Shown here piece by piece: positions 1 to 64,000 of a stretch of 64,000 nt of DNA. The notes below the pieces were generated by a model that had not been told where the DNA came from, did not search any database, and saw only the letters and a list, made by a program, of their open reading frames with translations. How positions within the stretch are numbered: position 1 is the first letter of the stretch; each line of letters opens with the position of its first letter. The stretch is from an uncultured Veillonellaceae bacterium. GTDB taxonomy: Bacteria; Bacillota; Negativicutes; Selenomonadales; Selenomonadaceae. A program made the position numbers and the translations under genes. Location of the stretch: NCBI GenBank assembly GCA_902801565.1, contig CADCIX010000026.1, positions 1-64,000 of the forward strand, written 5' to 3'.

Positions 1-31
1 AAGGAACATTGCAAATAGCCAATAAATCACG

Positions 32-53
32 ACGGCCTTATGGCCGTTTTTTT
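32..53 (+). terminator. Short hairpin terminator
   Basis: ACGGCC and GGCCGT pair around a TTAT loop and are followed by a run of seven T. It would end a + strand transcript entering from the left of the window. Confidence 0.6.
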
Positions 54-88
54 GGCGTTTTTTCGGGCATGACTATGCGCCCTGTTGT

Positions 89-454
89 TTGACGCTTACC
101 CCCAATCGAGGCACGATGATTAGTTTGCAGGGTTCGTTCGGCAACAATGAGAACATGCTGGGCGTAGGCGTATCCAAACAGCTCGGCAAGGTCTCTGAGA
201 TTGATAGCATGTCCGAAGACCAACTCAAGGACAAGATTGAAGTGCTTAATGAGAGCAACGAAGCTCTGAAAGAGAGCAACGAATCCTTGAAGGGCGAGGT
301 TTCCGCAGTTAAGGAGCAGAATCAGGAGCTCTCTGAAAAGAACTCCCTGCTGGAAGCCAGCTTGTCTGAGGTCAAGGACGCCTACAACGCCCTCATGGCG
401 AAGGTGGACGGCTTGATGGCTAAGATTGGTTTCTCCGATACCGCCGAGAAGTAA
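89..454 (+). CDS. YadA-like adhesin C-terminal fragment with coiled coil
   Basis: A 121-residue reading frame from a TTG; an internal ATG at 116 has a weak GAGG before it. The first ~35 residues (SLQGSFGNNENMLGVGVS) resemble the last strands of a trimeric autotransporter membrane anchor. The rest is a heptad-rich Glu/Lys/Ser coiled coil (about residues 40-112). Whole adhesins of this type are hundreds of residues long, and an in-frame stop at 23-25 plus a hairpin at 32-53 lie just upstream, so this is probably the broken 3' end of an adhesin rather than a free-standing gene. No signal peptide is visible. The family assignment rests on pattern alone. Confidence 0.45.
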   Translation: MTLTPNRGTMISLQGSFGNNENMLGVGVSKQLGKVSEIDSMSEDQLKDKIEVLNESNEALKESNESLKGEVSAVKEQNQELSEKNSLLEASLSEVKDAYNALMAKVDGLMAKIGFSDTAEK

Positions 455-470
455 ATATAATTTTCCATTC

Positions 471-508
471 AAAAGGGAGTCAACGTCAAAAAGCGTTGGC
501 TCCCTTTT
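471..508. terminator. Bidirectional terminator
   Basis: Fifteen-base arms (471-485 and 494-508, one mismatch) begin with AAAA and end with TTTT around an 8-base loop. It separates the + strand adhesin fragment from the convergent minus-strand gene at 516. Confidence 0.85.
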
Positions 509-515
509 CTGACTC

Positions 516-881
516 TCAATATGGGTGTTTCTCGAAATATCCCAGTTTCTCAAGCCGTTCCTTGCAGACATCAATTTCAGCTTCGGTAAACAAAGACCAG
601 TATTCCTTGTTGTTGTAGATGATGGCCTCCAGAGAACAGCTCAGGGCGTTCGGGATTTTATTGATGTTTTCTAGTTCCCATAACTTATTGAGGCCCGTAA
701 ATTCCGCAGGCTCTTTCTTGTCCTGCAACAAGCGTTTTGCCGTATTGACAGCATGGTATTCTCTGAGCATTTCCATGAAACGAGTGGGACTGTACTTGGG
801 CTTTGCTTTCTTGAATACATCTATGCCCGCCCACAATTCCCTGAGAAGCCTCTCTTCGAGTGGGCTATGTTGAGTATCCAT
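516..881 (-). CDS. Conserved hypothetical protein, 121 aa
   Basis: The ATG at 881 is chosen because AAGAGGTG lies seven bases upstream. A longer TTG start at 1007 would give 163 aa but overlaps the preceding gene and has a poorly placed ribosome site. The C-terminus (SLEAIIYNN, then LFTEAEIDVCKERLEKLGY) has the look of a small helical domain seen in uncharacterised Firmicutes proteins. There is no signal peptide, membrane segment or recognisable catalytic motif. It lies downstream of the membrane protein at 985-1704 on the same strand and may be co-transcribed with it. Function unknown. Confidence 0.65.
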   Translation of the reverse strand: MDTQHSPLEERLLRELWAGIDVFKKAKPKYSPTRFMEMLREYHAVNTAKRLLQDKKEPAEFTGLNKLWELENINKIPNALSCSLEAIIYNNKEYWSLFTEAEIDVCKERLEKLGYFEKHPY

Positions 882-984
882 AATAACACCTCTTATCTGG
901 GAAGTCAGGCTCAAATCGGCATACGCCTCTGTATTTGCTGGTTTTTCGGCTGTAGGCTTAACAAAACGGAAAGTGGGTTTTGTC

Positions 985-1704
985 TTATTTGTTAAAGCCT
1001 TTGTCAAACATCCTATCTGTGAACATCATTCCGCCATTGGCCCGTTCGAACGAGACCTTGGCAGAACCATTCAGATAAGGCACCGTCCAGAATACGGCAA
1101 GCTCTTGAACTTCGGGCAGGTCTTTATACATCCTTGCCGCCATGTCGGAACTATACATTTCCAGCATCTCCCTAGACATTTTGCCACTGTTCTTTCGGTT
1201 CCAAGTGAGACGTACAAGGGCAACGTAATCGCCCTCCTTTTCCGTTCCCAAATCGGGATTCAGCGTTATACTGTCGATAGTCGTTTCGTCATAGTCTTTG
1301 ACGTACTCTTTGATTTTTCCTTCAATCCTGCCCTCTGGGGTATTCTTACGAGCTTCGGCTTCTGCTTTGGCCTTTTCTAGTATGGCTTGTTGTTCCTCAC
1401 GAGCCTTTTTGTCGGCTTCCTCTTTAGCTTTCTTCTCTGCCTCGGCGGCTTCTTTCTCGGCTAACTTCTGCTGTTTCTTCTGCTCCTGTGCCTGAAGCTG
1501 AGCTTCACGGGCGGCTTTTTGTTCTGGAGTCTGCGTAGCAGCAGCACCAATCCCACCGATTAGGAATACGACTACGGCTATGGCAAACCGCTTGGCGTAA
1601 AACTTCTTATCACCGCCCTTGACGAAGCAGATTATCAGCCTCACCAAGAAATACCCGCAGGCAATCATCGCCAGTGCCACCAACAGACCAAAAAATGTGT
1701 TCAT
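985..1704 (-). CDS. Membrane protein with charged coiled coil
   Basis: The ATG at 1704 follows AGGAGGGG at ideal spacing; the upstream in-frame extension has no ribosome site. The protein has two N-terminal membrane segments (about residues 3-25 and 36-54), then a ~75-residue Ala/Glu/Lys/Gln coiled coil, then a ~110-residue soluble domain ending in MFDKGFNK. The layout suggests a protein anchored in the inner membrane with its C-terminal domain held away from the bilayer by a rod. No family is recognised for the terminal domain, so no function is proposed. Confidence 0.7.
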   Translation of the reverse strand: MNTFFGLLVALAMIACGYFLVRLIICFVKGGDKKFYAKRFAIAVVVFLIGGIGAAATQTPEQKAAREAQLQAQEQKKQQKLAEKEAAEAEKKAKEEADKKAREEQQAILEKAKAEAEARKNTPEGRIEGKIKEYVKDYDETTIDSITLNPDLGTEKEGDYVALVRLTWNRKNSGKMSREMLEMYSSDMAARMYKDLPEVQELAVFWTVPYLNGSAKVSFERANGGMMFTDRMFDKGFNK

Positions 1705-2004
1705 CAAAAATCCCCTCCTGTATTTTAGCCGTGCGGTCTGTCCCTGCCCTATATGCCGCACGACCTTATGTTTTCTCGCCCTGAGGCGGGGTTGTTGCCG
1801 TTGTCAATTTTTCCTAACATGTTTCTATATATTCGCCTTGAGATTCCATTCTCCTCCTCCCGACATATTGTTAAATGAATTTTCCCGAACCCAGAAATGG
1901 GCATAAAAATGCCTCGTAGACCCATTTGGGGGGCGGGGAGTGATTTTCGACGGTAGCGAGAAGGCTTTCATTTCTTCGTTAAATGTCCGCCAAACACGGA
2001 CAAT

Positions 2005-2036
2005 AAAAAAGCCCCCTCCATCGTGAAGAGGGGACT
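2005..2036 (-). terminator. livF downstream terminator
   Basis: On the minus strand CCCCTC and GAGGGG pair around a 9-base loop and are followed by CTTTTTT. It ends the liv operon 65 bases after the livF stop. Apart from this hairpin, 1705-2101 shows no supportable gene. Confidence 0.8.
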
Positions 2037-2101
2037 GTTTTGCGAGGTTGGGGCTTAACTTAATGACATTGCCCGCAAAAGCTCCCTTTATTGATACAAA
2101 A

Positions 2102-2815
2102 TCATCCACCCAGATAGGCCTTCCTGACATCCTCGCTGGCGGCAAGCTTGCCTGCATCACCGGAAAGGGTGATGCGCCCTGTTTCCAGCACATAGGCACG
2201 GTCGGCAATGGAAAGTGCCATATTGGCATTCTGCTCCACCAGCAGGATGGTGGTGCCTGTCTTATTGATGTCCTCGATGATGGAGAAAATCTCGCGAATC
2301 AGGAGAGGCGCCAGCCCCATGGAGGGCTCATCGAGAAGCAGCAGTTTCGGACGGCTCATGAGGGCCCTTCCCATGGCCAGCATCTGCTGCTCGCCGCCGG
2401 AGAGGGTTCCCGCCTGCTGGTCCTTGCGCTCCTCAAGGCGCGGGAAGCGCCGGAAGACCATCTCCATGTCCTCCTTGATGCCATCGGCATCGTTGCGGAT
2501 GAAGGCCCCCAGCTCCAGATTCTCCAGAACGGACATCTCCGCGAAGATGCGCCTGCCCTCCGGAACCTGTGAGATTCCTTCCCGCACGATCTCATGGGCC
2601 GGTTTCCCCGCAATATCCTTGCCGAGAAAAGTAATCTTCCCCGACTTCGGTTTCAGGAGGCCGGAAATCGTGCGAAGGGTCGTGGACTTCCCCGCCCCGT
2701 TGGCACCGATGAGTGTCACAATCTCCCCCTCGTGCACCTCCAGGCTGATGCCCTTGATGGCATGGATGGCACCATAGTACACATTGATGTTGTCGATTTT
2801 CAGCATGGTTCCCAT
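2102..2815 (-). CDS. livF: Branched-chain amino acid ABC transporter ATPase LivF
   Basis: One of the two nucleotide-binding subunits of the Leu/Ile/Val importer. Visible motifs: Walker A GANGAGKST, ABC signature LSGGEQQ, Walker B LLLLDEPS followed by MGLAPL, typical of LivF, and the switch His replaced by Gln in LLVEQNA as usual for LivF. At 237 aa it matches the family length. The start ATG at 2815 has GGGGAGG seven bases before it and lies just after the livG stop, implying translational coupling. An upstream in-frame extension to 2929 is out-of-frame livG sequence. Confidence 0.95.
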   Translation of the reverse strand: MGTMLKIDNINVYYGAIHAIKGISLEVHEGEIVTLIGANGAGKSTTLRTISGLLKPKSGKITFLGKDIAGKPAHEIVREGISQVPEGRRIFAEMSVLENLELGAFIRNDADGIKEDMEMVFRRFPRLEERKDQQAGTLSGGEQQMLAMGRALMSRPKLLLLDEPSMGLAPLLIREIFSIIEDINKTGTTILLVEQNANMALSIADRAYVLETGRITLSGDAGKLAASEDVRKAYLGG

Positions 2816-2817
2816 GG

Positions 2818-3588
2818 TCACGCCTCCCCTCCGAGATAGGCCCGGATGACCTCCGGGTCTTCCTTGATTTCCTCCGGGCGCCCGCTGGCGATGATGGTAC
2901 CGTACTCCAGCACATAGATGCGCTCGCAAATGCCCATGACGAGGTTCATGTCATGCTCGATGAGGAGCACCGTGAGGCCGAATTCTTTGCGGATCCAGCG
3001 GATCATGTCCATGAGTTCCTTCGTCTCCTGCGGGTTCATGCCCGCTGCCGGTTCATCGAGAAGCAGGAGTTTCGGCTTTGCCGCCAGGGCCCTTGCAATC
3101 TCCAGACGCCTCTGGGCACCGTAGGGAAGATTTTTCGCCATCTCGTTTGCCTTGTCATCCAGCTTGAAGATGGAGAGCAGCCGCATGCTTTCCTCCTCGA
3201 TCTCCCGTTCCTCCCGGAAGTACCTCCCCATGCGGAGCACCGCCTCCAGAAGGCCGTACTTCACATGGCAGTGATAGGCAATCTTCACGTTGTCGAGAAC
3301 GGAAAGCTCCGAGAACAGGCGGATGTTCTGGAAGGTACGGGCAATGCCGCGCTGGGTGATCTGGTAGGGCTTCAGCCCCACGATGCTCTTCCCGTTGAAG
3401 GTGATGGTGCCCGTGGTGGGCTGGTAAACCCCCGTAAAGAGGTTGAAGGCCGTGGTCTTGCCCGCGCCGTTCGGCCCGATGAGCCCCACCAGCTCGCCCT
3501 TGTTGATGTAGAAATTGAAATCCGAGACCGCCTTGAGTCCGCCGAAGACTTCCGATACGTCCTCGGCCCGCAAAAGCTCCGCCGCCAT
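2818..3588 (-). CDS. livG: Branched-chain amino acid ABC transporter ATPase LivG
   Basis: Second ATPase of the Liv importer, 256 aa. Walker A GPNGAGKTT, LivG-type Q-loop region IARTFQNIRLF, signature NLPYGAQRRLEIARAL in the degenerate LivG form, Walker B LLLLDEPAAGMNP and switch LLIEHDM are all present. Its ATG overlaps the livM stop (TAATG), so the two are translated together. It forms a heterodimer with LivF on the LivH/LivM membrane pair. Confidence 0.95.
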   Translation of the reverse strand: MAAELLRAEDVSEVFGGLKAVSDFNFYINKGELVGLIGPNGAGKTTAFNLFTGVYQPTTGTITFNGKSIVGLKPYQITQRGIARTFQNIRLFSELSVLDNVKIAYHCHVKYGLLEAVLRMGRYFREEREIEEESMRLLSIFKLDDKANEMAKNLPYGAQRRLEIARALAAKPKLLLLDEPAAGMNPQETKELMDMIRWIRKEFGLTVLLIEHDMNLVMGICERIYVLEYGTIIASGRPEEIKEDPEVIRAYLGGEA

Positions 3589-4538
3589 TACGCCGCGCCT
3601 CCCTTCTTCAAGATCTTGCGGAAAATCCCCATATTCGTGATCTCCACATAGCCGAACAGTCCCTGGGGACGATAGAACATCAGGAGAATCAGCATGAGGG
3701 CGAAAATGATCATGCGGTACTCCGGCCAGTTGGCCAGCGCCGCCGAGATGAAGGTCACGAAGAATGCCCCTGCAATGCCGCCCGTGATGGAGCCAAGGCC
3801 ACCAAGCACCACCATGATCAGGAAGATGAAGGACTGCATGAAGGTGAAGGACGCCGGGCTGATGATGTAATAATTATGGGCAAACAGCCCGCCCGCAACA
3901 CCGGCAAAAGCCGCGCCGATGGTAAAGGCCATGACCTTGTATTTCGTCGTGTTGACTCCCATGGCCTCCGCCGCAATCTCATTCTCGCGGATGGCGATGC
4001 AGGCGCGCCCATGGGTGGAATTCACGAAATTCTTGATGAAGAACAGGGTGAACAGCATCACGAAGAATACCCAGGCGAAATTCGTGTAGTGGGGAATGTT
4101 TCGGAAACCGGCCGCACCGCCCACGTATTCGATGTTCATGATGACGATACGGATGATCTCGCCAAGTCCCAGGGTGGCAATAGCGAGGTAGTCACCCCGC
4201 AGTCGGAGTGTCGGAAGCCCGATCAGGAATCCGAGAAACCCTGCCGCTGCGCCGCCCGCCAGCAGAGCCGCGAGAAAGGGCAGATGGAAATTCGTCGTGA
4301 GCACCACGCCCACATAGGCTCCCACCGCCATGAAGCCCGCATGCCCCAGAGAGAACTGTCCCGTATAGCCATTGATGAGATTGAGACTCACGGACATGAT
4401 GATGTTGATGCCGATGAGCATCAGATTCAGCTTCCAGAAGGAACCGATGATTCCTTCTTCCATCAGCCCCTGCAGCACCGCAAAGAGTGCAATGCCGGAG
4501 ACCAGCATGATAAGATCGTTCTTGCGCAAAAGATTCAT
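3588..4538 (-). CDS. livM: Branched-chain amino acid ABC transporter permease LivM
   Basis: Integral membrane subunit, 316 aa, with about eight to ten hydrophobic segments. It carries the LivM hallmarks SLNLINGYTGQFSLGHAGF near residue 55 and the cytoplasmic coupling loop around GRACIAIRENEIAAEAMG that contacts the ATPases. Ends in FRKILKKGGAA and overlaps livG by one base. Together with LivH it forms the channel for Leu/Ile/Val delivered by the binding protein encoded at 5533. Confidence 0.95.
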   Translation of the reverse strand: MNLLRKNDLIMLVSGIALFAVLQGLMEEGIIGSFWKLNLMLIGINIIMSVSLNLINGYTGQFSLGHAGFMAVGAYVGVVLTTNFHLPFLAALLAGGAAAGFLGFLIGLPTLRLRGDYLAIATLGLGEIIRIVIMNIEYVGGAAGFRNIPHYTNFAWVFFVMLFTLFFIKNFVNSTHGRACIAIRENEIAAEAMGVNTTKYKVMAFTIGAAFAGVAGGLFAHNYYIISPASFTFMQSFIFLIMVVLGGLGSITGGIAGAFFVTFISAALANWPEYRMIIFALMLILLMFYRPQGLFGYVEITNMGIFRKILKKGGAA

Positions 4539-4549
4539 CGTTCCGCCAC

Positions 4550-5437
4550 CTACACTTTCTCATTGGTGTTCTTGCCGAAAAGCCCGGAAGGCTTAAACAG
4601 CAGCACCAGAATCAGGATGGCAAAGGCCGCCGCATCGCGGAAGGTGGAGGAAATGAAACCCGACACCAATGCCTCGATGACGCCAAGCACCAGACCGCCC
4701 ACAACGGCCCCCGGCAGGATGCCGATGCCGCCCAGCACTGCCGCGACAAATGCCTTGAGTCCCGGCATGATGCCCATGAGCGGGTCAATGGAGTTATAGT
4801 AGACCCCCACCAGCACACCGGCCACCGCCGCCAAGGCCGAACCGATGATGAAGGTGAAGGAGATGACCTGATCCGCATTCACGCCCATAAGCTGGGCTGT
4901 CTCCGTGTCGAAGGATGCCGCACGCATGGCCTTGCCCAGTTTCGTTTTCTGCACGATATAGGTCAGGATGATCATGAGTACCACCGTGATGCCCAGGATC
5001 AGGAGCTGCTGCCCATTGATGACCAGGTCTCCCACATGGAAGGCCACATTGTCGATGACCTCCGGGAAGGTCCTCGGCGTCGGCGAAACAAAGTACATGG
5101 TCGCATACTCAAGGAAAAAGGACACGCCGATGGCCGTGATGAGAATGGAGATGCGCGGCGCATGGCGAAGGGGCTTGTAGGCCAGCTTCTCCACCAGCAT
5201 GCCCAGAAGCCCCGTGACCACCATGGAGATCAAAAGGGCCGGCAGGATGGACAAATTCGCCTGGGTGATCGCGAAAAAGCCAATATAGGCTCCCACCATG
5301 TAGATATCGCCATGGGCAAAATTGATGAGCTTGATGATACCGTAAATCATAGTATAGCCCAAGGCAATCAAGGCATAGATGCTTCCCAGGGATATGCCGT
5401 TGATGAGCTGCTGCAGCAGCTGCTGGGAAAATTCCAT
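4550..5437 (-). CDS. livH: Branched-chain amino acid ABC transporter permease LivH
   Basis: Membrane subunit, 295 aa. The N-terminal LLQQLINGISLGSIYALIAL and the following GYTMIYGIIKLINFAHGD are classic LivH. The coupling loop LGKAMRAASFDTETAQLMG is present. The start at 5437 is preceded by GGGGAGG at seven bases; the longer frame to 5500 runs through a terminator-like palindrome and is rejected. It lies 11 bases upstream of livM. Confidence 0.95.
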   Translation of the reverse strand: MEFSQQLLQQLINGISLGSIYALIALGYTMIYGIIKLINFAHGDIYMVGAYIGFFAITQANLSILPALLISMVVTGLLGMLVEKLAYKPLRHAPRISILITAIGVSFFLEYATMYFVSPTPRTFPEVIDNVAFHVGDLVINGQQLLILGITVVLMIILTYIVQKTKLGKAMRAASFDTETAQLMGVNADQVISFTFIIGSALAAVAGVLVGVYYNSIDPLMGIMPGLKAFVAAVLGGIGILPGAVVGGLVLGVIEALVSGFISSTFRDAAAFAILILVLLFKPSGLFGKNTNEKV

Positions 5438-5490
5438 AGATATTCCTCCCCAAACAGGAACGGCAATGCATTTCCTGTATGTAGAAAACA

Positions 5491-5510
5491 AGGGCCGCAA
5501 TTGCGGCCCT
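5491..5510 (-). terminator. Perfect palindrome between livK and livH
   Basis: A 20-base perfect palindrome (AGGGCCGCAA and its complement) lies in the livK-livH gap. On the minus strand it is followed by TGTTTTC. It probably works as a leaky terminator or 3' stabiliser, leaving more livK than livHMGF message, a common arrangement for binding-protein genes. Confidence 0.65.
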
Positions 5511-5532
5511 TTCCTCGTTTCCTGTCAAATGT

Positions 5533-6714
5533 TTATTCGGCCTCCGGCATGATCTTGGCGACCATCACGCGATCTCCGCCTTTGTTCTCCAAGATGACTG
5601 CCTGCTTGATGGGGTTGTGGTTCTTGTCCATCGTGATGATGCCCGTACCCACCTGCAGATCCTTCGTCGCTGCGAGGGCATCCTTGATCTTCACAGTATC
5701 ATCGCTGCCTGCGCGCTTGATGGCATCCACGAGAAGCTTTCCGGCATCATAGCCAAGTGCCGCGAACACATTCGGCGCATGGTTGTACTCTTTGGTATAG
5801 GCATCGATGAAAGCCTTCACACTCTCATCCTTGTCGGAATAATGGGTGCTGAAGAAGGTGTTGTTGAGTGCATCCGCACCGGCAATGTCTGCCACCTTGA
5901 AATCATCCCATCCATCCGTGCCAAGAAGGGGCTGCGTGATGCCGAGCTCGCGGGCCTGCTTCACGATCTTGCCGACTTCCTCATAGTAAGCCGGAATGAA
6001 GATGACATCCGCATTGGCCGTCTTGATCTTCGTCAAGGCTGCCTTGAAGTCCTGATCCTTCTGGAGGAAGGCCTCCTCCATCACGACCTTGCCGCCGGCG
6101 GCCTCGAACTTCTCCTTGAAGACCTGGCCCAGGCTCTTGGAGTAGTCGGAGCTGTTGTCGATATAGATGACAGCCGTCTTTGCCTTGAGGTTCTCGATGG
6201 CAAATTTCGCCATGACATCCCCCTGCTGGGGATCGATGAAGCAGCTGCGGAAGACGAAATCCTTCACCTTCCCGTTCTCAACGGTAACCGCAGGGCTCGT
6301 GGCATCCGGTGCCAGGATTGGAACCTTGTTGTCCGTTGCAACCTGGGATTCCGCAATGACATTTGCCGTGACCGCAGGGCCGACAATGAGTTTTACCTTG
6401 TCATCGGAAATGAGCTTCGTCGCCGCATTCACAGACTCCGAGGCCTCGGACTTGTTGTCCACCTCGACGAGCTTGATCTTCTTCCCATTCACGCCACCGG
6501 CATCGTTTGCCTCCTTGATGGCGAGCTTCAGGCCCTCCAGAGTGGCATTGCCATAGTTGGCAACATTGCCGGTCATCTCAAAGTTCGCGCCGATCTTAAT
6601 CTCGTCACTCTTGGCATCATCTCCGCCACCGCCGCAGCCGGCGAAAACACTGCCCATAAGCATCGTTCCCAAGAGAGCCCCGGCAAGGCGCAAGCCTTTT
6701 TTGCTGAACTTCAT
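5533..6714 (-). CDS. livK: Branched-chain amino acid binding lipoprotein
   Basis: Substrate-binding protein of the Liv importer, 393 aa. It begins MKFSKKGLRLAGALLGTMLM and has the lipobox VFAGC, so it should be a lipoprotein tethered to the outer face of the inner membrane. The mature part starts IKIGANFEMTGNVANYG, typical of type I periplasmic Leu/Ile/Val-binding folds, and contains GPAVTANVIAESQVA and NVFAALGYDAGKLL. The start has AGGAGG seven to eight bases upstream. It is first in the operon with its own strong promoter at 6802-6830. Exact amino acid preference cannot be read from sequence. Confidence 0.93.
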   Translation of the reverse strand: MKFSKKGLRLAGALLGTMLMGSVFAGCGGGGDDAKSDEIKIGANFEMTGNVANYGNATLEGLKLAIKEANDAGGVNGKKIKLVEVDNKSEASESVNAATKLISDDKVKLIVGPAVTANVIAESQVATDNKVPILAPDATSPAVTVENGKVKDFVFRSCFIDPQQGDVMAKFAIENLKAKTAVIYIDNSSDYSKSLGQVFKEKFEAAGGKVVMEEAFLQKDQDFKAALTKIKTANADVIFIPAYYEEVGKIVKQARELGITQPLLGTDGWDDFKVADIAGADALNNTFFSTHYSDKDESVKAFIDAYTKEYNHAPNVFAALGYDAGKLLVDAIKRAGSDDTVKIKDALAATKDLQVGTGIITMDKNHNPIKQAVILENKGGDRVMVAKIMPEAE

Positions 6715-6801
6715 GTGTACTTCCTCCTATCTGACGACTTTCTCTGTCAATGATATGGGCAGACGGCATAGATTGACCTGTCGTCCTGCACCAATGGGAT
6801 T

Positions 6802-6830
6802 ATTATAACGCATTGTTCAAGTTTTGCCAA
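6802..6830 (-). promoter_or_regulatory. liv operon promoter
   Basis: On the minus strand TTGGCA (6825-6830) and TATAAT (6802-6807) are separated by exactly 17 bases, a strong sigma-70/sigma-A promoter about 90 bases before the livK start. Confidence 0.8.
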
Positions 6831-6850
6831 GAAAAACATAATACAATATT

Positions 6851-6884
6851 AGCCCAGCGAGAGCAACTGCTTTCTCGCTGGGCT
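6851..6884 (-). terminator. RND pump operon terminator hairpin
   Basis: Twelve-base perfect arms (AGCCCAGCGAGA at 6851-6862, complement at 6873-6884) lie 20 bases after the stop of the RND pump. The trailing T run is weak, so it may act mainly as a transcript end stabiliser. Confidence 0.65.
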
Positions 6885-6903
6885 ATATCTTACATGTCTA
6901 TTC

Positions 6904-9900
6904 TCAAGCCTTTTTGCCCCCCAGTTTTCCCGCAATCCATTCCACGATCACGTAGAACACGGGAATCAGGAAGACACCGATGGAGGTTGCAAAGAGCATG
7001 CCGCCGACCACCGCGACACCCATGCCGTTCCTGGAAGCCGCACCGGCACCCGATGCCATGGCAAGGGGCAGACAGCCGATGATGAAGGCCATGGAGGTCA
7101 TGATGATGGGGCGCAGGCGAAGGTAGGCCGACTCCTTTGCCGCCTGGACAGCCTCCATTCCCTTGTCGCTCCGCACCTTGGCGAACTCGACGATGAGGAT
7201 GGCATTCTTCGCGGCAAGTCCCATGAGCATGATGATGCCGATCTGCATGTAGATGCTGTTCTGGAGTCCCGGGTTCACATGCCCCATGCTCATGCCAATC
7301 ATGAGAAGGACATACTCGGATAACAGGGCGCCGAATACGCCGATGGGAATGGTCATGAGCACGGAATAGGGAACGCTCCAGCTCTCATAGAGAGCCGCCA
7401 GGCACAGGAACACGAAGACGAGGGACAGCATCATGACCTGCCCGGTGGAGTCGCTGGATTTCTTTTCCTCGCGGCTCTGTCCCGACCATTCCACCTGGAA
7501 TCCTGCAGGAGCCGTCGTCGCAACGACCTGCTCCATGGCGGCAATGGCCTGCCCGGAACTGTATCCCTCTGCCGCGCCGCCCTGGAGCTCGACGCTGCGG
7601 GCACCATTGAAGCGTGTGATGACCGAAGGAGCCGTGCTGAGTTTTGGTGTCAGCACCGTATCAAGGGGAACCATATTGCCGGAATGCCCTTTGACAGAAA
7701 TGAATTTCAGGTTTTGCACATTGTTGCGGTACGTGGAATCCGACTGGAGCATGACCTTGTAAGTGCGCCCGAAGCGGTTGAAATCATTGACCTGGAAACC
7801 GCCATAGTTGATCTGGAGCGCCGTGAACACATCGGAGAGATTCACCCCAAGGTTCATGACCTTCTCGCGGTCCACATCGAACCTGTAGGTAGGGGAATTG
7901 ATCCTGTAGGTCGTGCGGACGCCCTGAAGCTCCGGGCGCTGGTTTGCCGCCGCCACCAGTTCCTGTGTGATGCTGTTGAGTTCCTCATCCGTATGACCGG
8001 TCAGATCCATGAGTTCCATCGTCCAGCCGCCCACAGTCCCTAGTCCGGGCAGGGAAGGCGTGATGAAGGCAAAGATCGTAGCCTCCGGGAATTTTCGGAA
8101 AGCAATCATGTTGCTCTGGTTGACCAGGGCCTGAACCTCTGTCTCCTCCGTGGTACGTTCTTCCCAGTTTTTCAGACTGACAAAGATGGTTCCCGTATTG
8201 GACTTGAAACTGGAAGAAAGGACATCATAGCCCGAAATATGCAAGGCCGCATCCACACCCTCCAGTTTCTGCACCTCCGCTGCCATTCCGTCCACAACAT
8301 CGAGGGTGCGGTTCAGCGAAGTCCCCTCCGGCATGGAAACAGAAACGGCATAGTATCCCTGGTCCTCATCGGGGACAAAGGTGGAGGGCAGGATCTTGAA
8401 GAGAAGTGCCGTACATCCGCAGACAATCAAGAGGAAAATCGTTGCCATCTTCGCATGGGAAATGCACCAGCCGACACCGCCCGTATAGCGTTCCCTTATG
8501 CGGTCGAACCAATTGTTGAAGGCATCGAAGAACCGCCCAAGAGGCCCCTTCTTCGCATCGGGATCATGGGGTTTCAGGAGCTGCCCGCAGAGTGCCGGGG
8601 TCAGTGTCAATGCCACAAAAGCCGAAAGCAGCACGGAAATGGCAATGGTCAGGGCAAACTGCTTGTAGAGCACGCCCATCATGCCGCCCAGGAAGGACAC
8701 AGGGATGAACACCGCCGCCAGAACGCAGGCAACCGCGACAACAGGCCCCTGCACCTCATCCATTGCAACCTCCGTTGCCTCTATGGGGCCAAGCCCCTCA
8801 GCCATGTGCTGCTCCACATTCTCGATGACGACGATGGCATCATCCACCACAAGACCGATGGCAAGCACCATGGCGAAAAGCGTCAGCGTATTAATGGTAA
8901 AGCCCAGAATCGTAAAGGTCGCCAGTGTCCCGACCAGGGAGACCGGCACTGCGAGAAGAGGGATTACCGTGGCCCGCCAGTTCTGCAGGAAGAGGAATAC
9001 GATCAGCACGACCAGCAGGAGTGCCTCGACAAAGGTCTCGACAACCTCATCGATGGATGCTGTGATAAAGTTCGTATTATCCACGATGATCCGATATTCC
9101 AGGTCGGAGGGGAAATCTTTCGAACTCTCCTCCAAAATTTTCTTGACTTCCTTGAGGGTGTCCATCGCATTCGCATCTTCTGTCAGCATGATGCCAAAGG
9201 CAATGGCATCCTGGCCGTTGTATTCCGCAAGAACGCTGGAATTCTTGGTGCCGGTCTCGACACGGGCAACATCCCGAAGACGGACAAAGGAACCGTTGGA
9301 CACGGATTTCAGTATGATGTTCTCGAATTCCTCCGGCATGGTAAGACGACCTTCCACGATGCCGGTGTACTGCTTCTCCTGGTCCTCCGGTGCCGGGAGC
9401 TGCCCGATCGTTCCCGCAGGAGCCTGGATATTCTGAGCCTTGATGGCAGAAACCACATCACTGGATGTAAGCCCCACATTGGCCAGCTTGTCAGGATTCA
9501 GCCAGACACGCATGGCGTAGTCCGAGCCAAACACCTGGACATCACCGACACCATGGACGCGCTTGATGTTGTCCTCAAGATAGATCTGCAGGTAATTGTC
9601 GATGAATGCACGGTCATAAGTCCCATTCGGTGAGACAAGCGCCACCAGCAATGCCATGTTCGTCGAAGATTTCTTCGTCGTGACACCGGCCGTGACCACA
9701 TCGGAGGGCAGGCCGGAATTGGCGATGGCGACATTGTTCTGCACATTGACGGCATCCATATCACCGACGGTGTCCAGATCGAACTTGACGCTCAAGGAAT
9801 AGGAACCCGTGCTGTCCGAAGTGGAACTCATATAGTCCATTCCCTGAGTACCATTGACCTTCTGCTCGATGATTTGCGCCACGGTGTTGTTGACAACCGA

Positions 9901-10062
9901 GGCATTCGCCCCCGTATAGGTCGTGGAAACGCTGATCGTCGGCGGCGAGATCTGCGGATACTGGTCAATCGGCAGCTGAAGCCCGGAAATAATGCCGACA
10001 ATCACGATAATCAAGGATATGACGATGGCGAAAATCGGGCGATGAATGAAAAACCTTGCCAA
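6904..10062 (-). CDS. HAE1-family RND multidrug efflux pump
   Basis: Proton-driven inner membrane pump of the AcrB/MexB type, 1052 aa (family about 1030-1050). N-terminal MARFFIHRPIFAIVIS and DQYPQISPPTISVSTTYTG are diagnostic. The transmembrane proton relay Asp pair is in GLVVDDAIVVIENVEQHM near residue 405, and the second-half repeat shows GIIMLMGLAAKNAILIVEFA. Two large periplasmic loops are present. The start is TTG with AAGGAGGG eight bases before it. It lies 12 bases downstream of its membrane fusion lipoprotein. No outer membrane channel gene is adjacent, so a TolC-like partner must lie elsewhere. Substrates unknown. Confidence 0.95.
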   Translation of the reverse strand: MARFFIHRPIFAIVISLIIVIVGIISGLQLPIDQYPQISPPTISVSTTYTGANASVVNNTVAQIIEQKVNGTQGMDYMSSTSDSTGSYSLSVKFDLDTVGDMDAVNVQNNVAIANSGLPSDVVTAGVTTKKSSTNMALLVALVSPNGTYDRAFIDNYLQIYLEDNIKRVHGVGDVQVFGSDYAMRVWLNPDKLANVGLTSSDVVSAIKAQNIQAPAGTIGQLPAPEDQEKQYTGIVEGRLTMPEEFENIILKSVSNGSFVRLRDVARVETGTKNSSVLAEYNGQDAIAFGIMLTEDANAMDTLKEVKKILEESSKDFPSDLEYRIIVDNTNFITASIDEVVETFVEALLLVVLIVFLFLQNWRATVIPLLAVPVSLVGTLATFTILGFTINTLTLFAMVLAIGLVVDDAIVVIENVEQHMAEGLGPIEATEVAMDEVQGPVVAVACVLAAVFIPVSFLGGMMGVLYKQFALTIAISVLLSAFVALTLTPALCGQLLKPHDPDAKKGPLGRFFDAFNNWFDRIRERYTGGVGWCISHAKMATIFLLIVCGCTALLFKILPSTFVPDEDQGYYAVSVSMPEGTSLNRTLDVVDGMAAEVQKLEGVDAALHISGYDVLSSSFKSNTGTIFVSLKNWEERTTEETEVQALVNQSNMIAFRKFPEATIFAFITPSLPGLGTVGGWTMELMDLTGHTDEELNSITQELVAAANQRPELQGVRTTYRINSPTYRFDVDREKVMNLGVNLSDVFTALQINYGGFQVNDFNRFGRTYKVMLQSDSTYRNNVQNLKFISVKGHSGNMVPLDTVLTPKLSTAPSVITRFNGARSVELQGGAAEGYSSGQAIAAMEQVVATTAPAGFQVEWSGQSREEKKSSDSTGQVMMLSLVFVFLCLAALYESWSVPYSVLMTIPIGVFGALLSEYVLLMIGMSMGHVNPGLQNSIYMQIGIIMLMGLAAKNAILIVEFAKVRSDKGMEAVQAAKESAYLRLRPIIMTSMAFIIGCLPLAMASGAGAASRNGMGVAVVGGMLFATSIGVFLIPVFYVIVEWIAGKLGGKKA

Positions 10063-10074
10063 AAGAAACCCTCC

Positions 10075-11259
10075 TTACTGTGCGCCGGAAGCATCATCGG
10101 TGGCCTTGGCAGCCGTGGAATAGTTCATTTCCTCGGGAGTCACCATCGTGACCGCCAGCGACTTGCCTCCCTGGAGGTTTGTCAGTCCATCCACAATAAT
10201 GACATCATCCTCCGTAACACCATCTTCGATGACATAGTAATCCCCTATTTTCTTTCCCAGTTTCACGACACGGGTCACAGACTTGTTCCCGCTCCCGACG
10301 ACGAGGACATGATCCTTGTCCAGGATCTGCTGGACTGCATGCTGCGGCACGAGAAGCACCTTGGCATCATGAGCCGCCGACAATCTGATGCGGGCAATCA
10401 TGCCGGGCATGAGCACTGCGGAAGGGTTCGGGAAGAGTGCCTTCACCACCAGGTTCCCTGTGGAGTCGTCAAGGGTACGGTCTGCAGCGACGAGCATTCC
10501 CTCCAAGGGATATTTCTGCCCGCCGTCCAGGGTGAGCGTGACCTCATCCCTGACATCCCCTTTGAGATCCCCTTTGATATATCTCAAATAGCTCGCTTCA
10601 GAGATGCTGAACTGCGCGTAAATGGGATCCGGTGCGCCTATGGAGACCAGAGGAGTCGCCCCCGCCTGGGCATAGGTCCCGACGGCCACATCATCCAATG
10701 CGAGCTTGCCGCTCATAGGAGCATAAACCACCGTGTCATCCAGATCTTCCATGGCCTTCTGGAAAACAGCCCCGCTGGCATCTGTGGAAGCCTCGTAGGC
10801 CGCCACCCTGGATTCCTGTGTGGTGAAGGCCTGGGCCGAAATGACACCTTCCTGCACAAGCGCCCTGTCACGTTCAAGATCCACCCTGGCATCCTGCAGT
10901 GTCACCTGATCCTTGACAAAATTTGCATGGGCAGAGTCCGCAGCAGCCTCATACTGCCTGGAATCGATCTTGAACAGCGGCTGTCCTTCCTCTACGAATT
11001 CACCGCCACGGATGTACTTCTCCACAATGACACCGGATACCTTGGGCTGAACGGCAACCTCTGCAACCCCCTGCATCTGCGCCACGAAATCAACCGCCAA
11101 CGGCATGTCGTAAGAAACAGGATGCATGGCCTTGACCTGCACATCAGGTGCCTCCTCCGCCTGCTTGCTCCCACAACCGGTGGCTGCAAGACTGATTGCC
11201 AGCAACATGGAAATCAGGAAAAAAACACAGCTTCTTTTCCGCAAATAAGAAAAAAACAC
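10075..11259 (-). CDS. RND efflux adaptor lipoprotein (membrane fusion protein)
   Basis: Periplasmic adaptor of the AcrA/MexA type, 394 aa from a GTG start at 11259 (AAGGGGG eight bases upstream; the longer frame to 11331 lacks a ribosome site). Signal peptide with lipobox LAATGC. The order is beta-barrel/lipoyl half (QPKVSGVIVEKYIRGGEFVEEGQPL), alpha-helical hairpin (about residues 90-160), second lipoyl half (VYAPMSGKLALDDVAVGTYAQAG quoted in part: VYAPMSGKL), then the barrel and membrane-proximal domains. It pairs with the downstream RND pump. A TATAAT-like -10 lies at 11318-11323, but no convincing -35 is seen. No local repressor gene is adjacent. Confidence 0.92.
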   Translation of the reverse strand: MFFSYLRKRSCVFFLISMLLAISLAATGCGSKQAEEAPDVQVKAMHPVSYDMPLAVDFVAQMQGVAEVAVQPKVSGVIVEKYIRGGEFVEEGQPLFKIDSRQYEAAADSAHANFVKDQVTLQDARVDLERDRALVQEGVISAQAFTTQESRVAAYEASTDASGAVFQKAMEDLDDTVVYAPMSGKLALDDVAVGTYAQAGATPLVSIGAPDPIYAQFSISEASYLRYIKGDLKGDVRDEVTLTLDGGQKYPLEGMLVAADRTLDDSTGNLVVKALFPNPSAVLMPGMIARIRLSAAHDAKVLLVPQHAVQQILDKDHVLVVGSGNKSVTRVVKLGKKIGDYYVIEDGVTEDDVIIVDGLTNLQGGKSLAVTMVTPEEMNYSTAAKATDDASGAQ

Positions 11260-11392
11260 GATAGATACCCCCTTGGACACTACGCGGTTCCCTGCACATA
11301 CAAATCTCACAATATATATTATAGATATCATCCATCATATGCAAGGTATACATAAATACACAAATAAGAAATTCTCCATTCCACAAAAAAAT

Positions 11393-11435
11393 CCTGCAAG
11401 GAAAAATAATCAGGCAAGTAATTTTTCCTTGCAGG
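11393..11435 (-). terminator. Terminator of the 3D-domain gene
   Basis: Perfect 15-base arms (11393-11407 and 11421-11435); on the minus strand followed by ATTTTTTT. It ends the gene at 11447. Confidence 0.9.
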
Positions 11436-11446
11436 CTCTCTTGTTT

Positions 11447-12334
11447 TCACTCGATGATGTAAAGCTCCACATCCTGCCGTCCATAGGCCATTGCTTCTTC
11501 ACGGGTGTCAAAGGCCACATCGATGCGGTTGCCCTTGATGTCCAGACCGACATCCTCCGCCACGGCTTCCCCGTATCCCGGGATATACACTCTCGTCCCC
11601 AAAGGAATAAAAGAAGGATCCACTGCGATGACACCCTTGCGCACCAAAGTGCCGCTGGCCGTACGGTTATGGTTGCCGGGATCGTATGCGCTATATCCCG
11701 TTGCCGATACATAGACGACATGGCCCTTGTCTGCATGCTGCTGGTAATGTCCCTCGTCCGACTGGCCAGCTTCCTCATGCTCCTCGCTTTGTTCCACAGG
11801 TCCGGGGAAATCCCCTTCTAATGCAGCATAGGTCAGGGAACCGCAAACGCCATCCGCCTTCAATCCCATCGCTTCCTGAAAGCGCGCAATCGCACTTGCC
11901 GTCTGGCTGCCGCAGACACCGTCCGCCGTCCCGGACAGGTACCCCTTTGCAATCAGGAGTTCCTGCACATGGGAAACCCCCGGCCCATGCAGTCCCAGTT
12001 TCACAACACCGCCCACCGGAACCTCCTCTGTCTCGGCGACCTCTCTTTCCTTCGCCTGCTTTTCCAGCAGGTCAAAGGTTTCCTGCCCGCAAATGCCGTC
12101 GGCCTCAAGCCCCGCTTCCCTCTGGAACTGTTCGATGGCCTTCACCGTATCCTTTCCGCAGACGCCATCAGCCTCGCCTGTGAGATATCCACGGGAAATC
12201 AGGAGAAGCTGCACCCGACGCACATCATCACCGCGCACCCCTTCCTTCACAAGCATCCCGCTCGCCATGGCAATTCCACAAAAACACAGCCAGAACATGA
12301 GGACTCCCAGAACAAGTGCTGTCTGTCGTCGCAC
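11447..12334 (-). CDS. 3D-domain cell wall protein with two peptidoglycan-binding repeats
   Basis: Secreted 295-aa protein from a GTG at 12334 with GGAGGGG eight bases upstream. After a signal peptide come two PG_binding_1 repeats (about residues 26-95 and 105-175; each has LLISRGYL/LLIAKGYL and ADGxCG). An acidic His-rich linker follows. The C-terminal 3D domain has VSATGYSAYDPGNHNRTASG, GVIAVDPSFIPLGTRVYIPG and the Asp-rich end DVGLDIKGNRIDVAFDT. 3D domains are related to MltA lytic transglycosylases and the YuiC stationary-phase muralytic enzymes, so a role in peptidoglycan cleavage or remodelling is inferred. Own promoter at 12369-12397. Confidence 0.9.
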   Translation of the reverse strand: MRRQTALVLGVLMFWLCFCGIAMASGMLVKEGVRGDDVRRVQLLLISRGYLTGEADGVCGKDTVKAIEQFQREAGLEADGICGQETFDLLEKQAKEREVAETEEVPVGGVVKLGLHGPGVSHVQELLIAKGYLSGTADGVCGSQTASAIARFQEAMGLKADGVCGSLTYAALEGDFPGPVEQSEEHEEAGQSDEGHYQQHADKGHVVYVSATGYSAYDPGNHNRTASGTLVRKGVIAVDPSFIPLGTRVYIPGYGEAVAEDVGLDIKGNRIDVAFDTREEAMAYGRQDVELYIIE

Positions 12335-12368
12335 AAACAATCCCCTCCAATTCTATTTCGATAGATAA

Positions 12369-12397
12369 ATGCTATCAGTTTTTTACTTTTCTGTCAA
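12369..12397 (-). promoter_or_regulatory. Promoter of the 3D-domain gene
   Basis: Minus-strand TTGACA (12392-12397), 17-base spacer, TAGCAT (12369-12374). A CTCTTAAGAG palindrome lies just upstream of the -35. Confidence 0.65.
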
Positions 12398-12421
12398 ATT
12401 TACCTCTTAAGAGCAGCTCGC

Positions 12422-13402
12422 CTATATCAGCGTTCCCAATACAGGAGGCCCTGCTTTTCTCCGAACTCCTCCGAGCACATAAACCTCCGTGCAATGGGAA
12501 GCCGTTCCCCTGACCTTTATGGCATAGAGGTCATCCGTGCCATCGCGGTTGTAGTCATTCACAAGGAAGGCGAAATTATCGTGGGCCTCTTCCAATGTGG
12601 TTCTTGAATGAAGCAGGAAATTCCTGTAGTTGCTTCTGCCGTTGAGAATATGGATTTCAGTAGACTTGCTGTCCGTATGGTTGCACTTGATGGCATAAAT
12701 GTCGATTTTCCCGTCTCTATCAAAGTCCCCCAATGCAAAGGAAAAGATGCCATGAGAGTTTTCAAGACAGGAGGGTATTTGCGAAAGAAACTTTTGAAAG
12801 TTACTTTTTCCGTCTAAAATGTGGATTTCGGTGTGATTGGAGTCCGTTTTCCTCATTTTTATAGCAAATAAATCCGGATAGCCATCCGCATTGTAGTCGC
12901 CCAATTCAAAATGAAAAATATCATAGGATATCTCTATTGGGATAGCAGCATGAAGAAGAAACGTCCTGAATCCGGTTTTTCCGTCCAATACATGGACTTC
13001 TGTTCTGTTGGAATCAGTATCCTTCATCTTGATTGCGTACAGATCCAGTGTGCCGTCACGATTATAGTCGCCCACGGCAAAACTGAAAACGCCATTGGAA
13101 AGGTCCAGGGCAGTCCCTGTCTGCAAGAGAGCGCTTTGGAAACGGTTCTTTCCATCCAGCACGTATACTTCTGCACGGTTCGTTCCTGTATCCTTTTTCT
13201 TTATGGTAAACAGATCACTGCAACCATCCCCATTGAAGTCAGCGCTGTGGAACTCAAAGGCATCCGTGTCCGCCTCCACCGCTATAGGGATCTGGAGCTG
13301 CCACGACCCAGAGGCCTCGGCAGTTCCGACCATACACGCTATGGGATAGAGGAGAAAAGAACAGAGAAGCATAAAAAGAAACGTACAATGTGTCTTGACC
13401 AT
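12422..13402 (-). CDS. Secreted FG-GAP/VCBS repeat protein
   Basis: 326-aa protein with a signal peptide (about residues 1-30, ending CMVGTAEASG). It has five repeats of ~54 residues, each holding an Asp-rich calcium-type loop: DFNGDGCSDLF, DYNRDGTLDLY, DYNADGYPDLF, DFDRDGKIDIY and DYNRDGTDDLY. Each loop is followed by AIK and a T-E-V/I-H-V/I-LDGK strand. This is the pattern of integrin-like beta-propeller blades. No catalytic domain is attached, so a structural, adhesive or sensing role is inferred. The ATG at 13402 follows GAGGAG by seven bases. It lies 14 bases after the small gene at 13417 and shares its promoter/operator. Confidence 0.85.
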   Translation of the reverse strand: MVKTHCTFLFMLLCSFLLYPIACMVGTAEASGSWQLQIPIAVEADTDAFEFHSADFNGDGCSDLFTIKKKDTGTNRAEVYVLDGKNRFQSALLQTGTALDLSNGVFSFAVGDYNRDGTLDLYAIKMKDTDSNRTEVHVLDGKTGFRTFLLHAAIPIEISYDIFHFELGDYNADGYPDLFAIKMRKTDSNHTEIHILDGKSNFQKFLSQIPSCLENSHGIFSFALGDFDRDGKIDIYAIKCNHTDSKSTEIHILNGRSNYRNFLLHSRTTLEEAHDNFAFLVNDYNRDGTDDLYAIKVRGTASHCTEVYVLGGVRRKAGPPVLGTLI

Positions 13403-13416
13403 GGCAATCACTCCTC

Positions 13417-13704
13417 TTAAAACGCACCCTTCAGGATGGATTGGATAAACTCCTGCCCCTTGTCTGTCACGCGGAAGGAAGGCGGCATATCCTCACGGGT
13501 CTTCACCCTTTCGATGAGCTGTTGTTCCAGCATGAAGCGGAGGTCGCACTTGAGCTGGTTCTTCTCTTCCACAGGCATCTTGTCATACTGCTTTTTTGTC
13601 CATTGAAAACCGGGCGTGTTAGTACGCGCCTGAATGTCAAATCCATCAATGAGACGCCTCAGGACGCGAATCATGGTCTCGGAATCTGCTTTCTGCTGTT
13701 CCAC
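13417..13704 (-). CDS. Small winged-helix-like protein, 95 aa
   Basis: GTG start with GGGAGG eight bases before it. The C-terminal half (DLRFMLEQQLIERV..., then FRVTDKGQEFIQSIL) reads like the recognition helix and wing of a winged-helix fold, but the match is not strong enough to name a family. It precedes the FG-GAP gene by 14 bases and is preceded by a perfect palindrome overlapping the promoter, so it may be an autoregulator of this two-gene unit (inference). Confidence 0.65.
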   Translation of the reverse strand: MEQQKADSETMIRVLRRLIDGFDIQARTNTPGFQWTKKQYDKMPVEEKNQLKCDLRFMLEQQLIERVKTREDMPPSFRVTDKGQEFIQSILKGAF

Positions 13705-13725
13705 GGGGACAGCCTCCCTTCTTTT

Positions 13726-13759
13726 TGAACTTTAGGAATAGCTTCTAAAGTTCAGTATA
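13726..13759 (-). promoter_or_regulatory. Palindromic operator overlapping a -10 box
   Basis: TGAACTTTAG (13726-13735) and its exact complement (13745-13754) are nine bases apart. On the minus strand a TATACT -10 box (13754-13759) abuts the outer arm, with a weak TTTGCA -35 seventeen bases further up. The site lies 22 bases from the GTG of the small gene at 13417-13704. Confidence 0.65.
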
Positions 13760-13779
13760 GCATAATCATCAGGAAATGC

Positions 13780-13824
13780 AAAAAGGCACAGCCTCATCTC
13801 CGTAATAGAGGACTGTGCCTTTCA
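13780..13824 (-). terminator. Terminator after the redox-active Cys protein gene
   Basis: AAAGGCACAG-CCTC pairs with GAGG-CTGTGCCTTT; on the minus strand it ends in CCTTTTTG. It lies directly after the gene at 13831. Confidence 0.85.
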
Positions 13825-13830
13825 TACATT

Positions 13831-14202
13831 TTATGCCTTTTCCACAAGCTGGACTGCATGGCGCACGCAGTCATCACAGGAACAGAGCACTGTCCCCGTG
13901 TCGGCGCCTTTCAGCTCACGGCAGATGGTCGCGCCGGATTTCTCGCGAAATGCCTCGTGAAGGGCCTTTGCCCGTGCATGCATGGGCTTTCCCTCATAGT
14001 GCAGGAGTCCCAGCACCATTTCCGCACCACAAAGGGCCCCACAGGTGCCGTCCATGCCTCCCATGCCGGAGCCGAAGGCCACACCCAGGCTCTTCAGCGT
14101 GTCCGCCGGCAATTCCAGTTCTTCGGCAAAGGCTGCCAGAACTGCCTGACAGCAGTTGTGCCCATTGTGCTTGAGTTCCACTGCATGCTCTACTCTGTCC
14201 AT
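13831..14202 (-). CDS. C_GCAxxG_C_C family redox-active protein
   Basis: 123-aa cysteine-rich protein. It shows HNGHNCCQAV, then GSGMGGMDGTCGALCGAEMVLG with the family motif, and a C-terminal CSCDDCVRHA pair of cysteines. Proteins of this family are thought to bind iron-sulfur or other redox metal centres and often sit beside iron or molybdenum cofactor genes, as here (DUF134-NifX gene 16 bases upstream). The ATG at 14202 has GGGGAGA before it. The open frame to 14619 is an antisense-type extension through the next gene and is rejected. Confidence 0.88.
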   Translation of the reverse strand: MDRVEHAVELKHNGHNCCQAVLAAFAEELELPADTLKSLGVAFGSGMGGMDGTCGALCGAEMVLGLLHYEGKPMHARAKALHEAFREKSGATICRELKGADTGTVLCSCDDCVRHAVQLVEKA

Positions 14203-14218
14203 ATTCTCTCTCCCCGCT

Positions 14219-15001
14219 TCAGTGCATGCCATGGGAGCCGCCACAGCCATGATGCCCGCAGGCATGTCCTTCCCCATGCTCATGCCCATGTCCATGATGG
14301 TCACAGGTTGCTGCCGCAGAGAACCGGAGCGTCCCTGCCAAAAGTGCCTGGATTGCCTCATCCGCGCTTCCCGCAACGCCCGCATAGAGCTCGATGCCCG
14401 CATCGGCAAGAGCGTTCTGCGCCCCAGGCCCGATGCCTCCGCAAACGAGAGTATCCACACCCCGTTCCTGCAGGAAGCCGGCCAATGCACCGTGGCCGTT
14501 TCCGTTCGTGTCCACGACCTCAGACCCTGCAACCTTTCCATCCGCAATGTCATAGACCTTGAACTGCTCCGTATGACCGAAATGCTGGAAAATTTCCCCA
14601 TTCTCGTAAGTGACAGCAATCTTTTTCATAGTCCCATTCCTCCTATACTCATTCCTGCCCTCGTCCATGCGCGGGCAGCCCACAGGACAGCCGCAATGGC
14701 CTGCCCGTTCCCTGCAGATATCATAGACCCCGCCGGAAATGAACAGCTTCCTTCCTTCCACCAGGCATTGTGCCAGCTTGTACCGCGCCGACTCGTAGAT
14801 CGCCTGGACTGTCGTCCTCGCCACCTGCATCTGCGCAGCGCATTCCGCCTGTGTCATGTGCTGGAAATCCATGAGGCGGATGCACTCATACTCATCCACC
14901 GTCATGGTAAGTTCCTCATCCGCCGCGTCCAACGGATGGGGGCCGAACTGACGGCAGCGCGGCATGGCACAGATGCGCCGTTTCTTGCACGGCCTCGCCA
15001 T
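14219..15001 (-). CDS. DUF134 - NifX-type fusion with His-rich tail
   Basis: 260-aa fusion. Residues 1-110 are a DUF134 DNA-binding-like domain: MARPCKKRRICAMPRCRQFG, HTH-like MTQAECAAQMQVARTTVQ, and cysteines in GHCGCPVGC. Residues 125-235 are a dinitrogenase iron-molybdenum cofactor-binding fold (MKKIAVTYENGEIFQHFGH, GALAGFLQERGVDTLVCGGIG). The tail is a His/Gly/Cys metal-binding stretch (DHHGHGHEHGEGHACGHH). The start at 15001 has AGGAGG eight bases upstream. An internal ATG at 14629 also has AGGAGG nine bases before it, so a free NifX domain may be made as well. Behind a two-operator promoter and a long palindromic leader. Confidence 0.88.
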   Translation of the reverse strand: MARPCKKRRICAMPRCRQFGPHPLDAADEELTMTVDEYECIRLMDFQHMTQAECAAQMQVARTTVQAIYESARYKLAQCLVEGRKLFISGGVYDICRERAGHCGCPVGCPRMDEGRNEYRRNGTMKKIAVTYENGEIFQHFGHTEQFKVYDIADGKVAGSEVVDTNGNGHGALAGFLQERGVDTLVCGGIGPGAQNALADAGIELYAGVAGSADEAIQALLAGTLRFSAAATCDHHGHGHEHGEGHACGHHGCGGSHGMH

Positions 15002-15023
15002 TCCAATGCCTCCTCTTAGATCA

Positions 15024-15181
15024 GGGAACCAGGGATTAATAAAATTCACATTCTGCTTGTCCAAATCCACATATGCTGCGTTATCGTCAGTCGACATAGC
15101 ACCACTATGCCTCCTTCCTCTGCCTTGCCTATGTGAATTTGTCCTGCGCATCATGTAAATTTTATTTTCCCCTTGGTTCCC
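15024..15181. repeat. Long imperfect palindrome with conserved hairpin core (element A)
   Basis: The ends GGGAACC and GGTTCCC pair. So do AATAAAATT with AATTTTATT, and AAATCCACATA with TATGTGAATTT, giving arms of ~50 bases around a core at about 15074-15127. The core contains CTGCGTTATCGTCAGT and the hairpin CATAG-CACCA-CTATG, then GCCTCCTTCCTCTGCC. Almost the same core, with compensating changes in the hairpin stem, occurs in the two MITEs at 44521-44686 and 53155-53288. Here it occupies the 5' leader of the DUF134-NifX gene, between promoter and ribosome site, so it is also a candidate cis-acting RNA. Confidence 0.75.
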
Positions 15182-15194
15182 AAAACAAATTACC

Positions 15195-15241
15195 GACATA
15201 TGTCATAATCACATCATACTACGATAAATGACATATGTCAA
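15195..15241 (-). promoter_or_regulatory. DUF134-NifX promoter with two identical operators
   Basis: Minus-strand TTGACA (15236-15241), 17-base spacer, TATGAT (15213-15218). The palindrome GACATATGTC occurs twice, at 15195-15204 (start-site region) and 15230-15239 (overlapping the -35). A factor bound to both would cover the promoter. The DUF134 domain of the downstream protein is one candidate binder. Confidence 0.75.
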
Positions 15242-15307
15242 TATCATGTAAAATACAATATGATAGAAGGAAATCGCGTACTTAACAGAGAATGAAAAAG
15301 AATGGGC

Positions 15308-16144
15308 TCAACGCGGCTCGCGCCCCTCCTTGAACACCATCATCATGTGGTGGGTGAGGCTCCAGTCGTCGAGCTGGCCCTTGATGTCCTCCCTCTTCAC
15401 CCACACGCCTTCCTTCAGCTCGCTCTTGTCGATGCGTATGGCGGGATCGCCTTCCACATCACAGTAGAACCCCATGAGGAGGTCCTGCACACTGCCCCAG
15501 GGCTGGGACTTGTAATAGCGGATGTTCTTCACCCGAAGCCCCGTCTCCTCCATGACCTCCCGGGCCACGCATTCCTCCAGTGTCTCGCCGATTTCCGTAA
15601 ACCCCGCAACAAGGGCATAGAAGGGAATGTCCCGATTGGCATATTTCGTCATCAGGATTTCATCCCCATGTATGACACCGACAATTACCGCAGGAATGAT
15701 GCGCGGATAGATGGTATTTCCACAGGAGGGGCAGACAAGCGCCCGCTCCTTTTCCGCAGGACGGGTGCTGTGACCGCATCGCCCGCAAAAACAGTTGTCC
15801 CTGTACCAGCAGATGAGGTGCCACGCCGTATAGGCAATGTACATGGAGGGGAGCGGCCCCTTCAGCTGCCAGCGGATATCCCTCAGCGTCATATAGCGGA
15901 AACCCGGAAGCGGTTCCATACCCTCCTGCGTCGCAAAATAGATGCCCTGCTCATCCATGGAAAACAAATAGCCGCAATCCATGGCCTCCGGCAGCTCTTT
16001 GCGCATGGGGAACCTCAACGCCCCCGGCTCACCGCTCACCATGAGGGAGCCACCCTTGGCACAGATGACGATGTCCTCTGCTTTGGCTTCCCTGTTCGGA
16101 AGGAACTCATTGTGAAGCTCATGGGGGTATATATCCTGTATCAT
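15308..16144 (-). CDS. nudC: NAD(+) diphosphatase NudC
   Basis: Nudix hydrolase that cleaves NAD(H) to NMN(H) and AMP and, in characterised homologues, removes NAD caps from RNA. 278 aa. Order: N-terminal domain; zinc ribbon CGRCGHST...CPSCG (about residues 120-145); Nudix box GFTEIGETLEECVAREVMEETGLRV (about 185-210, split here as GFTEIGETLEEC and REVMEETG); then the NudC-specific SQPWGSVQDLLMGF. The ATG at 16144 is preferred over an in-frame GTG three codons upstream. Transcribed divergently from the MBL gene. Confidence 0.93.
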   Translation of the reverse strand: MIQDIYPHELHNEFLPNREAKAEDIVICAKGGSLMVSGEPGALRFPMRKELPEAMDCGYLFSMDEQGIYFATQEGMEPLPGFRYMTLRDIRWQLKGPLPSMYIAYTAWHLICWYRDNCFCGRCGHSTRPAEKERALVCPSCGNTIYPRIIPAVIVGVIHGDEILMTKYANRDIPFYALVAGFTEIGETLEECVAREVMEETGLRVKNIRYYKSQPWGSVQDLLMGFYCDVEGDPAIRIDKSELKEGVWVKREDIKGQLDDWSLTHHMMMVFKEGREPR

Positions 16145-16206
16145 GCATCCCACTCCATTTCCAGATGATTTGACCGATTACCATATCTATTATAAGGAGG
16201 ATTTCC

Positions 16207-16845
16207 ATGATTGTCTATCCCGTCACCGTCCAGGAACTGATTCCAACCAATGCCTATTTCTACATCGACGAGGACACGCGGCACGGCGTGCTCATCGATC
16301 CCGGCTCGGAGGCTGACCGCCTGCTGCGCGTCATGAAGAAGAAAGATTTTCGCCTTGACGCCATATTGCTGACCCATGGGCATTTTGACCACATCGGTGC
16401 CGTGGAGGAACTCCGCAAGAACCTCAGCATCCCCGTCATCATGGAGGAAAACGGAAAGGACTATGCGGAAAAACCCGCCTGGAACCTGTCTGCCACCTTC
16501 GGCGGCAACTACGTCCTGAAGGATGTCACCTACAAGAAGAATGGCGACATCATCGAGTTCCCGGATGCCCCCGCCCTTCACCTGCGCCTCATCCATACCC
16601 CCGGCCACACCACGGACGGCTGCATCTACTACGACGAGAAGCGCCATGTCGCCTTTGTGGGGGACACCATCTTTGCGGGCAGCTTCGGGCGCACGGACTT
16701 CCCCGGCGGCAACGAGGGCATCCTCTTCCGCAGCATCCGGGACAAGATCCTCACCCTGCCGGAGGAAACCACCCTTCTCTCCGGCCACAGCGAACCGACC
16801 ACCGTCGGCGAAGAAAAAAACGGCCCCATCTGGGGACGGGGATAG
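16207..16845 (+). CDS. MBL-fold hydrolase, glyoxalase II-like
   Basis: 212-aa metallo-beta-lactamase fold enzyme with the dinuclear metal motif THGHFDHIG, HTPGHTTDG, FVGDTIFAG and the final ligand LSGHSEPTT. It matches single-domain YcbL/GloB-like hydrolases of thioesters such as S-lactoylglutathione, though bacteria of this group lack typical glutathione use, so the natural substrate is uncertain. Ribosome site AAGGAGG. It is 12 bases upstream of deoB. Confidence 0.9.
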   Translation: MIVYPVTVQELIPTNAYFYIDEDTRHGVLIDPGSEADRLLRVMKKKDFRLDAILLTHGHFDHIGAVEELRKNLSIPVIMEENGKDYAEKPAWNLSATFGGNYVLKDVTYKKNGDIIEFPDAPALHLRLIHTPGHTTDGCIYYDEKRHVAFVGDTIFAGSFGRTDFPGGNEGILFRSIRDKILTLPEETTLLSGHSEPTTVGEEKNGPIWGRG

Positions 16846-16857
16846 GAGGACCCACCC

Positions 16858-18042
16858 ATGAAGAAATTCAAACGCGCCTTCATCATCGTGCTGGACAGCT
16901 ATGGCATCGGGCAGGAGCCGGACGCCGCGGATTTCGGGGACGGCATCTGCAATACCCTGAAATCCATCGCCGCCTCCAGGGAATACGATACCCCCAACAT
17001 GAGGAACATGGGACTCTTCAACATCGACGGCGTGGACTGCGGCGAGGCGGTGGATGCCCCCACGGCCTCCTTTGCACGTCTCCGGGAAATGTCGAAGGGA
17101 AAGGACACCACCATCGGACACTGGGAGATTGCGGGCATCGTTTCCGAGCGGCCCCTGCCCACCTATCCCGACGGGTTCCCTGCGGAGGTCATCGAAAAGA
17201 TCGAAAATGCCTTCGGCAGGAAAGTCCTCTGCAACAAGCCCTATTCCGGCACAAAGGTCATCCATGACTATGGGCAGGAGCATGAAAAGACCGGCGCCCT
17301 CATCGTCTACACCTCGGCAGACAGCGTGTTCCAGATCGCAGCCCATGAGGACCATGTCCCCGTCGAGAAACTTTACGAATACTGCCGCATTGCCCGGGAT
17401 ATCCTGCAAGGAGAGCACGGTGTGGGGCGCGTCATCGCCCGCCCCTTCCTCGGCAGCTACCCGGACTACGAGCGCACGCCCCGCCGCCACGACTTCTCCC
17501 TTGACCCCACAGGGGACACCATGATGGATGCCCTCCAGCGGAAGGGACTTGCAACCATCGGTGTGGGCAAGATCTCTGACATCTTTGCGGGCCGTTCCAT
17601 CAGCCGTTCCCTCGGTGTCAACAAGGACAACGTGGACGGCATGGAAAAGACCCTCAGGATCATGGACGAGGATTTCACAGGGCTCTGCTTCGTGAATCTC
17701 GTGGACTTCGACATGCAATACGGCCATCGCCGGGACATCGACGGCTATGCCAGGGCCGCCACGGTTTTTGACCGCCAACTGGGGGAATTCCTCAAAAAGA
17801 TGCGGGAGGACGATGTCCTCATGATCACTGCGGACCATGGCTGCGATCCCGGCGCTCCCGGCACCGACCACACCCGCGAGTACATCCCCCTGCTCGTCTA
17901 CGGCCAGCACATCAAGGCCGGCGTGAACCTCGGAACCTATCCCACCTTCGCCATGATCGGCGCAACGATTTCCGAGATGTTCGATGCCGACCTCAGGACG
18001 AAGGGCGAGAGTTTCCTCGCAAGAATCACAAAGCAACCGTAA
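16858..18042 (+). CDS. deoB: Phosphopentomutase DeoB
   Basis: Interconverts ribose/deoxyribose 1- and 5-phosphate in nucleoside salvage. 394 aa, full length. It has the alkaline-phosphatase-superfamily metal sites: IIVLDSYGIGQEPDA at the N-terminus, KGKDTTIGHWEIAG with the phospho-accepting Thr, LVDFDMQYGHRRD, and the C-terminal ADHGCDPGAPGTDHTREY. AGGAGG ribosome site. It is followed by pyrimidine nucleoside phosphorylase, whose product it uses. Confidence 0.97.
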   Translation: MKKFKRAFIIVLDSYGIGQEPDAADFGDGICNTLKSIAASREYDTPNMRNMGLFNIDGVDCGEAVDAPTASFARLREMSKGKDTTIGHWEIAGIVSERPLPTYPDGFPAEVIEKIENAFGRKVLCNKPYSGTKVIHDYGQEHEKTGALIVYTSADSVFQIAAHEDHVPVEKLYEYCRIARDILQGEHGVGRVIARPFLGSYPDYERTPRRHDFSLDPTGDTMMDALQRKGLATIGVGKISDIFAGRSISRSLGVNKDNVDGMEKTLRIMDEDFTGLCFVNLVDFDMQYGHRRDIDGYARAATVFDRQLGEFLKKMREDDVLMITADHGCDPGAPGTDHTREYIPLLVYGQHIKAGVNLGTYPTFAMIGATISEMFDADLRTKGESFLARITKQP

Positions 18043-18096
18043 CCTATTCAGCGGTTCCACAAAACAATTTTGCTATTGCAAAAGGAGGAATTCGCC

Positions 18097-19419
18097 ATGA
18101 GAATGTACGACCTGATCATGAAGAAGCGCAACGGCGGTGTCCTGACCGACCTGGAAATCGAGGAGATGATCACGGGCTACGTGAAAGGTGATGTGGCGGA
18201 CTACCAGATGTCCGCCATGCTCATGGCCATCTGGTTCAAGGGAATGACCGACCATGAAACCACACAGCTCACACTGGTCATGGCCAGATCCGGCGACATG
18301 ATCGACCTCTCCGCCATCGAAGGCAAGAAGGTGGACAAGCACTCCACCGGAGGTGTCGGGGACAAGACCACCCTGATCGTCGGCCCCATCGTGGCGGCCT
18401 GTGGCGGCAGGGTGGCAAAGATGTCAGGACGCGGGCTCGGGCATACCGGCGGTACGGTGGACAAACTGGAATCCATCCCGGGCTTCCGCACGGTGCTCGA
18501 CCGCAAGGAATTCTTTGATACGGTAAACAAATGCGGCATCAGCCTCATCGGCCAATCGGGCAACCTGGCCCCCGCCGACAAGAAACTCTATGCCCTCCGG
18601 GATGTGACCGCCACAGTGGACAGCATCCCCCTCATCGCCTCTTCCATCATGAGCAAGAAGCTCGCCGCCGGCAGCGACTGCATCCTCCTGGATGTCAAGA
18701 CGGGCAGCGGTGCCTTCATGAAGACACTTGAGGACTCCCTCAGACTCGCCCAGACCATGGCCGCCATCGGCGAGGGTGCCGGGCGCCGCACCGTTGCACT
18801 GATCACGGACATGGACACCCCCCTTGGCAATGCCATCGGCAATTCCCTGGAGGTCATGGAGTCCATGGATGTCCTCAAGGGCAAGGGGCCTGCCGACCTC
18901 ACAGAGGTTTCCCTGCAGCTTGCCGCCAATATGCTCTGCCTTGTGGGCAAGGGAACACCGGAGGAATGCCGCAGGATGGCAGAGAAATCCATCGAGGACG
19001 GCTCCGCCTTCGAGACCTTCTGCGCCATGGTCAGGGCACAAGGCGGCGATGACAGCGTACTCCGGGACTACAGCCGGTTCCCCCGGGCACCCTTCCACAA
19101 GGACATTCTGGCAGAACAGGACGGCTATATCGTGAAGATGAATGCCGAGGCATGCGGCATTGCCTCCGTCATCCTTGGCGCAGGTCGTGCGACAAAGGAA
19201 AGCGGCATCGATTTCTCTGCCGGAATCCTGATGAAAAAGAAATACAGTGATGCCGTAAAGAAAGGCGACGTGCTGGCAACTCTCTACACCTCCAAAGAAG
19301 ATTCTCTCAAGGAAGCGGAACGCATGTACCGCGACGCCCTGACCATCGGGAAAGATGCCCCAAAGGACAAGCCTCTGGTCTATGCCCGGGTGGAAAAGGA
19401 CAAGGTGGAAAGATATTGA
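18097..19419 (+). CDS. pdp: Pyrimidine-nucleoside phosphorylase
   Basis: Phosphorolysis of uridine, thymidine and deoxyuridine to the base and (deoxy)ribose 1-phosphate, which DeoB then handles. 440 aa from the ATG at 18097 (AAAGGAGG before it; the longer frame from 18070 has no site). Motifs: MRMYDLIMKKRNGG, KHSTGGVGDKTTL phosphate-binding loop, MSGRGLGHTGGTVDKLESI, and C-terminal GRATKESGIDFSAG. It could equally be called DeoA; the Gram-positive Pdp type fits best. Confidence 0.94.
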   Translation: MRMYDLIMKKRNGGVLTDLEIEEMITGYVKGDVADYQMSAMLMAIWFKGMTDHETTQLTLVMARSGDMIDLSAIEGKKVDKHSTGGVGDKTTLIVGPIVAACGGRVAKMSGRGLGHTGGTVDKLESIPGFRTVLDRKEFFDTVNKCGISLIGQSGNLAPADKKLYALRDVTATVDSIPLIASSIMSKKLAAGSDCILLDVKTGSGAFMKTLEDSLRLAQTMAAIGEGAGRRTVALITDMDTPLGNAIGNSLEVMESMDVLKGKGPADLTEVSLQLAANMLCLVGKGTPEECRRMAEKSIEDGSAFETFCAMVRAQGGDDSVLRDYSRFPRAPFHKDILAEQDGYIVKMNAEACGIASVILGAGRATKESGIDFSAGILMKKKYSDAVKKGDVLATLYTSKEDSLKEAERMYRDALTIGKDAPKDKPLVYARVEKDKVERY

Positions 19420-19449
19420 TTTTGATTTTTTGATTTTTTGACTTTTTGC

Positions 19450-19478
19450 TTGCAAAGAAAAAATAAGTATGATATAGT
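19450..19478 (+). promoter_or_regulatory. Promoter of the riboswitch-htpX transcript
   Basis: TTGCAA (19450-19455), 17-base spacer, TATAGT (19473-19478). Transcription would start near 19486, just before the riboswitch. Confidence 0.65.
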
Positions 19479-19501
19479 AAAACTTGTAAAGAGAACTTCT
19501 C

Positions 19502-19593
19502 AACAAGGGGAGTAGCCTAACGGCCAGATATCGTCAGTACGGCAGGAACCTCCTGCCCGGTATGGCCGGCATTCGTGTAAGCGAGACCTTGTT
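19502..19593 (+). promoter_or_regulatory. yybP-ykoY manganese riboswitch
   Basis: The aptamer is closed by AACAAGG (19502-19508) and CCTTGTT (19587-19593). It contains the family's conserved loops GGGGAGTAGC (19507-19516), ATCGTCAGTACG in the middle arm and GCGAGACC (19581-19588) in the second loop that contacts Mn2+. Two helical arms (ATCGTCA/... and CAGGA-ACC-TCCTG) complete the paperclip layout. Known members sense Mn2+ and usually switch on Mn exporters; here the target is htpX. Confidence 0.85.
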
Positions 19594-19602
19594 CTATGGG
19601 TA

Positions 19603-19637
19603 AGCCCCTTGGCATTCCTGTGGAACGGGGTCTTTTT
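19603..19637 (+). terminator. Riboswitch expression-platform terminator
   Basis: AGCCCC and GGGGTC pair, with TTCC-TGT-GGAA inside, followed by TCTTTTT. It lies 10 bases after the aptamer and about 40 before the htpX start, the expected place for a Mn-controlled terminator. Confidence 0.75.
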
Positions 19638-19677
19638 GTATACCGGATGCGTACTGGCAGGTTAAGGAGGAATACTT

Positions 19678-20538
19678 ATGAACACGATCAAAACAGCAAT
19701 GCTCATGGCTCTCTTGATGGCGATCATGGTTGCCATGGGCGGCGCCTTTGGCGGCCAGAGCGGCGCAACCATCATGCTCATCATCGCTGTCGCCATGAAC
19801 TTCTTCACCTATTGGTTCAGCGACAAGATGGTCCTGAGCGCTTACGGCGCGAGGGAAATCGGGCCGCAGGATGCGCCGGAGCTCTACCACATGGTGGAAG
19901 ACCTGGCAAAGAGGGCAGAGCTTCCCATGCCGAAACTCTGCATCATCAACTCCAACGAGCCGAATGCCTTCGCCACGGGCAGGAATCCTGACCATGCGGC
20001 GGTGGCTGTCACCACCGGCATCATGCGCGCCCTGAACTACAACGAGCTCTCCGGCGTCATCGCCCATGAGCTCTCCCATGTGAAGCACCGTGATATCCTG
20101 ATCTCCAGCATCGCGGCGACATTTGCCACGATGATTTCATGGGCGGCACAGATGGCGCAGTGGGCAGCGATCTTCGGCAGCCGCTCCGATGACGACGACA
20201 ACGGCGGACTGATCGGCACCCTTGCCACCATCATCATCGCCCCCTTCGCGGCAATGCTCATCCAGATGGCAATCTCCCGCTCGCGGGAATATGCCGCGGA
20301 CAAGAGCGGCGGTGAGATCTGCGGCAACCCGAACTATCTGGCGGATGCCCTGGAGAAGATCGAGTACTATACCATGAACAGCCGCCCCATGGAACAGGCG
20401 ACTCCTGCGACCTCCCATCTCTTCATCATCAATCCCCTGAAGAACTCCGGAAGGACGCTGATGAATCTCTTCAGCACCCATCCTCTCACGGAGGACCGCA
20501 TCGCCCGTCTGCGCGAACAGGCTGCAGAGAGGAGATAA
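19678..20538 (+). CDS. htpX: Membrane zinc metalloprotease HtpX
   Basis: M48B membrane protease for quality control of membrane proteins, 286 aa (family ~280-300). Two N-terminal membrane segments (about residues 8-20 and 30-48), the zinc site [10 protein letters not shown], two further hydrophobic segments and the third ligand in [18 protein letters not shown] seven bases before the ATG. It is preceded by a Mn riboswitch and an intrinsic terminator and so is probably induced or repressed by manganese, an unusual target for this riboswitch. Monocistronic. Confidence 0.95.
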
Positions 20539-20541
20539 AAG

Positions 20542-20582
20542 AAAGTACCCTGCCAGCAATCCAGCTGACAGGGTACTTTTTT
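20542..20582. terminator. Bidirectional terminator between htpX and CDA-like gene
   Basis: AAAGTACCCTG and CAGGGTACTTT are perfect arms with A and T runs outside. It serves htpX (+) and the convergent gene at 20581 (-). Confidence 0.9.
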
Positions 20583-21006
20583 AGTCCTCGATATCCTCAT
20601 CAAGCCCGCGGTTCTCGCGAATCTTTACGCCGGAAGGAAAGAGCTCATCCAAGGGAACGATCTCCAGATCTCCTTCCATGTTCGCCATGATAACATCCTG
20701 AACCTCGAACTCCGACATGAGCTGCAGGCTCGTCCCCGCAGGAACGAAAGGGTTCTCCGTGTCAGCGATGACGGCCACGGCATCGAACTCGCGCTTGCCG
20801 TCGGAAATCGCCTTGTACATCGCAAGCTCCTCCGCCGTGCAGTAAGCCTTCGGCGAGGCATTGTCGATGCTGCACCCCGAATACAGGGTGCCGTCGCTGG
20901 TCAGGGCACATGCCCCCACCGGCATGCTCCCATGCTCCACGTAAGCATTCCGGATGGCATCCATTGCCGTACGCACCATGGTATCTATAATATCCTCATT
21001 CAACAT
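20581..21006 (-). CDS. Cytidine deaminase-like protein lacking zinc ligands
   Basis: 141 aa, CDA fold: MPVGACALTSDGTLYSGCSIDNAS matches the substrate-binding strand-helix of cytidine deaminases (quoted in part MPVGACALTSDG). The catalytic CAE is altered to YCTAEE (Cys56 shifted by one, Glu59/60 kept). The second motif PCxxC is P-A-G-T-S (residues 89-93), so both zinc-binding cysteines are gone. The protein continues past the usual end with an acidic tail (residues 115-141). It is most likely a pseudoenzyme, or a homologue using other ligands. The ATG at 21006 follows GGGGGAGG by seven bases. Confidence 0.8.
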   Translation of the reverse strand: MLNEDIIDTMVRTAMDAIRNAYVEHGSMPVGACALTSDGTLYSGCSIDNASPKAYCTAEELAMYKAISDGKREFDAVAVIADTENPFVPAGTSLQLMSEFEVQDVIMANMEGDLEIVPLDELFPSGVKIRENRGLDEDIED

Positions 21007-21098
21007 GTTCCGTCCTCCCCCATCCAAAAGATATTTTTAACTCTCTTTGTATATATTATCCATTTCATTAAAAAATCCTGCTTGAAAATCACCAATTC

Positions 21099-21782
21099 TC
21101 ATATGACATCCACACTGATGATCCCATCCAGCTGCTTCAAGGCACCAACAACAATGACATTCTTCACGCTCTGCCGATTATAGACATCCAATTCAATACA
21201 GAGATGTTTTTGGTCCGTCAGATCTGTGGCCTCGTCCTCCACTTCCTTCACCTTGATGCCCTTGATCTTCAGATGCAGATCCTCCATACAGGAACTGATG
21301 TGTATCAATTGCCCCGGCCGGTCCACCGTATGGATGATCACGGAAAGATTGCGCTCATGCATGACCCATTCATCAAGCTTTGAGAGCCGCCCCAGAGTCA
21401 CGAAGACCAGCGCTGTGGTAAAAAGCGACGCCACATAGAACCCGCCGCCCACAGCCAGCCCCACGCCTGCCACAACCCAAAGGCATGCCGCCGTGGTGAG
21501 TCCCGTGACCGTGAGCCCTTCCTTCATGATGGCACCGGCGCCGAGAAAACCGATGCCGCTGACGACCTGCGCCGCCAGACGGGCCGGGTCTGCATTTGTC
21601 CTGCCCTCCACTCCGGAATAGATGGCATCGGACAATATCATGATCAGGCAGGAGCCAAGACAAACGAGAACATTTGTCCGCAATCCCGCCGACTTCCGCC
21701 TGGACTGCCGCTCGTAGCCGATGACGCCTCCCAATATCGCCGCAAGAGTCAATCGGAGCACCAGCTCCCACTCCGGAACCAT
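21099..21782 (-). CDS. MgtC/SapB family membrane protein
   Basis: 227 aa from the ATG at 21782 (purine-rich AAAGGGGG upstream; an ATG at 21815 is alternative). Four to five membrane segments, with the family signatures LGGVIGYERQSRRKSAGLRTN (in part GGVIGYERQ), AAQVVSGIGFLGAGAIM and GLTTAACLWVVAG. The C-terminal ~90 residues form an ACT-like soluble domain. MgtC proteins are linked to Mg2+ starvation and inhibition of ATP synthase in pathogens; the role here is inferred from homology only. Confidence 0.88.
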   Translation of the reverse strand: MVPEWELVLRLTLAAILGGVIGYERQSRRKSAGLRTNVLVCLGSCLIMILSDAIYSGVEGRTNADPARLAAQVVSGIGFLGAGAIMKEGLTVTGLTTAACLWVVAGVGLAVGGGFYVASLFTTALVFVTLGRLSKLDEWVMHERNLSVIIHTVDRPGQLIHISSCMEDLHLKIKGIKVKEVEDEATDLTDQKHLCIELDVYNRQSVKNVIVVGALKQLDGIISVDVI

Positions 21783-21824
21783 CCCGCCACCCCCTTTTGA
21801 TAGTTTCTCAAACATTCTTTCTGT

Positions 21825-21934
21825 TTATCCACAAATTCATCCACACCTGTGGATAACTTATAACAGTATTTTATCGCAATACTATCAAGAATTCCACCCA
21901 AATCTGTGGACAATGTGGAAAAAACTGTGGACAA
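21825..21934. other. Cluster of DnaA-box-like sequences
   Basis: Within 110 bases of AT-rich intergenic DNA: TTATCCACA at 21825-21833 and TGTGGATAA at 21848-21856 (both perfect consensus DnaA boxes), TGTGGACAA at 21905-21913 and 21926-21934 (one change), plus TCATCCACA at 21837-21845 and TGTGGAAAA at 21914-21922. The AT-rich middle could unwind. It may be a DnaA-titrating or DnaA-regulated site, or part of a replication origin; no dnaA/dnaN genes are in view. Confidence 0.7.
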
Positions 21935-21935
21935 G

Positions 21936-22397
21936 TCACCATTTCCTGTATGGTTTGTTCGACAAACTCGAATTATAGTACCGATGGTCCATCGACACCT
22001 CTTCCCCCAGCCATTCCGGCCTTTCAAAGCTCTCGTCCTCATGCTGCAGCTCAATCTCGGCCAGGACAAGGCCATCATTTTCCCCGGAAAAGACATCGAT
22101 TTCCCAGAGATGCGCCCCAAGGCTTTCATGGTACCGCACCTTCTCGATGATGGTGGGCTTGCACATGACGAGCATGGTCTCCGCATCCTTCAGGGGAATC
22201 TCATACTCAAATTCCTGCCTCGAAATCCCCTCGTTCCGCCCCTTCACCGTCAAATAACCATGAGCTCCCTTTACACGCACCCGCACGGTCCGATCAGCTT
22301 CCGTGCAAAGATAGCCCTGGGCAATCCTCGTTCCTTCCCCGCAGGGCTTCCACCTGCCCCTGTCCACCAAAAACTTGCGCTCAATCTCCATTCCCAT
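21936..22397 (-). CDS. CYTH domain protein
   Basis: 153-aa protein of the CYTH/triphosphate tunnel metalloenzyme family. It has the N-terminal hallmark MEIERKFLV, basic tunnel residues in RTVRVRVKG and LTVKGR, the acidic cluster FEYEIPL and ending EVSMDHRYYNSSL. Family members hydrolyse inorganic triphosphate or polyphosphate or make cAMP; this short single-domain type most often acts on tripolyphosphate. Start 22397 (GGGAGA upstream), with a second Met two codons later possible. Confidence 0.88.
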   Translation of the reverse strand: MGMEIERKFLVDRGRWKPCGEGTRIAQGYLCTEADRTVRVRVKGAHGYLTVKGRNEGISRQEFEYEIPLKDAETMLVMCKPTIIEKVRYHESLGAHLWEIDVFSGENDGLVLAEIELQHEDESFERPEWLGEEVSMDHRYYNSSLSNKPYRKW

Positions 22398-22495
22398 ACC
22401 GGCATCTCTCCCAAAATGATTTTCCATATCCCAACAATTCGAGAAATCTCTCCTCATTCCCTCTATTTTTCAGCAAAATGTTGCAAAATAGAGCC

Positions 22496-22524
22496 TTGCG
22501 CAAGCCAAAACTTGACCGTATAAT
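22496..22524 (+). promoter_or_regulatory. Promoter of the LCP gene
   Basis: TTGCGC (22496-22501), 17-base spacer, perfect TATAAT (22519-22524), about 85 bases before the proposed start. Confidence 0.65.
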
Positions 22525-22610
22525 GTATACTGAAATTATATCTGGGAAAGAGACCTTATATTCCCGTGATATATATGAATGTTGATAGACTAGAGAAAAG
22601 AGGTACGATT

Positions 22611-23954
22611 TTGAACAATTCCTCCTTCCCACCGCGAAACGAAGGGAAAAAGAAGACCATGTGGCCGTGGATCCTGGCGCTCACGTGCTTCCTTTGCGCT
22701 GCCATCGCCGGGGCGATATTCGCATCCTCCAGTCTCCTGGACAAGCCCAAGGAATCGAACACGGTGAAAAAAGAAGAGCTTCTCACCGCAAAGGACAAGG
22801 CCACGATTATGATCATGGGCGTAGACGAACGCGAGGATGACGTGGGACGCTCCGATACCCTCATGGTTGCCACAATCGACCCCGATCGCGACAAGGCGGC
22901 ATTGCTTTCCATTCCCCGCGATACAAGGGTAAAAATCCAGAAACACGGCTATGACAAGATCAATGCAGCCTTTGCCTATGGCGAGGAAAAACTCGCCCAG
23001 CAAACAGTGGAGGATTTCCTTGGCATCAACATCGACTACTACGTCATCATCAACACCCGTTCCTTCGTCAAGATCATCGATGCCATCGGCGGCATCGACA
23101 TCAATGTGGAGAAGCGCATGTACTATGAGGATCCATGGGATGATGACGGGGGGCTTCTCATCGACCTGATGCCCGGCATGCAGCACATGGACGGAAAGAC
23201 TGCCGTCACCTATGTCCGCTACCGCGATGAGGAAGGGGATATCGGACGCATCGAGCGGCAACAGAAATTCATGAAGGCCTGCATGGAACAGCTCACCAGC
23301 CCTTCCATCCTTCCAAAGCTTCCCACCATCATACAGGAAGTCATGGATTCCGTGAAGACCAATCTCTCCATGCGGCAGCTTCTGGAATTCGCCGGCACCC
23401 TCAAAAGTGCCCAGAAATACGGCCTCCGCACCGAAATGGTTCCGGGACGTCCCCTGTACATCGAGGGCATCAGCTACTGGATTCCTGACATCGCAAAAAT
23501 GCGGTCCATCGTGGCAGAGACTCTTGGCGTCACGGTCAGTAGCGACCTGCGTTCCAGATTCGAGCGCACAGCACAGGAATACGAGGCCTCCATTCCTTCA
23601 ACCGCCACGGAGGTCCCGGAAGACGATACCTCCATCGGAAAGGCCTACTCTCCCTCAAAGGAATCGTCAGGGAGAACAGATGTCACCGACAGAACCGAGC
23701 ATGAGAACCTGACTCCTTACGATACCAAGAAAAAGGATTCCACAACCAGCCAGCCAAAAGATCGCGGGGAGGGCTTGCCGGAAAACCTTGATATCCCAAG
23801 GAACCCCAGGGAAGAAAGAACACCGGAAGTGCCGGAGACTGCTTCTCCGCCGCCCGTCCAATCCCCAGTTACGTCCCCGGATTCTCCAGCCTCCCCAGGC
23901 GAGACGGACCCCTCCGTGCCCACCCGTGGCGGGTCTGCCGGAAAAACGCAATGA
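22611..23954 (+). CDS. LytR-CpsA-Psr (LCP) family protein
   Basis: 447 aa from a TTG at 22611 with AGAGGT six bases upstream; an ATG at 22575 has no site. Short cytoplasmic tail, one membrane segment (WPWILALTCFLCAAIAGAIF, ~residues 18-40), then the LCP domain: IMGVDEREDDVGRSDTLMVA, LLSIPRDTRV, INAAFAYG, and the basic end YVRYRDEEGDIGRIERQQ (catalytic-type Asp/Arg residues in these blocks). The last ~110 residues are a Pro/Ser/Thr/Glu-rich tail. LCP enzymes attach glycopolymers to the wall; in Negativicutes the acceptor and polymer are not settled. Confidence 0.92.
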   Translation: MNNSSFPPRNEGKKKTMWPWILALTCFLCAAIAGAIFASSSLLDKPKESNTVKKEELLTAKDKATIMIMGVDEREDDVGRSDTLMVATIDPDRDKAALLSIPRDTRVKIQKHGYDKINAAFAYGEEKLAQQTVEDFLGINIDYYVIINTRSFVKIIDAIGGIDINVEKRMYYEDPWDDDGGLLIDLMPGMQHMDGKTAVTYVRYRDEEGDIGRIERQQKFMKACMEQLTSPSILPKLPTIIQEVMDSVKTNLSMRQLLEFAGTLKSAQKYGLRTEMVPGRPLYIEGISYWIPDIAKMRSIVAETLGVTVSSDLRSRFERTAQEYEASIPSTATEVPEDDTSIGKAYSPSKESSGRTDVTDRTEHENLTPYDTKKKDSTTSQPKDRGEGLPENLDIPRNPREERTPEVPETASPPPVQSPVTSPDSPASPGETDPSVPTRGGSAGKTQ

Positions 23955-23964
23955 CCGGATAATC

Positions 23965-24017
23965 AAAGACCGCTGCCGCGGCATCATGATTGCCATGATG
24001 CCGCGGCAGCGGTCTTT
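23965..24017. terminator. Strong bidirectional terminator
   Basis: Perfect 23-base arms (23965-23987 and 23995-24017) beginning AAAGACC and ending GGTCTTT around a 7-base loop. It ends the LCP gene. Confidence 0.93.
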
Positions 24018-24084
24018 TACTATGAAATCTTAGCGAGTCAAGCCCGAAGGGCGCAGAATCGGTTAGATTTCGTGTAAGGGCGTA

Positions 24085-24105
24085 GTGCGAAACACCGTTT
24101 CGCAC
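24085..24105 (-). terminator. Hairpin after gyrA
   Basis: GTGCGAAAC and GTTTCGCAC are perfect 9-base arms with a 3-base loop, 21 bases past the gyrA stop. No T run follows, so it may be a 3'-end stabiliser. Confidence 0.45.
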
Positions 24106-24126
24106 GGAGTTTCGTCTGTACCCTGA

Positions 24127-26556
24127 TTATTCGCTTTTCTGGTCCATGGTAGCCATGGATGCCACCTTGTCATTGTCGTTTGTCTTCATAAGCATGACAC
24201 CCTGGGTATTGCGGCTGATGACGGATATCTCGTCCACATTGGTGCGGATGACAATGCCCTCCGTCGTTATGAGCATGAGCTCCTGGCTGGGTTTTACGAC
24301 CTTAAGCCCAATGACCGCACCGGTCTTCTCCGTGACCTTCATGTTGATGAGGCCCTTGCCTCCTCTCGTCTGGGCGCGGTACTCCGTGGTCGGTGTCCGC
24401 TTGCCGTAGCCGTTCTCCGTCACCGTCAGCACATCCGCATTGCGATGGAGATTTGCCATGCCGATGACCTCATCCCCTTCGTTCAGGCGAATGCCGCGCA
24501 CACCGCGCGCCGTGCGTCCCATGGCCCGCACATCGCTCTCGTCGAAGGCGATGGCCATGCCGCCCTTCGTGCCGAGAATCACATAGCGCTCGCCATCCGT
24601 GAACTTGACGCCGATGAGCTCATCATCATCATCAAGATTGATGGCAATGAGGCCGCCCTTCCGCATGGAACTGAACTCAAGAAGCCCCGTCTTCTTGACG
24701 ATGCCCTTCTTCGTCGCCATGAAGAGGAACCTCTCGGGATTGAACTCCTTGACCTGGATGACCGCAGTGATCTTCTCATCCTTGCCCAGCTGCAGGAGGT
24801 TGATGATGGCGGTTCCCTTCGCCTGACGGCTGGCTTCTGCAATCTCATAGGCCTTGAGATAGAAGACCCGCCCACGGCTCGTGAAGAAGAGGATGGTATG
24901 GTGCGTCGTGGTGATCAGGAGGTTCTCGACGAAATCCTCCTCCTTCGTTCCCATGCCGGTAACGCCACGCCCACCACGCTTCTGATTGCGGTATGCTGTC
25001 AGAGGCATGCGCTTGATGTAGTTGTTGTGGGTGATCGTAATCACCACATCCTCCTCGGCGATAAGATCCTCCACAGCAAGAGAGGAATCATCAATGGTAA
25101 TGCGGGTACGGCGCTCATCACCATATTTTTCCTTTACCGCCGTGAGTTCTTCCTTGATGATGCCAAGGATGCGGTTCTCATCAGCAAGGATGGCCTTGTA
25201 CTCCTCAATGGCCTTCAATGTCGCTTCATATTCCTCCTCAATCTTCTCCCGCTCCAGTCCGGTGAGGCGCTGGAGACGAAGGTCGAGGATGGCCTGTGCT
25301 TGCTTGTCGGAAAGCTGGAAGCTCTTCATCAGGGCATCCTTTGCAATCTCCGCCGTGCGGCTCTCCCGGATGGTCGTGATCACCGCATCGAGATTGTCAA
25401 GGGCAATGGTCAATCCTTCCAGGATATGTGCCCTTGCCTCTGCCTTTGCCAGCTCATATCTGGTCCGGCGGGTAATGACATCCTCCTGGTGCTTGATGTA
25501 GTAATGCAGGACTTCCTTGAGATTCAGCACCTGCGGCCTTCCATCCACAAGGGCCAGCATGATGACACCAAAGCTCTCCTGGAATTGAGTATGTTTATAA
25601 AGTTGGTTTAAAATGACATTTGCGTTGGCATCACGGCGAAGTTCCACCACGATACGCATGCCGTTGCGGTCTGACTCATCACGAAGATCCGTAATGCCAT
25701 CGATGGTCTTCTCCCGCACAAGAGCAGCAATCTTCTCCACGAGACGCGCCTTGTTGACCTGATAGGGAAGCTCGGTGGCGATGATGCGGGATTTCCCGTT
25801 GGACATGGTCTCGATATGGGCATCCGCCCGCATCTTGATGACGCCGCGCCCTGTCATGTACGCATCGCGGATGCCATCCGTCCCGAGAATCAATCCCGCC
25901 GTCGGGAAGTCCGGTCCTTTGATGGCCTGCATGAGCTCCTCAATGGTGGCATCCGGATTGTCGATGAGCATGAGGGTCCCATCGATGACCTCGCGCATAT
26001 TGTGGGGAGGGATGTTCGTCGCCATGCCCACAGCGATGCCGGAGGTGCCATTGACGAGAAGCTGCGGGAACTTCGCCGGCAGGACGGTAGGCTCCTTCAG
26101 GGACTCATCGTAGTTCGGCGTGAAGTCCACTGTCTCCTTGTCGATATCCTGAAGCATGAGCTCCGAGATCTTTGACATGCGGACCTCTGTGTAACGCATC
26201 GCCGCCGCCGGATCCCCGTCCACAGACCCGAAGTTGCCATGGCCATCCGCCAGCATGTAGCGCATAGAGAAATCCTGCGCCATGCGGACAATGGCATCGT
26301 AGACGGAACTGTCACCATGGGGATGGTATTTACCGAGAACCTCGCCGACGATACGCGCCGACTTCTTGTAGGGCTTATTCGAGCCCATGCCGGCCTCCTG
26401 CATCGCGTAAAGGATACGCCGATGCACCGGCTTCAGTCCATCGCGGACATCGGGCAGAGCACGAGCGACAATGACGGACATCGCATAGTCGATATACGAG
26501 TTCCGCATCTCGTTCTCAAGCTTTACCGATACCACCTTTCCTTGACCAAACTCCAC
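24127..26556 (-). CDS. gyrA: DNA gyrase subunit A
   Basis: 809-aa breakage-reunion subunit of gyrase. N-terminal [20 protein letters not shown]. The quinolone region is [20 protein letters not shown] (Ser and Asp at the usual resistance positions, i.e. wild type). Catalytic Tyr is in [11 protein letters not shown], about residue 123. The C-terminal beta-pinwheel carries a GyrA box-like QTRGGKGL and repeats such as [12 protein letters not shown]. Start is GTG with GAGGTGA. A TATAAT -10 box lies at 26604-26609. gyrB is not adjacent in the window. Confidence 0.97.
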
Positions 26557-26624
26557 AATCTCACCTCAAAACCAATCAACACACGAGAAAATACTAACGA
26601 GTTATTATACCATACTATGCAAAA

Positions 26625-26665
26625 AAAGTCCATCAACGCTTTATCTTCAAGCATTGACGGACTTT
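26625..26665 (-). terminator. Terminator after the 104-aa gene
   Basis: AAAGTCC-TCAA-GC pairs with GC-TTGA-GGACTTT; the minus-strand side ends in a run of seven T. It separates the gene at 26677 from the gyrA promoter. Confidence 0.85.
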
Positions 26666-26676
26666 ATAAGACGTTT

Positions 26677-26991
26677 TTACGAAGCTACGATGCAATTCAC
26701 ATAAACCAGTTTCTCATCGGGCGTTGTCGGCACATCGAAAAAGAACAGGATGCCATGCCCTTTTCCCACATCAAAGCGGATATACTTGTCCTGAAGCATC
26801 TTCTCATAGGATTTCTTCTGACTGGGATTGTCGAACTGTCCATGCTTCAGCATGTCAGCGACAAGTTCATTCACTTCCATAGTCTTTCCCTCAAATGTGC
26901 GCTTCGCGTATTCCTCCACTTTCCTGAAATCGTAGTCAAAAGCCAGAACCTTCTTGTAAGAATTTGCCCGATATACAAAAGGAGCCTCCAT
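26677..26991 (-). CDS. Hypothetical protein, 104 aa
   Basis: Small soluble protein with no signal peptide. Features: YRANSYKKVLAFDYDFRKVEEYA near the start (in part), then NELVADMLKHGQFDNPSQKKSYEKML, and a hydrophobic strand ILFFFDVPTTPDEKLVYVNCIV at the end. GGGAGGG lies just before the ATG. It starts 9 bases after the Ppx/GppA stop and is probably in the same operon. No family recognised. Confidence 0.65.
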   Translation of the reverse strand: MEAPFVYRANSYKKVLAFDYDFRKVEEYAKRTFEGKTMEVNELVADMLKHGQFDNPSQKKSYEKMLQDKYIRFDVGKGHGILFFFDVPTTPDEKLVYVNCIVAS

Positions 26992-27000
26992 ATCCCTCCC

Positions 27001-27909
27001 TCACCTTCCTATGATTTTTTTGTAGATATAACCTTCCCTCACACCGGAGTCGCTGTATATGATGGTATCGCTTTCAAAATGGCCAGCGAGAACATCCGCA
27101 ATGACAAGCCCCGGAAGCAAGGTATGCATACGCTCCGGCACGGTCTTCATCAAAAAGACGATTTCCCTCGTTCCAAGTTCCTGGTCCCGCTGGAAACGAT
27201 GGATGATTTTCCTGATCCCTTCCATCTCCATGCCGGTATTGGCAGGATCCATGGAAAAAAACATGTTGTAAAGAGCCCTTGCACCCTTGAATGTCCCCCC
27301 GATTCCACAGATTTTGGAATGGGAGACCTTCCGGAACTCCAGGGAATCCGCGAGAAGCCTTTCCGCCTCTTCACGCATTTCGTTGCATTCCCCGGAGGAT
27401 GGAAGGATATCCTTCGAATATCTTGAATGGAACATCAAGGAACCCATGGGAAGGCTGGCCTTCTTCACAATGCTCCCCTCATCGAAAACAACAACCTCTG
27501 TACTTGCTCCCCCGATATCGACAATGAGCCCGGAATCCTCCTCCATGTCATGGGTGGCAGCGACAAAGCCGAACTCTGCCTCTTCATCCCCACTGATGAC
27601 CTGTAGCGGAATCCCTGCCCTCTTCCGGATCTCCTCAACGGCTTCCCGGCTGTTGCCGGCATTCCTCAGGGCAGCCGTGGTAAAGGCAGAAACATTGCCA
27701 ATGCGGAAGCTCTCCAGAAAAGAGCGGAACTCCTTCAGTATCCCTACCGTCCTGTCGATACCCTCCTGCTGCATGACACCGTCTTTCAGATAGGATGCCA
27801 GGCCTACCGTATGCTTTTTCTTCATGAGCATCTCGATATGCCCATCCTCAATCTCATAGATTGCCATACGAATCGTATTGGAGCCGATATCGATGATCGC
27901 ATGCAGCAC
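27001..27909 (-). CDS. Ppx/GppA family phosphatase
   Basis: 302-aa member of the ASKHA sugar-kinase/actin fold. Phosphate 1 motif AIIDIGSNTIRMAIYE, VISGDEEAEFGFVAA, phosphate 2 VDIGGASTEVV, and adenosine-type GIGGTFKGARAL. It would hydrolyse polyphosphate or pppGpp. It is the short form, lacking the C-terminal HD domain of E. coli Ppx. The GTG start has AGGAAGTG upstream. It lies 20 bases after the threonine synthase-like gene. Confidence 0.9.
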   Translation of the reverse strand: MLHAIIDIGSNTIRMAIYEIEDGHIEMLMKKKHTVGLASYLKDGVMQQEGIDRTVGILKEFRSFLESFRIGNVSAFTTAALRNAGNSREAVEEIRKRAGIPLQVISGDEEAEFGFVAATHDMEEDSGLIVDIGGASTEVVVFDEGSIVKKASLPMGSLMFHSRYSKDILPSSGECNEMREEAERLLADSLEFRKVSHSKICGIGGTFKGARALYNMFFSMDPANTGMEMEGIRKIIHRFQRDQELGTREIVFLMKTVPERMHTLLPGLVIADVLAGHFESDTIIYSDSGVREGYIYKKIIGR

Positions 27910-27929
27910 AATATCACTTCCTATATAAT

Positions 27930-28925
27930 TTACCGTTTGAGGCCATGCCCCGTGATCGCGATGACAACCCGATAGTTGTCCGGCTTGCCGTTCTTGAAGT
28001 ACTGCAAGGCACCGGCAAGCCCCGCCGCCGCCGTGGTCTCCACATAGATGCCGCGCTCGCCGAGATGTTTCTTGGATTTGAGGATATCCGTATCCTCCAC
28101 CGTGATGACATCGCCATCGCTCGCCTTGATGGCCCGGATCATCTCCTGCAGCCGGCGCGGTTTCTCGATGCGGATTGCCGAGGCGACCGTCGTGCGCTTC
28201 GGCTCCTCGGGAAGCCCATGGAACGCCTCATAGAGGGGCGCGCACTTCTTGCTCTGCACCGCGACGAAATGGGGCAGGCGCCCGATCTCCATAAAGCCCA
28301 GGAAAAGCCCGATGAGCATCGTTCCGTTTGCCACCGGCATGAAGATGTACTCCGGCACATCATTATGGAGCTGGCGATAGATCTCATGTGCCATGGACTT
28401 CATGCCCTCGAAGAACAGAGGATTGTAGACATGGGAGGCATAGTAGGCATCACCGAGGTTCATCTTCGCCGCCGCGCATGCCTTCATGCGCCCATTGGGA
28501 ACTTTCACGGTCTTTGCCCCATAGGCCTCGATCTGGTCGATCTTCTCCTTCGAAGTGTCATCCGGGACATAAACCGTGCATTCAATCCCTGCCGCCGTCG
28601 CATAGGCTGCAATGGCCGACCCCGCATTGCCAGAGGAATCCAGCGCAATCTTTTTGATGCCGATCTTGTGGATCTCGTTGATCAGGGTATAGGCCCCACG
28701 ATCCTTGAAGGAGCCCGTCGGCTGCATGCTCTCCATCTTCAGGAGGTAATCCTGGTTGTTCGTGCGGAAGTCCAAGAGAGGCGTCTCCCCCTCGCCGATG
28801 GAAATCTCCCTTACCAGCTCATCGCTGCTGTCCTTATGGAGACGGAACATGCCGCCGCACTCGCACATATAGGAATGGCTGTTCAAGGGATACTGTTTCT
28901 TGCATTTCTCACAGTAAAAATACAT
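27930..28925 (-). CDS. Threonine synthase-like PLP enzyme
   Basis: 331 aa. N-terminal zinc-ribbon-like CEKCKKQYPLNSHSYMCECGG, then the fold type II core: lysine 74 in PTGSFKDRGAY binds PLP, SSGNAGSAIAAYA is the phosphate/substrate loop, and the C-terminal ITGHGLKR holds the pyridine. The pattern fits threonine synthase (O-phosphohomoserine to threonine), but it is shorter than most ThrC, and no hom/thrB genes lie beside it, so a related beta-elimination enzyme is possible. Confidence 0.85.
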   Translation of the reverse strand: MYFYCEKCKKQYPLNSHSYMCECGGMFRLHKDSSDELVREISIGEGETPLLDFRTNNQDYLLKMESMQPTGSFKDRGAYTLINEIHKIGIKKIALDSSGNAGSAIAAYATAAGIECTVYVPDDTSKEKIDQIEAYGAKTVKVPNGRMKACAAAKMNLGDAYYASHVYNPLFFEGMKSMAHEIYRQLHNDVPEYIFMPVANGTMLIGLFLGFMEIGRLPHFVAVQSKKCAPLYEAFHGLPEEPKRTTVASAIRIEKPRRLQEMIRAIKASDGDVITVEDTDILKSKKHLGERGIYVETTAAAGLAGALQYFKNGKPDNYRVVIAITGHGLKR

Positions 28926-29056
28926 CTGGAATCAACCCCTTCTATGAAATTCCTTTCACATCCTCTTGCCCCTTTCTAATTAATATTCGGCAAAATCCAA
29001 ATATCTCCTTTATTCATGCCCCATTTCGGCAAGAAAAAATAATTTTTTATTTTCTC

Positions 29057-29085
29057 TTGCCAAAAGACTCCAAATGTTGTATTAT
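29057..29085 (+). promoter_or_regulatory. Promoter for a short transcript
   Basis: TTGCCA (29057-29062), 17-base spacer, TATTAT (29080-29085). The start site would be near 29092, ahead of two hairpins ending in a terminator. Confidence 0.7.
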
Positions 29086-29091
29086 AGTTTA

Positions 29092-29182
29092 TGGGAGGAC
29101 TGTTGCATTTGGTTTCCATTTGCAACAGGTGGCAGAATAGAGGCGGCAAAAGAGAGAGCGTTCGGTTGCTCTCTCTTTTGTG
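29092..29182 (+). ncRNA. Candidate ~90-nt small RNA or attenuated leader
   Basis: After the promoter come a hairpin GTTGCA...TGG-TTT-CCA...TGCAAC (29102-29126), a purine-rich single-stranded stretch, and a perfect 12-base-arm terminator (29148-29159 with 29168-29179) ending in CTTTTGTGTTT. No ORF with a ribosome site fits inside. It could be a free small RNA or the leader of the guanylate-kinase-like gene 70 bases further on. No match to a known RNA family is claimed. Confidence 0.55.
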
Positions 29183-29253
29183 TTTCCAAACTTTTTTTTT
29201 CAAGAAAATTATGCTAGAATATGGATAGACACAAGACCTAGGAGTTGAAACCA

Positions 29254-29868
29254 ATGGCAAACAAGATTTTCGCATTTGTTGGGCCCTATGCCTCGGGCAA
29301 AACCACGATCATCACCCAGCTCATGTCCATGGGCATCCACTGCATCAAGACCTACACCACCCGCGATATCAAGGAGAAGGACCCGAAGGCCAGGATCTAC
29401 ATCCACATGTCGAGGGATGAGTTCCTTCGACAGGACTTCATCGTAAAGGTTTCCTACAAGGGCCACTATTACGGGGTTCTCAAGAAGGACGTGCTCTGGG
29501 CGCTGGAAAACAACGGCATCACGGTCATGGTTCTCGATGTGAACGGCATCAAGCAGATCAACAAGCTCATCAAGCAGAACATCTTCACCATCTACCTCAT
29601 GGCAGACTATGTCGTCCTGGTAGACCGCATGCTCAGGAAGGGCCTCCGCAACGATGAGATCAAGTACCATCTGGAGTATGCCGAGGCAAACAACGAGTTC
29701 GAGAACTGGAAGACCACGAACTACGTCATAAAGAACACGGGCAAGCTCAGTGTTGCACTGGAGCAGATTCTTGCGGTCATGGGACTCATGACCCTGCCCC
29801 CGCAGGAAAAGTTCAACCAGATCATATGGGGAAGCGCAACTCCCCCGAAGGAAGACGCAGAGAGCTAA
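29254..29868 (+). CDS. Guanylate kinase-like P-loop protein
   Basis: 204 aa from the ATG at 29254 (AGGAG nine bases before). P-loop FVGPYASGKTT at residues 8-18. The next block TYTTRDIKEKDPKARIYIHM and HYYGVLKKDVLWAL resembles the GMP-binding part of guanylate kinases, and the C-terminal half is helical. It differs enough from housekeeping Gmk (missing the SxRxPRxGE context) that a different nucleotide substrate or a regulatory role is possible. It is followed by a terminator that is repeated at 37.2 kb. Confidence 0.75.
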   Translation: MANKIFAFVGPYASGKTTIITQLMSMGIHCIKTYTTRDIKEKDPKARIYIHMSRDEFLRQDFIVKVSYKGHYYGVLKKDVLWALENNGITVMVLDVNGIKQINKLIKQNIFTIYLMADYVVLVDRMLRKGLRNDEIKYHLEYAEANNEFENWKTTNYVIKNTGKLSVALEQILAVMGLMTLPPQEKFNQIIWGSATPPKEDAES

Positions 29869-29892
29869 GGCGTGCCGAAAATGGTACGCGAC

Positions 29893-29945
29893 GGTTTGCG
29901 GTTGAGGTACAGACGTTACGGCCTGTGCCTCAACCGCTTTTGTCA
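29893..29945 (+). terminator. Terminator-like repeat, copy 1
   Basis: GCGGTTGAGG pairs with CCTCAACCGC, then CTTTTGTC. The ~52-base block is repeated at 37179-37231 with two base changes. Confidence 0.8.
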
Positions 29946-30016
29946 TTCTTTTCATCCCCGGCTTTCGCCTTGCAAATCAGTTGTGTCATGGTACCCATGC
30001 TTCAAGACAGCGCAGG

Positions 30017-31699
30017 CTACTCCAGCCACACTTTTTTACCACAGAAAGCAATGCCATACTTCCATACGACTGCCACTCCCTGACGGGATAGTTCCGTTTG
30101 ATAAGCCTTTACCTCAATCTGGGCCAGAGCCTCTTTTGCCGCCTGCTCCATCTCGTCCTCTTCCTTAACAGTTTTTAGCTCCAGAATCACTCCGGGCATA
30201 TTTTCCCGCTGTGGAAATAAGGCGATATCAAAGCGACCATAGCCGCTTTCTTTGTTAGATTCTACCCGATACCGCCCCTCCAGCCAGACAGACAGGCCCA
30301 GGAGCAGGCCATGATAGAAGCTTTCATGATTGTAACCACTGTCATGGAAACTTACGAAATCCCGCAAAAGCTCCGACAGGTACCTGGCAAAATCCTCTGC
30401 TCTGCCTTCTGTCATTGCCTCCAGCAGGTCCATAAGGACAATCTGGCCTTGATGGGGAACAATGTTTTCCAATATCTCGTCTTCATAGGCACAGCTTATC
30501 TCCAGATTCGGTATCTTCAAGGCTGCCCAATCCCTGGACCTTTCATCCTTCCAAGTTTTCACGGCCTTCAAATAGCCAGAGGTCAAGAGCATCATGTAAA
30601 GAGTATTGCGATCAGAGTTCAAATCGGCATAGATAATGTTTTCTCTGAGCGGAGTGCTGATAGCTTTCCCCTCCAAGAGTTCCATCAAATCCGCTTCCTT
30701 TCTGGCATCAATACGACCCAGCAACGTCTTTAATATGCTGTTCCCTGATGTGTTCAGCCAGTAGGGCTGGAATTTACAGCTATTCCTTATGAAGTTGATT
30801 ACCGACCAGGGATTGTAGATTTCTACATTGCCAAATTGATAGCCATCATACCAACGCTTCAGCTCCGGCATCTTGTCCGCGACTTCGCAGACAGTCATGA
30901 GTCTTTCCGCCTCCGCCTGTGTGAAGCCAAAAATGTCCGCATAGATATCGGACAGGACACCGCACACATCCAGATTGTTCAGTCCGCTGAAGATGCTTTC
31001 CTTGGACACCCGCGTCACCCCGGTAAGCACAGCAAAGTCCAACGCCTCATTGGTCTTCAATGCCTCGCTCAAGAATCCCCGCATAAAGTCGATGCAGTCA
31101 TCGTAGTAGCCACGCTCCCAGGAGGAGATAATGGGAGCATCGTATTCATCGAGGAGCAGCACCGCTTCCCGTCCATGATGCTTTTGCAACATAACCAAAA
31201 GTTGCTTCAGTGAAATTTGCGTCTCACTACGATTGGAAGTTTTGTCGATAATACGTCTGAAAAAGAGCTTGTCATCCTCTGCCACAACAGGAGACTCCAA
31301 AAGATAACGGAATTGGCCGTAAAGCCCCCTAAGCATTTCTTGCAAACTTTCCTGCATCAGTTGGTAGTCCGGACCCTGTATTCCCTTCAGGCTCAAAAAT
31401 ACCACAGGACGGCTGCCCTGCTCCCGCATGTACTCTTCCCCTGCCCGTTCAATATCCAGCCCCGCAAAGAGCTCCCGGTTCTTTTCCCCATTCTCCACAG
31501 CAAAGAAGTACCGCAACATGGAGAGGTTCAGCGTCTTGCCAAAGCGGCGGGGCCGAGTGATGAAAGTAACCTTGCTGTGACCATCCATGATTTCTTTGAT
31601 AAAACGGGTCTTGTCCACAAAGCAATAATTTTTCCTTACAATCTCCCGAAAATCATCCACGCCTATGGGCATGGTCTTACGTTCGGTTCTTACGCTCAA
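30017..31699 (-). CDS. AAA-ATPase-like protein with DUF1703 nuclease-like domain
   Basis: 560 aa. N-terminal PIGVDDFREIVRKNYCFVDKT and the P-loop variant ITRPRRFGKTLNLSML (AAA-ATPase-like, PF09820 type), Walker B AVLLLDEYDAPI. The C-terminal domain has GRFDIALFPQ...VILELK, the D-(X)n-E-L-K core of PD-(D/E)XK nucleases (DUF1703 type). Members are numerous in anaerobes and lie among mobile and defence genes; function not established. The start is probably TTG at 31699 (GGGGAGG eight bases before); GTG at 31708 is alternative. Confidence 0.88.
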   Translation of the reverse strand: MSVRTERKTMPIGVDDFREIVRKNYCFVDKTRFIKEIMDGHSKVTFITRPRRFGKTLNLSMLRYFFAVENGEKNRELFAGLDIERAGEEYMREQGSRPVVFLSLKGIQGPDYQLMQESLQEMLRGLYGQFRYLLESPVVAEDDKLFFRRIIDKTSNRSETQISLKQLLVMLQKHHGREAVLLLDEYDAPIISSWERGYYDDCIDFMRGFLSEALKTNEALDFAVLTGVTRVSKESIFSGLNNLDVCGVLSDIYADIFGFTQAEAERLMTVCEVADKMPELKRWYDGYQFGNVEIYNPWSVINFIRNSCKFQPYWLNTSGNSILKTLLGRIDARKEADLMELLEGKAISTPLRENIIYADLNSDRNTLYMMLLTSGYLKAVKTWKDERSRDWAALKIPNLEISCAYEDEILENIVPHQGQIVLMDLLEAMTEGRAEDFARYLSELLRDFVSFHDSGYNHESFYHGLLLGLSVWLEGRYRVESNKESGYGRFDIALFPQRENMPGVILELKTVKEEDEMEQAAKEALAQIEVKAYQTELSRQGVAVVWKYGIAFCGKKVWLE

Positions 31700-31754
31700 A
31701 TCTGCCACCTCCCCAGTTCCCTGTTAAATGCTGTATTTTCTTTCTATTCTACCA

Positions 31755-31779
31755 CAAAAACCCCGCCATTACAGCGGGG
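31755..31779 (-). terminator. Hairpin upstream of the DUF1703 gene
   Basis: CCCCGC and GCGGGG around a 7-base loop; on the minus strand followed by GTTTTTG. It lies about 60 bases upstream of the ATPase start and may stop transcripts entering from the right. Confidence 0.6.
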
Positions 31780-31943
31780 ACAACTATATCAGTGGATAAA
31801 ATTCGTGGGAACCCATTCGTAAGCGTCAAACAATCAGGCGGATTCTATTCCATCCTCCCATGTGAGATAATGTTGCCAATCAAGGCAACCAAGTTTTTCC
31901 AGTTATCACAGTTTATTGAATCTCTGGTATGGGAGGATTCTTT

Positions 31944-32255
31944 ATGACCGAAATTCAAAGAGCCAAGCACGAAGTGTCGATGCGTTTTTGGAAGGAGGTT
32001 ATCATGAATCCACATCCTGCCCAGCCGGAGCAGGATACCAAGGCAGAACCGTTACCAGCCAAGCACATGGATATCGTTCCGTTTGCGGAGGCTCTGGATA
32101 TGGCAAAGGTCGAGCCTGGGGTTGCAGCACTTCCGGCTGTGCCGTCCATTACCATACACTGCGGGAAAATGGACATAGATATCCGGGACGGCACATCGCA
32201 AGAGCTTTTGCGCATGGTCATGTCACTTGCTGGCGAGGAGGCGACATTATGCTGA
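31944..32255 (+). pseudogene. tnpA: IS66 TnpA-like protein, internally deleted
   Basis: 103 residues from the ATG at 31944 (GGGAGGA before it). The first 17 residues (MTEIQRAKHEVSMRFWK) and the last ~35 (ITIHCGKMDIDIRDGTSQEL) match the two ends of IS66 accessory protein TnpA. The helix-turn-helix normally between them is missing and replaced by a Pro/Glu/Ala linker. Confidence 0.65.
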
Positions 32256-32314
32256 TCCGCAAGCTGACAGCCAATCACGTTTACATCATCTGCGGCTACT
32301 CCCCAGATCAGTGA
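32249..32314 (+). pseudogene. tnpB: IS66 TnpB 5' stub
   Basis: Twenty-one codons reading MLIRKLTANHVYIICGYSPDQ, stop (21 residues; key part VYIICGY matches the TnpB start VYLxCGYTDMR). It is cut after CGY by the junction with the neighbouring ATPase gene. The start overlaps the tnpA stop as in intact IS66. Confidence 0.7.
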
Positions 32315-33452
32315 ACGGATCATCATCCATGGTGATAACAATTTTTTTGTAACCGTCATCCAAACGCCTGAAGGAACCGACCTCGCGCTCCCGTGTCTTC
32401 TCGTCCACCAGTGTATAAGAAACCTGAATATAGAAAGTATCCTTCATGTTTCTGGCTATGAAGTCAATCTCCTTCTCTTCATTCCTGCCGATATCTACTA
32501 TGAATCCACGATGCAAGAGCTCCGTATAGACAATGTTCTCGATTGTGTGAGTAGGTTCTATCTGTCGGAAGCTCAGGAACGCATTGCGCAGCCCTATATC
32601 CACGGCATAATACTTGTACAGCGTCTTCAGATAGGCCTTTCCCTTGATATCATATCGGTTGGCCCTGTAAAACAGGAAAGAGTCACAGAGATGATCTATG
32701 TAGCTGCCAATAGTCTTGTGGTCTACTGTCGTGTGCCCGCTGCTTTTAAGTGTTGCCGCTATCTTACGGCTGGACACATAGGATCCGATACTGGAGCATA
32801 TAAGGCTCAGCAAAGCCCGCAATACCTCTTTATTACGGATGCCATAGCGTTCAACGATGTCATCCGTAACCACTGTCTCCGTGATGGTCCGCAGATACTC
32901 AGCCTTCTGCATAGGATCCGTTTCTTGAAGCAGGTAAGGCATCCCGCCATACATCATGTAATCATTGAATGCCTTGCGCTTATCGCCCTGGCAAAAGCCA
33001 TAATACTCACTGAAGCTCAACGGGAACATTTTCAGCTCAATGCCACGCCCCCGGAACTTGGTATTTATGTCCGTGGACAAGAACTTGGAGTTTGAACCGG
33101 TTATATAGACATCGCAATCAAAGTCCCGCTTAATGCCGTTGACCACATCCTCGAAGTCCTTTACCAGCTGGATCTCATCCAGGAAAACATAGTAGCGTCC
33201 CTCTCCCTGCATCTGCTGGGCAAGGTGCTGATAAAGACTTTCTGGTTCCTTCAATGCCGCATTTTTGATATTGTCAATGGCTACCTTGATGATATGGTCA
33301 TCAGGCACGCCATCTTCCAGTAGGTGCTGATAATACAGGTTAAACAGCAGCGTCGATTTTCCACATCGCCTAATACCTGTAATGATCTTCACCAAGTCTT
33401 TATCCTTTTGCTTATGCAGGCGCTCTAAGTACAAATCACGCTCAAGTATCAT
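32286..33452 (-). CDS. AAA ATPase with DUF4143, C-terminus altered
   Basis: 388 aa. Walker A GIRRCGKSTL, Walker B YYVFLDEIQLV, sensor ITGSNSKFLS, then the DUF4143 domain with ENIVYTELLHRGF and the nuclease-like EIDFIARN. The reading frame ends GSSRR inside IS66 DNA, so the last residues are foreign and ~15-20 native ones are probably lost. The ATG at 33452 has AAGGGGTGG before it. The promoter is overlapped by a perfect 16-base-arm palindrome. Such ATPases are common in anaerobes without a settled role. Confidence 0.85.
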   Translation of the reverse strand: MILERDLYLERLHKQKDKDLVKIITGIRRCGKSTLLFNLYYQHLLEDGVPDDHIIKVAIDNIKNAALKEPESLYQHLAQQMQGEGRYYVFLDEIQLVKDFEDVVNGIKRDFDCDVYITGSNSKFLSTDINTKFRGRGIELKMFPLSFSEYYGFCQGDKRKAFNDYMMYGGMPYLLQETDPMQKAEYLRTITETVVTDDIVERYGIRNKEVLRALLSLICSSIGSYVSSRKIAATLKSSGHTTVDHKTIGSYIDHLCDSFLFYRANRYDIKGKAYLKTLYKYYAVDIGLRNAFLSFRQIEPTHTIENIVYTELLHRGFIVDIGRNEEKEIDFIARNMKDTFYIQVSYTLVDEKTREREVGSFRRLDDGYKKIVITMDDDPFTDLGSSRR

Positions 33453-33473
33453 GTTGTCCACCCCTTTATCTTA

Positions 33474-33520
33474 ATTCTATTCCCCAAAATGCCTTTTTTC
33501 AAGTATTTTGGGGAATAGAA
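33474..33520 (-). promoter_or_regulatory. Promoter overlapped by a perfect 16-base-arm palindrome
   Basis: Arms TTCTATTCCCCAAAAT (33475-33490) and its exact complement (33505-33520), 14-base loop. Minus-strand TTGAAA (33497-33502) lies in the loop and TAGAAT (33474-33479) in the gene-proximal arm, 17 bases apart. The start codon is 22 bases away, so the palindrome is both operator-like DNA and a hairpin at the 5' end of the message. Confidence 0.7.
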
Positions 33521-33530
33521 CATCTTCTGA

Positions 33531-33776
33531 TCAGGATATGACCTGCTGTGCCCTTTCTGCTTGCACTGCCCGCAATATCGTTGACCGGCTGAGGCCCGTG
33601 GCCTTACATGCTTCCTTATAGCTCTTTCCATCGAGAATCATGGCCACTGCCGCATCCTTCCGGGCCTTTGGAAGAGGTCTCCTTCCCTCCCTGTATCCAG
33701 CATGTGTCCCGGCAATCTCCCTGCCAGCCTGTGTACGCTCAATGATAAGATCCCGCTCAAATTCCGCGAAGGCCAC
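33531..33776 (-). pseudogene. Serine recombinase (resolvase/invertase) C-terminal fragment
   Basis: 81 residues starting AFAEFERDLIIERTQAGRE, the E-helix end of small serine recombinases, followed by the DNA-binding HTH SYKEACKATGLSRSTILRAV. The catalytic N-terminal ~110 residues are absent and an in-frame TAG lies just upstream, so it is a remnant. Confidence 0.8.
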
Positions 33777-33790
33777 CTGCTACAAAACGT

Positions 33791-33805
33791 TCAAGTTTTG
33801 ACGCA
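33791..33805. repeat. 15-bp direct repeat, left copy
   Basis: TCAAGTTTTGACGCA, identical to 35160-35174. The pair brackets the AAA/DUF4143 gene at 33838-35073 and its promoter. Confidence 0.7.
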
Positions 33806-33837
33806 AAAGCCGCCTCCTTTTCGGCACGGCCGAAAAA

Positions 33838-35073
33838 TCATATGTACTCAACAGGCAAGGCCACCACCCGCTCGTTAAGCCATAACTTTTGTGAATACAT
33901 ACAAAGAACAATACCCAGACCACGGCGGTGATTCTTGATTTTGTCTATGACATCAAAGGAATTTGTCATTGTCAGCTTGGGATTCGCAGACATCTTTATC
34001 TCTACAGGGTAGATAGTATCTCCATCCTCAATCAGCAAATCTATCTCTGATTCGCGCTGCTCCGTCTTATCGCGCCCACGGTAATAGCTAACATTCATCC
34101 TATAGTCGACACCTGCATTGGAAAAGGACTTCAGAATCTCCGAAACAACAAACGTCTCGAAAAGTTCTCCAGACATGGCACCGTTCATAGCCAGTTCTGG
34201 TGTCAGGTACTTTGCCAGGTAACAGACAAGGCCTGTATCCCTGAAATACAGCTTTGGGGTCTTTATCGCCCGCGACAAAGCAGAATTTGAGAACGGCGGC
34301 AAAATATATACAAGCCCTGATGCCTCCAGCACCGATGTCCACTCCTTGGCCGTCGCTACCGTAACATCCGCCTGTTCTGCCACCTTACTATAGTTCAGCA
34401 TCTGTCCTGTCCTTGCAGCCATAGCCGTAAGGAAGCGCATGAACTTCAACCGATTCTTTACCTGCAGAAGATCATTGACATCACGATCCAGGTAAGTCTT
34501 TACATATGATGAATAGAACAGCTGCCAGTCCACATCAGCCTTATAGAGTGCCGGGTAGCTTCCTTTATGAATCAAAGACCATATATGCTGGTGAGGTCTG
34601 AAATGCTTGCCACGCTGCTCTATGTATGCTTCTGACGGTATAAATGGCTGATGGAAGTCAATGCCATCAATTTCCCGCAACGACAAGCCTGAAAGCTCAA
34701 ATATGGCTATGCGCCCAGCCAATGACTCCGAGACATGCTTCATTAGCTGGAATGACTGAGATCCTGTCAAAAAAAATATTCCCCTCTCATCTGATGCATC
34801 ACAAGCCATCTTTATGTAAGGAAAAAGCTCTTGTATATGTTGAACTTCGTCAAGCGTGATAGGATAAGGATGGTTCCGGAAGAAAAGCCCTGGCTCCGTA
34901 CGGGCCTGCTCCAAGATTAATGGGTCATCAAAGGTAAGATAAGGCCTATCTGGGTATACATGCCCCAGAAGCGTCGACTTGCCAACCTGCCGCGCACCAG
35001 TCACAAGCAACGCCTTAAAAGCTCGGTCAGCCTGTTGAATATAGGATTCCATGTGCCTCTTGATATAATCCAT
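33838..35073 (-). CDS. AAA ATPase with DUF4143 domain
   Basis: 411 aa, full length. Walker A VTGARQVGKSTLL, Walker B ITLDEVQ, sensor FFLTGSQSFQLMK, arginine region in RIAIFELSGLSLRE, then DUF4143: LYFRDTGLVCYL, GELFETFVVSEI and the nuclease-like core SEIDLLIEDGDTIYPVEIK (D..EIK). The start at 35073 has GAAGGGA before it; the frame upstream to 35175 crosses the promoter. It carries a perfect palindrome over its promoter, and 15-base direct repeats bracket the whole unit like a cassette. Confidence 0.88.
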   Translation of the reverse strand: MDYIKRHMESYIQQADRAFKALLVTGARQVGKSTLLGHVYPDRPYLTFDDPLILEQARTEPGLFFRNHPYPITLDEVQHIQELFPYIKMACDASDERGIFFLTGSQSFQLMKHVSESLAGRIAIFELSGLSLREIDGIDFHQPFIPSEAYIEQRGKHFRPHQHIWSLIHKGSYPALYKADVDWQLFYSSYVKTYLDRDVNDLLQVKNRLKFMRFLTAMAARTGQMLNYSKVAEQADVTVATAKEWTSVLEASGLVYILPPFSNSALSRAIKTPKLYFRDTGLVCYLAKYLTPELAMNGAMSGELFETFVVSEILKSFSNAGVDYRMNVSYYRGRDKTEQRESEIDLLIEDGDTIYPVEIKMSANPKLTMTNSFDVIDKIKNHRRGLGIVLCMYSQKLWLNERVVALPVEYI

Positions 35074-35087
35074 AGCAAATCCCTTCT

Positions 35088-35135
35088 CCGGCAAATTTAT
35101 AGTACAAGTATAAATTTGCCGGAATACATTGTCAA
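35088..35135 (-). promoter_or_regulatory. Promoter overlapped by a perfect 14-base-arm palindrome
   Basis: Arms CCGGCAAATTTATA (35088-35101) and complement (35109-35122), 7-base loop. Minus-strand TTGACA (35130-35135) and TATACT (35107-35112) are 17 bases apart, so the -10 sits at the palindrome centre. The ATG is 14 bases from the arm. Same layout as the operator of the related gene at 32286-33452, but with a different arm sequence. Confidence 0.75.
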
Positions 35136-35159
35136 GCACAAAATAAAGCAACACTCTCG

Positions 35160-35174
35160 TCAAGTTTTGACGCA
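35160..35174. repeat. 15-bp direct repeat, right copy
   Basis: TCAAGTTTTGACGCA, identical to 33791-33805. It lies upstream of the AAA/DUF4143 promoter. Confidence 0.7.
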
Positions 35175-35194
35175 TCCACCCCTGCGGGGAATCG

Positions 35195-35290
35195 TCACCC
35201 TTTCAGAAACCTTCCCACCGCATTCGTCGATATGCCGAAATGCTTGGCCGTCTCCCTGTAAGTATGGCAATCAATTCCTTCAGATGTCAT
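35195..35290 (-). pseudogene. Small helix-turn-helix remnant
   Basis: A 31-codon frame containing TYRETAKHFGISTNAVGRFL, a clear HTH of the kind found in resolvases and transposase first ORFs, ending at a stop 20 bases before the right 15-bp repeat. It is too short to be a gene of known type; probably the end of a lost recombinase or transposase gene. Confidence 0.45.
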
Positions 35291-35314
35291 CTGCTAGTCT
35301 CATTTGATACTGTA

Positions 35315-35343
35315 TTGCATTTGTTATACTTTTGCGTTACAAT
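35315..35343 (+). promoter_or_regulatory. Promoter of the antitoxin gene
   Basis: TTGCAT (35315-35320), 17-base spacer, TACAAT (35338-35343), 21 bases before the antitoxin ATG. Confidence 0.6.
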
Positions 35344-35364
35344 TTTTAAAAAGGGGGAATTGAC

Positions 35365-35658
35365 ATGCCAAAGACAGCCAACATCAATCTTCGCATCGAG
35401 CCAGAAATCAAAGCGCAAGCCGAGACAGTGTTCTCCAGCCTTGGAATATCCGTCACCGATGCCATCAATGTCTTTCTTCACGCTTCCATCATGGAAGGAG
35501 GCTTTCCATTCCAGCCAAAGCAACCAAGATACAATCGCGAAACACTGATGGCTATGCAAGAGGCCAGGGACATCATGGCAGGAAGAGTAGAATGCAAGCG
35601 ATACAGTTCCCTTTCCGATCTCTTGAAGGACATGGATGCGGAGGACGCCGATGCTTGA
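35365..35658 (+). CDS. RelB/DinJ family antitoxin
   Basis: 97 aa. The N-terminal ribbon-helix-helix MPKTANINLRIEPEIKAQAE followed by FSSLGISVTDAINVFLHASI is typical of RelB/DinJ, which neutralise YafQ/RelE mRNA-cutting toxins and autoregulate. AAAGGGGG precedes the ATG. The toxin gene overlaps its end by eight bases but is truncated, so the antitoxin is probably an orphan. Confidence 0.9.
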   Translation: MPKTANINLRIEPEIKAQAETVFSSLGISVTDAINVFLHASIMEGGFPFQPKQPRYNRETLMAMQEARDIMAGRVECKRYSSLSDLLKDMDAEDADA

Positions 35659-35812
35659 TTTAGTGACTACCACGCAATTCCGCAGGGATTTGAAGCGTAT
35701 CCTGAAACGAGGCTACGATCTATCAAAATTGGATGCTATGACGGTGCCCTGCCCTCCAGCCGTGATGGCGCGGATCTGGCAGAGGAACGCCGCCTGCTCT
35801 ATGTGGCTGTAA
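35651..35812 (+). pseudogene. YafQ/RelE-type toxin, truncated after ~29 codons
   Basis: It begins [20 protein letters not shown] then [10 protein letters not shown], the exact start of YafQ-family toxins. After about codon 29 the sequence changes to out-of-frame helicase DNA and stops at 35812. The catalytic His residues near the C-terminus of YafQ are gone, so it should be non-toxic. Confidence 0.8.
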
Positions 35813-35922
35813 CCAGAGCCAAGAAACACCTTTACCTCACCTATCCGTCCCACACAGAAAACTCAAATGATGAGAACAAGGCCTCCCGCTTTTTGCAGGA
35901 GGCCTTTTCCGTTTCCAAGTGA
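35735..35922 (+). pseudogene. UvrD/PcrA-type helicase C-terminal remnant
   Basis: In the frame one base off from the toxin remnant, [20 protein letters not shown] continues [13 protein letters not shown], the motif V/VI region of superfamily 1 UvrD-like helicases, then a native-looking tail ending SFLQEAF-type residues and a stop at 35920-35922. Only the last ~60 residues of a ~700-residue protein remain, joined directly to the toxin stub. Confidence 0.8.
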
Positions 35923-35992
35923 GAAAGGAGCGATTCTTATGGCAAGAGCACCACCGAAGCCCCTGTTCATCCAACAGACAAGGAGATTATCC

Positions 35993-36246
35993 ATGCTGAT
36001 AAATTTGCGTGAAATGCTGCAGATCGCAGAGAAAAAACATTCCGCCATCGGCTCCTTCAACGTATACAACGTGGAGTCCCTGCAAGCGGTGATGAATGCC
36101 TCGGCAAAGGCCTCCGCCCCGGTCATCGTGTCCTTTGGCGAGTCCTATGACAGCCATATGCCGCTGGAGGGCATGGCAGAACTGGTGAAACTGTACGCGG
36201 CAGCCTCCGAGGTTCCCATCGTCCTTCACCTGGACCACAGCAAGAA
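35993..36246 (+). pseudogene. Class II fructose-bisphosphate aldolase-like N-terminus, truncated
   Basis: The ATG at 35993 has AAGGAG before it. The 84 residues (MLINLREMLQIAEKKHSAIG, SFNVYNVESLQAVMNASAK, PIVLHLDHSK) match the start of FbaA/KbaY/GatY aldolases up to the first zinc-ligand region LHLDH. After HSK the sequence switches to a GntP permease in another frame; the rest of the ~280-residue aldolase is deleted. Confidence 0.85.
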
Positions 36247-37166
36247 GGGGCGTGGGCCTCATCATCGGTCACTGCGTCATCATCCCGACCCCCGGCCCTA
36301 TGGCGGTGGCAGGCGCCGTCAGTGCACCCTTGGGCTCCTTCGTCCTCTATTCCGTCATCGCCGCAATCCCTGCAGCCCTCGTGGGCGGCGTGCTCTACTC
36401 CAAGCTCACGGCGAAGCGGTTCTTCCCGGAGCAATGCAACCGTGAGATTGGAACGACAGATGTTTCCGTGGATGATGGCAAGTCAGGAGAGCGCTGCCCC
36501 GGAACACTGGCCCTGGGATTGATCCTCTTCCCCATCACGCTGATCCTCATCGGTACCATTGCAGGCGCACTTCTGGAAAAAGGCACGACCCTGGCTGCCG
36601 TATGCGCCTTCCTCGGCGACAAAAACGTGGCTCTCTTCCTCGGCGTCATCGCCGCATTGCTTGCACTTCGGAAGTATTTCAAAGCCCCTGCAGAGGAAAT
36701 GATCACGGCAGCGGCATCCCAGGCAGGCATGGTGCTCCTGATCACAGGCGCAGGCGGCAGCTTCGGCGCCATCATCAACGCCACCGGCATCGGCGATTAC
36801 ATCGTCGCCACCATGCAGGACTTCAATGTGCCCCTGATCCTCCTGGGCTTCATCCTCAGCCAGATTCTCCGCGCTGCGCAGGGTTCCGCCACGGTGGCCC
36901 TCGTAACGACAGCGGCCATTCTTGCGCCCTCCATCACGGCGGTTGGCGCCTCCCCGGTTCTCGTGGGACTTGCCATCTGCTTCGGCGGCGTAGGTCTTTC
37001 CCTGCCGAACGACTCCGGCTTCTGGGTGGTCAACCGCTTCTCCGGCTTCACCTTCCCCCAGACCATGAAGGCGTGGACCGTGGGCGGTTTCGTCGCCGGC
37101 CTGACAGGACTTGCTGTCCTTCTCGTGCTCAGCATGTTCCAGAACGTCCTGCCGGGACTCATGTAA
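36247..37166 (+). pseudogene. GntP-family gluconate/organic acid permease, 5'-truncated
   Basis: The frame begins GVGLIIGHCVIIPTPGPMAV, equal to an internal part of GntP permeases, and continues through at least seven membrane segments to the native end FQNVLPGLM (GAGGSFGAIINATGIGDYI, AAQGSATVALVTTAAILAP). About 130-150 N-terminal residues and the start are missing because of the fusion to the aldolase head. It could in principle be translated by readthrough or reinitiation, but it would be an incomplete transporter. The two genes were probably neighbours in a sugar-acid operon. Confidence 0.85.
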
Positions 37167-37178
37167 TATTTTCTATCA

Positions 37179-37231
37179 TTTGCGGTTGAGGTACAGACGT
37201 TACAGCCTGTGCCTCAGCCGCTTTTGTCATT
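37179..37231 (+). terminator. Terminator-like repeat, copy 2
   Basis: GCGGTTGAGG pairs with CCTCAGCCGC (one G-T pair), then CTTTTGTCATTC. Nearly identical over ~52 bases to 29893-29945, although it follows an unrelated gene. Confidence 0.8.
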
Positions 37232-37315
37232 CGCAGACAGCTATGATAAAATAGCATAGAAATCCCTCCCCCCGGAGGGAAATCTGGCAACTGCCCAAGA
37301 AAGGTTCGATTCCGC

Positions 37316-38290
37316 ATGGAAGGAAGTTATTCGCGTGTGCTCCTGGTGTTCACGGATTTGCTGGCTCCTCTGGTCGTTGGATACTTCCTGCACCGCAGGA
37401 ATCTTGTGGGGGACGGGTTTGTCAACAAAGCCATCCGCCTCAATGTCGTCGGCGTTTTTACGGTGCTCTCCCTCCTGAGTTTCTGGGTCATGCCGATTTC
37501 CCCGGAACTGGTCTGGATGCCCTTTTTCGGCACACTTTACGTCCTGCTTCCCGGGCTTTTGGGGCATCTCACCTTTGCACGGAAGTATCGCAACCCACTG
37601 GACAGGGGAGCCTATGTCATCAGCGCCATGCTTTCGAACCTCGGCACATTGGGCGGAGTATGCGCCTTTATCTTATATCGTGAGGAAGGCTTTGCCTATT
37701 CCCAGATGATCGGCATTTGCCAGAATATCCTGCTGGTGCTCGTATGCTTTCCACTGGCGCAGCATTTCTATTCCCTCCACGGTCTTCGCCGGGGCGGGAA
37801 TCGGCCTGTGATGCATCGGGGAAGCCATTGGCGCAATTTGCGGGACATGTTCCTGAGCTGGAACCAGGTATGCCTTTTGGGAATGCTGGCAGGGTTTCTT
37901 CTGAACATCGGAAAGGTTCCGAGGCCGGAGTCCTTTGGGGATATTTTCTCCTGGCTGGTGCATATCTCCGCATGGATTTCTCTTATGCCCGTGGGATTCC
38001 TGATTGACTTCCATCGGGCGAGGGCATATTATTCCAGAACCTGGGACCTCGTTTTTCTGCGGTTCGCCATCGTTCCCGCCATCATCTGGTGTGCCTCCCG
38101 GCTGGTATTCACAGACCCCGTGCTGCTCAATACCCTCTTTGTCTGCGCCATGGCCCCCACCGCCATCAACGCCGTCGTCACGACACGGCTGTACAAGCTC
38201 AACGTGGATTTTGCCGTGGCTTCCTTTATCCTGACGACAGGGATTTTCCTGCTGGTTCTGTTTCCCGCATTGTTTTTCCTGTTGCGGTAA
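37316..38290 (+). CDS. AEC (auxin efflux carrier) family transporter
   Basis: 324 aa with about ten membrane segments in two halves. Visible: LLAPLVVGYFLHRRNL at the N-terminus, SAMLSNLGTLGGV in the first half-site, NQVCLLGMLAGFLLNIGKV, and the second half with MAPTAINAVVTTRLY. AEC proteins export or exchange dicarboxylates such as malate and malonate; the substrate cannot be read here. The start has AAGG upstream at modest spacing. It stands alone between two decayed regions. Confidence 0.85.
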   Translation: MEGSYSRVLLVFTDLLAPLVVGYFLHRRNLVGDGFVNKAIRLNVVGVFTVLSLLSFWVMPISPELVWMPFFGTLYVLLPGLLGHLTFARKYRNPLDRGAYVISAMLSNLGTLGGVCAFILYREEGFAYSQMIGICQNILLVLVCFPLAQHFYSLHGLRRGGNRPVMHRGSHWRNLRDMFLSWNQVCLLGMLAGFLLNIGKVPRPESFGDIFSWLVHISAWISLMPVGFLIDFHRARAYYSRTWDLVFLRFAIVPAIIWCASRLVFTDPVLLNTLFVCAMAPTAINAVVTTRLYKLNVDFAVASFILTTGIFLLVLFPALFFLLR

Positions 38291-38301
38291 GCTTCCACAT
38301 T

Positions 38302-38577
38302 TGCTTCTTCATCAGCAACGGCGGCAAGCAGATGAGCGAGTGGTTGGCGAACAGGTCTTTGTCGTTCTCAACTACCGCTATAATCACGGGCTTCAGACCA
38401 TCATCACGACAAACTATGGCTTGAAAGCATTGGCGGAGCGCATGGTGACGGCCACCAAGGACAAGGATTCCGGCAACGATGTACAGTGTAGACGGATACC
38501 CAGCCGTATCTGCGGGATGTGCCACATCTCGTGGTCGGAGGGAGGGACTTTCGGATGCAAGGGACGTGAGGCAATAT
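38302..38577 (+). pseudogene. DnaC-like helicase loader remnant with frameshifts
   Basis: EQVFVVLNYRYNHGLQTIIT with TNYGLKALAERM matches sensor I onward of phage/plasmid DnaC-IstB ATPases. The preceding MSEWLAN and the following HLVVGGRDFRMQGT lie in other frames. At least two frameshifts and the loss of the Walker regions show a decayed gene, probably from a phage or integrative element. Confidence 0.65.
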
Positions 38578-38780
38578 GGTCATGAGGATTCGTTGCCCGC
38601 CTGTCAAACAGGCATTTCTGTCAGGCAGACAGGGGCAAACTCCGCAAACTGGCTGTGACATTTGGAGCGAGGACCCTTCGGTATGGCGTCGGAGAGCGTA
38701 ATTTTTCTTGTGCAGCAGGATTTTTCCTGTCGGAGTGGAATTCGTATAGGGAATACTTGAGCGAGGAGGATGCCGGAATC

Positions 38781-41564
38781 ATGAAGGAATCAGAGCAGAA
38801 AATTGCTGCAAAAGCCTTTGCAGAGAAATGGAATGGCATAGGGGACGAGAAGCAACACACCCAGACCTTCTGGCTGGAGCTTTTGCAACAGGTCTATGGA
38901 GTGGAACAACCCTTTGGCTTTATCACCTTTGAGGACACCGTGAAGCTGGGGCATGTCTCTTTCATTGACGCAACGATTACCGAAACCCATGTAATGATTG
39001 AGCAGAAGGGGCTTGGGAAAGACCTATCGAAGCCCATCAAGCAGTCAGATGGCACCATGCTCACCCCCTACCAACAGGCGAAACGCTATGCCGCCGAACT
39101 TCCCTACTCCAAGCGTCCCCGGTGGATTGTAGCGTGCAATTTCGGGGAGTTCCGTGTGTATGATATGGAAAATCCCCAAAGCGAGCCGGAGATTATTTTG
39201 CTCTCCAATCTGCCGAAGGAATACTATCGCCTACAGTTCCTCGTCAATGCCGCCGACCGCAATATCAAAAAAGAGATGGAACTCTCCCTTGCTGCAGGGG
39301 AAATTGTGGGAAGACTTTACGATGCCCTTCGTAAACAGTACAGGGAACCGGACAGCGAGGAGTCTCAAAAAAGCCTCAACAAACTCTGTGTACGATTGGT
39401 ATTCTGCCTTTATGCCGAGGATGCCGCTATCTTTGGCAAGCGGAATATGTTCCATGATTATCTCATGGGATTTCGGGAGAAAAATATCCGGCAAGCAATC
39501 ATCAATCTGTTTGAAACGCTCTCCACTCCGATGGAGGAACGCGACCCTTATATGGATGCTGAACTGGCGGCATTTCCCTATGTGAACGGCGGGTTGTTTG
39601 AGGATAGCCGTAACGACTTGCAACGCCAAATTCCCCAGTTCACCGATGAGATTCTCTCCCTTCTGCTAAAAAATGCCAGTACGGATTTCGACTGGAGTGG
39701 CATATCCCCCACCATCTTCGGCGCAGTTTTCGAGTCCACCCTCAATCCCGAAACCCGCCGCAAGGGCGGGATGCATTACACCTCCATACCGAACATTCAC
39801 AAGGTCATCGACCCTCTCTTTCTGGACGGATTGAAGCGGGAATTTGAGGATGTGAAATCCGTCAAGACGTCCAAGCTACGGAAGCAAAAACTCTCCGATT
39901 TCCAAGAAAAACTGGCATCTTTGACATTTCTGGACAGTTCCTGCGGCTCCGGGAATTTCCTCACCGAAAGCTACATCTCCCTGCGCCGCTTGGAGAACGA
40001 GGTCATCAGCGAAATTCAGAACGGCGAGATTTCCTTCGGCTTCGAGGGGGAGCACAATCCCATCCGGGTGAGCATTTCCCAGTTTTACGGCATCGAAATC
40101 AATGACTTCGCCGTAACGGTGGCAAAGACGGCTCTATGGATTGCCGAGAGCCAAGCCATGCAGGAAACGGAGAACATCATCCATTTGAATCTCGACTTCC
40201 TTCCGCTGAAAAGCTACACAAATATTGTGGAGGGGAATGCCCTGCGGATGGATTGGAACAGTGTTGTTCCAAGAGAAAAGCTGGACTACATCATGGGCAA
40301 TCCTCCCTTTGTTGGCTATGCTTATCAAAGTAATACACAAAAAGAGGATTTGAAGATAGCAACTGGATTGTCTGCAAAAAATCTGGATTATGTTGCCGCA
40401 TGGTATTTCAAAGCGGCCGTCTATATGCAGGAGACCAGCATTGAAACTGCATTAGTTTCAACCAATTCCATCACACAGGGAGAACAGGTAGCTGTGATTT
40501 GGAAACCCCTCATGGAGAAACACAATGTCCGTATCAAATTCGCACATCGTCCCTTCCGTTGGGATAGCGAATCCAATGAAAAAGCGCATGTTCACTGCGT
40601 TATCATAGGATTTGACACACAAAGCACAAAGGTTTCCTGCCATCTGTATTCAGGTGACCAAATGCAGATTGTAGATAATATTAGCCCGTATCTCGTGGCA
40701 AGTCCAACTGCATTCATTGAGAAACGAAATCAGCCGATTTGTCATGATGCGCCTCCTATGATTCGTGGAAGTCAGCCAACCGATAATGGAAACTTAGTGC
40801 TGACGCAAGAGGAACGGGATTCCTTATTGCAAGTCGAACCACAGGCAAAAAAATTTCTGCGTCCTTTTATGATGGGAAAAGACTTCATTGATCGCAAGCC
40901 TCGATACTGTTTATGGTTGTTAGGAGCAAACCCTGCGGAACTCAAAAAATGCCCTCATGTTCTGAAACGCATCGATGCTGTGCGAGAATTTCGTCTTGCA
41001 AGCAAAAAAGCGGCAACACGAAAAAAAGCAGACACGCCTATGTTGTTCGATGAAATCAAGGAGTGTAGGACAAATTATGTTGCTGTCCCAAAAGTATCAT
41101 CTGAACAACGTCGCTATATCCCTATGGATTATCTGCAAGCAAATGTTATCGCAGGTGATATGCTGTTCATGATTCCAGATGCTACTCTTTATCACTTTGG
41201 AGTTTTGATGTCCAATGTACACATGTCATGGATGCGCGCGGTTTGCGGAAGATTGGAAATGCGATATCGTTATTCCAACTCCGTAATTTACAACAACTTT
41301 CCTTGGCCATTCCCCAATGAGAAGCAACGTACCACCATTGAACAAACTGCACAAGGAATCCTCCATGCCAGAAACATTTATCCTAATGCAAGTCTTGCTG
41401 ACCTCTACAGTGAAAGTCTCATGCCGCCGGAACTCCGCAAAGCCCACCAAGCCAATGACAGGGCAGTTATGCTTGCCTATGGGTTCGATGTGGGGAACAT
41501 GACTGAGGCGGGATGTGTGGCAGAATTGATGAAGATGTATCAGAAAATCGTTCTTGACATTTGA
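38781..41564 (+). CDS. MmeI-like type IIL restriction-modification enzyme
   Basis: A single chain joining endonuclease and adenine methyltransferase, 927 aa (MmeI is 919). Nuclease domain with D63...E74-Q-K76 (FIDATITETHVMIEQKG), helical connector, methyltransferase with AdoMet motif FLDSSCGSGNF (383-393) and catalytic NPPF (507-510), then a target-recognition domain (~600-800) and C-terminal helices (RYSNSVIYNNFPWPFP is typical). One such protein both marks and cuts DNA. The ATG at 38781 has GAGGAGG; 126 bases of open frame upstream are ignored. It is followed 16 bases on by a DUF4365-like gene. Confidence 0.9.
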   Translation: MKESEQKIAAKAFAEKWNGIGDEKQHTQTFWLELLQQVYGVEQPFGFITFEDTVKLGHVSFIDATITETHVMIEQKGLGKDLSKPIKQSDGTMLTPYQQAKRYAAELPYSKRPRWIVACNFGEFRVYDMENPQSEPEIILLSNLPKEYYRLQFLVNAADRNIKKEMELSLAAGEIVGRLYDALRKQYREPDSEESQKSLNKLCVRLVFCLYAEDAAIFGKRNMFHDYLMGFREKNIRQAIINLFETLSTPMEERDPYMDAELAAFPYVNGGLFEDSRNDLQRQIPQFTDEILSLLLKNASTDFDWSGISPTIFGAVFESTLNPETRRKGGMHYTSIPNIHKVIDPLFLDGLKREFEDVKSVKTSKLRKQKLSDFQEKLASLTFLDSSCGSGNFLTESYISLRRLENEVISEIQNGEISFGFEGEHNPIRVSISQFYGIEINDFAVTVAKTALWIAESQAMQETENIIHLNLDFLPLKSYTNIVEGNALRMDWNSVVPREKLDYIMGNPPFVGYAYQSNTQKEDLKIATGLSAKNLDYVAAWYFKAAVYMQETSIETALVSTNSITQGEQVAVIWKPLMEKHNVRIKFAHRPFRWDSESNEKAHVHCVIIGFDTQSTKVSCHLYSGDQMQIVDNISPYLVASPTAFIEKRNQPICHDAPPMIRGSQPTDNGNLVLTQEERDSLLQVEPQAKKFLRPFMMGKDFIDRKPRYCLWLLGANPAELKKCPHVLKRIDAVREFRLASKKAATRKKADTPMLFDEIKECRTNYVAVPKVSSEQRRYIPMDYLQANVIAGDMLFMIPDATLYHFGVLMSNVHMSWMRAVCGRLEMRYRYSNSVIYNNFPWPFPNEKQRTTIEQTAQGILHARNIYPNASLADLYSESLMPPELRKAHQANDRAVMLAYGFDVGNMTEAGCVAELMKMYQKIVLDI

Positions 41565-41580
41565 CATTGAGGCGATAGGC

Positions 41581-43212
41581 ATGAGTGAAAATGTGGGTGG
41601 CTATACTGAAAACGACTTCAAGGAACGAATAGGAATTAATCTATTTGAGCGTATGCTTTACGATTCAAGAAGGGCAATGCCATTTATTGCAACCAATGAC
41701 AAAACGCCCAACTTCGACGGGTATTTTGACATATGTGATTATGACGGAAAAAAATTCGTTCCATTAATTAAAATAAATGTTCAGGTAAAAACTCTTCCCC
41801 TAAATTATTCTAATGGCCTTCTCAGGGGGAATAATATACACAAGTATAAATATAAATGTGATACAAAGCCATTGTTTTCAGTTATAAGAAAATATAGTTT
41901 AGATTTAGTCTTCCTGATTTTGGTTGATATAAATAAAAATCGTGTATTTTCTCTTCCAATTACCCATGATTATTGTAAATTTTTGCACCTAAATCCAAAG
42001 CAAGAAAGCAAAACGCTTTATTTCGATGATAAAGAGAAGATTGGGGATATTCACAAATGGCTTTTGTCAATAACAGAATTAAGAGAGAAGGCAGATACTA
42101 TGCACAATAATCCCGAAGCATTGAAGTATCTTGTACCGGAAACAATGGGAATCCCCAAACATGTAAGTGATGCTTTTCATTACATTAATGAAATGGTAGA
42201 TAAAGAATTTTGGTTCCTAAAAAAATTCCTGTTTCCTAAAATATGGAAATTCGGATTGGCTTATACACCAGAAGAAGGAGAAAATGAGGAAACCATTGGA
42301 ATATTTGAAATCAAGAAGGGACGCAAAGGAAAATTTATCCGTCGCTTCAATAGAAAAGCAAATGCACATTTGTATGAGATACACTCAAAAGGATTTAGCA
42401 TAAGGAATTCCATTAATTCTATTGCATCTGATTGGATTGAAGTATTTGTAGAGAATATGGATAACTTTTACGATTTTGTCCCTAATATTGTATTGGAAGA
42501 GCGTTTTTTTGAACTCTTGGATAAAAGCTGCAACTCAAATATGAAAAATGCCTCAGATGGCGAAACTGTCACTTTACACTATCCTTCAGATGAGGTTGAT
42601 ATTTTTGAAGTGTGTAATTTAGTGAAATCAATTGCAAGTAAGCCATCAGATACACAATTAGTAGAGGAACTGCAAAAACGGGGCATTACACATTGCAAGC
42701 GGACTTGGAAAGTTCCATATCAGTATGTAGCAAAAAGAAAAGATGCACATTGTATGCACTTTGAACATTTTGAAGATGAAGAAACCATGAAAATTGAGAA
42801 CAAGCGTCGATTTATAGAACAACTGGATTCTATATGCAAAGAAATCATAGGCCGATTTGGAAAGAAGTCAGAGAAAATATTCCAACTAAATGACTATACA
42901 TTCCTTTTCAATAATAAATTATCATGCTTCAGATGTATTATCAAGAATCAGTCTGCATTTAACATTACATTTTCTATTGAGGATACGGACGAATTTCATA
43001 TACGCGATAAAGAGTTTTTTCAAGAAAGAACTCCTCAAGAAACATCGAGATACAGTATGTTATACGACATAGAATTTTCATGGTATGTTTTTTGGAAAAG
43101 ATACTGTATTTCATCATTCCAAAATTATTTGAATGCGGCAGTTCACGCAGAAGTTAAAGATGCACTATGCGAAAGTTTATCTGGTAATCGAATTATCTCG
43201 AAGTGCAAGTAG
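41581..43212 (+). CDS. DUF4365-like putative nuclease, AT-rich
   Basis: 543 aa, unlike its neighbours in base and codon use (visibly AT-rich). The N-terminal ~160 residues show FKERIGINLFERML, PNFDGYFDI and NVQVKTLP, a D...Q-V-K core like DUF4365 and other PD-(D/E)XK folds. The middle and C-terminal parts (from about 180) are unfamiliar and lack membrane segments. It starts 16 bases after the MmeI-like gene (GAGG eight bases before the ATG), so the two are co-transcribed. A defence role is inferred from context; it may have been acquired separately given its composition. Confidence 0.75.
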   Translation: MSENVGGYTENDFKERIGINLFERMLYDSRRAMPFIATNDKTPNFDGYFDICDYDGKKFVPLIKINVQVKTLPLNYSNGLLRGNNIHKYKYKCDTKPLFSVIRKYSLDLVFLILVDINKNRVFSLPITHDYCKFLHLNPKQESKTLYFDDKEKIGDIHKWLLSITELREKADTMHNNPEALKYLVPETMGIPKHVSDAFHYINEMVDKEFWFLKKFLFPKIWKFGLAYTPEEGENEETIGIFEIKKGRKGKFIRRFNRKANAHLYEIHSKGFSIRNSINSIASDWIEVFVENMDNFYDFVPNIVLEERFFELLDKSCNSNMKNASDGETVTLHYPSDEVDIFEVCNLVKSIASKPSDTQLVEELQKRGITHCKRTWKVPYQYVAKRKDAHCMHFEHFEDEETMKIENKRRFIEQLDSICKEIIGRFGKKSEKIFQLNDYTFLFNNKLSCFRCIIKNQSAFNITFSIEDTDEFHIRDKEFFQERTPQETSRYSMLYDIEFSWYVFWKRYCISSFQNYLNAAVHAEVKDALCESLSGNRIISKCK

Positions 43213-43423
43213 AGTATGTATCAAGCTACTATACGCAATGGGATGAAAAAATGGTAAGCACCATGCACGAACGATTTCTACAAACCTCATGATTCGTCAT
43301 GTAACCCAAATTCCCCCTCCCCAAAAAATTAGCAACTTTATAAGAAACCAAAAAAAGACTCTTCCTCCATACTAAGAGTGTGCGGAGGGAGATTTTTTAT
43401 TGGCCAGAGAAAGGAGGCACACG

Positions 43424-43609
43424 ATGGAACAGGCTTACAGCGGGGACACCCGCACTACAGAAGAACATACCAAACACCACCTGTCCTTGGAGGAACAGTT
43501 GGCACAGCTTGAGGCAAAGGACAAGAAAGCGAAGGAGACGGAGGCACGGCGCAAGGCGAGGATGGCGAAACTCCGCTCTGCCCTGCCTTCGCAGAAACGG
43601 AAGGCATAG
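43424..43609 (+). CDS. Small charged protein of mobile-element type
   Basis: 61 aa with AAAGGAGG before the ATG. A Thr/His-rich start (TRTTEEHTKHH) leads into a Lys/Arg/Glu helix with LSLEEQLAQLEAKDKKAKE and QKRKA. It resembles the small proteins upstream of mobilisation genes in integrative elements; here the usual C-terminal extension is cut by a stop at 43607-43609. Function unknown. Confidence 0.5.
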   Translation: MEQAYSGDTRTTEEHTKHHLSLEEQLAQLEAKDKKAKETEARRKARMAKLRSALPSQKRKA

Positions 43610-43618
43610 GCGCAGGGG

Positions 43619-43795
43619 CTTCGTTTTTCGGATTTCCTGCGGGAACGGCTGACTGGCGACAAGCAGGAGATTCATGAGGCAGGAATGGAGGAATTTGCAA
43701 AAGTAAAGGCATCATTCCCGAAACGCTCTCGATGGAACGAAGCAAAGCCCTGCTCCATCGAGTTGCCGACAGTGTGCAAAAAGCGAGAGCCATAG
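43619..43795 (+). pseudogene. Remnant open frame after the small charged gene
   Basis: The frame reads FSDFLRERLTGDKQEIHEAG with MEEFAKVKASFPKRS and runs without a start to a stop at 43793-43795. Its acidic/basic helix pattern looks like coding DNA, probably the tail of a mobilisation-region gene. Weak support. Confidence 0.35.
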
Positions 43796-43810
43796 CGGCT
43801 CTCGCTTTTT
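43778..43810. terminator. Bidirectional terminator
   Basis: AAAAAGCGAGAGCC (43778-43791) and its exact complement (43797-43810). It lies between the remnant on + and the nitroreductase on -. Confidence 0.9.
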
Positions 43811-43820
43811 GGGCAGAGAA

Positions 43821-44336
43821 TCAGCGATAGGAGACAAGTTCCTCCATCGTCTTGGTCTTTTCATGTGTCGGTGTTGGACGAGTGCCTTCCGCAGCATAGC
43901 CGAAATCCATCATCAGCACTACCTTTTCGTTTTTCGGCAGTTTCAGTGCCTCTGCCGCTTTGTCCGGATCAAAAAAGTTCAGCCAACAACTGTCTACCCC
44001 TTCGGCGGCAGCCATCAGCATCATGTGTGTGGCAACAATGCTGGCATCCTCTGCCCCGGAAGTGTACTTTTCGCCTGGGTAGACAAACTCCTGAGTGGTG
44101 TCATAGGCCACTACCATCACCAAGGGGGCACCGTAGCGGCAGGGCGTCAGACTGTCCACAATTTTCAGCGCTTCCTCAGACTGCATGACGTAGATACGCT
44201 GCGGCTGGCTGTTCTTGGCAGTGGGAGCTACCTGTCCTGCGGCCAGTATCTTATCCAGCTTGTCCTTTTCCACAGGTTTGTCCGGTTGATATTTCTTGCA
44301 GGAATAACGTCTTTTTGCCAGTTCCATGAAATCCAT
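43821..44336 (-). CDS. Nitroreductase family protein
   Basis: 171-aa FMN-dependent oxidoreductase. N-terminal FMN phosphate site ELAKRRYSCKKYQPDKPV, quinone/nitro-type APTAKNSQPQ, dimer region ASIVATHMMLMAAAEGVDSC, and C-terminal FGYAAEG. Members reduce nitroaromatics, quinones or flavins with NAD(P)H. The ATG at 44336 follows GGAGGAG by six bases; the open frame to 44480 has no ribosome site. Confidence 0.92.
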   Translation of the reverse strand: MDFMELAKRRYSCKKYQPDKPVEKDKLDKILAAGQVAPTAKNSQPQRIYVMQSEEALKIVDSLTPCRYGAPLVMVVAYDTTQEFVYPGEKYTSGAEDASIVATHMMLMAAAEGVDSCWLNFFDPDKAAEALKLPKNEKVVLMMDFGYAAEGTRPTPTHEKTKTMEELVSYR

Positions 44337-44520
44337 ACTATTCTCCTCCAATAGATATTTGTCTTTAACGATTTTCCCATTAAATATATTCTCCATTGGG
44401 AAAGATTGTTCCTGCCCATGGCTGGATTTTATTTCTCGACAAACCTTTGAAAAAAAGGGAGATGCATTCGCCCCCACCACACGATTGTGACCTCAATATG
44501 ACTTTTTAGGGAAATTTCTT

Positions 44521-44686
44521 CTAGTGTCCCACCTCGTTCAGAAACATAAAAATAATTGTTCGAGATGTAGTCAGATGCTAGGAAGAGGAGGGCGGCGTAG
44601 CGGTGGCTACGCCAACTCTGACGATGACAACGCAGATGACTGCATATCGGGCAATTATTATGGATATGAACGAGGCGGGACACTAG
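44521..44686. mobile_element. MITE with IS630-like ends, copy 1 (166 bp)
   Basis: It starts CTAGTGTCCCACCTCGTTCA and ends with the matching TGAACGAGGCGGGACACTAG, ~35-base terminal inverted repeats with a few differences. CTAG at both ends fits IS630-type insertion into CTAG with TA duplication. No coding frame; the interior folds on itself (GGCGTAGC-GGTG-GCTACGCC hairpin). It is about 32 bases longer than the copy at 53155-53288 and in the opposite orientation. Intergenic insertion. Nothing else is seen between 44337 and 44779. Confidence 0.88.
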
Positions 44687-44779
44687 GCACTTTTTTCTCT
44701 GAGAAGAAGGAAAATCATTGCTCCTGCTCGAATTTTGAAAAATTGATAATTTCTAATTCTACAAAGGAGTTCTTGCATC

Positions 44780-45919
44780 ATGGACAATCAAAATCCCCTG
44801 ATGGGGGCAGACAAGGCCAATCGTGACAGTATCATTATCAGAACCAGTGTCATTGGTATTCTGACCAATGTGCTTTTGGCGTCCTTCAAGGCATTCATCG
44901 GCATAGTCTCCAATTCCATCGCCGTGACCCTGGATGCGGTGAACAATCTCTCCGATGCCCTTTCTTCCGTTATCACTATTGCGGGGACGAAACTGGCAGG
45001 GAAGCCCCCGGACAAGGAGCATCCCTTTGGCTATGGCCGGATTGAGTACCTCAGTGCCTTGGTAGTAGCGGGCATCGTTCTCTATGCGGGCATCACCGCC
45101 GCCGTGGAATCCGTGAAGAAAATGATCTGGCCCGAAGTGCCGGACTACAGTATAACGGCACTGGCCATCATCGGTGCAGCGGTCATCGTGAAAGTAGTAT
45201 TGGGAAAGTTCGTCAAGGCGCAGGGCGAAAAGGTGAACTCCGGCTCCTTGGTGGCCTCCGGATCTGACGCCCTGTTCGATGCCATCCTTTCCCTGTCAGT
45301 GCTGGTTTCAGCCATCATCTTCATCGCTACCGGCATATCCCTGGAGGCTTATGTGGGTGCCGTCATCTCCGGTTTCATCATCAAATCGGGCATTGACATG
45401 ATAAAAGATACCCTGGACGAGATTCTGGGGAAACGCACAGACAAAAAAATATCCCGGCAAATAAAGGCTCTGCTGACCGCTGAACCGGAAGTACGAGGAG
45501 CCTACGACCTCAGCCTCTACAACTACGGCCCCGACAAAGACTTAGCCTCTGTCCATATGGAACTTCCGGATAATATGAGCGTAAAGGAAGTGGACAGCCT
45601 TACCAGACGGCTCCAAGCCAAGGTTTTCAAGGAAACCGGCATCATTCTCGTGGGGGTGGGCGTATATTCCTACAACACGGAGGACAACGAGGCAACGAGA
45701 ATCCGTGATGATGTGATAAAGCGAGTGCTGGCCCATGATTGGGCACTGCAGCTCCATGGCTTTTACCTGGATGAAGCTGCCAAGACCATGCGCTTCGATG
45801 TGGTCATAAGCTTTGACATACCACATCAAGAGGGCGTGAAGATTCTCCAAAAGGAAATGAAGGAGGCGTACCCCCATTATGACGTTCAGATTGTGGCGGA
45901 TGTGGACTTATCCGATTAG
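44780..45919 (+). CDS. Cation diffusion facilitator family transporter
   Basis: 379 aa. Six membrane segments: TM2 carries DAVNNLSDALSSV and TM5 SGSDALFDAILSL, the two metal-site segments. PPDKEHPFGYGRIEYL lies between TM2 and TM3. The C-terminal half is a cytoplasmic ferredoxin-like domain, longer than usual (~170 residues). N/D and D/D metal sites without the His of Zn transporters suggest Mn2+ or Fe2+ as substrate (inference). AAAGGAG ribosome site. Confidence 0.9.
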   Translation: MDNQNPLMGADKANRDSIIIRTSVIGILTNVLLASFKAFIGIVSNSIAVTLDAVNNLSDALSSVITIAGTKLAGKPPDKEHPFGYGRIEYLSALVVAGIVLYAGITAAVESVKKMIWPEVPDYSITALAIIGAAVIVKVVLGKFVKAQGEKVNSGSLVASGSDALFDAILSLSVLVSAIIFIATGISLEAYVGAVISGFIIKSGIDMIKDTLDEILGKRTDKKISRQIKALLTAEPEVRGAYDLSLYNYGPDKDLASVHMELPDNMSVKEVDSLTRRLQAKVFKETGIILVGVGVYSYNTEDNEATRIRDDVIKRVLAHDWALQLHGFYLDEAAKTMRFDVVISFDIPHQEGVKILQKEMKEAYPHYDVQIVADVDLSD

Positions 45920-46065
45920 GGTGTGTTCTCTGCCGATATAGGCGACCTCACCAATCTTGGCGTGACAAGCTCATAGCCCATTCACAAAAAGTCCCGCCAC
46001 AAGGCAGGAATGGCAGGGGTGGTTGAAGAAAAGAGATACAAATGTTTCTATAGGAGGACGATAGC

Positions 46066-46545
46066 ATGCGTTTATTTTCCGGCAAGAAGGTCGGTGTCAG
46101 CAAAGAGGAGTATCGCTTGCCATACTTCAAATATTACGAGCAGGAAATGGCTCCCATCCCGATGGAAAAGCTCCAGCTTTTGGACACACCTTCGACAGCA
46201 CCATGTGTGCCTTTCGATGAGCGGAACTTATTCTTGCAAGGCAAAGACCAGGACTATTGCCAGGCCGGATATGGTAATCTCCCCGATGGCACAGGCTTTG
46301 TATGCAACGAGACATATATGCCCGGTGTCAAAGGGGAAATGCTGGACTGGTGGTTTCCATGGCATAGTGTAGGCTCGGACTTGCGGTATAAGATTTGGGA
46401 CGCAGAGGATCACTACTTTGCACGGGCTGACCGTGTGGACTATGTCTGCAATCCTGATGTCCCCGTCAGGGAAAAGACATGGGGGGGTCAATCATTACGT
46501 GCTTGAGGATATAGGGAATGGTCCCGATATCTTAAAACTGTGCTT
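46066..46545 (+). pseudogene. DAPG hydrolase-like protein, frameshifted and truncated
   Basis: The start MRLFSGKKVGVSKEEYRLPY and the blocks DGTGFVCNETYMPGVKGE, MLDWWFPWHSVGSDLRYKIW and DHYFARAD match 2,4-diacetylphloroglucinol/phloretin hydrolases, which cut C-C bonds in acylphenols. The frame breaks in a run of seven G at 46481-46487. With six G it would continue TWGVNHYVLEDIG as in homologues. Even so, the match ends near 46540, leaving about 155 of ~280 residues. Confidence 0.8.
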
Positions 46546-46577
46546 ACATATTCTACCTCCAGCCCTGTCTCTCCTGC

Positions 46578-46606
46578 AAAAATAGCGCAGAACCGAAGTA
46601 CTGCGC
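46578..46606 (-). terminator. Terminator resembling the HU-gene terminator
   Basis: GCGCAG and CTGCGC with AAAAAT outside. The surrounding ~60 bases resemble 50545-50617, downstream of the HU remnant, suggesting an old duplication. Confidence 0.55.
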
Positions 46607-46676
46607 CTGCCAATCGTCCTACCCTTGAACACTGCCTCACCCATTTTACGATTCCTCTGCATCGGGAAACCCTCCC

Positions 46677-46727
46677 TCACTCATGGATTTCCAACGACAA
46701 ACCGTCCGGGGCGCGAAAGAAGGTCAT
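46677..46727 (-). pseudogene. Glyoxalase C-terminal scrap
   Basis: Sixteen codons MTFFRAPDGLSLEIHE then stop, almost the last residues of the VOC protein encoded at 51310-51696 (MTFFRDPDGLPLEIHE). Together with the nearby terminator it marks a collapsed duplicate of the 50.5-51.7 kb region. Confidence 0.7.
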
Positions 46728-46752
46728 TTAGCTTGCGGGCTTCCTCCGCATG

Positions 46753-47769
46753 CTATGTACAATAAACCCGAGCCACGGCATAGACAAGGAATATTGCATA
46801 GCATATCACCATGACAGCACCTTCCCATCGCACCAATCTCTCCCCGGTCCATGTGAATATCCATACCAATACACTGGAAAAAATCATAAAACAAACATCT
46901 GTCAGGTTCTCTGCCACAAAGGAAATTGGGGAAATGACCGCGGTTGCTCCCAATATCAGGAGCACATTGAAGATATTCGATCCCAGAACATTCCCAATAG
47001 CCATATCCACCTCGTTCTTTCTGGCTGCCGCAATGGACGTGACCAGTTCAGGCAGACTGGTTCCGACGGCTACAATCGTAAGACCAATCAAGGTATCGCT
47101 CATACCGAAAAGCCGAGCAAGTGCCACCGCCCCATAGGAAATATCGATTCCACCCATAGCCGTATCTCCGCCTACCACGAAGTCACCGCCAAACTTAATA
47201 GCCACCAAACCTGCCAGGATATAGAAAATGCTCTTCCCAAGGGGAAGAACTTCTCCTTCCCCGCCCTCCCCTGACGCGGCACGACTTTTCATCGCCACAC
47301 GCACGGTGTAAAGCAAGAAAACAGCAAACAATAGAAGGAATACGCTTCCCTTCCATAGCCCAATTGACCCAATCTCCCCTTCAGCCGCGATTCCCGTGGC
47401 GCCAAACACGGCCATGAGGATCGAAGCCCCAATACAGATTGGAAATTCCACCATCCGATTCTTCCTTTGCACCGTAAGCGGGGAAATGAGCGCACAAACC
47501 CCTGCCACCATCAGCAAATTGAAAAGATTCGATCCGGTCACATTACTGACGGCCACCTCATTGTGCCCGGTCAATGCGGCAGATACACTGACCGCAAACT
47601 CAGGCAGACTGGTACCCATGGCAGCAATCGTAAGGCCGATGACGAGTGGGGGAATACGAAACCGCTTGGCAATCGCAGAACTGCCATCCACAAAAACATC
47701 AGCACCACGAATCAACATAAGGAAACCAATAAAAAGTACCATAACGGGAATCACAAGTGTAAACAGCAT
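46753..47769 (-). CDS. CaCA-family Na+/Ca2+ antiporter (YrbG-like)
   Basis: 338 aa, about ten membrane segments in two inverted halves. Each half has an alpha repeat: GTSLPEFAVSVSAALTGHNE with NVTGSNLFN, and GTSLPELVTSIAAARKNEVD with NVLGSNIFN. The conserved Glu of each binds Ca2+. The ATG at 47769 follows GGAGG. It exports Ca2+ or other cations in exchange for Na+ or H+; ion choice is not visible. Confidence 0.93.
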   Translation of the reverse strand: MLFTLVIPVMVLFIGFLMLIRGADVFVDGSSAIAKRFRIPPLVIGLTIAAMGTSLPEFAVSVSAALTGHNEVAVSNVTGSNLFNLLMVAGVCALISPLTVQRKNRMVEFPICIGASILMAVFGATGIAAEGEIGSIGLWKGSVFLLLFAVFLLYTVRVAMKSRAASGEGGEGEVLPLGKSIFYILAGLVAIKFGGDFVVGGDTAMGGIDISYGAVALARLFGMSDTLIGLTIVAVGTSLPELVTSIAAARKNEVDMAIGNVLGSNIFNVLLILGATAVISPISFVAENLTDVCFMIFSSVLVWIFTWTGERLVRWEGAVMVICYAIFLVYAVARVYCT

Positions 47770-47985
47770 ATTTCCTCCATCTCTACGATATGTCCAATCA
47801 TAAAAACAGTCTATCCTCGCTTCCGGCATCTGTCAATCAATACCAGACCTGGAGAACTCGTAAAACACGGCCTTAGCCTTACGCATATTCTCCCTTATTT
47901 TCACCCCAAAAGGGCAACCTCGTGATGGATTGCAGAAACGCTGCCAAAAAGACGCAGAAAAGTGGTGCTATACGCAATGAAAGGT

Positions 47986-48510
47986 CTATAAGATATCCTT
48001 CCATGCCTCCGCCTCCTCCAAATCCTTCCCGGCTTTATCCTGAAGATGCTTTTGGACATAGTAGAAAAGGATAGCATAAAGCCCTATAAAACACAGCAAC
48101 AAAAGGAAATAAAGAGAGGCAGGCAGTCTTGAGGCCAACGTGCCAAAGATATGTTTCATCATCAACCGGTCTCCCACCTGGTCCAGCCAGGAAAAGGCCA
48201 CTCCAGCCCAGCTTATAGCCGCCAGCAGCCAAAACCTGATCATGGGATGACCCTCCACTCTTCCCAGCAAGGGGATCCTTTTCAATCGCTGCCAAAGTCC
48301 CGTCCAATGCATGCCCACATGCATCCCGCCCAGAATCACCATGACATAGGCACTTGCTATATGGAGCTGATGCACAAAAATACTGCGATGCAGTGATGCT
48401 CCCTGCCATAATTCACGGAAAACATGGCTGGAGATAATACTCCCCGTCACCATGACGGTAAAAAAGGAAATCACCAGAAGCCATAGCATCACGGTCTGCA
48501 ATACACGCAC
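47986..48510 (-). CDS. DUF4405-type membrane protein
   Basis: 174 aa with four membrane segments. Histidines in or near them (HRSIFVHQLHIASAY, GGMHVGMHW, MMKHIFG) fit DUF4405, a diheme cytochrome b-like family. The GTG start at 48510 has no good ribosome site, and the frame is open upstream to near the rhodanese stop, so the true start is uncertain and may depend on coupling. It probably forms a redox pair with the upstream rhodanese lipoprotein (inference). Confidence 0.75.
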   Translation of the reverse strand: MRVLQTVMLWLLVISFFTVMVTGSIISSHVFRELWQGASLHRSIFVHQLHIASAYVMVILGGMHVGMHWTGLWQRLKRIPLLGRVEGHPMIRFWLLAAISWAGVAFSWLDQVGDRLMMKHIFGTLASRLPASLYFLLLLCFIGLYAILFYYVQKHLQDKAGKDLEEAEAWKDIL

Positions 48511-48580
48511 TTTGCCATACCGGCCTCTGAAAAGGTTAATTAATTTATCTTGCCATTCCTTTTCCTTAAAACACTTCCTC

Positions 48581-48994
48581 TCATGGTTTTTCGTTAGTTA
48601 CCTCGCCGTGCCAGTCTATGATTCCTCCAAACTCAACGATATTTTTGTAGCCCATATCGGCAAGTTTCTGCGCAGCCTCCTTGCTGCGCCTACCGCTGCG
48701 GCAATAGACGAAAATCTCCTGCTCCTTATCGGGAAGCAGTGACGGCGGCTCTTTGTCGATGGTCTCGTTGGGTATGCAGATGGCCTTTGGGATGTGTCCT
48801 TCGGCATATTCTCCTTGGGTTCGCACATCAACAATGATATAGCCGGATTCCTTATCCATCATATTTCGAGCCTCATCGGAGGACACTTGACGATAGGCTC
48901 TCTGCTCTGCTGGAGCAGAATTTGCCCCTCCGCAGCCGCAAGCGAACATCATCACTGCCACAATTGCCAGACAAAATAAAAATATTCTCTTCAC
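48581..48994 (-). CDS. Rhodanese-like lipoprotein
   Basis: 137 aa. Signal peptide MKRIFLFCLAIVAVMMFACG with lipobox-like FACGC, then one rhodanese domain: IIVDVRTQGEYAEGHIP and active-site loop YCRSGRRS with the catalytic Cys. It would be anchored outside the inner membrane and carry sulfur as persulfide. The GTG start has GGAGGG six bases upstream. First gene of a pair with the DUF4405 protein. Confidence 0.9.
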   Translation of the reverse strand: MKRIFLFCLAIVAVMMFACGCGGANSAPAEQRAYRQVSSDEARNMMDKESGYIIVDVRTQGEYAEGHIPKAICIPNETIDKEPPSLLPDKEQEIFVYCRSGRRSKEAAQKLADMGYKNIVEFGGIIDWHGEVTNEKP

Positions 48995-49242
48995 TAAAAT
49001 CCCTCCAAGCCAGTAAAATCAAGGCGTGATCCTCCCTGCTCGAAAAGCGAGCCTCCTATGCCAAAAACGAGCTTCCCTTATGCGGCTCGTCTGGCAAAAT
49101 TAAATTGTATCAATAGGATTTCGCCACTCGGCGGGGAAATCCTGCCTTTCTACCCCCCTTCCTATCTCAATACCGGTCAGCCCACAGCATGGGAGAGAGC
49201 GTGACAGGAAAAGCGACGGCTATGGAGAATATACCAATAAGA

Positions 49243-49420
49243 TTCTGCAAAGGAGCAACCAGAGGTCGCCGTCACCTACTTCCAGCCGGATGAAAAGAAA
49301 AGCGACGGCACCTATGTGACTGTTACAGGCTCCGCCAAAAAGGTAGACGGGTTTGAAAGGGTACTGATTTTACGGGATGGAATATCCATTCCTATTACGG
49401 ATATTGTCGACATTCATTGA
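49243..49420 (+). pseudogene. YolD-like C-terminal remnant
   Basis: The frame reads EVAVTYFQPDEKKSDGTYVT, GSAKKVDGFERVLIL, ISIPITDIVDIH, stop, as at the end of YolD-like proteins that sit beside UmuC-type polymerases. No start or N-terminal part is present. The stretch from 48995 to 49242 holds small hairpins (e.g. CTCG-AAAAG-CGAG near 49039) but no gene. Confidence 0.5.
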
Positions 49421-49437
49421 GAAAGGTTGATGAACCC

Positions 49438-50043
49438 ATGACAGAAAAAGAGAAAATGCAGCGTCAGATGCTTTATGATGCAAATTACGATGCGGATTTA
49501 TTGCAGGAGAGAATGTCCGCCAAAGAACTCTGCTATGACTTCAATCATTTACGTCCGTCGGAAACAGAAAAGCAGAAAGAGCTTATAAAGCACCTGCTAG
49601 GAAAGACCAAGGGCGCATTCTGCATTCTTGCTCCCTTTTGGTGTGATTATGGCTACAACATAGAAATCGGAGAAAATTTCTTTGCGAACCATAACACCGT
49701 GATTCTCGATGGAGGAAAGGTTGTCTTTGGAAACAACGTATTCATAGCTCCCAACTGCGGATTTTATACGGCAGGCCACCCCATTGATACAGAACGGCGC
49801 AACCGTGGGTTGGAATACGCCTATCCCATCACAGTCGGCGATAATGTTTGGCTTGGAGCAGGGGTACAGGTCATGCCCGGCGTCACCATCGGAAGCAATG
49901 TGGTAATCGGCAGTGGCAGCATTGTGGTCAAGGACATACCAGACAATTCCGTGGCGGTCGGCAATCCTTGCAAGGTTGTCCGTGGAATTACTGAGGAAGA
50001 TAAGCGGACTTGCTGGGATAGGGTTCCTATTTCATATTTATGA
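49438..50043 (+). CDS. Maltose O-acetyltransferase-like hexapeptide acetyltransferase
   Basis: 201 aa. N-terminal Maa domain (MLYDANYDADLLQERMSAKE), then left-handed beta-helix hexapeptide repeats from about residue 70: APFWCDYGYNIEIGENFFAN, catalytic-type His in YTAGHPIDTERR, VWLGAGVQVMPGVTIGSN, and the end VAVGNPCKVVRGI. It transfers acetyl from acetyl-CoA to a sugar. The ATG at 49438 follows AAAGG; a TTG seven codons earlier is possible. Its 3' end overlaps the convergent EamA-like gene by 17 bases. Confidence 0.9.
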   Translation: MTEKEKMQRQMLYDANYDADLLQERMSAKELCYDFNHLRPSETEKQKELIKHLLGKTKGAFCILAPFWCDYGYNIEIGENFFANHNTVILDGGKVVFGNNVFIAPNCGFYTAGHPIDTERRNRGLEYAYPITVGDNVWLGAGVQVMPGVTIGSNVVIGSGSIVVKDIPDNSVAVGNPCKVVRGITEEDKRTCWDRVPISYL

Positions 50044-50455
50044 CGATAAGTCCCACTATACAGATGGATACGCCTATAATTTTGTTCCAGGACAGTGCCT
50101 CGCTGTACATCCAGTAACCAACAAACAGCAGGGCAACCGCAAGGACAGCACTTTGCACAATGAATCCTGTGCTGACCTGCCATCCTGCCTTGTATGCATA
50201 AATCCAACCAGCCTCCAGCCCCACGATGACCACTCCAAGCACGACTGGAGCCCAGTTCAGTTTCCCATATTCCCGAAAGAAATTCACTTCGTCCGAAAGA
50301 ACTGCATACAATATGCCTGACATGAGAGCTGCCATCAGATAGGTGATGGTCAGAGACGCTAGAGGATTTATCTCCTTCGGTACAGATTTGGCGCATATTT
50401 GATAAACAATATTTGAGAATATCACCAGTGCAATAGGCCAAATATAGGAAAACAT
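50027..50455 (-). CDS. Small EamA/DMT-type membrane protein
   Basis: 142 aa with four to five membrane segments ([85 protein letters not shown]). It is half the size of a typical 10-TM EamA transporter and ends with the GEXXXXXXIIGxxLIxxG-like motif, so it should act as a dimer. GGAGG before the ATG. Substrate unknown. Confidence 0.8.
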
Positions 50456-50586
50456 ATCAGCAAACCTCCATCATTTCCCCTGAAGAACATTTCCTTTCTA
50501 CTCGACAGGATTCTTGGTACCATGTGCATTGCTTTCTCTCCTGCTTACATATTCTCCCCCTGCCCCTTCCTCTCCTGCCGACAGAC

Positions 50587-50617
50587 AAAAATAGCGCAAA
50601 GCCGAAAAGCCCTGCGC
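50587..50617 (-). terminator. Terminator of the HU-remnant transcript
   Basis: GCGCA and TGCGC with an inner GGGC/GCTT stem; on the minus strand followed by TATTTTT. A similar block occurs at 46578-46606. Confidence 0.75.
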
Positions 50618-50624
50618 CCTACAC

Positions 50625-50822
50625 TCAATACTTCACACTCGATTTGAAGGAAAGGCTGTCGCTGGCAGCAATCTCCATCTCCGCGCCGGTCTGCGGATTG
50701 CGACCCTTGCGGGCATCGCGGTGCTGCTTCTTGAAGGTGCCGAATCCCATCAGACGGACTTCCGCACCATCCTTCACGCATACAAGAATCTTTTCATGAA
50801 AATCCTCCATAAATTGAATCAA
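50625..50822 (-). pseudogene. HU-like DNA-binding protein lacking its N-terminal helix pair
   Basis: The frame from a TTG at 50822 (ATG at 50810) gives 61-65 residues: [51 protein letters not shown], i.e. HU from the end of helix 2 through the beta arm. Native HU is ~90 residues, and the missing first ~25 form the dimer interface, so this is likely a truncated gene. It abuts the UPF0303 stop directly, and the deletion probably lies there. Confidence 0.7.
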
Positions 50823-51298
50823 GCTTCAAATACTGGGACATCTTTTCCCAACATATGCGATAACACCCTTACCACCTCTATGTGGTCATGAGGGTCAACC
50901 AGACCGGAAATAGCTACAACTCCTACCATTCCCCTGCCTTCAACTTGAATGGGAAAACCGCCACAGGCGAATGCCTTGGTTTCGTCTTTTTCAAACTCCT
51001 GCCACATCCCTGATGCTTCATGCTGAAGCATTACATAGTAGCTGCTGTGGCCTGTAGCCTTCACCATCTGGCATTTCTTCTCCGCCCATCCATAGTGCCA
51101 TTCCTCCTTGCCCTGCATGGTATATTGAAAAACGAGAACATCTCCCAAGTAGATACGAATGGCTACGGGGCGCTCGCTTTCCTTCACCTGCTCAGCCAGT
51201 CTCATGCCAAGGAGCAGGGCATCGTGGTTATCAAAAGCATCGAACACCAAGACCTGCTCCTGATGCTCGATGATGCTTAATGTCTGCTGCACATCCAT
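50819..51298 (-). CDS. UPF0303 family heme-degrading-domain-like protein
   Basis: 159 aa of the GlcG/HbpS-like fold. Family marks: [35 protein letters not shown], the Trp/Lys stretch [40 protein letters not shown], and [23 protein letters not shown] precedes the ATG at 51298. Biochemical role unsettled (relatives bind heme or assist tail-anchored protein insertion). Confidence 0.88.
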
Positions 51299-51309
51299 AC
51301 ACTGCCTCC

Positions 51310-51696
51310 TCACTCATGGATCTCCAACGGCAGACCGTCCGGATCGCGGAAGAATGTCATTTTCTCCCCCGTGAAATCGTCGGTACGGATCGGCTCAGTC
51401 TCTATGCCAAGACGATGAAGTTCCTGCACGGTTTCCTCCACAGACTCCACCCGAAAGGCCAGATGCCGAAGCCCTGCTGTTTCCGGCTGAGGATACTGTG
51501 GCCGGGGCGGAGCGTCCGGCTTGATGAAAAGCTCCAGTTCACAGCCGTCCAGTTCCAAATCAATCTTCCAATCCCTGCGCTCCGGACGATGATTCTCCCG
51601 TATTACGCGGAAACCCAGAATGTCCACATAGAAATGACATGACTCTTCATAGTCGCTGCCGATGATGGCAATATGATGCACCTTGGTGAGATTCAT
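51310..51696 (-). CDS. VOC family (glyoxalase/dioxygenase superfamily) protein
   Basis: 128 aa, one vicinal oxygen chelate domain. Metal ligands expected in VHHIAIIGSDYEESCHFYVD (His), LELDGCELELF (Glu), GLRHLAFRV (His) and DGLPLEIHE (Glu). It resembles YaeR-type lyases of unknown substrate. It starts 27 bases after the Gfo/Idh gene and just before UPF0303; the three form a minus-strand run. Confidence 0.88.
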   Translation of the reverse strand: MNLTKVHHIAIIGSDYEESCHFYVDILGFRVIRENHRPERRDWKIDLELDGCELELFIKPDAPPRPQYPQPETAGLRHLAFRVESVEETVQELHRLGIETEPIRTDDFTGEKMTFFRDPDGLPLEIHE

Positions 51697-51723
51697 GACC
51701 TTCTTCCCTGCCTTTCTGAAGGT

Positions 51724-52728
51724 TTATGCCTGTTCCCCGTCACAGGGGAACACAATGCCCACCTGCCTGCGGGCTTCCTCGGCGGTTTCCAGCACTGCTA
51801 CGGAGGTCTCCAGTCCCTGCTTCACGCGTTCATAATCTCCCGCATGGAAAATCCTCGCAAATTCCTGGAACTCATGCACCATGCGATGACTGTACTTATT
51901 GAGTTCAGAATGCGTAGTCACGCCGCTGCCACGAATGTTCATCTCAAAGGAACGCAGTTCGTTGGGCGTGTCCGTTACTTTGATGTAGCCCTTCTCGCCT
52001 TGAATTGTGGCATAACCGGGACTTTCTGAATCTTTTGCTCCGATGGCCATTGCAAAGAAATCAGGATATTTCATCGTGACCGTTCCGCTGGTGTCGATGC
52101 CGTTGAAGCCGAGGTTGGCCGTGTAAGTGATAGACTCCGGCGCACCGAACAGACCGATGATGAGATTCAGGTTGTAGATGTTGATGTCATACAGAGCACC
52201 ACCGCCACGCTGCGGGTCAAAGGCCGGGAGCACCTCGCCCTGAAGATACTTGTCATAGCGGCTGGAATACTGGGAATAGTTGGCAACCACAGCCTTGATT
52301 TTGCCCAGTTTCGGCAGAGCTTCCTTGATGGCTGCAAAGTTCGGCAGATAGTGCAGCGTCACCGCCTCAAACACATACCAGTGGTTGGCAAGAACCAGAT
52401 CCCTGAGTTCCCGGACTTCTCTGGCTGCCGAAGCAAAGGGTTTTTCCACGATGACATTCTTCCCGGCGAGGAGCGCTTTCTTCGTATACTCGTAATGAAC
52501 GCTGTTGATCAGCCCAACATAGACAAAATCAAGCTCCGGATCAGCCAGCAGTTCGTCATAATCCGTATAAACCTTGGGAATGGAGTAGGATGCCGCCAGC
52601 TTTTCCGCTTCCTCCCTGCTGGAAGGACGGGCAAATATGGCCGCCACCTCTACCTCCGGCACTTCCTTCAATGCGGGCAATGCTCCTTCCTTCACAATGA
52701 AGCCTGTTCCCAGAATCGCTAATTTCAT
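51724..52728 (-). CDS. Gfo/Idh/MocA family oxidoreductase
   Basis: 334 aa. N-terminal Rossmann fold MKLAILGTGFIVKEGALPAL, dinucleotide domain with the family motif VEKPFA (Lys-Pro), then the alpha/beta substrate domain with DINIYNLNLIIGLFG. It oxidises or reduces a sugar or inositol-type substrate with NAD(P). The start at 52728 (MKLAIL) is chosen with AAAGGATGAGGAAG upstream; an ATG three codons earlier is possible, and longer extensions run into unrelated sequence. Confidence 0.9.
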   Translation of the reverse strand: MKLAILGTGFIVKEGALPALKEVPEVEVAAIFARPSSREEAEKLAASYSIPKVYTDYDELLADPELDFVYVGLINSVHYEYTKKALLAGKNVIVEKPFASAAREVRELRDLVLANHWYVFEAVTLHYLPNFAAIKEALPKLGKIKAVVANYSQYSSRYDKYLQGEVLPAFDPQRGGGALYDINIYNLNLIIGLFGAPESITYTANLGFNGIDTSGTVTMKYPDFFAMAIGAKDSESPGYATIQGEKGYIKVTDTPNELRSFEMNIRGSGVTTHSELNKYSHRMVHEFQEFARIFHAGDYERVKQGLETSVAVLETAEEARRQVGIVFPCDGEQA

Positions 52729-52882
52729 CTTCCTCATCCTTTCCTCTGATTCCGCAGAATCTGTATTTGCTGAATACAATATAGCATCCCCCATCCAGCC
52801 GTTCAATACCATGCGGCCATAAAGGAAGAAAGGTTCAGGATTCCAGCCAAAAAGCCGCAAAATCCTGAACCTTTCTTCCTTT

Positions 52883-53802
52883 TTACTTTGTTCGATACAG
52901 AATAGCAAAGATGCAGTTCAAAAGATAGAAGATAGCAGTCTGTGAATAAAATGTCGCCATTTTCTTGTCGTAATAATGTTCCCGATCCGGAAAGGTCAGC
53001 ACCATCTGGAATCCTGTCACATCTTTCGCTGCCGTAATCAGTACCGTCCGGACATTCCGTCGTTTCATCTGGAGAAGCTGTGCCGCGGAGGGAATGCTCT
53101 TGCCGGAATATGATACGCATAAAAAGAAATCACCCTTTTCCATGATCCTTATCCTAGTGTCCCGCCTCGTTCATATCCATAATAATTGCCCGATATGCAG
53201 TCATCTGCGTTGTCATCGTCAGTTGGCGTAGCCACCGCTACGCCGCCCTCCAATTATTTTTATGTTTCTGAACGAGGTGGGACACTAGCATTGATCTCCT
53301 TGTGTTCATCTGCATCCATGGCCCGGATGCCAAGCTTCATCAAGCGGTTGGCAAATCCTTGGACGGTCAGGAGCGTATCACCGGCCGCATAATAGTAAAC
53401 ATGAGGTGCCTCCCGCATCCATGCCGCAATCCTTCCCAAAGCAGGAGCCAAGGACAGTCCCTTCATTGTCTGGAGGGTCTCGCCCATCAGATCAGAGATG
53501 GCTCCTGTGATATCATCGATACTGTCGCCTTCCCCAAGAGGGAAATCCATGTCGACAGATTTTCCCTCCTGCCTTTGCCTCTCCGATTCTTTGATGATCT
53601 GTAGCCTGAGCTCACGATATCCCCTCACTTCCAATTTCTTGCATAACCTCATGATGCTGGCATTGGATGTGAAGGTATCCTGTGTCACCTTGGAAATTGT
53701 AAGGTTTGACATCTCGTCCTTGTGTTCCAGAAGATATCGGACGATATTCTTTTCGGATTCCGTAAAATTTTCCTGTCTGGAAAGCTTTGATAGAATAGAC
53801 AT
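52883..53802 (-). pseudogene. RpiR-family regulator interrupted by a MITE
   Basis: The 5' part (53802 to 53289) encodes the HTH domain: MSILSKLSRQENFTESEKNI, TISKVTQDTFTSNASIMRLC, and the start of the sugar-isomerase (SIS) domain YYYAAGDTLLTVQGFANRLM, ending DADEHKEIN. The 3' part (53154 to 52883) continues RIMEKGDFFLCVSYSGKSIP with QLLQMKRRNVRTVLITAA to the native end. A 134-bp MITE lies between. Removing it with one TA restores EINARIRIMEKGD in frame. Intact length would be about 260 aa. RpiR proteins sense phosphosugars; the target is unknown. Confidence 0.92.
53155..53288. mobile_element. MITE with IS630-like ends, copy 2 (134 bp), inside rpiR
   Basis: Ends CTAGTGTCCCGCCTCGTTCA and TGAACGAGGTGGGACACTAG, CTAG at both borders. 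It is the reverse complement of copy 1 (44521-44686) with a ~32-base deletion next to one arm. The shared interior includes CTGCGTTGTCATCGTCAGT and the hairpin GGCGTAGC-CACC-GCTACGCC, similar to element A at 15024-15181. Confidence 0.9.
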
Positions 53803-53833
53803 GATTGACTCCCACCTTATGCTATATGTATAT

Positions 53834-53941
53834 CTATTGCGGACTGCGCCCGAATTCCGGTCTTCTCGCAAAGAGTGCTCCGCCCCCGGCTAACATGCCC
53901 AATGTCCCGATGCCTCCCAAGATAAATGTTCTTCGGTTCAT
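53834..53941 (-). pseudogene. Twin-arginine signal peptide stub
   Basis: A 35-codon frame with GGAG before the ATG reading MNRRTFILGGIGTLGMLAGG, then ALFARRPEFGR and a stop. The RR-TF and hydrophobic run are a Tat signal; the following RPEFGR resembles the start of Tat-exported MBL-fold proteins of the RomA type. The body of the protein is missing, so this is most likely the start of a deleted gene. Confidence 0.5.
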
Positions 53942-53988
53942 AATCTCCAAAACCTCATCATCTTTTCCCATCGATTGACAGCCTGTCA

Positions 53989-55020
53989 TCAATCGATGGA
54001 AACCAGTTCGTATTCACGACTGCCCATCCCCAGTTCCTCCATAGCGGAAAGCTGGCGCAGTCCTTCGCGGCTTTCGATGCGTTCGATGAGGTCATCCTTC
54101 CTGCTGTCTGCGAATCCATAGACCATATCAATTGATGCCTGGTCAACAGCCAAAATATCTGTGGATGCAAGCATCCCGAGGTCTGGAATGACTGGTTCGA
54201 CAGCAGATGTTCCGACACAATCACAGTCCACGGACATGCGCCGGAGAACATTCAGGAACGTGATCTGCCTGCCAAAATGGTCGCAGATAGCCTTGCCGCT
54301 ATCTGCCATGAGCTCCATGAAGAGGCCACCCGTGACCCAGCTGCCATAATCCTCAATCCCATGAACCTGTCGTTTTCCCTTCTTGCCGGAAGCGCAACCA
54401 ATAGCGATGTTCTTGAGTGAGCCTCCGAATCCACCCATAGTGTGTCCTTTGAAATGGGTAAGGACAACCAGCGAATCATAATCGGCAAGATGTGCGCCCA
54501 TGGCCACCTCCTTTAGATGCAAGCCACCGTTCACGGGGAAATTCACATCTCCATTGGCATCAATGATATCCACGGGGCAGAAATCCCATCCATTGATTTT
54601 CAGCGTTTCCCGATGCCTCTCTGTGGTGGAGCGGGCACCGCCGTAGGCCACATTCGCCTCGATGATGGTGGAATCCGGTATCTGTGCCTGAAAAGAGCGC
54701 ACCATGTCACGAGGCAGAATGTTGGGACCATGAGGCTCCCCCGTGTGAAGCTTGATGGCCACTTTCCCGCGAATACCTTCATTCACCTGCTGATAGAGCC
54801 GGATCAGATGCTCGGCATCTATCTGCTTCGTGAAATAGACTTTGGCTTTTCCGGTTGCCGCTCCTTTCCCGGCATCCACCTCCATAGCTTTTGCCTTGGC
54901 ATCGTTGCTTGCCTGTTCCTTGCCGCACCCGCCAGCCAGTCCTGCAATTCCTGTCAAGCTTGCCCCGAACGCCATGGCTCCTGCCATTTTCACAAAATGG
55001 CGCCTCGTCATGTTTGCCAT
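53989..55020 (-). CDS. DUF362 domain protein, Tat-type lipoprotein
   Basis: 343 aa. N-terminal MTRRHFVKMAGAMAFGASLT is a twin-arginine-like signal, ending in a lipobox-like LAGGC. The DUF362 body has KVYFTKQIDAEHLIRLY, AIKLHTGEPHGPNILP, VLTHFKGHTMGGFGGSLKNI and CDCVGTSAVEPVIPDLGMLA with paired cysteines, but no 4Fe-4S ferredoxin domain follows. AGGAGG before the ATG at 55020. DUF362 proteins are presumed redox or iron-sulfur related; no activity is assigned. Confidence 0.88.
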   Translation of the reverse strand: MANMTRRHFVKMAGAMAFGASLTGIAGLAGGCGKEQASNDAKAKAMEVDAGKGAATGKAKVYFTKQIDAEHLIRLYQQVNEGIRGKVAIKLHTGEPHGPNILPRDMVRSFQAQIPDSTIIEANVAYGGARSTTERHRETLKINGWDFCPVDIIDANGDVNFPVNGGLHLKEVAMGAHLADYDSLVVLTHFKGHTMGGFGGSLKNIAIGCASGKKGKRQVHGIEDYGSWVTGGLFMELMADSGKAICDHFGRQITFLNVLRRMSVDCDCVGTSAVEPVIPDLGMLASTDILAVDQASIDMVYGFADSRKDDLIERIESREGLRQLSAMEELGMGSREYELVSID

Positions 55021-55031
55021 GTCCCTGCCTC

Positions 55032-55244
55032 CTATCGAATGTGTCCCCATTCCTGCTCCAATTCCCGCAACTGGTTTCTGGATGGCGGCACTTGCTGGTT
55101 GTATAGCACAACGATCTCATAATACTTGTGCATGACCATATCTCGTTCTTCCGTCACACGCATATATTCCCTGCCCAATATTCCCATGCCTATGACAAGC
55201 AGAATAATGATGATATTTTTCATTCTCTTCACTGCCACGAACAT
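55032..55244 (-). CDS. Small single-pass membrane protein
   Basis: 70 aa. One N-terminal membrane segment (MKNIIIILLVIGMGILG) then a charged helix with RVTEERDMVMHKYYEIVVLY. Its first ATG overlaps the stop of the cupin frame (TGATG), suggesting coupled translation; a second Met at residue 8 is possible. It is 11 bases upstream of the DUF362 gene. No family recognised. Confidence 0.55.
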   Translation of the reverse strand: MFVAVKRMKNIIIILLVIGMGILGREYMRVTEERDMVMHKYYEIVVLYNQQVPPSRNQLRELEQEWGHIR

Positions 55245-56177
55245 CAGAGTTTCCCGTATTCAGCTTCGTCCACCGGCTCGCACCACTCGGTAGAAGTCTC
55301 TTCCCCCGGCACCTCAATCGCCAGATGCTGGAATGCCGAGGCTTTCGCCGCACCATGCCAATGCTTCACGCCTGCAGGAATATTCACTACATCCCCTGCC
55401 TTCAATGCCAGTGCCGACTTGCCCCATTCCTGATACCAGCCACGCCCTGCCGTCACCAGAAGAATTTGCCCGCCACCTTTAGCCGCATGATGGATATGCC
55501 AGTGATTGCGGCATCCCGGCCCAAAGGTCACATTGCCGATGATGACCTGCTCCAGTGACAGCATATTGAGGTAGCTCTTACCATCAAAATACTGGGCGTA
55601 TTTCGTGTTCTCCGGTCCAACAGTAAAAACGCTGGATTTATCAAGTTCATCCAGATTAAAATACTGGTATGCCTTGAGGGTATCCGTGATTTCCTTGAGG
55701 AAGGGCAGCTCCAGAAGTTCTTCCGTCGGCGTGGTCGCAAGTTCCCTGTTCTGCTCCTCGGAAAGAGCACCCAGCCGATGGCCGGACTGGGAGGAGACAA
55801 TCACGCCAGAGCCTCCCTCGGCAATGACCTTGCCAAACTCCTCCAAAAGCACCGCCGTGCCATAGAGATCCACCTTGAGGATGGCAGAGACAGGGGCCTG
55901 GGACGGCGAAACTCCCGCCGCATTGATGAGGTTCGTGATATTGCCAATGCCCTGGGCGTACTCGATGAGCTTCAAGATAGATTCCCGCGAAGAAATCCAC
56001 GGGTTTAGTGCTGACCTCAAAGCCCGCATCCTCCAAAACCTTGGCCGCAGCATCGACGTTTTCCTGTTTGAGGTCGCCCAGTACAACGTGCTTTCCGGCA
56101 CCTACACGACGGGCAATGGCTTGCCCGATGGAACCGGAGCCTACCAAAACCACAACATCTTTTCTCTTGGCATTCAT
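55244..56177 (-). pseudogene. SDR oxidoreductase joined to a cupin, frameshifted
   Basis: From the ATG at 56177 (GGAGG upstream) the frame gives an SDR Rossmann start (VVVLVGSGSIGQAIARRVGA). A one-base shift near 55995-56003 moves it to the frame that continues ESILKLIEYAQGIGNITNLI, ISSQSGHR-type SDR sequence up to KAYQ. Exactly at the SDR YxxxK position it changes to a nearly whole cupin: YFNLDELDKSSVFTVGPENT, FGPGCRNHWHIHHA, GDVVNIPAGVKHWHGAA. The intact SDR relative is encoded at 60999-61826. Both a frameshift and a deletion fusion are present; the cupin could still be made from an internal start. Confidence 0.85.
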
Positions 56178-56220
56178 CTTCGTGTCCTCCAGATTATGAT
56201 AATTTGATAAGCATAATATA

Positions 56221-56922
56221 CTCTTTTTCGACACCTGGTTCTGTTCGCCGTCTTCCCTTGTTCAAGTCAAGGAACTCGGCTTCGATGTCATCGCCATGAT
56301 CAAAAAGTCTGAAAGCAGTCATTTTCTTCATAACGGACGCATGAAGAGTGTACTGGCTATCTTTCGTCAGTCTAAAAAACGCCCTGGCTGCTCAAAGTAT
56401 CTGCTTTCTGTCGAGGCCGCAGTGGTAAAAGACGGAAAAACTCTGCCAGTCAAACTTGTTTTCGTAAGGAACAGAAGCAACCCTAAGGATTATCTTGTCT
56501 TAGTATCCACAGATACCAGTTTGTCCGAGGAGGAAATTATCCAGACTTACGGAAAACGCTGGAATATCGAGGTTTTCTTCAAGATGTGCAAATCCTTCCT
56601 GAAACTTGGAAAAGAAAGCCACTCTCTGTCTTATGATGCGATGACATCACATGTATCCATTGTATTTGCAAGGTATATGATGCTGTCATTAGAGCAGCGG
56701 CGGAACGTCGATAAAAGAAGCATAGGCGAGCTGTTCTTTCTTGCCTATGACGAATTGCAGGACCTGCGTTATCTCGATGCCTTAGTGCTGCTCTTAAAAG
56801 AACTTATCGCTACAGTAAAGGAAAAAACGATTTTCATGGAAAAGGAGCTGGACAGAATACTCGATTTGTTCTTGGAAAATCTGCCGAATCTGTGGAACAA
56901 GTGTTTGAAACGCTGCGCATAA
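56221..56922 (+). pseudogene. IS4-family transposase, 5'-truncated
   Basis: The frame is open from 56203 with no proper start. It begins LFFDTWFCSP (the second catalytic Asp context of IS4 enzymes) and includes GKRWNIEVFFKMCKSFLKLG. The IS4 signature Y-(2)-R-(3)-E-(6)-K is complete in YGKRWNIEVFFKMCK, with the catalytic Glu. The C-terminus looks native. The N-terminal half with the first Asp is missing. Confidence 0.85.
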
Positions 56923-57037
56923 GGCAGGCTTTCCAGAAGTCACGGCTCTAAGCCACACATAGATGCTGGCCTATTTGGGGTATGCGAAGTTCGAGTTACT
57001 AAAACATTCTTGCTCATACGCTCTCCTTCATACACAA

Positions 57038-57481
57038 TCACTTCTGAAAACTCACTACTGCTTTACCCGGCCCCAATGCTTCGGCCAAGCCTTGGGGATT
57101 ATCGATATGCCCCAACCTGGTATAGCGATACTGACTGGGGAAGTCCTTGTAGAATATCACCACATAATGACCGGCAAAGAGCATGATGTCCCCGGCATGA
57201 ATCTGACCTATATCTTCGTCAGCGGCTGGAAAGCTTTCTGCAAACTGGTAATACTTTTCGTTGCCATTCAGCTCTTCCATCTCCAAAATCATGGGGGATT
57301 TTGCCATAAGCTGCCTGACAGCCGGATTATCTTCCAAAACCGCCGTATACTCCTGCTGAGAAATATTCAGCTTTATCGTTACAGCCGATGCATTTTTCTG
57401 TTCTGCCCGGCTGCTTTCCGCACCGCAGCCGGATACACAAAGCACTGCCACCAATGCAGCTATAAACCAAAGCTTGCCCAA
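57038..57481 (-). CDS. Cyclophilin-like fold lipoprotein
   Basis: 147 aa from a TTG at 57481 with AAGGGGG seven bases upstream. Signal peptide ending in lipobox VSGC. The body has VTIKLNISQQEYTAVLEDNP, LPxxLxMEELNGNEKYYQF-like MILEMEELNGNEKYYQFAES, HAGDIMLFAGHYVVIFYKDF and RLGHIDNPQGLAEALG, typical of the small cyclophilin-like family often encoded with redox enzymes. No isomerase active site is evident. It is 60 bases downstream of the MFS gene. Confidence 0.88.
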   Translation of the reverse strand: MGKLWFIAALVAVLCVSGCGAESSRAEQKNASAVTIKLNISQQEYTAVLEDNPAVRQLMAKSPMILEMEELNGNEKYYQFAESFPAADEDIGQIHAGDIMLFAGHYVVIFYKDFPSQYRYTRLGHIDNPQGLAEALGPGKAVVSFQK

Positions 57482-57541
57482 TGTCTTTCCCCCTTTTCTT
57501 ACTCTAACACCTGGAGCGAACTCCAAGTCAAGAACTGTTTA

Positions 57542-58723
57542 TCAAGCTTTTTCAGCCTGCACACGCATACGGACCGCACTGTTCATCATAAAGTACTGCC
57601 CCCAGACAACCAGAGCCGCTGCACCGCAAAGTATAAGACCAGCCATAACTACAAATTCCATTCCCCAGCCTTCAATAATCCAGCCGCCAACCGTTGTCCC
57701 CAAAACGCAGCCAATATTGGCCGCAGTCAGAAAAAGCCCGTTGGCAAAATCCGGGGCCTCAGGAGCGGCTTTTACTATCCAAAACTGATTGATATTGGCG
57801 TTGATGCCACCCAAAATCCCCCACAGAATTATCATAGCTCCCATAAAGGGCCAAGCACTGCCACCGGCCAGCATAACTCCATACAGCATAGCCGTAACCA
57901 AGGGAAAAGCCTTAACCACAGGCAAGGGACGTATGGTCAGCAGGTTTCCCGCCAACACGCTGCCCAGGATATTGCACGCACCATAGGCAAAAAGCAAAAT
58001 ACTGACAAGGGCAGGAGCAACGCCGGAGACCACGGACAGGAAATCCGCCAGATAATTGAACACGCCGAAAATCGAGCCGTTCAAAAATATTACGGACACA
58101 ATGGAAGCCCACAAAGCAGGTTTTTTCAGCACAGAAATCTGGCTGCCATAACTCATGCGAGACTGTGTAGGCATGGAGGGCACCAGCCATAAAGTGGCCA
58201 AGAGCACCAGCAAGGTTGCCATGGCAAAGAAAGCCATGGAAGCAGAGAGGGATATCTGCTCTGCCAAAAAGTTGCTTATCGGCACACCTGCCACCATGCC
58301 AGCAGACACCCCTACATTGATTTTGGCCACGGCCTTCGGCTCTTCACCGGGCTGTGCCAATGTTGCCGCCACCGAGAACGCCATAGCACAATACACGGGG
58401 TGGAAAAAAGCAGGAATGACCCTCACTGCCAGCAGCACATAAAAGTCCTCTGCAAAAATTGCCACCGCATTGCACAAGGTAAAGAGCCCCAGAATAAATA
58501 CCATAACATATTTGCGGTTAAACCTGGACATGACAAGAGGCATGGTGGGTCCTGCCACCGCCACTCCCAAAGCAAACAGGCTGATAAGCCAGCCTGCCTG
58601 TACAATGGTCACATTGTAATCTTCGGCAATGTAAGGCAAAATTCCTATAAAGCCCATTTCCGTATTCAGGATACCAAACACCCCAGCTGCCAGAATAAAC
58701 AACAGTACATTCTTGCGTTCCAA
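57542..58723 (-). CDS. MFS efflux transporter (AraJ-like)
   Basis: 393 aa, twelve membrane segments. GILNTEMGFIGILPYIAEDY at TM1, the drug-antiporter motif A-like FNRKYVMVFILGLFT, RVIPAFFHPVYCAMAFSVAA and motif C-type GVSAGMVAGVPISNFL. It fits DHA1/AraJ sugar or drug exporters. The TTG start at 58723 has GGGGG seven bases before it; the longer frame crosses a terminator. Part of the cluster facing away from the LysR gene at 60064. Confidence 0.88.
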   Translation of the reverse strand: MERKNVLLFILAAGVFGILNTEMGFIGILPYIAEDYNVTIVQAGWLISLFALGVAVAGPTMPLVMSRFNRKYVMVFILGLFTLCNAVAIFAEDFYVLLAVRVIPAFFHPVYCAMAFSVAATLAQPGEEPKAVAKINVGVSAGMVAGVPISNFLAEQISLSASMAFFAMATLLVLLATLWLVPSMPTQSRMSYGSQISVLKKPALWASIVSVIFLNGSIFGVFNYLADFLSVVSGVAPALVSILLFAYGACNILGSVLAGNLLTIRPLPVVKAFPLVTAMLYGVMLAGGSAWPFMGAMIILWGILGGINANINQFWIVKAAPEAPDFANGLFLTAANIGCVLGTTVGGWIIEGWGMEFVVMAGLILCGAAALVVWGQYFMMNSAVRMRVQAEKA

Positions 58724-58745
58724 AACATTACCCCCAGTTTGCAAA

Positions 58746-58767
58746 AGCCTTCCCCGCAGGGAAGGCT
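58746..58767 (-). terminator. Terminator after the alpha/beta hydrolase gene
   Basis: AGCCTTCCC and GGGAAGGCT, perfect 9-base arms, 4-base loop, followed on the minus strand by TTTG. It lies just ahead of the MFS start and may reduce read-through into it. Confidence 0.7.
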
Positions 58768-58777
58768 CAGCCAAAGC

Positions 58778-59899
58778 TTATTTCAGGTTCTTGTCAAAGA
58801 AGGTCGCGAGACGGTCAAAGGGAATCTTGTCCTTGTTGTCATAAAGGTCTATATGCGAAGCACCGGGCACGATGACCAGTTCCTTGTTATTTCCCTGAAG
58901 CTTCTTGAAGGCATCTTCGCCGAAATAGCGGGAATGGGCATTTTCACCGTGAAGCACCATGACGGCATTCTGTATCTCATTGCTATAGGCCAAAAGGGGC
59001 ATAGTCATAAAGGAAAGTGCCGAGGTCTGGTTCCAGCCACCATTGGAATTCAAAGAGCGGGGATGATAGCCACGCTCGGTCTTGTAGTAGGTGTAATAGT
59101 CCTTTACGAACCAGGGAGCATCCTCTGGCAACTGGTCCGGCACCCCGCCAGCATTCTTATAAAAGCCATTCCTATAATCTTCCGTACGCTGCTTATTGAG
59201 TGCCTGACGGTTGGCATAGCGTTCTCTGGCAAGAGTCCCGGCATCCTTGTCATTGTCAAAATAGCCATTGGCCGTAACCCGGCTCATATCGTACATAGTA
59301 GAAGCTACTGTAGCTTTGATGCGGGTATCCATGGCCGCTGCATTGATAGCCATGCCACCCCAGCCGCAGATGCCGATGATGCCAATGCGTTCCGGGTCAA
59401 CATTATCCTGAGTGGAAAGGAAATCCACAGCCGCCGAAAAGTCTTCCGTATTGATATCAGGCGATGCCACAAACCGGGGCTGGCCGCCGCTTTCGCCAGT
59501 AAAAGACGGGTCAAAGGCAATGGTCAGGAAACCACGCTCCGCCATTTCCTGGGCATAGAGGCCGGAGGACTGCTCTTTCACGGCACCGAAGGGGCCGCTT
59601 ACCGCCAGGGCAGGCAACTTGCCTGAAGCATTCTTGGGCACATACATATCCGCCGCCAGGGTAATGCCATAACGGTTTACAAAAGTCACTTTCTTATGGT
59701 CAACCTTGTCACTCTTGGCAAAGACCTTGTCCCATTTATTCGTAAGGTTCAGCTTCTCTGCCTTAATTGCACGGTCTCCCTGCTTTTCTGCACTCTGCAT
59801 TACATTTTTATCCTGTACAGCCGCCTCAGCATTCATGCCCATCGTCATCACTCCAGCACACAACATAGAAGCAATCATTATTTTCAAAGACTTTCTCAT
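58778..59899 (-). CDS. Secreted alpha/beta hydrolase (dienelactone hydrolase-like)
   Basis: 373 aa with a signal peptide (MRKSLKIMIASMLCAGVMTM, cleavage after AEA). Hydrolase core: VTFVNRYGITLAADMYVP, nucleophile elbow GIIGICGWGGMA with Cys in place of Ser (as in dienelactone hydrolase), acid region near VMVLHGENAHSRYFGE and catalytic His in GASHIDLYD. AAGGAGG before the ATG at 59899. Divergent from the LysR gene, which probably controls it. Confidence 0.9.
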   Translation of the reverse strand: MRKSLKIMIASMLCAGVMTMGMNAEAAVQDKNVMQSAEKQGDRAIKAEKLNLTNKWDKVFAKSDKVDHKKVTFVNRYGITLAADMYVPKNASGKLPALAVSGPFGAVKEQSSGLYAQEMAERGFLTIAFDPSFTGESGGQPRFVASPDINTEDFSAAVDFLSTQDNVDPERIGIIGICGWGGMAINAAAMDTRIKATVASTMYDMSRVTANGYFDNDKDAGTLARERYANRQALNKQRTEDYRNGFYKNAGGVPDQLPEDAPWFVKDYYTYYKTERGYHPRSLNSNGGWNQTSALSFMTMPLLAYSNEIQNAVMVLHGENAHSRYFGEDAFKKLQGNNKELVIVPGASHIDLYDNKDKIPFDRLATFFDKNLK

Positions 59900-60063
59900 A
59901 TCTTGAATCCTCCTTGCTCGATTCACTCTTGCTTGATGATTTGAGTATAGCAAACAGATTCTTCTAATACCAATACCTATATCAAATATCAATCTATGCT
60001 TTACAGTAATATATATACAGCCTTATAATAACCCTAAAGAGCTTTGCAGGAGGAGGAACGACT

Positions 60064-60957
60064 ATGGAACTGCGGGTTTTGAATTACTTTCTTACAGTGG
60101 TCAGGGAAGGCAACTTTTCCCGGGCAGCGGAAAAGCTGCACCTGTCCCAGCCGACCCTTTCCCGTCAGATAAAGGATATGGAAGAGGAATATGGCAAGAC
60201 GCTGCTTATCCGGGAGCCACGCCGAATTCTGCTTACAGATGACGGCGAACTCTTACGCCGACGGGCAAAGGAAATTCTCTCTCTGGTGGAAAAAACCGAA
60301 GGAGAGCTTTTGAGCAGCCACCGGTCCATTTCCGGGGATATCCGCATTGGTGCTGGGGAATCGGTAAACTTCGGCCTGGTCATGCAGGTGGCCAAGGAAA
60401 TTCGCAACACCTATCCTGACATCCGCTTCCATATCATCAGCGGCGATGGGGAAACCACCATGTACCGCCTTAACCGGGGGCTCATCGACTTTGGTTATGT
60501 TTACGGTGACCTCGACCCCACCAAATACAGCCAGCTTGCCCTGCCCGCCCAGGACCGTTGGGTGGTACTCATGAACAATCAGGACGAGCTTGCTCAAAAG
60601 GAATCCATTACACCTGCCGACCTGCATAACCAGCCTTTACTGCTGTCCCGACAAACCCTCTCCCCCAGCACCCACGGCGACGAGCTCCTTAGATGGCTGG
60701 GCAAGCCGCTGGAGGAACTCAATATTGCCGGTTCCTACACCCTGCTTTACAATGCATCCTTAATGGTACGGGAAGGGTTAGGCTATGCTTTGGCTTTTGA
60801 TAACATCATCAATACAAAAGGGAGCGACATATGCTGTCGCCCCTTAAAGCCAGATATTTTCTCTACACCTCATATTGCCTGGAAAAAGAACCAGGTATTT
60901 TCCAAAGCCTCCCAAGTGTTTTTGGATGCTTTGATGGAAAGATTTTGCAAAGGATAG
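60064..60957 (+). CDS. LysR-family transcriptional regulator
   Basis: 297 aa. N-terminal winged HTH MELRVLNYFLTVVREGNFSR then AAEKLHLSQPTLSRQIKDME, and a C-terminal periplasmic-binding-protein-like effector domain (from ~90: GDIRIGAGESVNFGLVMQVA). GGAGGAGG before the ATG. The 164-bp divergent gap to the hydrolase gene is AT-rich and would hold the operator. The effector is probably a substrate of the adjacent oxidoreductases. Confidence 0.93.
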   Translation: MELRVLNYFLTVVREGNFSRAAEKLHLSQPTLSRQIKDMEEEYGKTLLIREPRRILLTDDGELLRRRAKEILSLVEKTEGELLSSHRSISGDIRIGAGESVNFGLVMQVAKEIRNTYPDIRFHIISGDGETTMYRLNRGLIDFGYVYGDLDPTKYSQLALPAQDRWVVLMNNQDELAQKESITPADLHNQPLLLSRQTLSPSTHGDELLRWLGKPLEELNIAGSYTLLYNASLMVREGLGYALAFDNIINTKGSDICCRPLKPDIFSTPHIAWKKNQVFSKASQVFLDALMERFCKG

Positions 60958-60998
60958 CCTTCGCCGACCAGCCACATGAATCATCATTCGCCCCCGCC

Positions 60999-61826
60999 TC
61001 AAGGCTGCAGCGGTCCATAGTAGAAGGATGCTGTGGCTCCGCCGTCCACCAGGAAGGTAGCCCCGGTGATAAACTGGGCATGCTCGCTCATCAGAAGCTC
61101 TGCCACATCGGCTACCTCATCGGCCGTGCCCGGACGGCCTGCGGGGCATTTGGCAAACATATTCTTATAGAAGTCACCGCGAGGACCGTTAAACTCGTCA
61201 ATGGCCAGGGGCGTGACGATGATGCCTGGGGCAATGTCGTTGATTCTCGCTCCACGCTCGCCCCAGCGTACGGCCTCGTACATGGTACGCTTCTCGTTGC
61301 ACCGCTTGGCCAGCTGATAGGCATGGAGAGTGTCGCGGATTTTATCCGGCTGGAGGAAATCAAGGCTCAAAAGCTCCTCAGTTGGGGTCATGGCCAAGGC
61401 TCTGTCCTGTTCCGGGGTAAGAGCAGGCATGCGGTGACCGGACTGGCTGGAAATAACTACGCCGGTGCCGCCTTTAGCGATAACCTTGCCCACCTCCTCC
61501 ATCAGCACCGCCGTGCCGTAGAGGTCAACTTTCAGAATCACTTCAATGGGGGCCTGGGAAGGAGATACCCCAGCCCCGCAGACCATGGCTTTCACCTCAC
61601 CATAGGAGACAGCTTTCTGCACCATGGCCTGAATAGATGCCCGGTCTGCCATATCCATGGCAAAGGTCTCCACATCAAAGCCGGCCTTGTTCATAACATC
61701 GGCAATGGCTGCAGCATTGTCCTGATTCTTGTCACCCAGAATTATCTTCTTGCCCCGTCCCATACGGCGGGCAATGGCCAGGGAAATCTGCCCGGCACCG
61801 GTTACTATCATTACTTCTTTATCCAT
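60999..61826 (-). CDS. Short-chain dehydrogenase/reductase
   Basis: 275 aa. Cofactor loop VTGAGQISLAIARRMGRGKK and LGDKNQD, suggesting NAD preference through an acidic residue. VCGAGVSPSQAP, catalytic Ser in VVISSQSGHR, then an insertion of ~35 residues before the catalytic AYQLAKRCN (Tyr, Lys). C-terminal INDIAPGIIVTPL and ITGATFLVDGGATASF. GAGGTGG before the ATG at 61826. Homologous to the broken SDR at 55244-56177. Confidence 0.92.
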   Translation of the reverse strand: MDKEVMIVTGAGQISLAIARRMGRGKKIILGDKNQDNAAAIADVMNKAGFDVETFAMDMADRASIQAMVQKAVSYGEVKAMVCGAGVSPSQAPIEVILKVDLYGTAVLMEEVGKVIAKGGTGVVISSQSGHRMPALTPEQDRALAMTPTEELLSLDFLQPDKIRDTLHAYQLAKRCNEKRTMYEAVRWGERGARINDIAPGIIVTPLAIDEFNGPRGDFYKNMFAKCPAGRPGTADEVADVAELLMSEHAQFITGATFLVDGGATASFYYGPLQP

Positions 61827-61844
61827 GTTCTGCCACCTCATACA

Positions 61845-62525
61845 TTATTTCTTGTATCCTAAGGATTCCAGCCACTTGTCTACCTTGGGACGGACTGTAT
61901 CCGGCTGTTCCTGTACACGCTTTCCTTCCAGGCCCAGACCTTCCTTCAATGTTGCCCCTTTGGCAAACCTGGGAATATCACTTTCCCGGCCCGTCAGCAC
62001 ATCTCCTGCCGAAGTGCAGAAGGGAATGACGGTTTTGTCTGCCCAGTCATAGCTTTCCATAAAGGTATAGACTGCCATGGGCATGTCACTCCACCAGATG
62101 GGGTAACCTAGGAACACCGTGTCATAATCCTGCCAGTTGGGCACCTTGCCGGAAAGTTCCGGCCGGGCGTTGTCCTCCCGTTCTTTGGCAGCCACCTCAG
62201 TGCATTCCCGATAATCTTCCGGGTAGGATTTCACCGTCTTGATTTCAAAGGTGTCTGCCCCGGTGGTCTCGGCTATCATGTCAGCCATGACATGGGTATT
62301 GCCCTTTTTGATATAGCCAACCTGGTAGTTGTCGCCAGTTCGGGAGAAATAGGCCACCAGCACTTTGCCCTTGCCCGCAGGCTGCTGCTTGGGAGCAGAT
62401 GACTTTTCACTAGCAGAAACTGCTGTCTTTGTATCGGCAGCAGGCTTTTGGGCATTGTCACTGCCACAAGCCGTCAGCAGCATAGTCCCCAGTATCAGCA
62501 AAGCCAACAGGAGTATCTTCTTCAT
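61845..62525 (-). CDS. Flavodoxin-like lipoprotein
   Basis: 226 aa. Signal peptide MKKILLLALLILGTMLLTAC with lipobox LTAC, a short Ala/Lys/Ser linker, then a flavodoxin fold: FMN phosphate loop VLVAYFSRTGDN, YDTVFLGYPIWWSDMPMAVY and VIPFCTSAGD. An exported lipoprotein flavodoxin implies extracytoplasmic electron transfer. AAAGGAG seven bases before the ATG at 62525 (another ATG two codons earlier). Confidence 0.9.
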   Translation of the reverse strand: MKKILLLALLILGTMLLTACGSDNAQKPAADTKTAVSASEKSSAPKQQPAGKGKVLVAYFSRTGDNYQVGYIKKGNTHVMADMIAETTGADTFEIKTVKSYPEDYRECTEVAAKEREDNARPELSGKVPNWQDYDTVFLGYPIWWSDMPMAVYTFMESYDWADKTVIPFCTSAGDVLTGRESDIPRFAKGATLKEGLGLEGKRVQEQPDTVRPKVDKWLESLGYKK

Positions 62526-62592
62526 TGTCATGCTCCTTTCCCCTGACGCATCTCTTCAAAAACATTCATTTTCGCAATTTCCTCCATAGATT

Positions 62593-63108
62593 TCAGATGC
62601 TGGCCTTGGCCCAGGCAGTAACCTCGGCTTCAGATTCGGCAGCTTCAGCCCCATGGATGGGCAGGCCTTTTTTCAGCACAGCTTCCGGGCAGGTCTTCTT
62701 TATATCCCTCTCGCTGCCTCCCATGCCGCTGCCCTCGTGGGTGCAGAAGGGAATAATGGTCTTGCCGCTCAAATCATAGTTGTCCAGGAAGGTGTAGCAG
62801 GCCATGGGCATGGTGCCCCACCAGTTGGGATAGCCCAGGAAAATGGTATCATAGCCGTCCAGGCTGTCCGGATATTCCTTCAATTCCGGCCTTGCCTTGA
62901 CCCTCAGCTCCTCCTTGGCTTCTTCCGTGCACCTGGTATAGTCAACGGCATACTCCTTGACCGTCTGAATCTCAAACAAATCACCGCCTACAGCCTGCTG
63001 GATGAACTCTGCCACCCGTTCCGTATTGCCCTTGGCCAGGTTCTTGATGCTGCCGTTTACGTAGTTCTGGCCCTTGCGGGAATAATAAGCAATCAGGATA
63101 TTTGCCAT
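62593..63108 (-). CDS. Flavodoxin family protein
   Basis: 171 aa, cytoplasmic. FMN loop ILIAYYSRKGQNYVNGSIKN, DTIFLGYPNWWGTMPMACY and IIPFCTHEGSGMGGSERD match the long-chain flavodoxin-like (PF12682) group, as in the lipoprotein encoded downstream. AAAGGAG before the ATG. It probably shuttles electrons to or from the neighbouring reductases. Confidence 0.92.
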   Translation of the reverse strand: MANILIAYYSRKGQNYVNGSIKNLAKGNTERVAEFIQQAVGGDLFEIQTVKEYAVDYTRCTEEAKEELRVKARPELKEYPDSLDGYDTIFLGYPNWWGTMPMACYTFLDNYDLSGKTIIPFCTHEGSGMGGSERDIKKTCPEAVLKKGLPIHGAEAAESEAEVTAWAKASI

Positions 63109-63227
63109 TTCATATTCTCCTTTCCATCGTTCGCTTACACCATTATTTTATGGCACATTTCTGGCCACATCAATTCGAATTTCCGTTCCGTTCCATTAGC
63201 TGAGCTTATGGTTATTTCCTCTGCTTC

Positions 63228-64000
63228 TCAGAACAAACCTATCTTGATATGGGGGACGTAGGGAGCTTCCAGAGCCTTGATTTCATCCTCATCCAGCTTC
63301 ATGTCCAAAGCAGCTACTGCTTCTTCCACATGCTGCACGCTGGTAGTCCCCACAATAGGTGCGGTGATATAGGGCTTGGAAAGCATCCAGGCCAGGGATT
63401 CCTGAGCCATGGTGCGGCCATGGGCCTTAGCGACTTTCTCTAAATTGTCAACGACCACCTTGTCCACATCATTTGTAGTATTCCAAACCATTGGCGATAC
63501 ATCATCAATCTTATTCCTCTCTGTCACCGTTCCCCAAGGATGGGCACAACGGCCGCCAGCCAAGGGGCTCCAGGGTACTACTGCCATCTTCCTGTCCTGG
63601 CAAAGGGGCATAATCTCTCTTTCCTCCTCACGATAGATGAGATTGTACTGGGGCTGCAGGGATACGAACTTTGTCCAGCCATGCTTTTCTGCGATATTCT
63701 GCATACGCTCCAGCTGCCAGGCAAAAATGGTGGAAGCACCGATATAGCGGGCCTTGCCGCTCTTTACCACATCATGCAGGGCTTCCATGGTTTCTTCCAT
63801 GGGAGTGTTTGCATCCAGACGGTGAATCTGGTAAACATCCACATAATCAAGTCCCAGCCGCCGCAGGCTGTGGTCGATTTCGGCCATGACATTCTTGCGG
63901 GAAGTGCCGCCGCCATTGGGACGGCCGGGACGCATCTCAAAATTGACCTTGGTGGCCACCACAATCTCATCCCGGTTCAAGCCGAAATCCTTGATGTAAC
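63228..64000 (-). CDS. Aldo/keto reductase, 5' end outside the window
   Basis: Partial: the frame is open through 64000, and the start lies beyond the edge. It contains IVVATKVNFEM, SLRRLGLDYVDVYQIHRLDA, GKARYIGASTIFAWQ, VSLQPQYNLIYREEEREIMP, and the NADPH-binding end region SLAWMLSKPYITAPIVGTTS. About 257 of ~330 residues are present; the catalytic Tyr/Lys region partly precedes the visible part. NADPH-dependent reduction of aldehydes or ketones is expected. Confidence 0.93.
   Translation of the reverse strand, partial: YIKDFGLNRDEIVVATKVNFEMRPGRPNGGGTSRKNVMAEIDHSLRRLGLDYVDVYQIHRLDANTPMEETMEALHDVVKSGKARYIGASTIFAWQLERMQNIAEKHGWTKFVSLQPQYNLIYREEEREIMPLCQDRKMAVVPWSPLAGGRCAHPWGTVTERNKIDDVSPMVWNTTNDVDKVVVDNLEKVAKAHGRTMAQESLAWMLSKPYITAPIVGTTSVQHVEEAVAALDMKLDEDEIKALEAPYVPHIKIGLF

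Follow-up and report, generated by a model that had tools for sequence, protein, structure and literature searches.

An MmeI-family restriction enzyme and a DUF4365-like nuclease-domain gene in close tandem: probable independent defence cargo of a decayed mobilisable element

Introduction

Type IIL restriction enzymes of the MmeI family carry out both restriction and methylation with a single protein, cutting about 20 bases from their recognition site and methylating one strand. The structure of MmeI with DNA has been solved as one protein, its catalytic residues are D70, E80 and K82, and MmeI enzymes need no partner (PMC4833311). Another group of nucleases carries the DUF4365 domain, which has been placed in the Mrr subfamily of PD-(D/E)XK nucleases (PMC6299218). 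Its representative TmuRE has a Q-x-K form of the core, with Q62 and K64 proposed as the active site, and degrades DNA nonspecifically in complex with a short Argonaute (PMC10810196).

Representatives of both kinds appear to lie next to each other in the DNA analysed here, a stretch of 64,000 nucleotides (the window). The upstream gene encodes an MmeI-family enzyme, and the downstream gene (the partner) encodes a protein with a DUF4365-like N-terminal domain joined to a C-terminal region that belongs to no known family (Table 1).

Table 1. Features of the locus, with window positions
Feature	Position	Strand	Evidence
Left flank: DnaC-like gene fragment, 77% identical to the copy on contig C45 of the same genome	38332-38559	+	blastn to L054:2580-2809
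Type IIL MmeI-family restriction-modification enzyme, complete, 927 aa	38781-41564	+	Five Pfam domains; phmmer to 5hr4
Junction, 16 bp	41565-41580	+	Sequence; terminator scan
Partner gene, 543 aa: DUF4365-like putative nuclease and C-terminal region without known family	41581-43212	+	Open reading frame, relatives, composition
Partner N-terminal putative PD-(D/E)XK domain, DUF4365-like (first ~175 residues)	41581-42108	+	Motifs, P0001 PF14280 match, profile search
Partner C-terminal region, 360 aa, without known family	42130-43209	+	Family searches; one full-length relative
Right flank: deletion-scarred mobilisation module (MobC-like and relaxase)	43333-43768	+	blastn to L053

Results

The upstream gene encodes an MmeI-family enzyme

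Pfam finds the complete set of five MmeI domains (MmeI_N, hel, Mtase, TRD and C) above their cut-offs in a single chain, and a phmmer search aligns the solved MmeI (PDB 5hr4) with residues 9-923 of the protein (E=8e-188). The layout comprises an N-terminal nuclease, a helical spacer, a gamma-class N6-adenine methylase, a target recognition domain and a C-terminal domain. Both sets of catalytic motifs are intact. Specifically, the nuclease motif reads D63...E74-Q-K76, with D63, E74 and K76 corresponding to D70, E80 and K82 of MmeI in the alignment to 5hr4, and the methylase carries FLDSSCGSGNFL and NPPF. A longer, mechanically called open reading frame begins with a GTG at 38655; homology with MmeI relatives begins not there but at the ATG at 38781. 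PADLOC labels the gene a type IIG restriction-methylase. Judged by its sequence, this is a member of a known family and an ordinary, self-sufficient enzyme.

The partner is a long, AT-rich reading frame

The earlier note had described two genes separated by 16 bases, and this arrangement stands: the MmeI-family gene ends with a stop at 41564, and the partner begins with an ATG at 41581. A terminator scan of the junction found no hairpin of the terminator type, and a GAGG about 10 nt 5′ of the partner ATG is a plausible ribosome site. The spacing of 16 bp suggests that the two genes are probably co-transcribed.

From its ATG to the stop at 43212 the partner frame contains no internal stop, and its start is backed by an alignment in which the N-termini of two relatives match. 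The frame of 543 codons is far beyond chance, because shuffling the partner sequence 500 times gave no open run above 148 codons. As the note had also observed, the partner is far more AT-rich than its surroundings, with 33.2% GC compared with 47.3% for the MmeI-family gene and 51.5% for the window. It has the lowest value of any stretch of its length, all remaining 1632-bp stretches of the window having at least 45.4% GC, and its relatives are likewise AT-rich (28% GC).

A nuclease-like core precedes a C-terminal region with a single relative

The core motifs of the partner are DKTPNFDG, which includes D46, and VQVKT, which includes Q68 and K70. These three residues are invariant in an alignment of four divergent proteins, where they lie within D-K-x-P-N-x-D-G and V-Q-x-K motifs, so that the D...QVK core named earlier is confirmed. 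The likeness to DUF4365 is genuine, though it stays under the Pfam threshold. A relative that is 45% identical to the partner (P0001) matches PF14280 over residues 43-159 (E=0.0043), at a score of 17.6 bits that falls below the cut-off of 24.3, and the partner protein itself had no match in Pfam or PADLOC searches. The match under threshold leaves some doubt on the fold of the partner. Weak NCBIfam and PHROG matches, among them the NCBIfam match of the partner, were taken as chance. Since the D, Q and K residues are invariant, the Q-x-K form is that of TmuRE, and DUF4365 is placed in the Mrr subfamily, we predict with good confidence that the N-terminal domain is a nuclease.

The C-terminal region is 42% identical in the single full-length relative, and family searches detected neither relatives beyond this MAG protein nor any known reader domain. 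Sequence searches that could have pointed to an APAZ domain after the nuclease matched neither a family nor the sequence of a solved structure. The previous description of this region as unknown is upheld apart from one MAG homologue. Structure prediction, which had been recommended as a check, was run on the whole partner and on the C-terminal region and was of little help. The AlphaFold models, built from two sequences, are too weak both for the whole protein (pLDDT 34.7) and for the C-terminal region (pLDDT 49.4), to which no fold could be assigned; Foldseek searches returned nothing at E<=0.001.

Relatives of the partner

The only full-length relative of the partner (45% identical) occurs in a Selenomonadaceae rumen MAG (G046 = L003/L009). 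Its gene lies on contig C51, with a phage-type integrase and a TnsA-like gene on one side and a Pol Y gene on the other. This places it at the integrase end of a prophage, which has terminase, portal and capsid genes. Two further proteins from the same class are related to the N-terminal domain: a stand-alone protein of 237 aa (L006) and the N-terminus of a protein of 1099 aa (L126:5840-9139, genome G243), in which the DUF4365-like domain is joined to the PADLOC candidate PDC-S53 SF1 helicase. The gene for the latter protein sits inside a cell-surface sugar gene cluster. Because the nuclease domain occurs in the partner, as a protein of its own and in fusion with a defence-candidate helicase, it appears to behave as a mobile effector module.

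Searches of 50,697 phage and 72,556 plasmid records gave no match to the partner. Scans with short exact peptide patterns, which are of limited sensitivity, found no partner match in IMG/VR and the MAG relative alone in GTDB contigs; the searched databases hold one genome per species. A weak match in one other genome (G218, E=0.007) contains one internal stop. Phylum-wide profile matches in two more (G557 and G613) were rejected, there being no matching open reading frame in either and one locus lying among ribosomal-type genes.

The pair is seen in one genome

The earlier note had proposed that the pair could form one composite unit of defence, with the partner adding a second defence activity or a control role, and that repeated co-occurrence of the two families would speak to this. 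Among 189 genomes of the same family, MmeI homologues are present in 95 and the partner in two, namely the window genome and the rumen MAG. The three MmeI loci of the MAG are on contigs C55, C68 and C153, and contig C51, which carries the partner homologue, has no MmeI match. We examined 85 downstream neighbours of MmeI genes (27 + 58), each with at least 700 bp of downstream sequence, and none (0/85) is a DUF4365-like gene. Furthermore, tblastn searches with the partner and three other relatives of the nuclease domain against 92 MmeI loci returned nothing at E<=0.1. The pair is therefore seen in the window genome only, and the sole full-length relative of the partner lies beside a prophage integrase without a linked MmeI gene. 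This is the outcome that the note had named as speaking against the pair. These results support neither the composite unit nor control of MmeI by the partner, with the proviso that the absence of recurrence rests on two full-length partners. Where only two are known, a functional link may be lineage-specific.

DNA homology with the nearest MmeI relative, whose protein is 75% identical, spans positions 38788-41540 and stops at the end of the MmeI-family gene. Because the homology ends at the 3′ end of this gene, the junction marks a module boundary.

Other MmeI homologues have close downstream genes of different kinds. One is followed by a SEFIR/TIR_2 gene at -14 bp (L036), one by a CAP12/Pycsar TIR gene after 2 bp (L069), one by an overlapping YhcG nuclease gene (L016), and one by a tightly linked Bro-N gene (L014). 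The first three, which are effector-type cases, are anecdotal among the 85 neighbours, and the survey covers MmeI neighbours only.

Remnants of mobile elements on both sides

The pair is flanked by gene fragments that have fuller or similar copies elsewhere in the same genome; their names (MobC-like, relaxase, DnaC-like and, below, serine recombinase) were read from translations and not from a family search. On the left, the DnaC-like fragment matches an element on contig C45 in which relaxase pieces and a serine recombinase are also present. On the right, three pieces of the mobilisation module match contig C29, where the module is more complete, with identities of 93%, 84% and 88% (L053 4730-5001, 5408-5471 and 7193-7256, respectively). 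Directly upstream of the C29 module are an Eco57I-type methylase and a PDC-S53 candidate SF1 helicase (L053:58-4669). Because the C29 module adjoins this other methylase and helicase, the slot holds different defence cargo. The flanking genes are also present in two congeners (G001 and G002) without the pair; no clean empty site was found in either, synteny around the site being broken. By their sequence similarity, the flanks look like remnants of a decayed mobilisable element. Overall, defence genes seem to be exchanged as cargo next to related mobile elements, and the nuclease domain seems to pass from one architecture to another.

Two other features of the window were recorded. An interspersed repeat of ~168 bp at 44519-44687, with a copy on the minus strand at 53153-53288, forms a single long hairpin (-90.9 kcal/mol, z=-11.1) and is a MITE-like palindrome with the ends CTAGTGTCCC...GGGACACTAG. 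Over 30 copies of this repeat, complete or partial, occur in the window genome, and two congeners have further copies; Rfam gave no match. Also, three consecutive open reading frames at 30017-35175 on the minus strand resemble AAA ATPase-type proteins, and the one of the three that was scanned (33838-35175) has AAA_14 and DUF4143.

Discussion

The explanation that we consider likely is that the two are independent defence genes, brought together as neighbouring cargo of a decayed mobilisable element, with the partner acting as a gated nuclease and not as half of a dedicated pair. The MmeI-family enzyme would methylate the host's DNA at adenine within its target and cut foreign DNA that is unmethylated. 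The partner would be an independent, low-GC gene of the defence type, in which a lineage-restricted C-terminal region gates an N-terminal nuclease. The analogy of DUF4365-APAZ proteins suggests that the partner would be switched on only once this region has sensed a sign of an invader or bound a trigger, and would then cut nucleic acid, such that the invader is restricted or the cell is stopped. On the same analogy, gating by a C-terminal sensor or partner-binding region is most likely; a defence role for the partner is also most likely, as far as sequence comparison can tell. Independence of the partner from MmeI is favoured by the missing recurrence: because the two genes are together only in the window genome, they would have come to lie side by side by landing rather than as a composite system. 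Against this independence, a spacing of 16 bp is compatible with translational coupling and may be functional.

That spacing, with its one probable transcript, is also what speaks for a composite unit, in which MmeI would mark self DNA and the partner would serve as a reserve nuclease against DNA that is unmethylated or has been cut by MmeI, or would be triggered when phage inhibit MmeI. Close effector-type genes next to other MmeI genes (L036, L069 and L016) are consistent with such a unit, but we judge it quite unlikely, given that the pair does not recur among the 85 neighbours, that the full-length relative of the partner has no linked MmeI gene, and that MmeI enzymes, one of which was solved with DNA as one protein (PMC4833311), do not need a partner. 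The same linked cases would fit a broader arrangement in which MmeI genes are a platform that repeatedly gains linked effectors of varying type, kept silent by MmeI or by its methylation until a block of MmeI sets them free. If this were true, the partner would count as a novel effector whose sensor region is novel too; we consider it very unlikely. Also very unlikely is a role in policing MmeI methylation, with the partner as a regulator or as a modification-dependent (type IV-like) nuclease that would, for example, cut wrongly methylated DNA. The partner does adjoin a methylase, and the Mrr-subfamily placement of DUF4365 (PMC6299218) would suit this role, but the full-length relative is unlinked to a methylase and the C-terminal region has no detected reader domain of a known type.

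An origin from a prophage differs from our main reading, with which it overlaps, solely in the home that it assigns to the gene. The partner would be a phage or mobile-element nuclease, used in superinfection exclusion or in competition between elements, that was captured by chance beside MmeI. The position of the MAG relative at the integrase end of a prophage, the low GC content of the partner and the mobile-element remnants on both sides of the pair all point in this direction. However, neither the 50,697 phage and 72,556 plasmid records nor the IMG/VR pattern scans gave a match, and we regard this origin as unlikely. Cargo of a decayed mobilisable element, comprising two independent defence genes, is thus the reading we prefer.

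The findings indicate that the pair is not a recurring system. They also record a rare architecture, a DUF4365-like nuclease domain with a C-terminal region that has no known relatives, and reveal that one genome can have differing defence cargo next to related mobilisation modules.

Comparison with known systems

The MmeI-family gene has full-length homology to MmeI (PDB 5hr4) and shares with it the five domains, the D...ExK nuclease motif and the NPPF methylase motif. It differs from MmeI in its diverged target recognition domain and in the unrelated gene that comes after it.

For the partner, the DUF4365-APAZ proteins of short Argonaute systems (SPARDA/TmuRE-Ago) offer a likeness in the N-terminal D...Q-x-K nuclease-like domain followed by a longer C-terminal region. 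The partner differs from them in falling under the Pfam cut-off, in having no adjacent Argonaute, and in a C-terminal region without detectable similarity to any family. Identity with SPARDA was set aside, there being no Argonaute gene nearby and the neighbours being MmeI and mobilisation remnants. The G243 helicase protein (L126:5840-9139) has equivalents of D46, Q68 and K70 as in the partner, whereas its C-terminal part is an SF1 helicase in place of the 360-aa region without known family. On these sequence comparisons, the nuclease domain of the partner is of a kind already known, and its architecture is rare.
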